Below, one piece after another: positions 1-64,000 of a stretch of 64,000 nt of DNA. The DNA comes from Polytrichum commune (taxonomy: Eukaryota > Streptophyta > Polytrichopsida > Polytrichales > Polytrichaceae), in the NCBI GenBank assembly GCA_950295325.1, contig OX485803.1:4092001-4156000 (forward strand). Direction: 5' to 3'. Numbering within the stretch: position 1 is the first letter of the stretch; every line of letters starts with the position of its first letter. Below the pieces are notes generated by a model. The model was not told the DNA's origin and did not search any database. It was given only the letters and a program-made list of their open reading frames with translations. Both the position numbers and the translations under genes were made by a program.

Positions 1-212
1 GATGGGAGGTTCTTCATTTCCTCCAACTACTTTAATTTTTATTACTCATCATGTATGTGCAAGCAAATGTAGATAGCTTGAACAAAAGGTTTTCCTTTTT
101 ACTTGTTTTTAATGCATCACAATTTTTTCATCCAAAGTATCATCTAAGTGATGAAGAAGGTTGTATAATTGTGTCAAAGCAATGGTTGGAAAGATTAATT
201 GCAAAATTTTGA

Positions 213-596
213 TTGATTGCGGTTGAAATCAATGCAAGTAGAGCCGAATTGCTTGAGTTGGTAGAAACTTTGATGCATGAATGTGAAAGAAATTTATTGT
301 ATGAGGCATGACGATTTTGCAGGGGCATCAATGAGTGGTATATCAATTGGTTTTCACATCTCATGAAACTTTGGCAGAAAACACTTGTGATTCCCTCAAG
401 TATTGCAATTTGTGAAAGGGGATTTTCAAAATAAAATTCTATCAAGAGCCACTTGTGAGCTTCATTGAAGTTGGACACTTTGGATGCTTTAATGCAATTA
501 TCATAATGCGGGATAGAGTTGGAGAATATGGATTGGTGGGCACTATTTGAGTTATGGCACAATATGATGAATGGGAGAATTCTTAGTTCGGACTAA
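213..596 (+). pseudogene. hAT-family transposase, C-terminal remnant
   Basis: One reading frame (frame of position 387) gives a recognisable hAT C-terminal dimerisation region: a segment reading IPSSIAICERGFSK, then NSIKSHL, then LKLDTLDALM, and a tail rich in Trp and Leu. In the family this block normally reads like PxTxAxCERGFSxxNxIKxxxRxxLxxxxLxxLM. The frame is broken by in-frame stops at about 309, 432, 456 and 489, so it cannot encode a working transposase. The upstream part (RAELLELVETLMHECERNLL) stays in the same frame. No terminal inverted repeats or target duplications were found, and the element continues off the left edge or has decayed. The family call is fairly firm; the 5' limit is not. 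Confidence 0.7.
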
Positions 597-1672
597 ATAT
601 TGTAAAAAGTTCAAACTTCCCCATAGGTATTTTTGAAGTGATTGATCTTAAGTTTGATTTTGAGTGAAAGATTAAGATTTTGTCAATTCGCCATTTGAAA
701 GGTAATTTTGGATGTTATCCATCACATTTGAAGGAAAAGGGGGGGGGGGGAGAAGAAGAAAAAAAAAAAAACTTACCCATCACATGAAATAAAGATGTAC
801 CCATCAAAAAAAAAGCATTGAACATGCCCTTACTTGATGGCAGTGTTGCACTCACTTGTTGTTGGTTTAAAGATTAAAAAAATAAGTGTTGCCAACTTGA
901 AAAGAAGGTGTTATTTTAAGGCACTAACTTACTACCTTAGAAGATGGAGAACAAGAAAACGACTCGGAGCCACTTAACACCCTCGTACCATAAAAAATAC
1001 AACTATCTTTCAGTAGATCTTCTCAAGCGTTGAGATAACTTTTCTATTAACAAATCATATAGATTGCACATAACACTATTCAACTAAATTTGTACGATGT
1101 TGGGGCCAAGAATAAACCAAATTCTATTCATATTTATGCTTTATTTATTCTCACAACATAGCACTTCACTAGTAGATTCAGGTTGAAAAACTTGGATGAA
1201 ATAATAAATTGATATTATTGGAATGGAATAATTGATAGCAACTAAATAATGTTATGCATCTCCAAGATTTTCAGCCAGTTTATAAACCCTTGCACTAGCA
1301 AAGAAAATTGTCATTGCCAAGTTTGGAAAAAGGCCCACCTACATCTGGGGAGGGCTAAGGCCATCTTATTATATTATATTATATATATCCAAACCTCAAT
1401 GACATGCAATGAAACCATTCGACCCTACAACTTGTGACCATTCAAATGTTGTTGAATTTGTTATTGTATTTACGGTCTTTGGATTTCTTTTCATCTTTGT
1501 TGTTGTTGTTTGTTGTTATTGTTGTTCAATGACTTTCCAAGCCGGTCCCCTTGCATTAGGTGATGCTCCCCTCTCCCTCTTGCAGGTGGTATGCAATCTA
1601 GACAATCAGAGTGCATGGTTTGCTCATGTATCGATAAGCTTAGATTACGGATGGAATCAAAAGTTTATAAAC
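597..1672. other. Intergenic, AT-rich, no gene seen
   Basis: No supported coding region. It contains a 12-base G run followed by an A-rich tract (739-771), and an ATATT-type low-complexity stretch near 1,370-1,388. Small ORFs here have no recognisable content. Confidence 0.5.
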
Positions 1673-1676
1673 ACTA

Positions 1677-1941
1677 CATTGTTTTGTCTAATTAGTGTGG
1701 GCCACACTAATTCCCAATCACCCACACTATTTTATATTATAATTTGAAGTGGCCCACTATAATTTCTAGTGTGAAAAGTTAGTGTGGGTGTTTTGTATGC
1801 ATGTTTGGATGAACATCCAAGGCAAGGCAAGTACTTAAGTTTACGAATGTCAACCAAGGCAAGTACTATAAATTTAGTGTAGGCCACATTAAATTCCAAC
1901 CCACATGAATTTCCCACCCACACTAATGAGACAAAACAATG
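1677..1941. mobile_element. 265-bp MITE with long near-perfect TIRs
   Basis: The two ends are inverted repeats of about 25 bp with one mismatch (left begins CATTGTTTTGTCTAATTAG, right ends with the complement CTAATGAGACAAAACAATG). The element is flanked on both sides by TA (1,675-1,676 and 1,942-1,943), which would fit a Tc1/mariner-like target duplication. The interior repeats the GTGTGGG / CCCACAC motif several times and has no coding capacity. The superfamily is not certain: the left flank could also be read as CACTA, but the right end does not match that. Confidence 0.65.
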
Positions 1942-2053
1942 TAGTTTCTAGGCAGTCAATGAACTAGACACTAACAACCGAGCAGGTGGCAAGCAACTAA
2001 AAAGGATGATAGTTGGTCACAAACCAACGATTGAGTAACAAGGACAATTGTTA

Positions 2054-2447
2054 GGGCCAATAGTTCACACGGGGTCCCCAATCTCAAGTCCCAAGTCCCA
2101 CTCATGTTAGCAAGTCCCAACATGGAGGCAAAGTCCCAACTTGTGAGTCTCAAGTAATCACTAAAATATGGCTAAATATCATTAAAATCGGATCTTGATC
2201 ATTTTTATGTAAAAATATTCACATGTATTGGGTTGAGTGTTGGGTCTAGCTTTTTTACTCGACCCAACTCGCAACACAAGTCCCAAGCCTTATCTCCAAA
2301 AATTGTTGTCATGTAGGCATCCATGTCATACTTGGGACCCCATGTGAAGTGGTAAGTCCCAACTTCCATGCTCTCAACAGTTGAGTTTGCATGGATTGAC
2401 CTCATGTGACTTGGGACTTAAGACTTGGGACCTGTGTAAACTGGCCC
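2054..2447. mobile_element. 394-bp Harbinger-like MITE
   Basis: The left end starts GGGCCAATAGTTCACACG and the right end is the complement of GGGCCAGTTTACACAGG, so both termini carry the GGGCC start of PIF/Harbinger elements. Flanking trinucleotides are TTA (2,051-2,053) and TCA (2,448-2,450), compatible with a decayed 3-bp target duplication. The interior carries many copies of AAGTCCCA or its complement TGGGACTT, a dense subterminal motif. The right terminus matches the first 14 bases of the full-length Harbinger element at 34,915. There is no coding content. Confidence 0.65.
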
Positions 2448-3954
2448 TCAATGTGGAGAAAATTCCAATATGTCTATGGTAGATTATATGTGGTGAATCA
2501 TTTGGTGAAGTCGCAATATAACCTATAGAGCAATATGACCCCATGTAAATGTGTCAAACCCTCCGTGCATGCAAATACAAAGCTTTGCACACAAATTTAG
2601 GAGTTAAGGTATTTTCCTTTTAAATATCATTTGCGAGTTCACATTATAGCCTAGCAAGTAGAAGATGTGTTAAGACATAGCCAAATCTTGTGGATGCTTA
2701 ATCATATGCATGCTTGTGATTTTGTCAACATTCCTATATACACATTCAGGTGTGTGGGAATTTTGTGATTGGCACAATTTTCGCATCATCATCCTAAATG
2801 CCCAACACTACTACAATGGGTGTCGATGTCTGGGTGGAATACAATTTCAACCTGGGAAATTGGAATGTATTTACATTGCCTCCAAGGTCCAACTTCCTCA
2901 ACGATGTGTAGCCACCTGCAAATCCTCGCAAGCAAATGGCAAGACAAAGTGAATTCGGGTTATTGAACATACGTTAGTCCAATCGGCGTTGATGGCACCG
3001 GGTTTCCAAGGTTGAAGAAGAACAACAAAATAACAAGAGATGGCAAAGCAAATCTAAAAGAAATAAAGAGGGCGGCAAGAAGAACCAGCACACCTAACCC
3101 AAGATCATACGCAAAAGATTTTGAAGATTAACAAGAGGGCGGCAAGAAGAAGCAACAAATCTTACCTAAGATCAAGTGTAGTTGACGAAAGAAAATGAGA
3201 GAAACAACTTCAAACTCAACCACAAACCTCAAATAACGAACATCGCCACCCTTGTAAAATTACCTGATCCGAGGAGCATAGCAAGCGTGCAATCCTAGAT
3301 GACAAGAGGCTCAACAATGAGCATAGAAGCAACATGGATAGAAATAGGCGGAACAAGAGGAAGAACACCACACCCAGGTTGGAAAAAATCCTCTACTTAT
3401 TTTATTTCTCCTTACATTGCAATTTTCACTTACCAATGCAAAACAATCTGCACAGGGACTTCAATTTGCCTTCTACAAAGCTCTACTACTAAGTCTCCAC
3501 AAAGAATGTTCATCAGAGAGGGTTGATCTGTACAAACCCTGCAACCAATCTCTTCACGACTCACCAACACCAAGAACCTTCATAATGCTCACAAGCTTCT
3601 CAACAACAACAAGTTCCACAAAAACCCTAATAGATCCACCCAAGAACGTCGCACCATGTGCACCCGGAACGCCCACCACTGGCCCTCCAAAACTTCATCT
3701 ATGCTCTCCTCAAATACTTCATAAAGCTCACCCTCCAAGTTCCACTCCTCGTCAAACACACACATAAATTTATGCCCTCACATGAGCCTCACCACTCTTG
3801 CTCCAATATACTTTTCAAAAGGACATGCGACCCACAAAAGGCCCTTTCTCACAACTACCCGCCAAGAGTTCCTCAGTAATTTCCACAATGAGCTCCTTTA
3901 CAAATACCCACAAAACTCCACGCAAGTAACCACAAAAACCTCCATGGCCTAGAC
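2448..3954. other. Intergenic, no gene seen
   Basis: Several short overlapping ORFs are present on both strands but none has a recognisable domain or splice logic. The one visible structure is a direct duplication in which AGAGGGCGGCAAGAAGAA occurs at 3,067-3,084 and again at 3,134-3,151, with similar following bases. It may be retrotransposon debris, but no primer-binding site or LTR pair was found. Confidence 0.4.
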
Positions 3955-4145
3955 TTTTAGGCCAGCCACACAGGGGTCCAGCCGGGTTTGGCGCCCTGCA
4001 TCTAGCCAACCGGGGGCCTTTGGAACGGTGTCCCTAGTGCCTCGGGTTCCCGCCTGGATGGCCGGAGTATAATCCGGGGGGAGGGGGGGGGGGAGCGCAC
4101 CGGCTGGGTTGGCTAGGCCCGGTTGGACCCCCCAGTGTGGTAGCT
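3955..4145. repeat. GC-rich island of unknown origin
   Basis: This is a sharply GC-rich block in AT-rich surroundings, containing CCGGG/CCCGG motifs repeated in both directions and a G-run near 4,076-4,093. The base composition suggests an inserted repeat or SINE-like unit, but no A/B-box pair, tail or target duplication could be established. Confidence 0.35.
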
Positions 4146-4312
4146 CTATTTGTCAACCTGTCACAAACCCACCAATTAGATACATAGTTACATAATACCA
4201 CAAAGTATCTCTCGAGACGCTCACCAATATCTATTAGGCTCCTCAATGATTAGTGCTAAGAGCAGACCAAGAAGTTTCTTGATGGTTCACATACTAGGGT
4301 TTGCAAGTGTTA

Positions 4313-4665
4313 TATAGTAGAGGAATCTATTTCCGATCAGGACCCCATCGGCAATTTATAGGGTACCGGAATTTCGATTAGGTTGAGATTGAATTTTGAT
4401 TAGGTCATAACCAACAATGTCATAACACATGTCTTGGTTTTGAGTGCTAAAGGGAGGAGGAATAAGTAGTTATGGCAGACTCTCGACATTGGTAATATGT
4501 TTGGGCCAACTATTAGGCTTCAAAAATTCATAATAATTTCGATCAAAGGAATAAAATTACTAAAAAAAATTGCAATCCTCTTGATTTTTATCTTCCTACA
4601 CGTCTCTAGATGTAGTGTAAAACCTCTTAAGTGATCAATTACGGATGCCTCTACTCTACATTTAT
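4313..4665 (+). repeat. Dispersed repeat, copy 1 (pair with 50,035-50,440)
   Basis: This stretch aligns by eye, in the same orientation, with 50,035-50,440. Shared landmarks are TATAGTAGAGG at the start, GGACCCCATC, TACCGGAATTTC, TGACACATGTC-like sequence, and AGTGATC followed by ATGGGTGCCTC-like sequence at the end. The copies differ by many substitutions and small indels. It has no coding capacity and is probably part of an old transposable element whose ends I cannot define. Confidence 0.6.
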
Positions 4666-4694
4666 ATTAGCCACCTATGCTTGAATAATGTACA

Positions 4695-4718
4695 CAATAA
4701 TAATAATAATAATAATAC
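4695..4718 (+). repeat. (AAT)n microsatellite
   Basis: About seven perfect AAT units in a row. Confidence 0.85.
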
Positions 4719-4866
4719 CACCTCCATTGCAATTAGTAGAAATACGCCATCCTAAGGGTGTGAACAGAGGGAATCGTTTGGCAACCACTAAGCCACAATG
4801 TACATCGTTTATGGCCCTTCTTACGTCTCATTGTCTTTAAGGATAACGTTGGCCTTAGCATGAACA

Positions 4867-6273
4867 TACCGTAACACCATAGCAGGTTCGTTCATTAATA
4901 ATTCCAAAAAAAAAACGTAAAAAAACATAAATTACAGGCAAAGAGAAACGAATAACTCTCAAATTATACTGTGATAAAAACGAAAAGACAAAAAATCAAG
5001 GCCACCACTATGTCTACAACCTGGCAACATGTTCCACTCCCTCAACTTTCGGTGTTGAACGCCAAGCCCTGTGTCGCATAAGATCCTCTCTCGCACAACA
5101 CTCTCCATCTCTCATCTTGGAGGTATTCATTCTTGTTGCAATGAGTCGGTGGCACCATTTGTGCTGGGTTTTGACATCAGTTAGGGTGTATACGAGGTTG
5201 TAAGAGTTGGGTCTTTTTGGTGGAAGTTGGGGTTGAATCTATTGAGGATTGGGTTATGCAAAACAATGGTGGAGAAGTTGAAGTGCCATCGGCCGTGTAA
5301 GTTATTCGAACTTGGTTTTGTTTTAATTATGTTGATTAGGGTGTCTGGGTTTCTGCTGGAAGCTTGGGATCTGACTCCTTGGATGGTTTTGTGTTGCAGC
5401 TTCACAACATACCACTGTGGAGGTATGAACGTGATCTGGCCGGTGTAATTGGAATCTAGAGTTGAGGAGTGTAGATATTTTTTCTGCAAAGTTGATCATT
5501 GAGTAACAGCTGTGGTTGCATCTGGCTGGAGTTCATGAGAAAATGTGTGCACATTGACATAAAAACAAATGAGAAGTGTTTTGAGCCCAGTTGGTGATTC
5601 AGATCCTGTTGTGAAAGTTGAGTACAGAAGATGATTCGGAGGGTGATGTTTCGAGCACAATTGGTGATTCAGATGCTGATGTTCTGAGCACAATTAGTGA
5701 TTTGGATGGTGATGTTCTCAGTACGAGTACTTATTTAGATGCAGAAGTTGGTGATTTAGAAGGAAGTGTTTATGCAGATGTTGATGTGGAACATGAGGCT
5801 GATGAAGATGATGATGACGGTGTTGACTACGAAGATGATACACCTCATTTCATTGTCAATAGAGTCCCATGTGCAACCAAGTTTACATTTACTCTGGTGG
5901 TCGTCTTAGATGTGGGGTTGCATCCAAACTCAAGCAGTGATGTTTGGATATGATATCCACCTTTAGTAGAAGTTTGTTACTAAGTGTGAAATGTTAATAA
6001 TTTGGAAGCAGCAAGCGAGACTTACTTACCCTCTTAAGCAAGATTAGGGTAATGACTTAGGTTTAAACAAGTTGGGCTGCCATAAATGGATGAAAAACGC
6101 AATTAGGATGAAATTTTTGCACATCTTTCCCACCCTAAACACGAATGATTTTTAATCCAATAAATGAGAAGACGAATTTCAAAAAAAAACTATTTTTGGA
6201 ACGCAAACCTTATTTTTTCAAAAAAATTAAATATTCGTGCAGCAGGTGGCAAACCTGCTATGGTGTTACGGTA
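4867..6273. mobile_element. 1.4-kb TIR-bounded segment with possible captured sequence
   Basis: A 22-24-bp inverted repeat bounds the segment: TACCGTAACACCATAGCAGG at 4,867-4,886, and its complement ending at 6,273, with one mismatch in the next four bases. No clear target duplication is visible, so the superfamily is open. The interior has no recognisable transposase. It contains a more GC-rich, gene-like portion (about 5,020-5,960) with an acidic repeat ORF. That fits a non-autonomous element carrying foreign sequence, which is an inference. Confidence 0.55.
5569..5953 (+). pseudogene. Broken acidic repeat ORF inside the TIR segment
   Basis: Two overlapping frames carry the same roughly 13-residue repeat. 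The first, from an ATG at 5,569, reads VLSPVGDSDPVV and then stops. The second (5,618-5,953) contains VSSTIGDSDADVL, then STISDLDGDVL, then further degenerate Asp-rich copies and an acidic run (HEADEDDDDGVDYEDD). One frameshift near 5,615-5,640 would join them. I do not recognise the protein. The repeat is also visible at DNA level with a period near 39 bases. It may be a captured and decayed gene fragment, or chance ORFs over a DNA minisatellite. Confidence 0.35.
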
Positions 6274-6607
6274 GTGTCTCACTTGCAGATTTTGAAACAC
6301 GATTGCCCCTTTTATGGTTTATATTGTAATTTAATCCCAAACCATTTGTCCATGGTAATAACATGAGAATCTACCTTGAGTATAAAATAAAGTTAACACT
6401 ACAACACCTACCCCTAACAATACCTACCTCAAAATGGAAGAAGGAGAACCAATGTTGGTTAAGTCTAGGAAAGTATATCGGCGACTGAAGGTGAACACCA
6501 AAACAACACACAAAACCACCATTGGGGAAGCAACCTAGATCATCTCATGATTTTGGAGAGATGGTCAATGTTACTCTCGCAACATGACATGAAGCATAGT
6601 CCGCCAA

Positions 6608-7445
6608 GAGCCTAAGGCTAGTGTAAATGCAGCCTACAAAATTTGTGACTTAGCCTATAAAATTTTGAAAGTGTAGGACAAAGAGCCTATAGACAATTTA
6701 AAAACATAGGATATCAACCTATGTGATAAAAAACATGTAGGAAATTTTGCCTACAAAGTTTTTAAAAGAGAGGATTTTAGCCATTCATCCTTCTTCAAAT
6801 TGGGAAATTAGTTGACCTAAGTACATATCTTTAGGCTAATACTCGGGGCTCTTGGGTGGCACATAGACGGATATCAATAATAGCCCTAACTCCCTTCCCG
6901 CCAATCTTTACAAATACCATTCATCACAACTCCTCTCTCATCAGTTCCTCTCTCTGTGAAACATCTCTCTCTCTCTCTCTCGCTCGCTCGTTGTGTTGAA
7001 ATTCAAGTGTCGCAGTCTCGCAGATCAAGCAACTCTCTCAATCTCTCGTGCAAGCAGCGTTGAAATTCAAGTGTCGCAAATCAAGCAACTCTCTCTCTCT
7101 CTCTGTGTGTGAGGTCAGCGATTTGAACTATGTCTGTGTGTGTGCGAGGTTTTTGCTGGAGTTGGTTAATCCTTGGCCTTCAAACGTGGTGAAGGGCTTA
7201 GCCAGGTTCAATTCTTGCCAAGGATACCACTTAGTACTCAAATTTTGAATTTAAAGCCTACAACATTAAAAGATATGAAGGATTTTAACCTACTAAAAAT
7301 TAGTTTTGAAGGCAATTGGCGGGTAACTTAAAAACTCAAAAGGTTTTCAACTTACAAAAATTTGATATTGTAGGATGCAACCTATGCCATGAGGGAAATA
7401 GCCTATGCCCTTTTAAAGAGGGAGGCAATTAACCTCAATAACTTC
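6608..7445. repeat. Repeat-rich segment with CT microsatellites and a 65-bp tandem duplication
   Basis: Both flanks (6,608-6,800 and 7,249-7,445) repeat GCCTA / TAGGC motifs, while the centre holds CT-rich runs (6,963-6,990 and 7,088-7,107). The block GTTGAAATTCAAGTGTCGCA occurs at about 6,993 and again about 65 bp later, each time followed by ATCAAGCAACTCTCTC. The CT-rich centre looks like a plant 5'-UTR fragment between subterminal repeats. No intact gene is present. Confidence 0.35.
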
Positions 7446-7659
7446 AAAAACCTTTTCGGACACTGACATGAAGACGAATCATCCCCTTTGCCTTGTGCTT
7501 TTGTAAGCACCGATGAACTTCCTAGTAACTTCTCAAATCAAGCTCAATGCAACACCTAAATTTGAAAAATATGCAAGCTCAGATTAGGATGTTATGACTT
7601 GGAATCATTGCCACAACTATACGTCACAACATGTTTCACCTTGCACTCTAGGCACCAAG

Positions 7660-8565
7660 GGCCACTTCACACATGAGCCAAGAGCTGTGACCATGAATTC
7701 GTGAGAGCCCAAAAGAAAGTGTCCAAAGGCCATCCCAAGACACCTCCAAAATCATGTAGTGATGTCACATACCCTCAAGTGTAGTGTGTAGTCTTATGTG
7801 TTGAGGGTCCTAACCCAAATGCTAGTTCAATGAATTTTTATTCATGCGGGTCCTCACACATGACAAAATAGAACAAGAAAACGGTAGAACCGTGAGGCTC
7901 TGTTCTTTATTATGAAAGACTATAATTGTAGTTGTCCACTTTGCTCATGCTAATTCATGGCTATTCATTATACCAAACCTTTCATGGATTTTGTGCACCT
8001 TCTTCTCAAATACGGGTCAAGGATTAAAGCTACTCATTTATCACCCAAAATTTTTAAAATAAATAATCAAGAACTACCGAAATAATTAAAGTTAACTAGA
8101 TTTCTTTCAATGTATTTTAGGGAGCACTTATATATAAACTATAGTTAACATCCACATTAAATAAAGTGGACCAAAAATAACAAGAACAAGCAACGTCCAA
8201 GTGTGAACACAAAGTGGTTAGGAAATTTGCTCTTGAAATGAAGAAGTTGATGCATAGTCTCTGTCCTACAGACAGAGCCAATAAATCAAGGGTTGTAAGC
8301 GTTCGGAGTGCCATGGTCTCCCGGTTTTGTGTTAGGTCTACCTTCAAGCGGTGGTTTTTGGAAATAGTCCAAGTGACCATGAAACATGATCCATTCGATG
8401 CCATGTAGGAATGCATGTAGACTTTACATCCACCTTGCATTCACATAGTCCGTTGGTCCCTCAAACGTAGTGTGAAGCGAACTTGGACCGGCTCCGCCTT
8501 TTCCACCAATGAGAGTGCTTGAATTGTACTGGTCACGGGCTCACAGTCTCATGTGTGAAGTGGCC
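7660..8565. mobile_element. 906-bp TIR element
   Basis: A perfect 18-bp inverted repeat, GGCCACTTCACACATGAG at 7,660-7,677 and its complement at 8,548-8,565, bounds the segment. The ends resemble the GGCC starts of Harbinger-like elements, but no clean 3-bp target duplication was found. No transposase is visible. About 130 bp of the interior (8,278-8,412) recurs in inverted orientation within an intron of the asparaginase gene (20,590-20,706), including TGCCATGGTCTCCCGGTTT. Confidence 0.55.
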
Positions 8566-9263
8566 TTGAATTAACAGATATAACGATAATCAACCCAATC
8601 TTTTGAAACAAGAATGTTTCGTAATGAGAACTTGACACCCACTTGTCACTATTGAAGAGGCTCCATCCTTTGAGTTCTTGACCTTTCAAGTGCTTTAACA
8701 AACTATTGTGTTAACTTAGAAGGACCTGAGTTGGTATCAAGTAGGGGATTTGGGTGTTTATTTGGTCCATTTTTCCATGTTCTCCAACTTCTACCGATAA
8801 GATTTACACAACAAAACATGTGCAAAGTTTGGATTGGAAATTGGATGTCCCTTGATTTAGTTATGGTTATCAAAAGTACATGTTTGTTGATTTCTTAACT
8901 CGATACATAGGTCCTCTCAATTATGCTCACTATTGAGTGTAGAAAATATGTCCAATCTCTTTGAAACACGTGTCTCCCTTCAATCCTCATCAATTTAGAT
9001 ACCAATTAAATATAGGGGTCCGATTAAGAAACTGAGCCACTTAAAGACCCATCTACCTTAACCGATTTGAAGAGGTGGATGAAAAACTGTAATTCCGTTT
9101 CATTGAGTTATCAACACCATAAATCACATTGATTACCACACACAAAATTGGTGTTCACCATTTAGGGATGATAAATGCCTTGGGGTTTTGAGTTAGGATG
9201 TGTTGCTAATATATGAACATTGATTACATGTCTAGGATGTCAAGAGCATATACCAACGACTTC
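8566..9263. other. Intergenic, no gene seen
   Basis: AT-rich sequence without supported ORFs. Parts near 9,017-9,070 resemble the start of the following tandem array, so it may hold a diverged outer unit. Confidence 0.4.
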
Positions 9264-10990
9264 TACAATAAGTGGGCCTAATTTGGTTACTCGTATTTAA
9301 AACAACTCTATTTGAGTGGCATGTGGCTAGGAGTGGATCTAAGAACGGACAACACAAACACACATATATATATTTTTTTAAATGGACTACATATTCAAAA
9401 GTTGTCAAGTATTCTTGGTTCAATAGTCAACATAAAACGGGGGATGTATATGATCATTTAATAAGAAATAGAACCTTCACTTTGATAATGAATGAGATAT
9501 TCATTCGATCTCCAAAAATTACAAGGAACTTGAGGGCTACGGGCACTTTTTAAAGTTGCTAAATTTCTTGTACTAATTGGGTGTTTTGCATCCTACAAGA
9601 AGTGGGTGCACATCTAAGAGTGTCCAAAGTTTAAGGCAAGCTTAAGTTACCTTAAGCTAGATATGCGTAATTCAATTTGTTGGTATTAAAGGACACGTGT
9701 ATTTGAGTGTTGTATGGTTGGATGTGAATCTAAGAATGGACCCCCAAAAGACTTGTGTGGAGAATGTGCTCAAAAATAGTTAACCATTCTAAATGCAATA
9801 GTCAACATGATAGTTGGGGAGACCTATGTGATCATTTAGTTGCTCGTAAAATCTTAACTTTGACAATGACTAGGAAATTCATAAAAGCCCCGAAAATCAT
9901 GAGGTAAGAGGTTACGGGCATGATTAGGATTTGCTAATCATCTCACACTAATTTCATGTTTGTACAAGAAGTGGGTGTGGAGAGAAAAATGTTTGATTAA
10001 GGCCCGCTTGAGTTACGTTAAGGTAGATGTGCCTAATTTGGTTACTTGTATTAATCACACACCTATTATTGAGTGGTATGTGGTTAGGTATGGCTCCAAA
10101 GAACATATATTGAAGAGACATGTATTTGAAAGAGATTGGACTACATGCTCAAAATATGCTAACCATTTTAAGCTCGATAATCAACATAATTGGGGAGACC
10201 TATAAAACCACTTAATGAGCATGAGAATCTTCACTTTGACAATGATTAAGAGATTCATATGAGGGGTTGTTTACACCATGGACCATGAAGTTGTCCCAAG
10301 GCCATGTAAAATTTGTGATTAGTTGTTGAACTCATCTCAGGACTACTTCGGTTTACACCAAGGAAAAAAATGTCAGAGTGACCATGGAGTTCGAGGTCCC
10401 CAAAAGACAAATTTCAAGGCCTACATTATCCACTAACATGGTCCAACATGTTTTGTGGTGGGAGAGGCAAAAGATGTGCTCTAATAGAAAAATATAGGGG
10501 CCCATGACAGAGAAATGTTGTTATGATAAAATTTTAATGATTTTTTTGGGGGAAGAGAACATGAAGACAAGACAAAACAAAACAAGAGAATGGTCAAACT
10601 TGATTTTTTTTCCTTTCCAAAACTATATTTTTTGGGCATACATTAAAAAAATTAACACATCCACTTTTTGGTGCATGGTCATTTCTCTTGGTCCACATTT
10701 GATTTAAACCTAGTGAGGGGCCCAAAGGCTTTGTAAATTGCTTTTTAATAAATCAAACTATAATAGTTGGATTATCAAGTCGGACCAAGGAAGAAGGCTA
10801 TCTTGCATGGTTGAACTTCACAGTCCATGGTGTAAACTAGCTTAAGTTTCATAAATTATGAGGAAAGTGGCTACATGCTCAATCTAGATTTGATAACCAT
10901 CTTGTATTGATCATATGTTGTATATCTTAGGAGAAGTGGGCCAATTGGAAAACTTAAATCATTTAAGACCCATCTACCTTATTTGGAGGT
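9264..10990 (+). repeat. Tandem array of about 370-bp units
   Basis: Units begin at about 9,264, 9,596, 9,963 and 10,928, each with a phrase like AGAAGTGGG, followed by landmarks AATTTGGTTACT, GAGTGGTATGTGG, GCTAACCAT, CAACAT...TGGGGAGACCTAT and CTTTGACAATGA in the same order. Units differ by substitutions and small indels. Unit 3 is split at 10,263 by a Harbinger MITE; removing the MITE restores a unit of about 385 bp. The array has no coding content. It is an old local satellite or an amplified transposon fragment. Confidence 0.65.
10263..10842. mobile_element. 580-bp Harbinger MITE, internal-deletion derivative
   Basis: The ends (GGGGTTGTTTACACCATGGA at left, complement of AGCTAGTTTACACCATGGAC at right) are inverted repeats. 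Flanks are TGA (10,260-10,262) and TAA (10,843-10,845), a decayed 3-bp duplication. About 270 bp at the left and 160 bp at the right match the two ends of the 3.7-kb Harbinger element at 34,915-38,661, in the same order, while the whole transposase interior is missing. It interrupts unit 3 of the surrounding tandem array. Confidence 0.85.
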
Positions 10991-11579
10991 AGCGAGCACA
11001 TGCAATGAAGTGAAATTGATTTTATAGGCCGGGAAGCCAAGCACAAAACCAAACCGTAAAAGGGAAGCAAAGAGGCAAACAGAGGAAGAAACGCGAGCGC
11101 ACATGAATACGTAGGTGTTTGTGTTTCAAGAAAATCCCGCGCGCTGCTTTTGAGGCGCTTTTGCTTTTGTTTGTGTCCATCGGTGCTGCGAGGTGGTCAC
11201 GATGGTGTTGAATGCGGAGAAATTTTAGAGGGAAAGGGACGCCCGCCAGGGAGGAGGACAAAGCTCGTCATGTAGACTGTAGGTAAGTCAAGTTATTAGT
11301 GTACTGGAGTGGTGGTGGCAGACTGTTGGAGCGATCTGTGTGTAGTGGATGTAAGTTAGCTAGTGGGTTGTAGTAGGCCCTGGAGTGTCTGGAATGTGGG
11401 CGAGAGTAGCCTAGACAACAAAAAAACAACAGCAAGTGGCCACCGTATATGTCTCTGACCATGCCGCAGGCAGCATCACCACTTGCTTACAAAACGCCAA
11501 CGCAACTGCTCCTGAGATGTAACGGACAAAATATAAGTTAATCATAACGTAAGCTTAAAGTGGATTCAATTGCAATTGT

Positions 11580-12665
11580 GGGTGCATGTGACTAACTTAA
11601 CAGGTGCACAAAAGTACACGGTAGAGGAGTCTGTAGGTGTAGGGTTTAAGGTTTAGGTTTAGGGTGTACGCTGTGCTTATGGAATTGGTGATGGGGGTTT
11701 CTTTCTCACAGGTTTGGTCTTCCAGATTGGAGTTCAGTGCTTTCGAGGAGTTGAGTTTCTGGGCACACGCACACACACATACAGACATAACATACTAATT
11801 TAGTTGTGAGAGAATAAGAGGCAAAACTTGAATTTGCAAATGTGGGTGAATGTGAACAGGTGTAGGGTTTAGGGTGTACGCTGTGCTAATGGAATTGGTG
11901 ATGTTTTATTTCTTTCTCATGGGTTTGGTGTTCAATTTGAAGTTCATTGCTTTCGGGGAATTTTGAGTTTCTGGGCACACGCACACACACACACATACGG
12001 ACAAAACATACTTAGTTAGTAGTGAAGGAAAAGGAGGGAAAACTTGGTTTTGCAAATTGTGGATGAATGTGAACAGGTGCACAAAAGTACGCAGAGGAGG
12101 AGTCTGTAGGTGCAGGGTTTAGGGTGTACGTTGTGATGATTATGAATGAAACTGGTGATGAACGTTTCTTTCTGATGGGTTTGGATGGTGTTCCAGATTA
12201 AATTCATTACTTTTGGGATTTTTTGGGCACACATATTTGGACATAAGAAGGCCTAATTGTGTAGTAAAACCTAATCTCAAACTCAGCAATCGAATTCGAT
12301 ATTGTAGGTGAAGTGACGAGTATACGGAGAAGAAGCTTGTAAGTCAAGCAGGGGTACTTGGTATTGGTTCTTCTGGGTTGGACTTGGACTTGGGAATTGG
12401 AATCGGAGGTGTTCCTGGGCATCCGGTTAGTTTTGTATTCCAAATTGGAGCGGGGTTATGAGTTTTTGGGCACACACATTCGGACATAACAAGGCCTCAC
12501 TCTGTAGTAAAACCTGGTGTTCAACTAAACACTCGAATTTGATATTGTAGGTGAAGTGAAGAGTACACAGAGAAGGAGCCTGTAAGTCAAGCAGGGGTAC
12601 TTAGTGTTGGTCTTCTAGGGTTGGATTTGAAGTTGGGAATTGGAATCGGAGGTGTCTCTGGGCAC
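11580..12665 (+). repeat. Tandem 190-250-bp units with telomere-like motif upstream of UBE3D-like gene
   Basis: Five related units can be followed by the phrase TGGGCAC at about 11,760, 11,971, 12,221, 12,462 and 12,659. Each carries the order GTGCACAAAAGTAC or equivalent, GGAGTCTGTAGGTG or a diverged form, a GGTGTTC/TTCCAGATT block, then GGGCACAC plus ACATA. The first three units include degenerate plant telomere motifs (TAGGGTTTAAGGTTTAGG near 11,640). The last unit runs directly into the start of the gene at 12,689. The array probably overlaps the promoter and 5'-UTR. It is not a true telomere, because the motifs are few and imperfect. Confidence 0.65.
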
Positions 12666-12688
12666 CATTTGGAGTTGGGTTTTGGGTT

Positions 12689-15600
12689 ATGGAGAGGAAG
12701 TGGCGGTATGTGTATGAGGCCCTACAGAATGTGGGGTTCCTGCGTCTTATGGTGTTCGAGGATCGTGAGGATGGTGTGAGGCCGACGCTTGAGTGGTGTT
12801 GGAGTAGCTTTGAGGCATCCGTGGTGCACATGGGGGGATTTCAAGCAGTAATTTGTAGCTGGAGCAATGAGGAAGGAGCATTGCAGAAGTTGCGGGTTCC
12901 CCTCCCTGTCTGTTTGGTAGACCATTCTGTTCCAGTTCGATCCTGGACTCGCGAGGACCATGTGGAGGTCCGGATCGGTCTGTTGTCACTCGACCCCTTC
13001 TTGCATGCGCTACAGCTTTCCCTTGATCAGGAGTCCTTTGGAGTGATGGCACAAGCAAAGGAGGTTTGCAATGATGAGAGTGCAAAACCCTTTTCTTTGA
13101 ACTCAGGTAAATTTGAACACCTGCGTATCTGTGTTCACCTCAAATCTTTTTCGGTCAGCCAATGTTCCATAGGCTCTGAGGCATTATGAGTCAAGATTCG
13201 AATAAAAAACTAGGGTTTATGGTGCAGGGTTTAGGTTGAGTTGCAAACTGTGTGTATGGTTGCAGAGGTGTTATGATTGTGTGCATTACCTAGCACAGTA
13301 CTTCTTCACAACCAGAATAGCATTAGGAATTTTTGTTCCTCAAATTCATTCAAACCATTTGCTGAAAGGATGTGCCGCTGTTGCAAGAGCACAAAAGCTC
13401 ATGCACTTATTCTCATAATTAATTTGTGGCAAATAGGATCAGGTTTTGATACGATTGTAGGATTCTTAGCAATGGGTGATACAGGTGAATCTTGTAGATT
13501 CTAGAAGACTCTTTGAGCTGACTGATCTTCCACTTACATGTTTGAATTTCAGGCAAGCTAGAATTTAGCTCAAGTAATATAAGTCAGGATTTTGTATGCT
13601 TGCAATGTGTGAAGAATTTTGAGTAGTTTGGTCTGTTTTGATCGAGCCACTGACAGATGCCCAAGCCCTTGAGTCAAATGGAGGGGTCATATTCTTCTGC
13701 AGAAATTGCTCGTGTAAGCTCACAAATACACCTTTCAGGTATTGCTAGCAGATAATTCAGTCAGCTTCCCCTATATGCTATGTTACTAAGAATGGGGGTC
13801 TTAGCATCCTAAACACAACTCCATTTCTATTTTCTACAAGAAATAGTATTCATGGGATGCAATTTTTGAGCGTCAAATTAGTTTCATCAGGGAGAAATCC
13901 TCATTTAGGATTTGCTGGTGCACTCAACATCACATGGTGTTTAGTCAAGTTGTTCATTGCAATATCTGCTTCAGCTCTTACCCTTATGGTGATGCATGTA
14001 TGTGCTCCATAAGTGTAATTTTTTCTTATTTTAACATCTTTGCTTGTATGTTCCATTTGTAGGCGCATTTTGGAACTTCCATCTGCAGATTGGCGTGAAG
14101 TAGCTGAGCATTTTTATGGTACCTGTTGCTGTGCATCCTTTGGAGCTCAGGCCGAGTCCCTTGTTGCAAAATTCCAGCAACTGCTCACACCATCTGAAGG
14201 AGTCTGTCTCGTGACCTCTTCCACATGCATTGTGCATGAAGATAACATTGCAGGGAATAGTTCTGGCAAAGTGGAGCCTAATGGTTGTATTGGAATTGAA
14301 ACTGTGGGTATGGCCAATAATGTGGACCAGAACCAGAAACTAGGGGCTCCTTCAAAAATTGGAGAGCATTGTAATGTTGAAGGAGAAAATAACCTCAATA
14401 GCCTTACTTCATTGGTAATGATAAGAGGTGATCATGATCTCAATCATCCTCTGGACACACCAATATCAGCTTTGATAAATGATAGTGATGGAGTGACTGG
14501 CGTAATTGGTAGGGATGCAATTAGTGCCTCCAAGTCGAAACTTTCTGATGGTAACATTGAAGATTTCAAATCCTCTGAGAACAGGGTAAATGGAGTATTG
14601 GGAAGTCCTTCAAGCAAATGTCAATCGGGGAATCTCTTGAGTAGCAATGCTATGTCTTTAGGTAGTCAAGAAGAAGCTGATACCACGTGCATGTCCAGTG
14701 TCTTGACAGAGGGGAAGGGTGACATGGGAGTTTGCCATGACATACATGACGTATGGCATGTTTGTGATAGTACAACATTTCCTCACATAAGTGCAGCCAG
14801 TAGGATTGAAGAAGATGCGGAAGATCCTGATTTGTGCCGTGCGACAAACTGCTGCGTCATGGAAGTTGGCTCTACAGGCTGTTTTGAATCTTCAGAAGCC
14901 CAGAAGCCAGAAGCCCTTGGTAATGGATTCATGACAAACCCAGGATCACAACCAGAAGTTTCAGATTGGGAACCATTTTTCTGCCATGAATGCTTGGACC
15001 TGGTGGGTGCAAAGTATGCTGGCAGCAACAACCATGGGGTGCAGTTCTTTAAGTGTCAGATCTCCACATATGAAACGGTGCTTAGCTCAGCCAATATTTT
15101 CAGGTATGGATATCATTGTTGTGATTGCAACAGACAGAACATTATGTTCCAGCTTTCTGCACAAGTATGCTCCACTTAGAATTTGTCTTTTCTGTTTCAG
15201 TGTCCTTACAGAATTTTTGTATTTTTGCAGGGAGCATGTACCTGAGAGGGTATTTGCCCATGAACTTCAGGTCAATACTGAGGTTACTTCATCGTATCGA
15301 TATGTTGTACGAAGCTTCAAAACAGGAGCAGCCCTTCTACAGCTTGTCCTACTGAACCAAGATGCATTAGTCTGTATAGGCACTTGTCATACAGAGTCTT
15401 CTTCAGACAGTCAGTCAAGAGCTCAATGCATCAGTGGAAAAACTAACCAAGTTCTCGGAAGTAGACTGGATGCTGTGGCGAGGTTTATGTTTCGGGATTG
15501 TCGGAACCTTGACAAGGACCAACTAGGGTAAGAAACAGCTAACTCATTCTCTCATATTTTCCTGTCTATTAACAAGAAGGAAAATCCTCATCATGTTGGT

Positions 15601-15850
15601 GATGAATGCCTAAGAGGGAAGTTGCATCTATGATTATACTCAAGTTTCACATACGTTTTGATCCTTGATATTTCTTTGCATTTTTGACAGATTGATAGAC
15701 AAGTGGGCACAACTTCAAAAAGGAGATGATATATATATGCTGGAAGAGGTAGCTGAAATTTTGATCAATATATTGAAATGCCACCAATTGGCTTATCCAC
15801 CATCTTGTAATTCATTTCAACAATTCAGTGTGTCATTTCTTAGAACTTGA
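12689..15850 (+). CDS. UBE3D-like (HECT_2) E2-binding ubiquitin ligase
   Basis: Proposed exons are 12,689-13,106, 13,657-13,738, 14,063-15,103, 15,231-15,527 and 15,691-15,850. They total 1,998 nt, join in frame across GT-AG introns and encode 665 residues. Human UBE3D (E2C-binding, HECT-like) is the family reference, and the conserved landmarks appear in order: a zinc-type CxxC at residues 154-157 (FFCRNCSC), LPSADW at 172-177, GTCCC at 186-190, a second CxxC at 474-477 (FFCHECLD), and a C-terminal LEEVAEILINILK segment ending in SFQQFSVSFLR. Members bind ubiquitin-conjugating enzymes and act as atypical E3 ligases in cytosol or nucleus. Residues about 200-465 form a long Ser/Asp/Asn-rich linker absent from the shorter animal proteins. 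The start codon follows the tandem promoter array. Family call is strong; exact biochemical role in this plant is inferred. Confidence 0.88.
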
Positions 15851-16426
15851 AATGTCACTGGAACATAAGATTCATCTCTGGTGTTTGAATATACATGATT
15901 ACTTCTTCATGTACCTAGTGTGTGTGCATTTTTCCTTGACAAATATTGTGTAGGGAGCTCTAGTTGTGAGATCTATATGAGCAATTGCATGCTTTGATTA
16001 AATCATAGTTGTACAACTCTGAATGATACTGTATATGAGAAGTAAATTGTTTTCACAACTACTAATTTGTCCACACCACAAAGTTTCCAATGTTACACTC
16101 AATGATCATTGGATGCGGCAACCCATACCCCCCTCATCACTATGCTGTACATTCCCATATGCTGAGAGCTCTACAAAGTCCATGTCTCTTCCTGCAATAC
16201 ATAAAAATGTTTAGTGTGACATAGGGGCAACATAAGAAGCCAACACTCCAATAATTGAGATTGCTGCAGCAAGTTCTATTGCTCAGGATAAAAGTATAAC
16301 CTACATAAGAGAAGACTGCAGGAAGCAAAGGCATACATGCAAAGAAGATTCGCATATGAATTTGATTTAAGTTACTTACAGCTGGAAGACATTAATCCCA
16401 TTGTGCAATACTTAATGTATCTATAA
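15851..16426. other. Convergent 3' region between UBE3D-like and HNH genes
   Basis: Likely 3'-UTRs of the two convergent genes and a short spacer. No further gene is seen. Confidence 0.4.
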
Positions 16427-17717
16427 TCATGGAGGCATATCTATGGCACCTGAAAGTGTGCAGTATGCGCTCCGTTGCATCAACTCAGTCTTGGAAACAT
16501 TGGTGCGGTTGCCTTTTGCACGGTTTGCGGGTGCCTGCACAGACTTGCTCATGAGGCTAAGTGGCAGGAGAACATGATTACCTTGCGAGGAGTAACTTGT
16601 AAGAAGTTCAGAAGTGGAAGACACCAATGAAATCACACATCTCTGAAATTGAACTGCTAGGCTTTGTAGAAAACCCCATCACCTCATGCAAATATCCTAA
16701 CTCCTCAAGCACTTAAAAGCTGCCATGACCCTAAGCTACTTCGAGTACAACTACAACTCTGTCTGAAGTTACTTTCAATTTAATTTGTAATGTCTTGTAT
16801 TAACAATAGGAAGCACGACCACGAGAAATATGTGCAAGTCGGAAAGATAAGTTAAAAATTACCTGCAAAAGTTGGCAATTGTCGAGTGTACTTGGGCCCC
16901 CCTGTCAGACACAAGACGCACAAAACACCAAAAGATTTAAGTAGATGATTGACCAAGACAATGCTTTACAAGCAAATAATTACATGCGTTGACTGAGTTG
17001 GCAATCAAGGGAGTGCAATCAAGGGACGATTCGACATTGAAAGCAAGTGAATTTCTAGAATCATGCATTGGTCAAAGATGTTCTAAACTTTATGTTGTTT
17101 TTTCCAAACCACCGCCACCGTCTCAGGCAGATTGCACAAATTGCGCAACACAAATTGCGCAAGCAAGTCATAACCAAATCACATGACCTAAATCAAGTGC
17201 AGCAACAAGTTGTCGAATAATGCTCCACACACTCCACAGGAATTCGATGTGAATTTCGCAGACCACGCTGGCAGCAAGACTCTCCAGTCACAATTGGGGC
17301 AGTTTTCTGCGACGCTTCAGTGCAATTGCAGCTCAGAATGCTTGCTCCTAGCTAATCTCGACTACAAAGAACTCCATTCATTTCTCGACGACAAATTCGT
17401 GTGTGATGTGATGCCCTCCCTCCGTCCATCATTACCTTAGAGTGAGGGACGATGTGGTCGTAGTCATGGCAAAGACAGCCTTGGCAGCCGACGAGCTTCT
17501 TGAAGACGACATTGCCGAGTGAGTCCCGCCTCCACCGCGCGGGGTCCCGGCCTTTGACGGGCTCCGCTTTGGCCCAGCACGCCTCCTTCACGTCGTACGC
17601 GAACGAGCGCGGTCCGGTCGGCAAGGGATGATCTCGCCACTCGTCGTCGTCGTCCTGCCTGGGCCTGCTGCTTGCCCTCGCCGCCGCCCGCACCGCCTTC
17701 CCAAGGCCGCGCACCAT
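16427..17717 (-). CDS. Plant HNH-domain nuclease-like protein, short C-terminus
   Basis: Minus-strand exons are 17,717-17,436, 16,901-16,863 (39 nt) and 16,534-16,427, all joining in frame with GT-AG introns to give 142 residues. Exon 1 carries CWAKAEPVKGRDPARWRRD, then a CxxCxC cluster and DYDHIVPHSK. The micro-exon gives GGPSTLDNCQLLQ, and exon 3 gives NRAKGNRTNVSKTEL and SAYC. Together these form the HNH-type block of a plant family (DH...SKGG...NCQ...N). The ATG at 17,717 is the first after an in-frame stop. The protein stops soon after the SAYC segment, where I would expect relatives to continue for some tens of residues, so a further exon may be missed or the 3' end truncated. Enzymatic activity is not proven for the family. 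It converges with the UBE3D-like gene. Confidence 0.75.
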
Positions 17718-17825
17718 CGCCTCTGCCTCACTCCGTCACCTCTTCGTTTCGAATTCGACTCCTATGCGACGACAATCTCGTATGTTACCGAAGCCGGGCC
17801 ACATCTGTCTTTCTCCGAGGGAAAA

Positions 17826-18256
17826 TAGATAACCGATCGCTCATCCAAGTGGAGGGCGCTTCCCTTGCTTTTCCCTATCCATGAAGGCAACATTTCATCC
17901 ATAACCTTTACTTTACATTCATGGGCCGACCAGTTATGATCAATAACCAGCTCATCCAAGAAAGAATACATAACCGCTTGCTCATCCAAGTGGATGACGC
18001 TTCCAACAACTCTCCTGCATTTTCTATCTACACATACAACATTTCATCCATAAACTTTACTTTACATTCGTGAGAAGATCGGTTATGATCGATAACCAAC
18101 TCATCTGAGGGTAAATACATAACTGGTTGCTCATCCAAGTGGAGGGAATTCCCAACAACTCTCTTGCATTTTCTATCCATGTGGACAACATTTCATCCAC
18201 AACCTTTGACTTTACATTCATGAGCAAATTGGTTATGATTAATAACCAATACATAG
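17826..18256 (+). repeat. Tandem 142-149-bp repeat, about three units
   Basis: The phrase ATAACCG...TTGCTCATCCAAGTGGA occurs at about 17,828, 17,969 and 18,118, each followed by TTTTCTATC, CAACATTTCATCCA, ACTTTACATTC and GGTTATGAT...ATAACCA. The array lies just upstream of the HNH gene start and could overlap its promoter. Overlapping small ORFs on both strands are by-products of the repeat. Confidence 0.75.
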
Positions 18257-18967
18257 AGGTGGTTGACTCGTTGCGAGTAACTCGTTTGTGTTATCAAAAA
18301 TCTCGTCACACTTTTGCATCCATCGCGGTACAATATTATCCACAGTTCTCAAATTATGTCCATGAACTACTTGGTTGTGACTGATAACCAATTGAAGGAT
18401 GTGGATGGTTTTCTGCTTCCCACAACTTGATATCAATATGATGCTAAAAATACTAAGAATTGTTAAAATTTTATCATCTATATTTGAATTTTAATAAGTT
18501 GTTTATTTATTAGCCACCCTGATTTCTAACCCACACTTCAAATACAATGGATCATGGTATTTTCTACCCATGCTAACTATCAACCCATAATGATGGGGAT
18601 GTTTGGTGTAGCTACATGTGGGAGGATTCGGACGTGGTGAGAGTTTGGATTTGGGGTATGCAAGTGGACATTATGTAGTCACTCTTCTTGGAATTTTCCT
18701 CCTAGGGATGCATGTCATTGAGGAAGGAGTTAATTTTAGGCCACTGTTGATGTTGAGGGCCTTTCATCCCACTTGTTGGTGTAATGTTTTTGATTAGCTG
18801 CCCACCCATTGTAGCTAAATTTAATGCACATGTCAAAGAGAGAATGATTTCTCACATTTAATCACATTTGAGGAGATATAACAATCGCAAAGTAGAAGTT
18901 TCCATGTAGGGGAAAGCTACTGAAAATTTGTGAACTCTAATTTTTTGATGACAATCGAATATTTTCT
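18257..18967. other. Intergenic, no gene seen
   Basis: AT-rich sequence with no supported coding region. Confidence 0.4.
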
Positions 18968-19241
18968 AGAGACCTAGATGCAATTGGTGAGGTTACATAT
19001 TGCACCTCCCTTGGATTTTATGCAAATGTGTGTATGAGCCTCAAGATTGAAGGCGATATAGAACGCTTGCTTAATCGATTCATTTGCAATCTAAGAGTCG
19101 CTTTATATTACATCCAAGGGCCATTACCATGTAATTGTGCGAGATAAAGCATTCAGAGACTCCAAGAGGGAGGCTATTTATGATGATGTCCTTTGCTATG
19201 TTCGACACTACTTGAGGCGGCATCAATCTTCTCTATCATAG
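18968..19241 (+). pseudogene. Unidentified coding remnant
   Basis: One frame reads gene-like from 18,968 (DLDAIGEVTYCTSLGFYANV, then EGDIERLLNRFICNLRVALYY). It stops after CNCAR; a shifted frame continues with VIVRDKAFRDSKREAIYDDV and VRHYLRRHQSSLS to a stop at 19,239-19,241. One frameshift near 19,130 joins them. I do not recognise the family. The context just before a possible retroelement tail suggests a transposable-element protein, but that is only a guess. Confidence 0.35.
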
Positions 19242-19456
19242 GTCGAGTTCTAGGATCATGTGGAACAACCAAACACCTAATTTTGGCTTAGTTGATCATG
19301 ATTAGGTTTTTCGCCCTTCTTGGGGTTTTGTAGTTCCATTGGTTATTCCCAAGAGAGTTTCGCCACTCTTTTCTTCTGGGTTTCGGTGGCCTTGAATGTA
19401 TTTTGGCAATGAAATAAAACTCATTGCATTTGTCTCAAAAGAAAGAAAGAAAAGAC
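19242..19456 (+). mobile_element. Possible LINE-type 3' tail
   Basis: The sequence resembles a non-LTR element 3' end: a T-rich non-coding stretch, an AATAAAA-like motif near 19,408-19,420 and a terminal A-rich AAAAGAAAGAAAGAAAAG tail. No reverse transcriptase or target duplication was found, so this is weak. Confidence 0.25.
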
Positions 19457-19671
19457 TATCACCGCACTTATGATTTCAAAGTTGCACTTCCAAAATAGCA
19501 AATGAAAACCAACTACTTTATTGCTAGACCTTGATGCATTGCGATAGTCTTAAAGCATGCTCACACCAGGGCTAGTCATTGTTCCTTGACAACATAAGGA
19601 ATCCCTCTTAATAGGGAAAGTTCATCTCTTTCCGAAATTTATTGCTACCAATGAAGATTTTTTGTCCTACT

Positions 19672-19705
19672 CCCACTGTCCCCACTGTCCCCACTGTCCC
19701 CACTG
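19672..19705 (+). repeat. Short (CCCCACTGT)n tandem repeat
   Basis: Nearly four perfect 9-bp units next to the 3' side of the asparaginase gene. Confidence 0.8.
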
Positions 19706-20116
19706 GAGTGGATTTAATGTAATGCAATTTCGCCCATTCACTTCACTCCATACAAGACAAAAACTCGTATCAAGGTGCAAACCCTCCCCCACACACACAC
19801 TATGGGCCGGTCGCTGGTCCAAGCGTGGGCATGCTATAAGCGTTCCCATCACCTGCGTTCATCGGTCCCTCGGAGAACATACTGTGGCCTCACTAGACCA
19901 TGGCCTCGGGTGTTACGCTTGCGTTTGCGTCAATACAGAACGGGAAGTATGCCAATCCCTCTCCTATCCCTACCTTACCCAGAGCGTTGCTGAAGGTTTT
20001 GGCTCCGAATTGTGAAGACACACAATAAACTGTGTGGACAAGAGGTAAATTTAGTAATTTTGTTCACTCCCTGTTCACTATACACATGATCCAGACATAC
20101 CTCCATGGCTTCCTCA

Positions 20117-23100
20117 TCAGAGCCAGATGCCAATTTCTGATGTTCCCCCTTCCTTCACGCACGCTCGGAACATGCCTGTGGTGTTGAAAGGCATCACCAC
20201 ATCGCCAGTGGCAGACACAGCCACCAAGCCACCCATGCCTTTGGGCAGACGCTTGACCACCACTTCTTCAGCGGCCTCAGCCAACGATGCGTTCTTGTAC
20301 TCCATGATAGCTGCAACCTCACGTCCCACTGTGGCTTTGATGATGGCTTCGCCCCTTCCGGTTGCCGAGACTGCGCACAAGTGGTTGGCGTAGTTGCCAG
20401 CCCCCACAAGAGGAGTGTCCCCTGTTGACAGAAACACTACAATATTGTTAGGCCGTGTGAGCCCGTGACCATTGAATTCTACAATGGCCTTTGCTGGAAA
20501 ATGGCCAGACCATCCCACTTCACTTTACAGTAGCAGAGCTTGAGGGCGTAAGGGACCAAGGAAAGTTGGATAGGATGAGAAACCTACATGGGTAATGTTC
20601 CATGGTCTATTGGAATTTGCGTCATTCCCATTTTGATGTGGTGGGTCTAACACAAACCGGGAGACCATGGCACTTCAACATCTCACAACCCTTGATTTAT
20701 TATAACTTCTTGTGTAAAAGGGCTCAGATGAATAGGATGGTAATGATATAGATTCGATTGACCCCTGTCTCGCATGTCCTTATACTACACTTGAAGGCTC
20801 CTCACAACGCAAAATTCAATTTCAATTTTCCATAGTGTGGCCTTCAGATGCGTTTACAATTTCATGGTTTCACAATTTACATTATGGCCCTTGGCTATAT
20901 AGTAAAGTGGCCCTCAAGCTCAAGGAACAAATCTCCAAGAACCAGAGTCCTCATTTCTAGAAACGAATGTCAAGCATACTCAAGCTGCAAGTTCCTATTA
21001 GTCCTCACCCCCTCTGAATCTATCTTAAGACATAGAAGCGTTCGCATATTCTCAAATTAAGGCTTAAAATTGCACAATTACCTCTTCCTTGGCTTTTGAT
21101 ACTTGCAGCAAAGTGCCTTTCCATCCCGGTCTTACAGCAAACATTCTTATGATTCTACATTGGATGATCATCAGTATCGTCCATCAACGTTTGCATTACA
21201 ACTTACAAGATGGTTATCTACCTACTCCATTTGGACCAAGCTTGTTCTAAAAAGAAATTTTGAGTGGGTCTTGTGTTAAAGGAACTCCGAGTGTACATCC
21301 TAGCTCAAGGAACACTGAGAAGAAAAATGTTCTTATTTGATATTGATTGCAGTAGAAGCAAGATCGCAAGACTTAAAACCATTTTTCTTCCCAGTGTTCT
21401 CAAGAAACAGGAGACGAGGATTAGTTAATGTCGGTTCGAAAATGGCTTTATGCAAGTTGAAAGCCTAAAAAACATACCTAACTTCCCTAAAAGAAGAATA
21501 CTTTCCAGCCAAGTCTCATTAATTGACTGCAAGAGTCTCACGATGCAAAAGACTACTATATGCTATTGGGGGTGCTATTCATAGTGTTTTCGCCGATTGA
21601 CACTGTAGCGGGAACATCCTCTAGCATACAGAAGAAGGCAGCCGTGTCATGCCAAATCTAGAAAATCGTTTAGAAGTTGAATTGCATCAAATTGCATCAC
21701 AGGAATTGTGGGAGGTACAAGGTTACCTATACGTCCGAGCATTTTGTTCACTAAACCCCCGGTGGAAGTAGCAGCGGCACAATGCCCTTGGTTATCCACG
21801 ACAACGCAGCCTACGGTTTCGAATTCAGGTTTTGGAGCCTGAGTCTTTGATGCCCTTGTTTCATGGAGTTCTTGTGCTGGCTCATCTGAGCTTAGAGCTG
21901 CCAGGTTTTTTGTAGAATGTTGAGTATAGTCTAACTGCAAAATTCACCATAAAGTTCGTCAGCTGTTGTCTCTGGACCAGAAGTCTCCAGATTGCTGCAC
22001 ACAACTGGAGGTTCCATTATAGCTCATACGTGAAGGTAAGGAAAATAAGATTCAGCATCTTGAGACTCTTCCTTAACTAGTCCTATTCTCCTGTTTATGA
22101 AGCATTATATAAATGATCCTTAATATGTAGAGTGCATCATCACGCAACACATTCCCGTCGGTTAGCTCAAAACATTCCAGCCAAGGTGTATGAAACCCCA
22201 AAGTACCTGGACCATGTTCTTCTCATGAGCCCGTGCAAGACGCTCTTGATTTTCTTTCGTTATAAAGTAGCCAGGCTCTTTGGTTTGAACACCCTGCCAC
22301 AACATCCACCCAAACAACTTTATTGAGTGTCAGACGAGACTTTGCTTCCTTGATACGGAACCGAGTTTGTTTATGTATGTTAGTAGCTATGGCGGAGAAG
22401 CTCCCCAACCTGCTGCCTCGCGAATTCTTCTGCCCCTTCGAATGCAAGGTAAATGTGCGGTGTCTTCTCCATGATCAGGCGTGCAAGACTTATGGGATGG
22501 AGCACAGTGGAAAGACCCGAAACGGCACCGCAACTCATCGTGGCCCCATCCATTATACATGCCTCCATCTCCACGGTTCCATTGGTCGTCAACACTGAAC
22601 CTCGCCCGGCATTGAAGACTGGATTGGCCTCCAGTTCTTTCACCTGCGCCCATACCGAGATAAAGTTTTCAAGGATCTTGCAAGAAGAAACACAAGCGAA
22701 TAGATGGCAATAGATGACGGAACTGGATGTGTTTAGATGCCATGGCCTTCAGAGACACGATTCTCTCCTAAAGTTGTAATGGTCATCTTGAGAGACGCGC
22801 AGAAGATATAGTCCTTTACTGGCATCGGACACACGCCGCAAGAAACATGCATGTGTGACCGTTACCTAAATGAAGTAACCTAACCTGCCGCGGAAAATGA
22901 GGACCTGGGGTTGTACAAGAATTGTTTCCTGAACCTGTATCCCGAATGTAAACTATGCCAAGAAACATTAACTGACCACAAGCTCCGCGACGTCGAGGGC
23001 ATTCTGCTGCGATTGCAAAGCGGATACTCCCAGCTCAAGGCATTGGTGCAAGCAGGCCAACGCTGCATCTTTCCTCGCCGTTGGCAAGTCCTTGGATATG

Positions 23101-23138
23101 TCGCCCGCACCCCCATGCAAAGCAATCGCCCAGCCCAT
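20117..23138 (-). CDS. Plant-type L-asparaginase / isoaspartyl peptidase (Ntn hydrolase)
   Basis: Minus-strand exons 23,138-22,977, 22,643-22,410, 22,293-22,207, 21,934-21,727 and 20,421-20,117 total 996 nt and encode 331 residues, close to the family's usual size. The enzyme is made as a precursor that cleaves itself before a catalytic threonine and hydrolyses asparagine or isoaspartyl peptides. Landmarks are the N-terminal [32 protein letters not shown], the nucleophile region [10 protein letters not shown] (Thr201), [20 protein letters not shown]-like [10 protein letters not shown] and [11 protein letters not shown]. The residue before Thr201 is Glu, not the Gly of K+-independent plant enzymes; from memory, K+-dependent plant enzymes have ETVG there. 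The C-terminal part looks more like the K+-independent type. The start at 23,138 gives the expected [10 protein letters not shown]; an upstream in-frame Met exists. Intron 1 uses GTCAGT as donor. Confidence 0.9.
20530..20918. repeat. Repeat inserted in the asparaginase last intron
   Basis: GAGCTTGAGGGC at about 20,536-20,547 is an inverted match to GCCCTCAAGCTC near 20,906-20,917, suggesting a TIR-bounded insert of about 0.39 kb. Part of it (20,590-20,706) is an inverted match to 8,278-8,412 inside the 906-bp TIR element. It lies wholly within the 1.3-kb intron between exons 4 and 5, so the coding sequence is not affected. Confidence 0.45.
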
Positions 23139-24980
23139 AGCCCCCAAGTAGATAGAATAGCACTTTCCTTCCTTCCCTCCCGTCACCACATAACACGATA
23201 TAGTTAATAGAAGCTAAACTCCAGGAACTTCAAAGAGAGCCAAAGGTCCTATCAATGTGTCCACCAATGCAGGAAGCTCCTCGAGGATCGTGCTATGAAA
23301 CTGTCTTGTTTGGACCCTAAAGCTTCCGATCTTGAAGGAAGTGCCTAGAGGCTGGCATGCAACCAAGGAATTGTCACCACCCCACCCTCCACAATGTGCA
23401 TTACTGTGACTCTCTAGTCCTGCCTACATGCGGTCCTGCAGAAGACAGCGCAGGGTGAAAATAAATTATCAGGGATCGCAGTTACCGGATGAACAAGGTA
23501 CCTTTGGAGATGTAAACTCCACGCTCATACAAAGTGCATGATGACGACAGAACTGACTATGTCGAGTTGCGACAAACCTTTTCCTGCCACACGAAAATAA
23601 ACAAATAATATTCTACGGCAGTGTGCACTGTCTGTCAAATCAAACAGGACACGGCAACCACCCATCTGGCTCTCATTCCAAGCACCATGAAACTGACGAG
23701 CCATTAATTTTAGTGTTTAACATCTGCAGGACCTGTGTAATTCAGAGAAGCTGTTGAAGCACTCAATTCGACTTGTGCAGAGATTAATTAACATGATCTT
23801 TCCAAATTTCTACACCCAAAAAAATTTCATAGATGATTGTTCCATTACAAAATGGCCTGTGGAATTAGAATCTATGGATGCAACTTTATCGGTGGCCTGG
23901 TAGCATGAGGCAGGTGAAAGAGACAATGAGCAGCAGGTTTCCGAAAGGAATACATTGATAATTGCTGGATGACGATCTAGTCATTTGTGAGGGTATATCT
24001 TGTAGAACTGCTTTGCGGAAACTACATTGAAGTGTTTAAGTAATGTTCAGGGATGGTCGTGATCACCTTTCAGAAATTCAGCTGTCACGGGTATGGATCC
24101 ACTCAGAAGAAGAATATTGTGCCTGATGAAATTACCCCTAGCTACTGATATCAAAAATCGACGATCATGGATAAGACACACAAGTTGAGGTGTAGAGAGA
24201 AAAAGTAGAGTGGTAATGTCATGAGTCATAATGTACTGTGTATTGAAGTGGAGGATATTTTTACCGAGAATGACTATATTAGAGTTTTGTGCTCCATGGA
24301 TTAGAAGCACTCGCGCACCATAGAACTGTCAATGTGGATATCCATAGTGGTAAGCATTAGATATAGTAAACATGGAATTTCTTTGCAGTAGAATGCAAGC
24401 ATGAGTACATTCTGATCTTTAAGCGACATAGGCCACGCAATTTGGCACCAATGACATTCAAGGCACAGCCACCATGTGAGCGGACTGTGGTGTCGTGATG
24501 AAGCATTAAGCTGCCACACTAGACAGATGAAGGAACAGCCTGTACATGCTCTGTAACAACATTCTGTGCATACTTGTGACAAGGACAGACCATTTCATGT
24601 TCAAAGCAATCAGCTATTATTTTTCAAGGTGGACTGCATCCAGCACCGATTTTCCATGGGGGTTGCAACATTGTAGGCTTGTAACAGAAATTTTCGATGA
24701 TTCTTGCTCAAATTTCACTTTCTAGAGAGTGGAAATGTTGAAAACTGTCTGCTGTTATAATAGAAGCATGGCATCTGCGAAGTCGAACACACTCTTTATG
24801 GTATTTCCAGGACAATTCATAGCTCCAAGTGAGACATGCGAGGATACAATCTGCAAATGTGTAGTGCAATTATCTGAAAGATCTAGACATAACACACGCT
24901 ACAATGCAAGCGCATTCTCATTCAGTATATCGAAGCTTCTTTGCACCGCTCTGGCCGCCATAGCCGCCATGCCAGGTGCT
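23139..24980. other. Intergenic upstream of asparaginase, no gene seen
   Basis: The first few hundred bases upstream of the asparaginase start are its likely promoter and 5'-UTR; no motif stands out. The rest has only small unsupported ORFs. A Met-Ala-rich short reading frame near 24,975 on the minus strand has no continuation I can trace. Confidence 0.4.
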
Positions 24981-25089
24981 TTAGGCGTCGACCGCACCTT
25001 GCTGGGATAAAAGGTTACCAAAAAAACTCGAATGCACTCGAATGGAGAGGCAATCGCAGGAGCTCTTCTGATAGCAGTCCTGCCTAGTC

Positions 25090-25600
25090 CCATGTGCACA
25101 CATACTGCATCGGCAAGCATGCATCTCAATTCCTCGTACGTCGTTCTCTGATACGTTCACTCGAATGTAGGCAGTATTGACACCATTGAAGGTCACCATT
25201 GCCTTGCTTGCACGCTCATAAGTTAAGCTTGGTGCCTCTGCAATTGTGCAGGAGAGCCACTCGAGGCAGCCGCAGCTCCAAAACTCCTCACGAGTCACGA
25301 GTCACTCTTCCTCTGTAGCTCTGCTTCTGGATCAGGACGAGTATTTGAAGGATAGCCCCGATGATAATTCTTCTGCCACTCACTCAACTGTAGGCAGTTC
25401 TGACACCATTTGAGACGATTGATGACCCTGCCTTGCTTGCATGCACATAAGTGGGTGCATCTGCAATTCATGCGCAGACGAGTCACTCGAGGCATGAGCA
25501 GCTCCAAGACTCCTCACGAGTCATTAGACTTCCTCTGCAGTTTAGTTTCTGGATTAAGACGAGTGGATGAGAAATAGCCACGATGATGATTCTTCTGCCG
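25090..25600 (-). repeat. Tandem 222-bp repeat, about 2.3 units
   Basis: TAGGCAGT...TGACACC recurs at about 25,169 and 25,391, ACTCCTCACGAGTCA at about 25,285 and 25,507, and TCCTCTG...TCTGGAT at about 25,309 and 25,530, all offset by 221-222 bp. The last partial unit covers the 3' end of the ORF at 25,514-26,008, so the array may be duplicated copies of that ORF's tail. Confidence 0.7.
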
Positions 25601-26008
25601 TGATTTGTTTTTGTGATGATGACGGCGTCCTGGCCGACCGCCATCCGCTATCTTGTGAACGGTGAAGCAGGCTATGAGGAATACAACGCCAAGAGCTCCG
25701 TAAACAGGGAAAAAATACACCACCCCTCCGCCAAGGGTGAGAGCAGAGAGGGAGAAGACGGGGTTGCTCACATCAACAACCGAGAACGATGCCTTCGCAG
25801 CAGAAGATGATTTCTCTACTTTGCCTGCTCCATGCTGCGCACGGCGAACACCTTCTTGTCCTGATGGTGTTAAACGCTGCGAGTGACGAGTCACGTGTTC
25901 TTGGTATATCATCGCACCACATGCCACAAAGATCACTCCCATGCTTGCCCATTTCGACCACCCTGAGCCGTGACACTCTCCCATGTTCCTGCTGCTCATA
26001 GATGCCAC
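25514..26008 (-). CDS. Hypothetical small membrane protein
   Basis: A 164-residue ORF with two plausible membrane segments: a short one near residues 22-36 (ASMGVIFVACGAMIYQ) and a longer one near residues 82-116 (LTLGGGVVYFFPVYGALGVV then FLIACF). The C-terminus is basic and His-rich (GRRHHHKNKSRQKNHHRGY). I recognise no family. The tail overlaps a tandem DNA repeat, and degraded copies of its last 30 residues (ending LQRKSDS) appear downstream after the stop in the same frame. It may be real or a chance ORF. Confidence 0.3.
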   Translation of the reverse strand: MASMSSRNMGECHGSGWSKWASMGVIFVACGAMIYQEHVTRHSQRLTPSGQEGVRRAQHGAGKVEKSSSAAKASFSVVDVSNPVFSLSALTLGGGVVYFFPVYGALGVVFLIACFTVHKIADGGRPGRRHHHKNKSRQKNHHRGYFSSTRLNPETKLQRKSNDS

Positions 26009-26474
26009 CTATATTGCGCCTATGCCTCATTTCATCTACACCTGCACTCCGACCTTGTGAAGCCCCTCGGCTGCCCCTGCACACCAAATCTTGTTCCATG
26101 CATACAGCGAGGCGGATCGTGCAGCCAGGTTACTAGGTAATACCTGCAACTCCGGACCGTTCATGTGCTGTCTGCCTGCTGATTCCCCGACCCTGAATCC
26201 AGACTTGACTTCCTCTCACACCTCCGATGCAATTCCGTCAACACCGATCGAGCGAGCTCTACCTACTCGATCGAATGCTCTTGAGAATTGATTGATTGAG
26301 TGAGTGAGTGATCATTACCTGCAGCTTGGCGATTCGGGTGAGGTCGTAATTAGGTAGTTCACTCAAGCTTCGTTTGTGAACTGAGTTACGATGATCATCG
26401 TGCACATGAATGCAAATGGAAAGAGTGCAACGGTGCGTGCGTCTCTTCGCATGTGCCTCTTCACCATCGTTCTC

Positions 26475-26693
26475 TCAACCTTTCGTCTCCTCCAATTTTT
26501 TTCCGCCTGCTGCCTGCCCGGGAGGCAACTCTTGCTCTAACTCACCTACCTCGATCACTTCCAAGGGTCCTCGGATGAGACGGCAGACAAGCCCAAGCCC
26601 AAGACCAAGAACTAACCAAGAACTAACGTAGGTACCTTGGAAATACTTCCTTGTACCATAGACTGATGTCTGGTTCAACACTTTGAGTGCCAA
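26475..26693 (-). CDS. Possible first exon of an unidentified small gene
   Basis: The 72-residue ORF begins MALKVLNQTSVYGTRKYFQG, which reads like a protein start, and a possible donor (CAAG followed by GTACCT) lies at about 26,632, after residue 19. Past that point the translation is low-complexity (LGLGLGLV) and probably intronic. I cannot find the next exon or the family. Confidence 0.25.
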   Translation of the reverse strand: MALKVLNQTSVYGTRKYFQGTYVSSWLVLGLGLGLVCRLIRGPLEVIEVGELEQELPPGQAAGGKKLEETKG

Positions 26694-27280
26694 AAGCTAA
26701 TTCGAAGTTGGATTTAACGTGGACTTGACTAATGTGGATGTGGCAAGATTTTCAGAAAAATAGTTTGGCTCAGCCCTAGGGCCAAATCTCTCATTTTCCT
26801 CCTTTTTCCCTTCTCAAACATAAGTTTGTCCATGGATGAATGTATGTGAATGAACATGGAAATTGGACAACTAATGTGGACGGAACTAAGTTAACTTCAT
26901 ATAACTAGATATTCATGTAAGGAATTAAAAGCTCCACCCAAGCATTGATGATGATTGGTATATATATTTACGTAGAATTTATGATTTGTACTTTCAAATA
27001 TGTTTTAATTCAAATATGGATATTGAGAGCATTTATAAGTTGTTTATTTGAATATTGACATATGCCATGGGGGTGGGCGCTTTGGCAGGATATCCCCCAC
27101 GCTGGGACTTACCACGCCTCCTGCGTGGATGGATGCCGTTGGAGTCCACGTCCCAAGTCGAAGTGCCGCTCAATTTGCAATACCTGCCGCACAATATTTG
27201 CCACGGCACCTCAAACCAGGCACTTCGATGCCGGCACTTTGAGCAACCTGCCCGCTCCCGCCCCCGCGAATTTGGCGAAA
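26694..27280. other. Region before the peroxiredoxin pseudogene
   Basis: It is AT-rich to about 27,050. From 27,062 a GC-rich frame in phase with the peroxiredoxin ATG reads through FATAPQTRHF and LSNLPAPAPANLAK, which resembles the end of an organelle targeting peptide. No stop separates it from the peroxiredoxin frame. Confidence 0.35.
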
Positions 27281-28066
27281 ATGGCTTCTATTGCAGTTGG
27301 TGACAAGATTCTGGACAATGTTTTCGAGCTACTTGGAAGACAACAATGGTAGCCACAGTTTCCAAATCCATGAATCCCTGAAGGACAAGAAGGTTGTGCT
27401 CCTCACAGTGCCCGAAGCTTTCACGCCCACCTGCAGGTGAGTAGCTCAAGAATTTAACTGTTGAATGTCGTCCACTTTCTTTGCACAAACTTCTGCTAGT
27501 GTCCATTTCCTCAGGCTTTCGAAAGCTGGTTGGTTTGTTCGGTTTTGAGATATTTCATATAATTGTTTTGCAGCCTCAAGCATGTGCCGAGCTTCATCGA
27601 CAATGCTTCAGAGATCAAGAGCAAGAGCATGTCCGACATCAACGTCATTTCAGGTTTGTTTCAATGATTGAATGAATATACATACAAGTTGCTCGATCCC
27701 CGCATCTCTGGTTCTCCTTGATAATTTGTGTACCTTGGTTTCATGGATTCAAGGTCTTCAAGGTAGATTCATTTCAGTGTTTGGAGCTAACCATTTACGG
27801 TTTGCAGTGAACGATATCTTTGTGATAAAGGCGTGGGAGAAGACCTACCTCGCCAACGAACACCTCAAATTAGGCTTTGGGCATGGAGCTCGACCTGAGT
27901 GATCACAACCTAGGCCTCCGATCATAGAGATACGTTCTGATCATCACCGACCTGGTTGAGGAGGTGGCCAACATCATCGTAGGCGGTCCCCTTGAGATCT
28001 CCGAAGGCGATACCATCATCAAGTCTTTGCAACAGTATATTCATCATAGCAATAATTTTCCTTAGT
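27281..28066 (+). pseudogene. Type II peroxiredoxin, intron-containing pseudogene
   Basis: Three exon remnants with GT-AG borders are visible at 27,281-27,436, 27,574-27,653 and 27,808 to about 28,066. The first starts MASIAVGDKILDN and, after a one-base frameshift near 27,318, gives SLKDKKVVLLTVPEAFTPTC with the peroxidatic Cys of the PRXII family. The second gives LKHVPSFIDNASEIKSKSM, the third VNDIFVIKAWEKTY. A further frameshift or deletion near 27,870 removes the loop before ALGMELDLSDHNLGLRS. An in-frame TAG follows at 27,925-27,927, then RYVLIITDLVEEVANI and GGPLEISEGDTI. Retained introns mean it arose by DNA duplication, not retrotransposition. The upstream frame suggests an organelle-targeted parent. 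Confidence 0.85.
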
Positions 28067-28249
28067 TTCATAGTATTTCATCTCCGAAATATGTATCATT
28101 TCGTAGCTGCCAGATTACAGTAAAAATGTTAAGACATGCTCGTATGCATAGAAGCTACATAGTTCAACTCACTTCAAGATTGCATCTTCTTTATGCTCGT
28201 TCTACACCTTAGGGTTACCGAACCCACAGCAGAGAGTGAAGCCTTACTT

Positions 28250-28560
28250 GCTTAGGTTCTAGTAAATGTTGCTTCCCAAATACGCATACATTTCCAAATA
28301 TGCGAAGTGAACCCTTTCGTTTTTGTATATAGATGCAAACCTTTCAACTCTGTTACGAACCTCTCACCGGTTGGCAATTTGTTTCTTGACAACCAAATCT
28401 CAAAGTAAAGAATTGAAACCAACACCAATTTTATTTCTTCCTCTAAGTACAAACCGCAACCAATTAAAGTTTGGTCAACGAAGCTCTACAACCCGACCAT
28501 AGGAGAGAGACAAAAAAAAATCCTCTCTCCTCCCCCGAGCTTCTCTTATGGCGAAGCACT
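28250..28560. other. Non-coding lead-in to the hairpin array
   Basis: No gene. Short inverted repeats are already present, for example CGCATA/TATGCG at 28,283-28,304 and GGTTG/CAACC near 28,369-28,394. The end of the segment is a TCTCTCCTCCC-rich stretch. Confidence 0.4.
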
Positions 28561-29100
28561 ACTTTTACTTTCTATATTTACATTTAGTAAAAGTATTCTA
28601 TTCATAGCTCTATCTCATAGTTCTACTATGAATCTTCTATCTTTGGTTCTTCTAGAACCTTCTTTCATCTCTTATCTCCATTCCATTCTTCCAATTGGAA
28701 CTGTCTAATTCCAATTGGATTCATCCATTCTTCTTTCTAGTTGGAACTGTCTAATTCCAACTAAATACATCCATCCTTCATTCCAGTTGGAACTGTCTAA
28801 TTCCAACTAATTCATTCATTCAATCTTCTAGTTGGAACTGTCTAATTCCAACTAGCTTTATCTATTCATTGAGAGTTGTCTAACTCCAATGAATAACATT
28901 CATCTTTCCAAATATGGAGTGGTTTAACTTCTGTGCACCTCATCGAGAGTTGTCTAACTCATGTGCACATGTTCTCAATTGGAATGGTCTAGTTCCAATG
29001 CACTAAATGCGGAGCTGTCTAACTCCAGTGCACATGTTGTCAATCTGGAGTTGTCTTACTCCTTTCCATTCATCTTCAACTGAGAGTTGTCTAGCTCTCA
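28561..29100. repeat. Array of short hairpins with constant loop and varying stems
   Basis: At least ten consecutive units at spacings of about 30-50 bp share an 8-nt loop of consensus YTGTCTAR flanked by inverted repeats. Examples are 28,691-28,718 (10-bp stem CCAATTGGAA), 28,738-28,763 (9 bp), 28,785-28,808 (8 bp), 28,828-28,855 (10-bp CTAGTTGGAA), 28,863-28,895 (9 bp plus bulge plus 3), 28,978-28,999 (7 bp), 29,011-29,026 and 29,047-29,062 (4-bp GGAG/CTCC) and 29,081-29,100 (6-bp TGAGAG). One unit near 28,915 is degenerate. Stem sequences differ but stay paired; the loop-closing pair is A-T in the first four and G-C in later ones. Upstream inverted repeats with other loops lie at 28,561-28,594, 28,600-28,633 and 28,645-28,659. 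No known element recognised. Confidence 0.8.
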
Positions 29101-29198
29101 TCTTTTTCTGCTTACACACTGGCACATGTAATTAGAATATTTCTCAATAATTTTAGTTACATTACAAATTCCTCCCAAACTTTTTGCTTTACTGGGTT

Positions 29199-29310
29199 GA
29201 GATTGAAATTGAAATTGAGAATTGAGAATTGAAATTGAGAATTGAAATTGAGAATTGAAATTGAAATTGAGAATTGAGAATTGAGAATTGAAATTGAAAT
29301 TGAAATTGGG
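29199..29310 (+). repeat. GAAATT/GAGAATT minisatellite
   Basis: About 17 units alternate between the 6-mer GAAATT and the 7-mer GAGAATT. Read on the minus strand it gives meaningless Ile/Ser/Asn/Phe-rich ORFs. Confidence 0.9.
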
Positions 29311-30050
29311 ATTAGTACACATGCAAATTTTGGGTTTGTCATTCTCCAATAACTGGCCTAAGATGAATTGACATTGAAACAAAGAAATCAAAGCCATGGA
29401 GGACTATCAAATTCAACCAGAATTTGACAGTTTACAATTTGTATCTCTATAAGTGTTCGGGAACACCAGTGTTTCATCACAGATGAATCTACATCCCCTC
29501 TTCATGAGCATCTTCAAGATCACGCCATCAATGTACAGTTTCATAAAATTAATGTAAGGTTGGTTTTCAGGTCAGATTATTCTTACATCGACATCACTAT
29601 GTCGCAACTCCCAGCTGACCTTCTCCTTTTATCGGCTCCGACATCCACTTCAATGACGTCACTTCTCCCTCCATGTATGTGATTTTTCCTTCAAATTTTT
29701 CTTTTTTGAAAATGTGCATATTCAATGCTGCAAAATTGAACAATTGTTGACCACTTAACTCAGACTATGAAACCACATGTATGTAGTGTCAACCATTTTG
29801 GCGCGTGAAGATGTGGATTTAGGATTGAAGAGTGAGATATCTGATGTTAAGTAGTCACAAATGCATCTTTCTCCAAATATGAGGACAAATGATACTTAAT
29901 ATATAGAACTTATTTAACCACTTTAAATTTAATGTTATGAATGTTATATACTTGGAAATTTCACATGTCATTTATTAAAGTATATGGTGATGTATATTTT
30001 TTAGAATTCTAATTTTTATAATAATTTATTTTATATTTTATATAATGTAG
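29311..30050. other. Intergenic, no gene seen
   Basis: A short segment at about 29,573-29,674 has splice-like borders but no recognisable protein. The remainder is AT-rich. Confidence 0.35.
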
Positions 30051-31520
30051 AGGATGGTTTGCCCCAAGCCTTTGAGTGTCGCCATAGAAAATGCACCCGC
30101 AAATTCAAGAATTTAAAGAATCTTCGTAGATAGATGAAGAAGAAACACAATTTATTTATAGATAAAATAGAACCAGAGAGGCCAAGAACAAATTATCGCC
30201 ATTAGATTCAAGATCATAAAAACATGAATTCGAAGATCATGAGAGATGTAAAAAAATAACTACAAAAAAATCATAGCCAACAAGTGAATATCTGGAGGTA
30301 GAAGGCATTGGCTTCGTGGAGTGAAATTAAAAAAAATGCACAAGATCGTGAGTCACTCCTTAAACCTCTTCTTTATAGCTTTCTTGATTCAAAGAAGGTA
30401 GAGATTCTTCGAATTAGTGAATGAAGGGTGGGCTTGATTAATTTCCAGAAATGAAGTTCATTGAAGACAAATGATGATTTTTTTCGAAAAATTACAACTA
30501 CGAGGCCATCAAAATATGCAAATTTGGTAAAGACATTTTTAAAGAATCACATTCCTCATGAACGCAAGTTATTCAAGGAGGAGGAGTTTGAGTATCACGA
30601 AGACCAAGAAATTTTTTATTAGTATGTTTCTTTAAAATTATATGAATTTGAATATTTAGGCTTCAATAATTTCTTATGTTACTGTATATGTGTATTATTA
30701 TTGTTTAATTTTTTTTTAAACATCCAAAAAAATTTTTGGTTAAAAGTACAATCTTGGATGGGAGAAGTATGAGGAAGATATGCTCAATGTAGAAGAAAGT
30801 TTGTGGAATATAAAATCCACCTCAATTGTGCCTAAGGTTGAGGAGAAGATAAAGAATTATCGTGCTCGATATCCTTGCTACTTCCGTGAATAAAGGCATG
30901 TTATAATTTTTATTTAGTTTGTGATGTTGGATTCAAATTATTGAACATGGAATATTTTTCTTATCAATATATGATGATGTCTTTTCGATATGTTTATTAT
31001 TTATTGAAGAGCACAATTTATGAAGACAATGATTCACAGATGGATGATGGAGTTACTGGGCTGGTATTTTAAAATCTTCAAAGCAGCATTTTGGGGTATA
31101 AAGAGTAGTAAATATATGGAAGAGGTTCTACAGGAGATCCTACCAATGTTCTCACATTTGGAAGGCCATAAGCCAATTTTCACGTGGTCAGCCAAGAATT
31201 GCGAGTTAATTCAGAAGAATGATGAAGTTTCATTGTGGGGGAAACCCTTGACCAAAGTTTGGAAGAAATGGCCATGTTGGAATGTTACCAACACCGTTAT
31301 CATAGACCACCATGAGCCTAGGGTGGACTGCAATCCACAATCAAATGTGATCACCCCCCCTTCTATGTTGCAAATATGAAGAATTTATCTAAGGACAAAA
31401 ATTATTTAAAGGAAAACTTATGGCCAACTCTTCAAGGCCTCTATATGCAGCAAGACGTTGAAAGTTTTTGGTCCACTTTTAATCTACCCAAAATGCAAGC
31501 AGGGGTGTGTGAACTGAAAC
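30051..31520 (+). pseudogene. C2H2 zinc-finger plus FCP1/NIF-like domain gene, decayed
   Basis: From 30,051 one frame gives a C2H2 finger-like motif (FECRHRKCTRKFKNLKNLRR, then a stop in place of a residue, then MKKKHNL) and continues with several in-frame stops. At 31,020-31,379 an open stretch matches the later part of an FCP1/NIF-type HAD phosphatase domain: YMEEVLQEILPMFSHLEGHK, FTWSAKNCEL, WGKPLTKVWKKWP, WNVTNTVIIDHHEPRVDCNP and SNVI. A frameshift in a C-run at about 31,353-31,362 moves the frame to FYVANMKNLSKDKNYLKENL and WPTLQGLYMQQDVESFW. The N-terminal catalytic DxDx(T/V) part of the HAD fold is not visible. An exon-like segment at about 31,692-31,782 may belong to it. Parent function is unknown. 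Confidence 0.6.
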
Positions 31521-33984
31521 AATTTTCGAGGAACATGGCAGTGCATCGGCCATGCACTCCAATGGCAGATCTCAATTGTGCAGGTTCCGGGAGGTGAGGG
31601 GAGTTGTGAACTTGAAGTTCACATTGCACATTGTCCCCCTCTTTTAAGTTGGTCGGTGACTAATTGAAATTGGATTTTTCTTGCATGTGTAGGTTGTTCC
31701 CGGAAAGGAATTGCGGGGTAAGGATATGAAAGCAGTGGATAGCACATCAGGCAATACAACATTGAATTCACGCCAGGTTCGTGCAATCCTTCTTTAAACC
31801 CTTTTAGTAGATAGATAGATAGAAACTCCGGTCCCAATTTAAGGGGCCGGCGTGAATGAAGTGTCCGTTCGTATTGTCAAATGACCCGATGCCCGAACCT
31901 TTTTAGTATAGGATAATTGAAGTGTGTGTTATTGGGTGCGGGTTTTTGAGCCCATTATGGAGTTCACATTGGAGGGCAAGGAAAACAATGTAGTTCTATC
32001 CGAAGGATTGATTATTGACACATTGTTGTTATGATATTTACATTGTATGAGGTATGCGATTGATTGTTTTGTGGATGGTGTATAGGTGCAGTTCAATGTT
32101 GGGCAATATATGCATATGATGAGTCCGAAAAACAAGAGACGGAAGGTGGCCACTTGTAAAATCAGTAGTGTGGGGGAGTGGATAAGTTTCATTTTAAGAT
32201 CATTCCGGATTTTTGCTACAAAGTGGACGTGACCATTGCTTACCTAGGTGATGTGAAACTTGTATATCCACATGAAGTATGAGACCAATGGGTAGTTGAA
32301 GATGCGGTGGAAGGCAACACACTGTGGAATGAAAGGAATTTGAAAGCAGCATGATTTTCTTCCCACGTACTTATTAGGGAGGACATACAGGTCTTCCACA
32401 TTGTAAACTCTCAACCCACATATGAACACACCCATGCATTTTGTTGGGAACTGAACAATAAATTTAAAATATCTATTATTTTCAAATATGATCCCCACTT
32501 TCATATTGAGTCTCGATCCCAATGTTTGAATGGTAGTTGCATGCTTAAACGGTATTGTAAACGCAATTTCTCTTGCTATGGCGTTATTCTTTTAAAACTG
32601 CAAACAATGCATGAAAAATCATTGTCATTGGTAGTCATTCACTAGCAATTTTGTCGTCGTTAAGGTCGAGTTCGTATCAGAATTTGTAGTCACTGTCAAG
32701 TTGAGATGGATATTAACTGCACATCAATGAGTACATACCTTTTGCAATGTAGTTATTATTAACCATACAAAGTCGCATCGCAGTCAAAATGACATGATAC
32801 AGATCCGTTGTGGCACAATCGTGGCTGCACAAGAAAAAAAAATTATTGTTGTTGTCGAATTATAGTCATTTATGCGTCTACGTGGAGAACTGAGTTATCA
32901 CATATGACACGTGTACCCCTGACACCTTGGCACACGCAATGAAATGTCCCACTAATGAAAGAATAAACAGAGGCTCAATGTGCTCACAGATGGCATAAAC
33001 ATGTGTACATGTCACTAGCATGTAGTTGTTCAATAGTAACGGAATAGTCATTTACGATACACATGGCCACATGACGAAACCCAATGTACTTCACGTCTGC
33101 GTCATGTCATGTTCAACAACTGTAAATGACTACATAAGAACTATATAAATGGACACGTGGCGATATATTACTTGACCCCATGTAACCTTGTATATTGACA
33201 AATACTACGTGTCACACAGTAGGCAATGCACGATGACATGGCCAATTGACTCGGAAGCCACATGTTTGTTGACATGGTGTGAGAGCCAACTCAGATGATG
33301 ACATGGATGTGAGGCCATGGCGTGGATGTCACGTAATGCATGTGCCATCACGATCTGCCATGTTTGTTCAACATGTTTACGACTAGCCTATATGACTATA
33401 GAGTCTAGGTTCCCACGTCACGTCCGCAACGACTGTCTGTCCGTTACAAGTCGTCCATAATAACACAAAAATTAATAGTCATTGTAGTCCTCAACGATGC
33501 AAATGACAATCATAAACAAAGTCGTTTTTTTGTCTATTTTGTTGTTGTGAAAATGCAACTACACCAACAACTGTATTGAAACAATAGTTATTCAATCTAA
33601 TGCGAACCCCTTGGATCAATTGAATCCTTCTATGTTCAATTACTCAGTCTATTGCCTAAACCAGAAGGAATTTCTCCTCTATGGCTCAAGCAACTCTCGA
33701 CATTCAAAAACCAAACACGTAGAAAAAATGATAATAATTCTCTCTCTACCAAGTCTCCCCATGGTTTTTACCTTCTCCTCTCCCATGATGTCTCTCCAAA
33801 TCAACCTATAGTCCTTCCAAACCTACTTACATGTATTTCCAGTCAATTGCCTTGTTCATACTAACTAATTTGAGAGTTTATGGCTCAAAAAGACTCTTCC
33901 TAATCCCTATTTAGACTAGCAAAAATAAATAAATAAAATTACTCCACATAACCCCTCACTAATTATGTTGATGGTCCCTCAACA
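31521..33984. other. Intergenic, repeat debris, no gene seen
   Basis: A GATA microsatellite lies at 31,806-31,822. The stretch 32,640-33,560 is non-coding and repeats short motifs on both strands (GTAGTCA, ATGACATGG, CACGTG-like), as in subterminal regions of DNA transposons. Termini and target duplications could not be found. The rest has only small unsupported ORFs. Confidence 0.35.
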
Positions 33985-34290
33985 ACCTATCGTCGGAGTG
34001 ACTTGGAAGCCGGTCGTTGATGTTGAGCGGCTTCCTCTACAACTCTATTCAATTCTCTGGCCTTGGTTTTCTCAATAGCTTTTTGTAAATCCTCATCTCT
34101 GGCAACTAATAGCGGGGCATGGGTCCTCTACCACCTCATAAAACGTTCAAAAGGACCTACCCAAGTGTGAGGAAATTCGTTCATCAAACACTTGTGTGCC
34201 CCGGCAATAAAGTGTGTAATGGCCATGGCCTCCACTAGCCTTAACCACTGAGTGAGTCAGTGTTGTAACTTTAAAAGCAATAAGAACTCA
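33985..34290 (-). pseudogene. Unidentified minus-strand coding remnant
   Basis: A gene-like minus frame reads THFIAGAHKCLMNEFPHTWV, GPFERFMRW, a stop, then VARDEDLQKAIEKTKAREL and VVEEAAQHQRPASKSLRR. Its composition is that of a helical basic/acidic protein tail. I do not recognise it. It ends about 450 bp outside the left boundary of the inverted-repeat arm. Confidence 0.3.
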
Positions 34291-34911
34291 TGATGGCTTT
34301 TGTGGAACTGGTTTACATCTATAGTAACATTCCATTGCCCACACCAATCACCGAGAATGTTTGCGAACACTGTTGCCCTATAACACACCAGATCGTGATG
34401 ATGGATATGGATTTGAAAACATCGACCATATGTGGCATTACATTATGGAGTAGTAAATTTTGGGCCAAGTATCAGGGGCCAATTGTATTCCAAACTTGAT
34501 AAGGTGGTTGAAAGATTCCATTTGCACCTTCGAGGATAATCACAAAAATGTAGATGGCTAGATACAACCAATGGGTGTATGTCATACCATTGTCTGGACA
34601 CCCACCGATAATGGATGTCCGCAGGGGTCTTTTATGTGCGCGACATGCCGTAGTCTTCTAGTAACCATGGCCATCTAGGTCATAATAAGCTCCTCTACTG
34701 GTGAGTCGAACAAATGCTCGTATTGGCCCATGTATATGATTTGGTACTAAAGTGGATACAAAATATTCATAAAGTCTATATGCTTTAGGATCATGCTACC
34801 TATGCAATTTCATTTCTCTCCAAGTGTGTAGGTTTCCCTAAGAATAGCTCCAATAATAGTTGATTGATTCTACCCGTTTTTAGGCAAAGGTGAAATTGAG
34901 CATTGAGGGGT

Positions 34912-34914
34912 TAA
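34912..34914 (+). repeat. Harbinger target duplication, left TAA
   Basis: TAA immediately before the element; its partner is 38,662-38,664. The empty site in arm 2 (complement of about 63,030-63,058) has a single TAA at the matching place. Confidence 0.9.
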
Positions 34915-37900
34915 GGGCCAGTTTACACCACAGACCATGAAGTTGTCCCAAGGCCTTGTAAGAGCGTTGATTGGTTGTGAACTCATCCTAGGACCACTTC
35001 GGTTTATACCAAGGAAAAAATGGCAGAGTGACCAAGGAGGTTGAGGTCCCCAAAAGACGTATTTTAAGGCCTAAATAATCCACTGACGTAGTCCAACATG
35101 TTTTGCGGTGAGAGAGGCAAGAGAGGTGGTATGATAGGAAAAGACAAGGGGCCATGGCAGAGAAATGTCGTTATAACATTTTTGTAATTAATTTTTTATG
35201 GGGGACTATAGATGAAATGGCGGTGGTCCTTTATTACACAATAACAACATATTTCAAAAACTAGTATGAAGTTATAATTCAAAAAAATATTATAATGCCT
35301 AAATCCAAAAAATCAACCAAACATTAAACTACATTAAACCAATATAGGGTTGAATTACATCAAACCAATATAACATAAATTACATAAAACTAGTACGACA
35401 TTAAATCACCTAAAATTGATATAAGGTTAGAATACCAAAAACAAATATATAAGGTTGTTGTTTTCAACAATTTCTCATTTTCCTTATAAACATGTTGTGG
35501 TGTAGTTTGTGTAGTGGCGTATGAATTTTTTTTGTAATGGAGGGATACATTGCCAATGAAGACTCATGTATAGACTTACAAGAATAGAGGTCACAAAATT
35601 CACAATGAATACAAGAAATGATAGCTCAAAATTTTAAGAGCAATCAATTATCAATTTCTTAAATGTTGCATGATCATAATTTGCTCCCTTCTCCTTCTAG
35701 TGCATTTTTCCCTACACCAATTATACCAATATCTAATTTTTTTTGTAAGGGAGAAAACTAGAGAAACCTTCTAGAGTTGGCATCTTCTAAAGATTTGAAA
35801 AGATGACAGAGGCATCAATAGCAACAATAAAATAATAATATTATTATTATGTATTAAAAAATCAACAAAAGAGTAAGAAAAAAAAGAACCAAAAAAATGT
35901 CATAGAAATTGGTGAATCCGAAGATGAATAATTAAAAGAGAAGGAAAAATGAAGTAAAGAGATTTCAAGGTTCATTACCTAATTGCCATTTGAGATGGGA
36001 TGAATGAAGAATTTGCAAAAATCGCAAACAAATACAATAATTTTTTTGACATATATGAAAATTTGAAAACATGAATAATTTTTTAAAACATCAATTCATG
36101 TTTTTCTACAAAATGTTAGGTTGCACGAGGTTGAATGCAAACGTATGAAATAATATGTGGGTTGTATGATGAGGTCATAGAAAACATTAGCCTTATAGTC
36201 CTTATGCATTTCTTCCCCTATAACAATGTTGGGCATTGCCAAGGGGGCTTCGCGATTAGTTTGTTATCTATGTCATCTTGCGCATACGTGAGGTTTTGAA
36301 CATGTGTAGACTCATCTCATTACTCTTTTTTCCTCTCCTTCTAATCACTAACTCATTTCCATCTATTTTGTCTTTAGCTATTGTTCATATGTATTTATAG
36401 AGAAATTGTGTATTCACATTTCAGGTTTGTTTATATATATTTATGTATAAATATATGTATATATAATTTAATCGTTTTTGGTTATCATATAAAAAATAAA
36501 AATGCATTTCCAAAGAATACAAGTCTAACAAAAGAGCTACTAAAGTTTTTGGATGAAATAAAAAATAAAAATGTAAGTGGTCTTAGCAAATGGATGAATA
36601 ACATGGGAGCATGGCAAGTGTGCATAATTAGATTCCAACAAGTGTTACAAAATCATTGCAAAAAGATGTTATTCAATCTACATCTACATCCTATCAAACA
36701 ACTATAGTTAGAACTATAACACCAACGATAGTTGGATCACAAAAGAAAAACAAAACACAAAAAAAAGCTCAATAGAAGATTGAAACTCTATTATAACATT
36801 TTTTGGTCATTTTGAAGTTTTTCTTGCATTATTCTAGGTGTTTACAATCTTTTTGAAAAGCATATACATAAATTTTGGTCTCCTAGATAAGTTCTAATTA
36901 GTATTTTATTGTATTAGTATCACTATCGTTATTTGTATATGATATGCCGGATTTTTTTTCCATAATTTACATTGTTATAGATTTTCTGCTACTAAATTGT
37001 GCATCACTGTGCTTTTACAGAGAAGATCATTTGCCTTTCCATTTTTTTCAATAAAAACAATTTTTTTCTACATTATTTTTTTTCTTCTGAAATTGGATTG
37101 TGTTCCCTATTTAGAATCATTATTTTCACTTCAGCAATTTCAAAATTTTCATCCTGAAATAGAATGTCATCTCGTATTTCTTCTACAAAAATTATTATAT
37201 CTAATTAATTTTTTGAATCTACAATCTAAATCTCTTCAATCACTTCATTGTTTATAAGGCATAAATTATGCAAAATTATGAATATTTCTACAATATCTAG
37301 CATATTCTTTAAATGTACCTTCAAACACTTTATTATCAACGTCCATCTACATTTCAAAATACTAAATGCCCTTTCCACACATATTACGGTTGAAGGTTGG
37401 ATAAAATTCCAATTTGCCTCCTTCCCAAATAATGCAGTCATTCCACCCTTAAATGGATATAATATCCAATGCCTCACCATATATGCGATGTCTCTTACAA
37501 GTTAATATGCATGGATTTTCTCTTTTAAACATGTTTGTCCAATCCTTATAACATGAAAAAACAATCCAATCGTAGAGACTTGCTATCCATCCTAATTCAT
37601 AATTTATGAACACACAATTTGGTCCGACGATTCCTTATAAAATTGTTGAATGAAATGACTTTCAACAGTAATAATCTTTTCTACCCATTACCGGAGCTAA
37701 AACATGAATATGTGACATATCTATAGCCCTTACAATATAAGATTATCATGTAGTTGCTTGAACCTTGAACCTTGAACCTCAAACATTAAATTGTGATTTA
37801 TTTGAAGTTTGCACAAAAACTCGTTCCAAATGCTTCCTACCAACTCTACAAGAAGTCCCTCATTATTTTTGACAATGTACCCTTATAAAATCCATACAAA

Positions 37901-38661
37901 TTTCATATATTTTGCAGTTCATTGCTGCTACCTAACCTATGCAATGACATTGCTACCCTCTCTTGCATCGGCATAATAACCCTAAAACATGTATCCTCTT
38001 TCCTCAAATATGGGCTCAACCTCTCACACAAAAATTTGAATGTATTATATTTCATTTCATTTCATTTTGCTTCCTAAACTCTTTCTCTGTTCACGATCCC
38101 AACAACAAACGGTCTACAAATCCGTACATCCGTTTTTGACTCTATACACTTCTCTCTCTTTGCCCCATACTCTCATAAACCAAGCTCAAAATTGCGAACT
38201 TTTATCATTCTCCTTGCAAGAGCAATGCATGAATATCCACAACATGCTTGACAAGCATGTACCAAAAAAAAATAATAATCCAAAGAGCAAAATAAGGCTC
38301 CTCCTCCTCTCCTCTATTACAACCATCCTTGTTTAAATTCAAGGTGAAAACAAGGAAAAACAAAAACTGAAGCCAACAAAAGATAAGTGAAGCCAATAGA
38401 ATGGTCAAAGTTGATTTTTTTTCTTTCTTTCTTTCAAAACTACCCTTTTCATGTATATATAAAAAACCCCATCACACTCACTAATTGGTCCATGGTCATT
38501 ATTCTTGGTCCAAATTTGGTTTACACCTAGTGGGGGACCCAAGGCTTTCTAAAATTATTTTTGAAGAAGTCGGACCACGGGAAGTTGGGCCATGAAGTCG
38601 GACCATGAAAAAAGACCATCTTACATGGTCTAACTTCATGGTCCATGGTGTAAACCGACCC
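34915..38661. mobile_element. 3,747-bp PIF/Harbinger transposon
   Basis: The left end is GGGCCAGTTTACACCACAGA and the right end is the complement of GGGTCGGTTTACACCATGGA. They are terminal inverted repeats continuing into ACCATGAAGTT. The element is flanked by TAA on both sides, the 3-bp target duplication typical of PIF/Harbinger. Inside is a decayed Harbinger transposase on the minus strand. The matching place in the other arm of the inverted duplication is empty, which fixes both boundaries. The remaining interior is AT-rich; a second Myb-like ORF, expected in complete members, was not identified. Confidence 0.93.
37226..37733 (-). pseudogene. PIF/Harbinger transposase (DDE_Tnp_4 type), broken
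   Basis: Reading down the minus strand, AIDMSHIHVLAPV holds the first catalytic Asp, then KDYYC, a stop, KSFHSTIL, a stop, GIVGPNCVFINYELGW and ASLYDW with the second Asp position. A later frame (37,480-37,226) gives RHWILYPFKGG, VERAFSILKCRW and DIVEIFIILHNLC, the conserved C-terminal block of plant PIF transposases. In-frame TGA and TAA codons and at least one frame change mean it is not functional as it stands. Sequence upstream of 37,733 probably holds more decayed coding sequence. A helper elsewhere would be needed for movement. Confidence 0.85.
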
Positions 38662-38664
38662 TAA
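38662..38664 (+). repeat. Harbinger target duplication, right TAA
   Basis: TAA directly after the element, partner of 34,912-34,914. Confidence 0.9.
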
Positions 38665-39189
38665 CAACCAACTTAGGCATCCCGTGACCTCAAAGAATGT
38701 TGTTGTTCATTCCAGGCCCCTGGAGTTGACCCCGCCACATGAGATTGCCTACCTATCATGTGGGTGGGTGTGTGCGGTTTGCATCCATCCAACAAAAATC
38801 GTTTGTGAACGATTGTTTACAACCGAGAGAGATTGGTGAGTTGGCACTGAGGGAGCCAACTTCAAAAACCTTGCCGAAGTTCTAAGCTTACTGTGTTCCG
38901 GGTCCAAACTGCCAACATTAAGGAGACAAAAAGATTTTAGGACAGGTGCATGAGAGGGGCATCCACTCAAGGTGGTCCCATGCCAGCTGCTTCCACACAC
39001 ACTTCAGCATAAGGTAGGCAAGTCTTATTAATGTAACAAGTGGGTAGCATATTGGTGTGGCACGCCAACTAGGTTTCGCGAGAGCTCCCCCATTAGTGGC
39101 GCGACACGTGTCACGCGACCAGGACCTACTGACTGATTACTCCTGTACAGAAAAGGTGGTGGCTGTGGCCGGTGCGTGTGGGTTGGCGT

Positions 39190-41628
<2,439 letters not shown>

Positions 41629-44600
41629 AGGTCTCGCGGGAGATCGCTTGTAATTTGGTCGATTCCAGTCTTTGTAGGTGTATACTCGAATTGGATTAAA
41701 CAAGGGTTGGTCTTGAATATGGTTACACCAGCTGCTTTTGGGGATAGCAATCATTTTGAGAAGACAGCAGCAGCAGATTCTACTTTTCTGGGTGGGGCGG
41801 GTAAGGTGCCATGAGAAGCTCGTTTGTCGGGGCGAGTTTCGCGTTTCATGGCTTTATATTTTACAGGTCCGGTGGATTAACGCCGCCGATTCCGTCCTGA
41901 AGTAGTTTAGTGGCAGTCATCTATTTTCAGTAGACAGTCACCCTTGACAGTAGGGTCTTAGATTTCAATGTGAAAGGCATATGCCTGTCTGGAGTATCTT
42001 TTGCAGAGGATGTTTCAAAGGGAGTACAGAGGTTGTCAGTGTAGACCTGGCAGATTCAATATAAAAGTGTCTTATCTCATTGGCCACGCGTAGGAGGTTT
42101 TGGGGTCAGCCAAAGGGAGACATATTCAGTTGCGCCGCGGCATCAGTGAATGGTTGAAGAATTCAGCTGCAATGCGGCTCTGATCTTCTGGAATTATTTT
42201 GTCTTTTAAGCATGTGTTGTGTCTACCGGCTGCCACACATCATAAGCGGTGTCCCCGTTTCAGTTAGCAAGTGGAGGGAAGGTGGTTGAGGTTTGAAGTT
42301 GTGTGGTTGTCGGAAACCTTTCTTGCATCAAACCTTTTTGGGGGGTCGTTTTGTTTTGTTTTGTTTGAATGATGATGGAAGCTACGAGTGGGTTCCGGCC
42401 AGCTGTGATCTGGGGTTGTCTGAGCAGGTCTCCATGATTGGTAAGGCACTTGCTTTTTCGTGCACATGGTGGTAGTGGAAGCTCCTGGAGGGCGTGGGTA
42501 GCAATGAGCATGGCGATTTGTGGGTTGATTGTGGACGATAATGGTTACTGCAGGGGTTGTGGGTTTGGGTTTCTGCAGCATAAGTGAACCGAGATTCAGC
42601 ATGTGCATTTAGAGGTTCAAACTTGGAAGGATTGTGTGAGCGTTTTATAGTGAGCATGTATTAAAGTTGTACACCAGGTGCTCTGTTGTTGGATTGTGAT
42701 TGAACTCCGCAGCGTAGTTTAAAGCCGCTTAGACTTCAGATAGGGCGTAATGAAGCAAGGGGCGTGATAATCAGTGATCGGAAGTGAAGGGGGGAAAATA
42801 ATGGAATTGAAGAATCAACCACCCCCGATTGCTGGATGTATTGTGACTGGCATGGTTGATGAGGGGAGTTTATCATGACAATGAGTATGAGAAGGACAAG
42901 AAGATGAAGTTGGCAGGGTCCAATGAGGGTGCAGAGAATGAGGAAGGGGCGAAGTGTTTTCAACCACTACATATGTGTGAAAACCTGGGCTTTGGTGACT
43001 TTGGCCTTTACATGGTCGTCCATGATTGCAGTAGAGCGAGGACAGCAGGGTTGTCCTTGGTCTTCCCTCGTTCTTTCCTGGGAGCTTGAAAGCCTGCAGT
43101 TCCTAGATCGCATGTGCATTCCTGACTACCTATGTTTCAAACCTAAGAGCCTCTCGCAGAACACCGTACTTTCCTTTCCTACCAGTTTGAACACATTTGT
43201 GGTGGTTGATGTAGAGGAATCAGTGGCCATCCAGTGACAATATTGTCCTGAAGGATTCTGTGGGTGGATTGTTTTGGTCAAATGCTATACCATCCAAAAC
43301 GTTGGATCTTAGAAATGGTATTTACCCATTAACTTTAGTGAGTATCACCTTCGTCTTTGCACTCACATGGTTCTAACCCATTTAAATTAAGTGCATGCTC
43401 GAGACACAAAGTATGCACGTCACCTCGTGCTTTATGGACCCTAGGGCAATATCCAGGGCACTTGTATCAGTGGATGGGCTAAGGGAGGCAAAGTGCATGT
43501 GAGGACTAACAATGAAAATGAGAGGCTGTCCTTGGATGTCATAGACAAGCCTTCACGCATGTGACATGGAAGGCACTTTGTGATATAGGTTACATCAATC
43601 ACGTTTGACATGCGAGCAAAATAATTTGTGATTGTTTTCATGTGAACTCCAACTAACTTGATGAAGTTATGCACCATCCAACTTGGTTAGAAACATTGAA
43701 TGCATGAAACAACATCTACTCCTAAATTTTGATCACTCTTAGAATGATTGTGTATTTTTCTGTGTACTCCTTTCACGTTAAAGTGATTATCACCAATTAA
43801 CGAGAACATGATTTTAAAAGGGTTTGTCAGACAATGAATTAAGCAAAATGGATGTCTTGAATATTCCAAAATGAAGATGATGATGACATTTGCAAGTATC
43901 ATAACACATTGACAACGGATGTGTTTAGAAGTGAGCAACCATGCTTCTATAGGGAAATATGTTTATAAACTCAACTAACTTGATGTAACATATTTCATCA
44001 TTGAAACCATTGGTCGTTGGTCACTACTTCAGCTCACGAGTTTCAGTCCCGAATAAGTGTCAGTATCTAATATTTAACGACATGCAGGCTTGGAGCAACT
44101 CGAGGATGCAAAACTTGTAATATCATGTAGTCCAACTTTCTTAAGAAAAGTAGGAGTTTTAAACTCCTACTTAAACTTCGGCTTCATTGTCCAGCATGTT
44201 GTGTAGCCCATATCTCAATTGTAAGGTTTTCACTTCAAAAAATCACAATCAAATTTAGCCATCCTAATTATTGGGTGTGTAATTTGAAAAATGCTTATAG
44301 GATGGCATGACGGATATCCATGCTAAGAAATGCATCAAGGTGTGTGGGGCTTGGAGTGTTACTAGCTCAACATTGACACCTTGTGTTGTGTCTATTATTG
44401 ACATCCACTTTGTGTACATGTTCAACAACTAATGTGTGGTTATTTATGCACCATTGGAGGCAGTATTAGGCCTTCGGTGAAACAATTTATGGACAAGTGG
44501 TGGCAACTGTCGGTGGGTGGAACTAATTTGGAGAGTGGCGAGGACCTTTCATAATCGACAAAGCAAGAAGGATTGCAACCGATATCAACAACTAGATCAT

Positions 44601-46586
44601 GGCACGAATGCCGAGAACCTTGTTAATGTTGCAAATCATCCATGAAAGGATCAACGGCATGTAGTTGCAGGCTAGGGAGGGAGTAAATGGTGCTCATGTG
44701 CTATTGTTGGAATTACATGTGGTGGGGTGAAAATTCAAAAAAATGACCTTTGCTCATTTTTTAGGTGTAAAACTTGTTAGGTGAAAGTTGAAAAATTAGC
44801 TCAATTTAATACATACAATATTACATGGTAAGATCGTGTTGCTACAATCATATTACCGTCACCAAAATATGTGTGCCCATGTCCTTGTGTGAATGAAAGA
44901 TACAATCATATCACACTTGTGTAATTTTTTGTAGATTGGATACGAGATCCTTACTTATTGATTGTGGTCAGATGGCTCGTTGCACACTTGCAAATCGGGT
45001 CTAGGGCTCGTCTCACCTTTTTTTCTGCCATGGTTGGGGACCACCATGCAAGGCGTTGAGGTTGGTAGCGTTGATTTCAAGCCCATATGCCTATAACCTT
45101 GTTGTTTTTCAAGACCACATGGTGGTTGCCTCCAACCGCTTTTTTGCAATGGAATCACTATAGTCATGAAAACTATCGATTTTTCAATCCCCAAATGATG
45201 TTCATGGCCGAAACAATTGTTGTGGGGATAATTTTATTATGTCCATTGTAAAGTAACAAAATATATATTAATTTTTTTGAAATTGTCTACATGTTCATAT
45301 TCAAAGGACCAGTAAGCTCAAATAATTCATAAGAAATGCTAATCGCATCATTTTTGTTCACAAATTTCATATGTGATCATGTGTGCATGGTATAGAAAAT
45401 GAAAATATAAAATGTGACATCATCTTTGATGATACGAGTGACAACTCTTCGATTTCATCAACAATTGTTGTACACGCATTAAAGAAATGACCCTAATCTT
45501 CATGCATTCTAGAAGACGTTACAAGTCAACACGAGATGAACATGTGTACAAAATATCCAAACAATTTGATATCATCTCCATATTTATCTTCGGTTTTATG
45601 GAGTTTTTATCTTGGAAATGCTCACACAAAGTTCATGACCTAATATAGAAGGTCCAACTGTACAAACATGATCCTTAACTTTATGTCAACAATTTTACTA
45701 CATGAATGTTTTATAGAACAAACATGTAAATCTCACTCTAAAACTGATCTCGGAAAGACATAAAACCATAGGGAAATATACATTCAGGATTTGAAGAAGG
45801 TCTTGGGAACATTTACGAGCTCAAATACATCCTCTGGAAGATACCATACCCATGGGGATTCGCGGGGCCCATGACCAAAGAGTCGCGAAGTGACAAAACA
45901 TGGACATCTGTTCACTTGTCAACGAGAATGGAAACAATGCAGCTTAGGTCCATCACATCTATCTGAGGCTCATGATTTCTCTCTTGCGATCCCTGTTACT
46001 GTCCAACATGGAAAGTTGGAATGTTGTTGTGTATGAATGGCAGCGCCACTTATCAGTTCTCAGTTGCCATTCTTTCAACGACCTCCGTTTATCTAAACTG
46101 TCAAATCTAGTGTACGTCGAACCTATCAACGTCATTTAGTCTTGCAGTCATGGTAACTGTCAGTTCGTTCTCAGTCTCCCGGGAATCTATAGACCCCCTA
46201 CCCATGAGGGCAGAATGTTTGGAAATGTTGATGTGAAAAGTGCCTCGGACTATGTTAGTGAATCCACGCATCCTTGTCATACATGTGACAATTATTAAGC
46301 AGCGTGCGTTCGCTCATGTGGGTCCTGAGAATACAACCATGGAATGTAGATTCAGACTCAATCCGAGTTTCCTTACACTAGGTTGGGGCATCCCATGGTT
46401 ATGTGCGAAGGGCCCACATGAACAAACACACGTTGCTCAATAATGTTACATGTATCTTAGTCTTTGCATACATCTAAACTGTCAATTCTAGTATGCAAGG
46501 AATCTTCGGACTCCCGGTTCGTGCACTGTAGAATGTTTGAGAGTGTTAACCTAGTAAGTGCCTCGGGCTATGTTGGTGAGTTGTTA
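41629..46586. other. Non-genic part of arm 1 core
   Basis: Downstream of the Rab gene is its 3'-UTR, then sequence without supported genes. It includes one copy of a four-copy dispersed repeat (43,320-43,680) and an imperfect internal duplication: CTGTCAA...TCTAGT followed by CCCGG, GAATGTTTG, and GTGCCTCGG.CTATGTT.GTGA occurs at 46,097-46,262 and again at 46,480-46,580. Everything here has an identical mirror copy in arm 2. Confidence 0.5.
43320..43680 (-). repeat. Four-copy dispersed repeat, arm 1 copy
   Basis: It is related to 49,480-49,797 (same orientation), and to 53,372-53,680 and 58,016-58,376 (opposite orientation). Read on the minus strand it keeps a phrase LVYDI.GQP.I.IV.PHMHFAS LSPS in all copies and, in the arm copies, a longer open frame of 78 residues. 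I do not recognise the protein. The copies form two mirror pairs, so the repeat family was present twice before the inverted duplication. Confidence 0.6.
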
Positions 46587-46835
46587 CTATCATGTACTCG
46601 ATCTTGCAACGAGTGTGAATTATAAATGTGTTGGTTTGTCTTTGATTGGTTTGAGGGAAGAGGGCCTCCAACAGACACTCGAAGCTCTGCACCGGCTTGT
46701 TGTAGGATATTGAAACACGCAATTAGTGAAGAGACAGCTACCAATGTCGAATCAAGCCCCATGTCCGTTTTTCTCATGGTTTCTCATAATTTTGGAGTTC
46801 ATTGGAATAGGTAATCCATTATCAAAGTGAAGTGT

Positions 46836-48344
46836 CTGTTTCTTAACAAATGGTCATAGAGCATCTCCCGGCCTCCCTCTTCCTCCTCCCAAATGAGTTG
46901 AGTATTTGGCCTAAACGGTTACCAAATCTAGAGCACGTAGTTCAATTTCTTTGAACAAATGGTTTTTGGTGTTTGTTCATAGATCCACACCGCTCAAATA
47001 AATAAATCCCTCCCCGGGGTGGACTCTTCATTGGAAAGTTACATGATGTGTATGGGTGACTATGAATTAGAACCCTCATATATGAGAAATTAATAAAGAA
47101 AAAAATTGCATATGTACTAAAGGTAGGGTAAAAAATGAACTCACGTATTTATACTACATAATATACAATCTAGTTTTCCTCTCCAATGACAAAATTGTTG
47201 AGCGCTTTTCATTCACATGATGTAACTCATAATTGTTTGAACCTAAACCACACATCATTTGGATGAAACCATCACATGTATTGTAAAAACAAATCTCTAA
47301 ATTTGGGGGCCCGTTTTATACAGATACCTCTACTTCAAAATTCTTGATAGCCTTTTCGAATATACACACCAGAGAAAAACAATACCTCTTCCTTATGTAT
47401 ACTTTGTACACTAATGCCTCAAATAATACCCCTTCTTACACTCACGTTAGTTTGTATGTGGTATGAAGAGTCTACCCCTTCAGGTCTCCGATTGGTTATG
47501 TGTAATGATTGAGTGGACCATATTGGTTGGGTGCACTAAAAATCAAGTGTCATGAAGATCTCCCTAGGTGGCTTAACTTCAGCGCTCCATGGATCAATTC
47601 TAAGGCCTCAGGTTTGAGGTAACCTTTCCAATGGGTTTGTACAAAAGATTGATTCAATTTTAGTGATGTCTAATTGAATTGGAAATACTCAAAAAGATGT
47701 GGTGCATGTGGGTGATTGCACAAGTTTATGAGCATGGAGTCCAAGGGTGTAGAATTACCAAGTGAAAGTTTACATCAATGATGTTTATGAATTTGATTTA
47801 GAAATTAAGGTCCCTCAAATTGCAATCCAAGTTGGTTGAAAGCCCATATTGAACTAGGGTTTGGAAACTAGTTGAATTGAACTAGAGTTTTTTAATTTCT
47901 TTGCACCATGGGCTTGTACTTTTGAAAGTTATTGGTTCAATACCTATCCATTTAATTGGGCTTTTCTAAATAGAATTCCTCCCTTCAATATTTACTCCCA
48001 TTATGATAAACATGGATGACTTCCTAGAAACAAATTAGCAAACCATACTATTGATGATAATCATTGTGATTCTCAGCTAGTTGCAAATATATTTAAAGAA
48101 TTCTACAATATAATCCAAGGAATAATTATAAACCAATTATAACATAATACTATAACAATATTAGTTGTTATACTAAATTTATAGATTTCAAACCTCAATA
48201 AATGATCATATTAAGGGGAAATACGATCTTTAAATCCAACATGTGATACACACATGTGACTTATACTATGTTTCTTGAATTAATGCACCGTGGGTACATT
48301 GAATGTAGAGGGTCGAAACTATGTGAATGCATACTTTTGTCCAC
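46836..48344. other. About 1.5 kb present on one side of the palindrome only
   Basis: Weak homology between the arm flanks breaks at about 46,836 and resumes at about 48,345, whereas the opposite side is continuous (54,835-54,850). Either this is an insertion on the left or a deletion on the right. No TIR, target duplication or coding region was recognised. Confidence 0.45.
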
Positions 48345-49797
48345 CCTATGTACTGTACATATACTATAACTCTTGAGCTCATACTTTCACCCAAATTTTA
48401 AACGTCACTTGCATTCAATTTGGTTGACTTTTTTCGTGAAATGAAAATTTGCAAAAAACAAAGTAGATTCAAAAGATGAGATTCACCCTCATACATTAGG
48501 TCCGGTATGGCTATTATTTGCATTCACGTGGTGCCGGCCTTCGACAATGAGTGCACCCCCCAAGAATCACTGTAAATGAAACTTTATCTGGCAAGTAAAT
48601 GTGGTTGATTACAATGACATAGACCATTCAAGCAATACTTTTCTTGGAGCTTGTGCATATAACGACATATGCAGATGGTGTTCACACTAGAGGTATTTTT
48701 GGTATTTACAATAGAGATACTTGAAGGTATTTTTTAAAATCTAATATGTCCTTTGAGATCTAAAAGCATCTTGGCTTCAAATTGTTTGGTTATGCAACAA
48801 CCAAGTATTGCAGTTAATTGTCCTATAAGCTTGTGACTTTCACTATATGCTTGTTCAATATAGGTCACACACCATGTAACACCAAAGCTCATGTGGACTT
48901 TTGGGTCCAATTGAATAGTTTCCAAAGGATGGATGGAGATGCAAAAGATACTATTTTTCTTAGGTTTTTGTGCTCATAGATGGCATAAGTAATTACGTTT
49001 GAAAGATAAGTGGATTAAAATCTTCATAAAGAGATAATGTATTTGAGTAGAAATGTGCTCAAGATTTTCGTACAACCGAGTCAAACCTTCTCAATAGTTG
49101 TGTGCAAGGGAATCTTAATAAAATTTTAAAAGAAATCATGATCACATGTCTAAATGTCACTTGTAAGAAACAAGATCTGAGTAGGCTTCTATTGGTGGAA
49201 TGGAGCATAATTACAAAATCGTTTTTATGAATTTAAAAGTCTTGTGGTAGATATAGCTTTTTGAAGAAAAAAGTAAGTAAAGCATTATTCTATAGCAGGA
49301 TTTCATGCAATTAATGTCCCATTAATTTCTAAATATTTTGAACATCTATATTTCTTTATGGATTCAATCTTACTCAAAATGAGGTTGAGAATTAAGCACT
49401 TAGTATCATCATGTATGCCATGTAAGATTCACTCATGGATGTCCATACACATCACAAGACCCAAAAATTGAGATGTAATTTTCTGAATCAAAGGGTTACT
49501 ATCATTATCTTGTACTAACATGGTTCCAATCCTCTTAGTATTGAGTGCACCTCCAAGACACAAACTATACACATCACCTCATGCCTCACGGCCCCTTTGT
49601 CCTTACCCAAGGCACTTACATCAAATCGATGGGCTAAGGGAGGCAAAATGCATGTGAGGACCGACAATGGAAATGAAAGGTTGTCCTTTAATGTCATAGA
49701 CAAGCCTTCACACATGTGACATGCAAGGCATTTTGTCATATAAGTTACATCAATCACCTTTGGCATTCGATCAAAATAATTTATGACTTAGGATGAG
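48345..49797 (+). repeat. Old, diverged inner part of the inverted duplication, left
   Basis: Matches in inverted order to 53,372-54,835 can be followed at 48,345-48,420, 48,590-48,810 (TGATTACAATGACATAGACC and CAAGCAATACTT..CTTGGAGCTTG), 48,718-48,800, 49,375-49,450 (GAGGTTGAGA, ATCATGTA..CC, TTCACTCAT.GATGT) and 49,515-49,797. Matched positions add to about 103,160-103,200, i.e. the core sum plus the 1.5-kb gap. Similarity is roughly 75-85% by eye. Confidence 0.75.
49480..49797 (-). repeat. Four-copy dispersed repeat, inner left copy
   Basis: Same family as 43,320-43,680. It keeps an 83-residue minus-strand ORF with VIDVTYMTKCLACHMCEGLS and SVLTCILPPLAH, related to the arm copies. Mirror partner is 53,372-53,680. 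Confidence 0.6.
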
Positions 49798-50034
49798 TTT
49801 CTGTGTAGACTGCTCACCCACTAGATTCCAAATACTATTGGGTTGGAGGTATTCTCATATAAATAAGCACCAGCCACCAACCAACCATATTTTGATGGCC
49901 TACTAGAATGTGGAGGGTCATGGACATGGGCTGCTAGACTTTCATGCGCCCACTAGAGCACTTTTTAACCTACAAGTGTTGGTCACCGAAGGATTGAAGG
50001 AGGAGGTCCATCCTTGGTAACTTGGAGGAGGAGG

Positions 50035-50440
50035 TTATAGTAGAGGTGCCTATTCCTGATGAGGACCCCATCAACAATCTATAGCGTACCGGAATTTCAA
50101 TTAGGATGGGATTGAATTTTGATCAAACTAGGACTAAATTACGATCAAGCAAGAACCAATAATGCCATGACACATGTCCTAGTTTTGAGTGTTAAACAAA
50201 TAAGGAATGAGTGATTAAAATAAGTGAATATGGTAGGCTCTAGACAAATATGTTCGGATCAACTTTTGGCTTAAAAAACTCACAATAATTTCAATTTCAG
50301 GAATAAAATTACCAAAAAAAAATTCCATCCTCCTAATTTCTATCTTCCGACACTAGTAAAAATTGCACCACCTTATATTTCCTCAAATATGGTGCATAAT
50401 ATTTTAAGTGATCGGTTATGGGTGCCTCAACTCTAGTAGA
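50035..50440 (+). repeat. Dispersed repeat, copy 2 (pair with 4,313-4,665)
   Basis: Same landmarks in the same order as the copy at 4,313-4,665: TATAGTAGAGG, GAGGACCCCATC, GTACCGGAATTTC, GATTGAATTTTGAT, ACACATGTC and AAGTGATCGGTTA. This copy has extra bases, including a tandem-like AGGACTAAATTACGATCAAG. No coding region. Confidence 0.6.
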
Positions 50441-50916
50441 TGGGCCCACATTTGAGAAGATGAGAGTAGCTAAACTATATATGATATGTAGTGTCATATG
50501 GTATTTTATGCCAATATAGTAATTTTTGGGTGAAAGTTCTTATGAATAAGCAAACATATATTTAGTGTTGGTGACACTACACCATGGTTTACAATTAGTA
50601 TTAAGCAAGACAATTAGAATTGATGACACTAAATATCATATTTAGTGTAGTTGGCACATAAGAACCCTACCCACCATATTCCATCTACATTTGAGCAAGT
50701 TTGTCCTTATTCCCATTAGAATATGATGGGCGAGCAACCTACATGAAAGTTCACCCTTATTCATGCAGGGGGAGACCCCTCATATAAACTTTAAGGGGCA
50801 TGTGCGATAGTAAGCACTAACTTCTAACGGTAAAACTTTACATTCCTTAAATTAAGATCCTATAGTTGCCAAATTGTCTAATATGCTCAAATTGCTAGGT
50901 ACATGATCTAATATGA

Positions 50917-50938
50917 TAATAAATAAATAAATAAATAA
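50917..50938 (+). repeat. (AATA)n microsatellite
   Basis: Five tetranucleotide units in the palindrome loop. Confidence 0.85.
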
Positions 50939-53371
50939 CCAACATCGGGTAATCCGATGTGAATTTGAGCATGTTGGCCCTACCCTGCTCAAGAGTCTTC
51001 TGGTGCAAGGTGGGGTTTATTGCTTACCTTGTGGTGGGTGGGCTCTTGGCTTCCTACCTACCTAGCTAGTTTTTCCATCAAATGGACAGAAGGTTTCACA
51101 ATATGAATCAAACCTCCAACCACTCTATTTGGAAATGGGTACCTCTCCACTATCACCCGGTAGTTTTAGGGTCGTCTCGGTCCAGATAATAAACAACTAT
51201 GGTTGTAGGCAAAAGTTGGCCAACATGCTTCTCATTCTTGGAAGCAGTTGAGATGAGATGTGTAAATGAGGGGGTTGGGCTTAGTAGGAGCTCTCTTTTA
51301 AACTTCAATTTTGTCAAGAGTTAGAGGCCAAAATTGAAAGGCATTAAGCAATGTTGGACTCATGTTATATTATATGATACCATTTGGGTGTTTATAATTA
51401 GAGTTTCACATTTTTTTTGATACTAATAAGACATGCATATGTGAGGATATCGTTGTTTGCATTATCATTGGGTCTATATGTCATGCAAGAACCCTTCATA
51501 CCTAGTTAAAATTGTCCGAATATGGATTTGGTTTAGAATCGGTATTGAACCAAATAATAATTATGGTATGCAATAATGACTCTCTCACTTTGAGATATCC
51601 ACCAAATATAAGTATTTGACTAATATTATAGTTTTGATATCCATGGATAGATTTTTTGATACCATAATTGACGTTGAATATTGATGCCATGCATTCACCT
51701 ATACATTGTTATCAATTTGAATAATGTTATGAGAAGATTGAGTCCTTGAGAAAAAATAAAATAAGAAATCAAGTTAATACCATGTTTGGCAGTTGATGTA
51801 TTCTTGGGTGGGTGGGCGTGCGCGCACCCCCTTAGAAGAATATTTTTTGTTGGACTGAAAAGGCTTATAATGAAGAGAAGTGGAGCAGTTTATAAGGCAA
51901 GCACTAATTTCTAAGCAAAAGGTCCACTTGTAAGAGGAGATAGTCTCCTTCCATTGCCCAATAAGAGACGTGGCAAGGACTCGAGCTTGTTCAACGGAAA
52001 ACTACAGTGCATGATTGTTGTGGATGCTTGCAATCGTGAGTGAAGAAAAAATAACACAAGAATCAACATGTACTTTGCTTAGTCCACAAAAATAGGTTTG
52101 ATTGTGGAGGCAATAAGGCATGTGGGCCTTATGCTCGCTCGCTCGGAGGTACTTGTTGTTAAGTCCAAATATAACGTGCATGCATCATCTTCATGACATA
52201 TATAAAATAAATTGCAAGTTCAGGAAAGTTTATTAGGTATAATGTTGTTTTACAAACGTAACAAAGTTCTGTGAGAAAAATGCTTTAGGGTTTCTCGTTG
52301 TCATGGTTGGGGATCTGAAGCCATGACCATGAGAAATCCTAGACCATTTTGTAATAGCCATGGTCACAAACAACATGTAAAAACGGACTTAGACCAGGGC
52401 ATCATGTTTCAACGAGAATAATAAACCAAGAGTAAGTCTTACTAAAAATGTATACTACTAAAATACTCGTTTTTGTGTATGATCACCTTTATTTTATGTT
52501 AAGACAACCTAATTGGGTTGTATCATCCCAGAACATGAGTGACCACTAAAACTTTATCACTTTCTTGACATGTGTGATTCCATGCACGTTCTCGTTCATG
52601 TTTTTTATACGATGACTCTTATTTTTGGTGATCTTGTGTACAACAAACTGGGACCGCCCCTCATTTCTCAACAAGTGAGAGATTTTAGGATAGAGTGGTT
52701 ATGGTGCATAATCACAAGTGTAAACATGCCCTAAGCCTCACACATGCATACAATACAAAGTGATTGCACAAAATAGGGCTAATATAGTTATACTAATTTT
52801 ATATGCCTACTTTCCTTTCACATAATCATTGGTTTCATATTCATATTGCTCTTCATCGTCAATGAATATTGGTGTGGGGCAATTTGAAGCCTTAGACACA
52901 TCAAGAGCAACTTTGGTTGTTCACATTAAGCTTTGCTAGTTGCCTATCAAGTTAGACACTTTAATCACAATATACTTGAAATAATCATGAAAACCCTAGG
53001 GAGGCACCTCATTGTGTTAGAAAACCACTTGTGAAATATATAGGGTCCAATTTAGAGATTTAAGATTGAAATTACACTAATATGGTTCTATCATATCCCT
53101 AGATATAAATATTACAAGGCATTAAGAAAACATGAGGTTCCTCCAAATGGTGACATAGCATTGGATCCTCAAAGGACGATATGAACTTATGATAGGATCG
53201 ATTTTTGAAGGTAGTATAGGGTGCTTAAGTGGAAGACATGTACACCACTGTGGATGAAAATGTGTCTAGCAAGACAGGAATGTAGGTGATAGTAATGAAC
53301 TCTCTACAAGTTAGTACCTTGTTAATGCACATGACCCCTACAGTTTATATGACGTGACTCCTTTGGGATAA

Positions 53372-54835
53372 TTAAGTCATAATTTAATTTGGTCCATGCC
53401 AACGGTGATTGATGTAGTATATGACAAAGTGCCTTCTAAGCCACATGTGTGATTGAGGCTTGTCTATGACATCAAAGGACAACCTTTCATTTCCATTGTC
53501 GGTCCTCACATGCATTTTGCCTCCCTTAGCCCGTCGATTCAATGAAAGTGCCTTGGGTAAGGGCCAAGGGACTGTGAGGCATGAGGTGTTGTGAATAGTT
53601 TGCGTCTCGGAGCTACACTCGATATAAAGGATTGGAACTATGTGAGTGTGAATTAGTGATGATACCCCCTAATATAATTATTTTGACCTCATTTTTAGGG
53701 TTTCATGGTGTCTGCAAACATCTATGAGTGAATGCCTTATTTGGTGTACATGATAATAAGAATTGCCTCTCTCAACCTCAAATAAAGTATTATGAATCAT
53801 GGATGTTTAAATTTTCAAATTTTATTGGACATTACTTGCATGGATGTTTTCTTTTTTAATTTTTTTTAAAAATAGTCTACAAAATTCTCTTTAGAATGTA
53901 AGATCTGTCACAAGAACTTTTATTTGTAAACAAAAATGGTATTGTATTACTTTGCATTCAAGTAATAATTTAAAGTATACTTAAATCTTAGTTTGTAACA
54001 AGTGACCACTTATATTTGGACATCTCAGCACTTTTATTTTGAGAACATTATGGTTATGTCACATGAAACCATTGAATAATGGTTTAGATGGGTTACACAA
54101 AACATTTGAGTACATTTATAATAAATATGATATTTCCTCAAAGAGAATTTGATCCATTTATTTCTCAAACTTGATTACTTATGGGATCTATTAACATAGA
54201 AATCTTTAAAAAAAAAAAACAATCAGTTTCATTTGCATCTCCATCCACCCTTTCAAAAAAATTCAAATGAACCCAAAATCTTTGTGAAATTTGGTGTTTA
54301 ATGATGTATTCCCTATATTGATTGATTATAAGATAAAAGTCACGATATTACAAACAAACAAAAATAGCTTAATAGCTACAATAATTGGTCGTTGCCACTT
54401 TGTTGCAAATCAAACAATTTAAAGCCAATATGCTTCTAGATCTCAAGGGGCATTTCAGATCTAAAGAAATACCTTCAAGTAGGTCTATGGTGTAAATGTC
54501 ATCTCAACATGTTGAATATAGAGGCAAGCTCCAAGATAAGTATTGCTTGCATGGACTTTGTCATTGTAATAAACTACAGTTGTTGGATATAGTTTCAATC
54601 ACAATAATGCTTAGAGTGCACTCAACATAAAAGGTTGGCATCACATGATTGGCAATTAATGTGAATATCCGAGCTAACGTTAATGGGTAAATCTCATTAT
54701 TCAGGTATAAATTTTTGATTACAGTCCCATTGCTTGAATTTTTATCATGTGCACCAAATTGAATGAAAGTGATTGCAAAACTTGTGTGGAAGTTTTTAAA
54801 GAGTTATATTAAATGTATAGGTATTTGGAATAATA
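53372..54835 (-). repeat. Old, diverged inner part of the inverted duplication, right
   Basis: Inverted partner of 48,345-49,797, as detailed there. It includes its own copy of the four-copy repeat at 53,372-53,680, where the phrase LVYDIKGQPFISIVGPHMHF is kept but followed by stops. Confidence 0.75.
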
Positions 54836-57800
54836 ATAAAAAATTAAAATATTGACTTTGACAACGAATAACCTAATCATAAAAGTTCCATAAATTATGA
54901 GAAAAACGGACATGGGGCTCGATTCGACATTGGTAGCTGTCTCTTCACTAATTGCGTGTTTCAATATCGTACAACAAGCCGGTGCAGAGCTTCAAGTGTC
55001 TGTTGGAGGCCCTCTTCCCTCAAACCAATCAAAGACGAACCAACACATTTATAATTCACACTCGCTGCAAGATCGAGTCATCACTTTTTTAGGATCGAGT
55101 ACATGATAATAACAACTCACCAACATAGCCCGAGGCACTTACTAGGTTAACACTCTCAAACATTCTACAGTGCACGAACCGGGAGTCCGAAGATTCCTTG
55201 CATACTAGAATTGACAGTTTAGATGTATGCAAAGACTAAGATACATGTAACATTATTGAGCAACGTGTGTTTGTTCATGTGGGCCCTTCGCACATAACCA
55301 TGGGATGCCCCAACCTAGTGTAAGGAAACTCGGATTGAGTCTGAATCTACATTCCATGGTTGTATTCTCAGGACCCACATGAGCGAACGCACGCTGCTTA
55401 ATAATTGTCACATGTATGACAAGGATGCGTGGATTCACTAACATAGTCCGAGGCACTTTTCACATCAACATTTCCAAACATTCTGCCCTCATGGGTAGGG
55501 GGTCTATAGATTCCCGGGAGACTGAGAACGAACTGACAGTTACCATGACTGCAAGACTAAATGACGTTGATAGGTTCGACGTACACTAGATTTGACAGTT
55601 TAGATAAACGGAGGTCGTTGAAAGAATGGCAACTGAGAACTGATAAGTGGCGCTGCCATTCATACACAACAACATTCCAACTTTCCATGTTGGACAGTAA
55701 CAGGGATCGCAAGAGAGAAATCATGAGCCTCAGATAGATGTGATGGACCTAAGCTGCATTGTTTCCATTCTCGTTGACAAGTGAACAGATGTCCATGTTT
55801 TGTCACTTCGCGACTCTTTGGTCATGGGCCCCGCGAATCCCCATGGGTATGGTATCTTCCAGAGGATGTATTTGAGCTCGTAAATGTTCCCAAGACCTTC
55901 TTCAAATCCTGAATGTATATTTCCCTATGGTTTTATGTCTTTCCGAGATCAGTTTTAGAGTGAGATTTACATGTTTGTTCTATAAAACATTCATGTAGTA
56001 AAATTGTTGACATAAAGTTAAGGATCATGTTTGTACAGTTGGACCTTCTATATTAGGTCATGAACTTTGTGTGAGCATTTCCAAGATAAAAACTCCATAA
56101 AACCGAAGATAAATATGGAGATGATATCAAATTGTTTGGATATTTTGTACACATGTTCATCTCGTGTTGACTTGTAACGTCTTCTAGAATGCATGAAGAT
56201 TAGGGTCATTTCTTTAATGCGTGTACAACAATTGTTGATGAAATCGAAGAGTTGTCACTCGTATCATCAAAGATGATGTCACATTTTATATTTTCATTTT
56301 CTATACCATGCACACATGATCACATATGAAATTTGTGAACAAAAATGATGCGATTAGCATTTCTTATGAATTATTTGAGCTTACTGGTCCTTTGAATATG
56401 AACATGTAGACAATTTCAAAAAAATTAATATATATTTTGTTACTTTACAATGGACATAATAAAATTATCCCCACAACAATTGTTTCGGCCATGAACATCA
56501 TTTGGGGATTGAAAAATCGATAGTTTTCATGACTATAGTGATTCCATTGCAAAAAAGCGGTTGGAGGCAACCACCATGTGGTCTTGAAAAACAACAAGGT
56601 TATAGGCATATGGGCTTGAAATCAACGCTACCAACCTCAACGCCTTGCATGGTGGTCCCCAACCATGGCAGAAAAAAAGGTGAGACGAGCCCTAGACCCG
56701 ATTTGCAAGTGTGCAACGAGCCATCTGACCACAATCAATAAGTAAGGATCTCGTATCCAATCTACAAAAAATTACACAAGTGTGATATGATTGTATCTTT
56801 CATTCACACAAGGACATGGGCACACATATTTTGGTGACGGTAATATGATTGTAGCAACACGATCTTACCATGTAATATTGTATGTATTAAATTGAGCTAA
56901 TTTTTCAACTTTCACCTAACAAGTTTTACACCTAAAAAATGAGCAAAGGTCATTTTTTTGAATTTTCACCCCACCACATGTAATTCCAACAATAGCACAT
57001 GAGCACCATTTACTCCCTCCCTAGCCTGCAACTACATGCCGTTGATCCTTTCATGGATGATTTGCAACATTAACAAGGTTCTCGGCATTCGTGCCATGAT
57101 CTAGTTGTTGATATCGGTTGCAATCCTTCTTGCTTTGTCGATTATGAAAGGTCCTCGCCACTCTCCAAATTAGTTCCACCCACCGACAGTTGCCACCACT
57201 TGTCCATAAATTGTTTCACCGAAGGCCTAATACTGCCTCCAATGGTGCATAAATAACCACACATTAGTTGTTGAACATGTACACAAAGTGGATGTCAATA
57301 ATAGACACAACACAAGGTGTCAATGTTGAGCTAGTAACACTCCAAGCCCCACACACCTTGATGCATTTCTTAGCATGGATATCCGTCATGCCATCCTATA
57401 AGCATTTTTCAAATTACACACCCAATAATTAGGATGGCTAAATTTGATTGTGATTTTTTGAAGTGAAAACCTTACAATTGAGATATGGGCTACACAACAT
57501 GCTGGACAATGAAGCCGAAGTTTAAGTAGGAGTTTAAAACTCCTACTTTTCTTAAGAAAGTTGGACTACATGATATTACAAGTTTTGCATCCTCGAGTTG
57601 CTCCAAGCCTGCATGTCGTTAAATATTAGATACTGACACTTATTCGGGACTGAAACTCGTGAGCTGAAGTAGTGACCAACGACCAATGGTTTCAATGATG
57701 AAATATGTTACATCAAGTTAGTTGAGTTTATAAACATATTTCCCTATAGAAGCATGGTTGCTCACTTCTAAACACATCCGTTGTCAATGTGTTATGATAC

Positions 57801-58015
57801 TTGCAAATGTCATCATCATCTTCATTTTGGAATATTCAAGACATCCATTTTGCTTAATTCATTGTCTGACAAACCCTTTTAAAATCATGTTCTCGTTAAT
57901 TGGTGATAATCACTTTAACGTGAAAGGAGTACACAGAAAAATACACAATCATTCTAAGAGTGATCAAAATTTAGGAGTAGATGTTGTTTCATGCATTCAA
58001 TGTTTCTAACCAAGT

Positions 58016-58376
58016 TGGATGGTGCATAACTTCATCAAGTTAGTTGGAGTTCACATGAAAACAATCACAAATTATTTTGCTCGCATGTCAAACGTGATTG
58101 ATGTAACCTATATCACAAAGTGCCTTCCATGTCACATGCGTGAAGGCTTGTCTATGACATCCAAGGACAGCCTCTCATTTTCATTGTTAGTCCTCACATG
58201 CACTTTGCCTCCCTTAGCCCATCCACTGATACAAGTGCCCTGGATATTGCCCTAGGGTCCATAAAGCACGAGGTGACGTGCATACTTTGTGTCTCGAGCA
58301 TGCACTTAATTTAAATGGGTTAGAACCATGTGAGTGCAAAGACGAAGGTGATACTCACTAAAGTTAATGGGTAAAT
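58016..58376 (+). repeat. Four-copy dispersed repeat, arm 2 copy
   Basis: Exact mirror of 43,320-43,680, so it reads in the plus direction here. Confidence 0.6.
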
Positions 58377-60067
58377 ACCATTTCTAAGATCCAACGTTTT
58401 GGATGGTATAGCATTTGACCAAAACAATCCACCCACAGAATCCTTCAGGACAATATTGTCACTGGATGGCCACTGATTCCTCTACATCAACCACCACAAA
58501 TGTGTTCAAACTGGTAGGAAAGGAAAGTACGGTGTTCTGCGAGAGGCTCTTAGGTTTGAAACATAGGTAGTCAGGAATGCACATGCGATCTAGGAACTGC
58601 AGGCTTTCAAGCTCCCAGGAAAGAACGAGGGAAGACCAAGGACAACCCTGCTGTCCTCGCTCTACTGCAATCATGGACGACCATGTAAAGGCCAAAGTCA
58701 CCAAAGCCCAGGTTTTCACACATATGTAGTGGTTGAAAACACTTCGCCCCTTCCTCATTCTCTGCACCCTCATTGGACCCTGCCAACTTCATCTTCTTGT
58801 CCTTCTCATACTCATTGTCATGATAAACTCCCCTCATCAACCATGCCAGTCACAATACATCCAGCAATCGGGGGTGGTTGATTCTTCAATTCCATTATTT
58901 TCCCCCCTTCACTTCCGATCACTGATTATCACGCCCCTTGCTTCATTACGCCCTATCTGAAGTCTAAGCGGCTTTAAACTACGCTGCGGAGTTCAATCAC
59001 AATCCAACAACAGAGCACCTGGTGTACAACTTTAATACATGCTCACTATAAAACGCTCACACAATCCTTCCAAGTTTGAACCTCTAAATGCACATGCTGA
59101 ATCTCGGTTCACTTATGCTGCAGAAACCCAAACCCACAACCCCTGCAGTAACCATTATCGTCCACAATCAACCCACAAATCGCCATGCTCATTGCTACCC
59201 ACGCCCTCCAGGAGCTTCCACTACCACCATGTGCACGAAAAAGCAAGTGCCTTACCAATCATGGAGACCTGCTCAGACAACCCCAGATCACAGCTGGCCG
59301 GAACCCACTCGTAGCTTCCATCATCATTCAAACAAAACAAAACAAAACGACCCCCCAAAAAGGTTTGATGCAAGAAAGGTTTCCGACAACCACACAACTT
59401 CAAACCTCAACCACCTTCCCTCCACTTGCTAACTGAAACGGGGACACCGCTTATGATGTGTGGCAGCCGGTAGACACAACACATGCTTAAAAGACAAAAT
59501 AATTCCAGAAGATCAGAGCCGCATTGCAGCTGAATTCTTCAACCATTCACTGATGCCGCGGCGCAACTGAATATGTCTCCCTTTGGCTGACCCCAAAACC
59601 TCCTACGCGTGGCCAATGAGATAAGACACTTTTATATTGAATCTGCCAGGTCTACACTGACAACCTCTGTACTCCCTTTGAAACATCCTCTGCAAAAGAT
59701 ACTCCAGACAGGCATATGCCTTTCACATTGAAATCTAAGACCCTACTGTCAAGGGTGACTGTCTACTGAAAATAGATGACTGCCACTAAACTACTTCAGG
59801 ACGGAATCGGCGGCGTTAATCCACCGGACCTGTAAAATATAAAGCCATGAAACGCGAAACTCGCCCCGACAAACGAGCTTCTCATGGCACCTTACCCGCC
59901 CCACCCAGAAAAGTAGAATCTGCTGCTGCTGTCTTCTCAAAATGATTGCTATCCCCAAAAGCAGCTGGTGTAACCATATTCAAGACCAACCCTTGTTTAA
60001 TCCAATTCGAGTATACACCTACAAAGACTGGAATCGACCAAATTACAAGCGATCTCCCGCGAGACCT

Positions 60068-62506
<2,439 letters not shown>

Positions 62507-63212
62507 ACGCCAACCCACACGCACCGGCCACAGCCACCACCTTTTCTGTACTGTACAGGAGTAATCAGTCAGTAGGTCCTGGTCGCGTGACACGTGTCGC
62601 GCCACTAATGGGGGAGCTCTCGCGAAACCTAGTTGGCGTGCCACACCAATATGCTACCCACTTGTTACACTAATAAGACTTGCCTACCTTATGCTGAAGT
62701 GTGTGTGGAAGCAGCTGGCATGGGACCACCTTGAGTGGCTGCCCCTCTCATGCACCTGTCCTAAAATCTTTTTGTCTTCTTAATGTTGGCAGTTTGGACC
62801 CGGAACACAGTAAGCTTAGAACTTCGGCAAGGTTTTTGAAGTTGGCTCCCTGATTGAGTGCCAACTCACCAATCTCTCTCGGTTGTAAACAATCGTTCAC
62901 AAACGATTTTTGTTGGATGGATGCAAACCGCACACACCCACCCACATAATAGGTAGGCAATCTCATGTGGCTGGGTCAACTCCAGGGACCTGGAATGAAC
63001 AACAACATTCTTTGAGGTCACGGGATGCTTAAGTTGGCTCTTAACCTCTCAATGCTCGAGTTCACCTTTGCCTAAAAACGGGTGGAATCAATCGATTGTT
63101 ATTGAGGCTATTCTTAGGGATACCTACAAACTTGGAGAGAAGTGGAATTGCATAGGTAGCATGATCCTTAAGCATATAGACTTTATGAATATTTTGCATC
63201 CACTTTGAGTGC

Positions 63213-64000
63213 TAATTAAAACATCAATTGTTTGCAATCAATTTACTAGACGGATGCAAGAAGCACAAGGTAGAAGGGAGTTATTGCGTACCTCTCATCC
63301 ATCCAACATAAAAAAAATTATCCCCTATAGGTGTGCGGTCAATTTTTTTCAATTACCTTGGACTATCCTAGCTAGTTTGAGGTTTTCCAACTGTTTATGG
63401 TGCCATATCAACTACAAAAGCAACATGTGGGTTGCACACTATTTCAAAACCTAATGTAGGATGAATGAGAGGTATGTTCATATGCAATAATTTGGTTTGG
63501 CCAATGCACACACCCAATGATAGGTAATCCCATGTGTCCATCAACTTGAGGGCCCTTTCATGTGGAGAATGCAAGAACTTTGCCTAGACTTGTAATTCAT
63601 CACATGATCCATCAAAATAATCATATTTTGTGGTTGCATGTAGGACCTAATTAAATGAGATGGAATGCATCAACCATAGTGTTTTTCCAAGTGTGAATAA
63701 CTTCTTTGACAATATCGAGATGCATTACTTAGTACAAACATGTCAAGAGCCATCACAAAATTCCAAACAATGGTATGAAAAAAATTAGTTATTTTGTTAT
63801 AGTTATGTATGGAGTTGTAGAATGTTACAACCTTACAAATATAGTTATTAGTTGCCAAAGGAAGTCGTTCATGAAGATTCAAATAAGTATTTTTGAGTTT
63901 CAAAAAGGAATTAGTCAACTTTCAAACCTCCCGTGAATATAGAAGAAAGGCGCATTTACCTAGATGACACCCGTGAATGGGGAAGTATTGCACACAACAA
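63213..64000. other. Right flank, no gene seen
   Basis: AT-rich sequence with two small ORFs of no recognisable content. It has no counterpart next to arm 1. Confidence 0.4.

What the first reader, a model, noticed from the sequence alone, without database searches (positions are those of the whole stretch)
28561..29100. Tandem hairpin array: constant 8-nt loop, stems that change but stay complementary
Seen directly: about ten units with loop YTGTCTAR and stems such as CCAATTGGAA, CTAGTTGGAA, ATTGGAA, GGAG and TGAGAG, each with its exact complement on the other side of the loop. Simple tandem duplication followed by mutation would break pairing; here both sides have changed together, including the loop-closing pair. 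Either structure is maintained (an RNA or cruciform function), or the stems are repeatedly re-copied from each other by hairpin templating. I know of no plant repeat family with this architecture.
Basis: partly seen in the sequence, partly recalled or inferred. Interest (0 to 1): 0.8.

Follow-up and report, generated by a model that had tools for sequence, protein, structure and literature searches.

The report
Palindrome array inside a retrotransposon LTR
The "hairpin array" is the regulatory half (U3) of a solo LTR left by a plant Ty3/gypsy retrotransposon; its eleven repeated palindromes really are kept complementary, most likely as a cluster of transcription-factor-type sites like those known in another retrotransposon group, so it is a good new example rather than a new kind of thing.

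Summary
Window 28690-29100 contains eleven units with a constant YTGTCTAR-type centre (on the minus strand, YTAGACAR) and complementary flanks. The array folds far below shuffles on both strands (z -8.8 and -8.3). Across 407 distinct units, 68% of stem cells are Watson-Crick, against 16-37% when one arm is slid and 26±7% under a tree-based null.

The array is not free-standing. It fills the U3 part of an 816-bp solo LTR (28351-29166, minus strand; 5-bp flanks AACTC/AATTC) of a Ty3/gypsy chromovirus. Intact relatives carry gag, integrase plus chromodomain, a tRNA-iMet primer site and a polypurine tract. The genome holds at least 1,403 exact core units. LTR copies carry 6-12 units each.

Best explanation: an enhancer-like array of dyad sites working as DNA. 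The test that should reveal RNA selection fails: at the varying stem pair, sense-strand G·U (32) is no commoner than A·C (42). RNA hairpins in the 3' UTR, and arm-to-arm template switching, remain possible.

New here: a chromovirus host, an AT-rich motif, and arms that vary while the centre stays constant.

The parts
28351..29166 (-). Solo LTR of a Ty3/gypsy chromovirus (sense strand = minus; TGTAATGTAACT...GTTCGTAACA)
   Evidence: Homology to other copies stops at these bases; only copy in the window and no internal retroelement sequence; orientation from PBS and PPT of intact relatives
28346..28350 (.). Target-site duplication, left copy AACTC
   Evidence: Read beside the LTR end; one mismatch to the right copy
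29167..29171 (.). Target-site duplication, right copy AATTC
29081..29100 (-). Unit 1: TGAGAGC-TAGACA-ACTCTCA
29047..29062 (-). Unit 2: GGAGT-AAGACA-ACTCC
   Evidence: one search shows TTAGACA in sister families
29010..29027 (-). Unit 3: TGGAGT-TAGACA-GCTCCG
28978..28999 (-). Unit 4: ATTGGAAC-TAGACC-ATTCCAAT
28947..28960 (-). Unit 5: GAGT-TAGACA-ACTC
28916..28931 (-). Unit 6, degenerate here: GAAGT-TAAACC-ACTCC (GGAGT-TAGACC-ACTCC in most copies)
28863..28895 (-). Unit 7, long arms: TATTCATTGGAGT-TAGACA-ACTCTCAATGAATA
28828..28855 (-). Unit 8: CTAGTTGGAAT-TAGACA-GTTCCAACTAG
   Evidence: part of a 46-bp tandem repeat
28783..28810 (-). Unit 9: TTAGTTGGAAT-TAGACA-GTTCCAACTGG
28736..28765 (-). Unit 10: TTTAGTTGGAAT-TAGACA-GTTCCAACTAGA
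28690..28719 (-). Unit 11: TCCAATTGGAAT-TAGACA-GTTCCAATTGGA (two double transitions and one T·G-to-C-G change relative to unit 10)
28561..28659 (-). Three further single hairpins without the TAGACA centre (28645-28659, 28601-28632, 28561-28594), just before the presumed promoter/start of R

Best explanation
This is the U3 region of a solo LTR of a Ty3/gypsy chromovirus. It carries an enhancer-like array of about eleven quasi-palindromic (dyad-symmetric) units. SHOWN: the LTR, its orientation, its family, the unit array, gain and loss of units between copies, and pairing kept well above chance. INFERRED: each unit is a double-stranded DNA binding site whose two arms contact the two halves of a dimeric or paired host transcription factor. 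A change in one arm is then matched by the same change in the other, and neither strand of wobble is favoured. Repeating the site raises or tunes transcription of the element from the downstream promoter. Tandem duplication of 36- and 46-bp segments supplied the copies. The hairpins seen by folding would be a by-product of dyad symmetry, possibly also a source of small RNAs for the host.
For: LTR bounds, near-identical target duplication and absence of internal sequence. Intact copies have LTRs 5,302 bp apart, a PBS complementary to tRNA-iMet, a PPT, gag and integrase with chromodomain. At least 1,403 exact GGARYTAGACARYTCC cores against 3 for the reversed pattern. Pair 2 is Watson-Crick in 1,329 of 1,403 (94.7%), with G·T 32 and A·C 42, so symmetric for the two strands as a DNA-level constraint predicts. 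Inner arms stay RRRR/YYYY; the flipped stem YTCC...GGAR occurs 13 times and looks like another repeat, so the sequence, not only the pairing, is kept. Unit number varies 6-12 between complete LTRs. Position upstream of a TATA-like stretch and AAATAAA is where LTR enhancers sit; Sirevirus LTRs have palindromic motif clusters in the same place.
Against: No binding, promoter or RNA data were available, and the TATA box and R boundary are guesses from sequence. The centre TAGACA is as constant as the arms, which a plain dimer site with a passive spacer would not predict. Most variants seen are post-insertion decay, so the strand-symmetry test has limited power for the active lineages. At consensus level G·U slightly exceeds A·C (12-15 vs 7-8), not significantly.
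Confidence: 0.55

Rival explanations
1. RNA function: U3 of the 3' LTR is part of the genomic RNA's 3' UTR, and the units act there as stem-loops with a constant UUAGACAR loop, for example as repeated protein-binding sites for packaging, export or stability, or as precursors of host small RNAs.
For: Constant loop with varying paired stems; sense strand folds better than antisense over the whole LTR (-240.9 vs -204.9 kcal/mol) and over the array (-131.9 vs -118.7); pair 1 is often T·G on the sense strand (113) rather than C·A (66). Maize Sirevirus palindromes attract small RNAs (PMC10760457).
Against: No G·U over A·C excess at pair 2 genome-wide (32 vs 42) or on internal branches (29 vs 23). 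Array z-scores are nearly equal on both strands. Almost no stem flips.
Confidence: 0.2
2. Mutation, not selection: hairpin-templated correction (template switching between arms during reverse transcription or replication) re-copies one arm from the other and keeps the palindromes perfect without any function.
For: Units 10 and 11 differ by two double transitions and one T·G-to-C-G change; symmetric G·T and A·C intermediates fit a strand-blind process; such correction is documented for hairpins in rRNA genes (PMC8794818).
Against: 0 of 528 units have an inverted centre, so switches through the loop are not seen, although the intrastrand form spares the loop. Only about five double Watson-Crick changes on tip branches in pairs 2-8 against roughly 170 single losses of pairing, so genomic copies decay rather than self-repair. 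Arms keep a purine/pyrimidine pattern that correction alone does not explain.
Confidence: 0.17
3. Ordinary tandem duplication of one palindromic unit followed by independent drift; the apparent co-change is inheritance only.
For: A-T/G-C switches at pair 2 may have happened only a few times; tree-corrected mutual information is not significant for any single pair.
Against: Watson-Crick 68% vs 26±7% under independent evolution on the tree (0 of 300 as high); same-unit 77% vs cross-unit 57%; slid controls 16-37% and 0 of 20,000 arm shuffles.
Confidence: 0.05

Closest known systems
Sirevirus palindromic repeated motifs (RM boxes; Osr10, OPIE-2, PREM-2, HOPIE and others), PMC2829016; siRNA link summarised in PMC10760457
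   Same: Dyad-symmetric motifs, at least eight per element, clustered in the upper half of the LTR upstream of the TATA box; potential hairpins; proposed cis-regulatory role
   Different: Sireviruses are Ty1/copia, this is a Ty3/gypsy chromovirus. Their RMs (all but Tnd-1) share a CGG-CCG core with few intervening bases and are mostly over 85% identical within an element; here the arms are GGAR/YTCC, the 8-bp centre is constant and the arms differ between units. In maize, Ty3 elements lack such a structure peak (PMC10760457).
Tnt1 U3 regulatory repeats (symmetric box I, discussed in PMC2829016; box II from general knowledge)
   Same: Repeated and symmetric U3 elements that activate an LTR promoter and differ between subfamilies
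   Different: Ty1/copia, fewer and shorter units, different sequence
Template-switch maintained hairpins (Monttinen and Loytynoja 2022, PMC8794818)
   Same: Multi-base compensatory change with conserved loop
   Different: Described for rRNA genes; here arms decay at tips and no loop inversion is seen
Retrozymes (PMC4918200)
   Same: Structured RNA motif in a plant LTR element
   Different: Those carry hammerhead ribozymes and are non-autonomous; no Rfam family matches here and intact relatives code for gag-pol

Membership tests
Ty3/gypsy chromovirus LTR | LTR with TG...CA-type ends and short target-site duplication | tested here: met
   TGTAATG...CGTAACA, AACTC/AATTC with one mismatch; CCGAT and ATGAG in younger copies
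Ty3/gypsy chromovirus LTR | Primer-binding site and polypurine tract next to the LTRs of intact relatives | tested here: met
   TGGTATCAGAGC after the 5' LTR and AAGGGGGAGATT before the 3' LTR, minus strand
Ty3/gypsy chromovirus LTR | Gag and integrase with C-terminal chromodomain | tested here: met
   PF03732, PF19259, PF17921, PF24626, PF00385 in internal pieces of L015/L016; the window copy itself has no internal part
Ty3/gypsy chromovirus LTR | Domain order RT-RNaseH-integrase; clade (Tekay, CRM, Reina, Galadriel) | not tested
   Only the two ends of the internal region were read
Sirevirus repeated motifs | Host element is a Ty1/copia Sirevirus | tested here: not met
   Ty3-type gag/capsid and chromodomain integrase
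Sirevirus repeated motifs | CGG-CCG core signature | tested here: not met
   Core is GGAR-YTAGACAR-YTCC
Sirevirus repeated motifs | At least eight palindromic units in U3 upstream of the TATA box | tested here: inconclusive
   Ten to eleven units in the first 480 bp of the LTR; TATA box only inferred from sequence
Retrozyme | Hammerhead ribozyme in the LTR | tested here: not met
   No Rfam family at gathering score in the whole window
RNA structure under selection | Covariation beyond phylogeny with G·U tolerated over A·C | tested here: not met
   Pairing is kept, but G·U is not favoured and no single pair is significant

The most novel reading that the evidence does not exclude
The units are RNA stem-loops in the retrotransposon's 3' UTR: a repeated, loop-specific protein-binding array (packaging or export signal) whose stems are kept complementary by both selection and arm-to-arm template switching during reverse transcription. 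This would be a structured array not described for plant chromoviruses.
Probability: 0.13. Interest if true: 0.7.

Novelty: new variant of a known kind. Interest (0 to 1): 0.36.

Why it matters
It extends palindrome-rich U3 arrays, described mainly for Ty1/copia Sireviruses, to a Ty3/gypsy chromovirus with more than a thousand units in one genome and recently active members. Because the arms vary while the centre stays fixed, and many copies exist, it offers a natural test of whether such arrays are kept as DNA binding sites, as RNA hairpins, or by templated mutation. It also warns that coupled stem changes alone do not show RNA function; the G·U versus A·C comparison is a simple extra test.

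Tried and rejected
Rfam scan of the whole window: nothing, so no known ribozyme or RNA family. MITE/foldback or stand-alone satellite: rejected, because homology runs exactly to LTR ends with near-identical target duplications, and array borders are not insertion borders. A full element in the window: rejected, only one LTR and no internal sequence. Element on the plus strand: rejected by PBS and PPT. APC-corrected mutual information as proof of covariation: not significant per pair. Loop-closing pair covariation: not found. Heat-shock or auxin-response sites: considered from memory (GAA/TTC spacing, TGTC core); spacing or symmetry does not fit and no motif library was on hand, so no factor is named. 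Literature search for the same array in a chromovirus found none in the held library; the LORE1 chromovirus paper mentions no such motif.

Full report
WHAT IS THERE. The minus strand of window 28690-29100 holds eleven units of the form arm - Y TAGACA R - complementary arm, spaced 30-46 bp. The four nearest the downstream end lie in a 46-bp tandem repeat. Folding gives z -8.8 on the minus strand and -8.3 on the plus strand for the array, and -2.5 for the rest of the LTR. The first 120 bases of the reported interval (28561-28680) contain three other hairpins without the constant centre.

WHERE IT LIES. The window is part of a 408-Mb genome, a plant by the retroelement type. A search with the array finds at least 40 scored near-copies on all seven large contigs. 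Alignment of the loci shows homology running exactly from 28351 to 29166. Many relatives come as pairs 5,302 bp apart. Beside them are the reverse complement of TGGTATCAGAGC (tRNA-iMet primer site) and of a polypurine tract, so the elements read on the minus strand as seen from the window. The internal ends encode a Ty3-type gag/capsid and an integrase with chromodomain: a Ty3/gypsy chromovirus. The window copy has one LTR only, no internal sequence, and near-identical 5-bp flanks, AACTC/AATTC: a solo LTR. In the sense direction the array occupies about bases 67-480 of 816. A TATA-like stretch (about 587) and AAATAAA (about 730) follow. I therefore infer that the array is in U3; no transcript data were available.

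HOW COMMON AND HOW VARIABLE. The exact core GGARYTAGACARYTCC occurs 1,403 times in the genome, against 3 for the reversed pattern. A positional sample of 36 loci from the first 26 Mb of contig 1 shows several related LTR families at about 77-89% identity to this one, and more diverged ones that share only parts. Complete LTRs carry 6-12 units.

IS PAIRING KEPT? I collected 407 distinct units by the centre alone, without a stem rule. Pairs 2-8 are Watson-Crick in 68% of cells; sliding one arm gives 16-37%. Evolving the columns independently on a tree of the units gives 26±7%, with 0 of 300 as high. Within one LTR, arms of the same unit match at 77% and arms of different units at 57%. Arm shuffles among 19 cluster consensuses never reached the observed value. 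Stem pairs rank 1, 2, 7, 9, 11 and 14 among about 500 column pairs in corrected mutual information, but none is individually significant (best E 2.6). So pairing is kept, while event-level covariation is only moderately supported. The pair next to the core does not co-vary.

DNA OR RNA? If single-stranded RNA were selected, G·U on the sense strand should be tolerated more than A·C. At the most variable inner pair the genome has G·T 32 and A·C 42 among 1,403 (p 0.30). On internal branches of the tree, losses to G·U and A·C are 29 and 23 (p 0.49). Cluster consensuses show 12-15 G·U and 7-8 A·C, not a clear excess. Inner left arms are nearly always purine-rich and right arms pyrimidine-rich; flipped stems are nearly absent. 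A strand-symmetric, sequence-specific constraint fits a double-stranded dyad site better than an RNA stem. The limits are that many variants arose after insertion, when selection no longer acts, and that the sense strand does fold somewhat better.

TEMPLATED CORRECTION. Units 10 and 11 differ by two double transitions and one T·G-to-C-G change, which is what arm-to-arm template switching would also give; the process is documented (PMC8794818). Against it as the main force: no unit among 528 has an inverted centre (the intrastrand form of switching would spare the loop), and genomic copies lose pairing on tip branches far more often than they double-change. It may have helped to create stems in active elements.

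COMPARISON WITH WHAT IS KNOWN. Sirevirus LTRs carry 3-14 palindromic repeated motifs per LTR, upstream of the TATA box, with proposed cis-regulatory roles (PMC2829016). In maize these palindromes form hairpins that attract small RNAs, whereas Ty3 elements there lack an obvious structure peak (PMC10760457). The present array works like these in position and symmetry but is not one of them: its host is a Ty3/gypsy chromovirus, the CGG-CCG core is absent, and the constancy sits in the centre rather than in the whole motif. I found no description of this array in the held literature, which covers only open-licence papers.

VERDICT. Real, more than chance, transposon-borne, and a new variant of a known kind. 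The most likely function is a U3 enhancer array of dyad sites; that step is inference.

Noticed in passing
L015/L016 and L019/L020 (G000:C7): The youngest subfamily has identical LTR pairs and LTR ends TG...TA instead of TG...CA, with 5-bp target duplications CCGAT and ATGAG; recent activity with a non-canonical terminus.
   Followed up: partly
window 28561-28659: Three further hairpins with unrelated loops just upstream of the presumed promoter, the largest with a 9-10-bp stem, present in other copies too.
   Followed up: partly
window 29197-29308: Imperfect (TTGAAA/TTGAGA)n microsatellite beside the solo LTR, outside it.
   Followed up: no
window 12220-12664 and 17888-18249: Tandem repeats of 243 bp (1.8 copies) and 149 bp (2.4 copies).
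   Followed up: no
window 20117-20518 (-) and 41089-41628 (+): Exons of an asparaginase-2 family enzyme and of a Ras/Rab-type GTPase, the genes identified on either side of the LTR.
   Followed up: no
G000, 13 places: TTCCTTAGACAAGGAG, the flipped-stem form with the same centre, recurs 11 times identically; probably another dispersed repeat.
   Followed up: no
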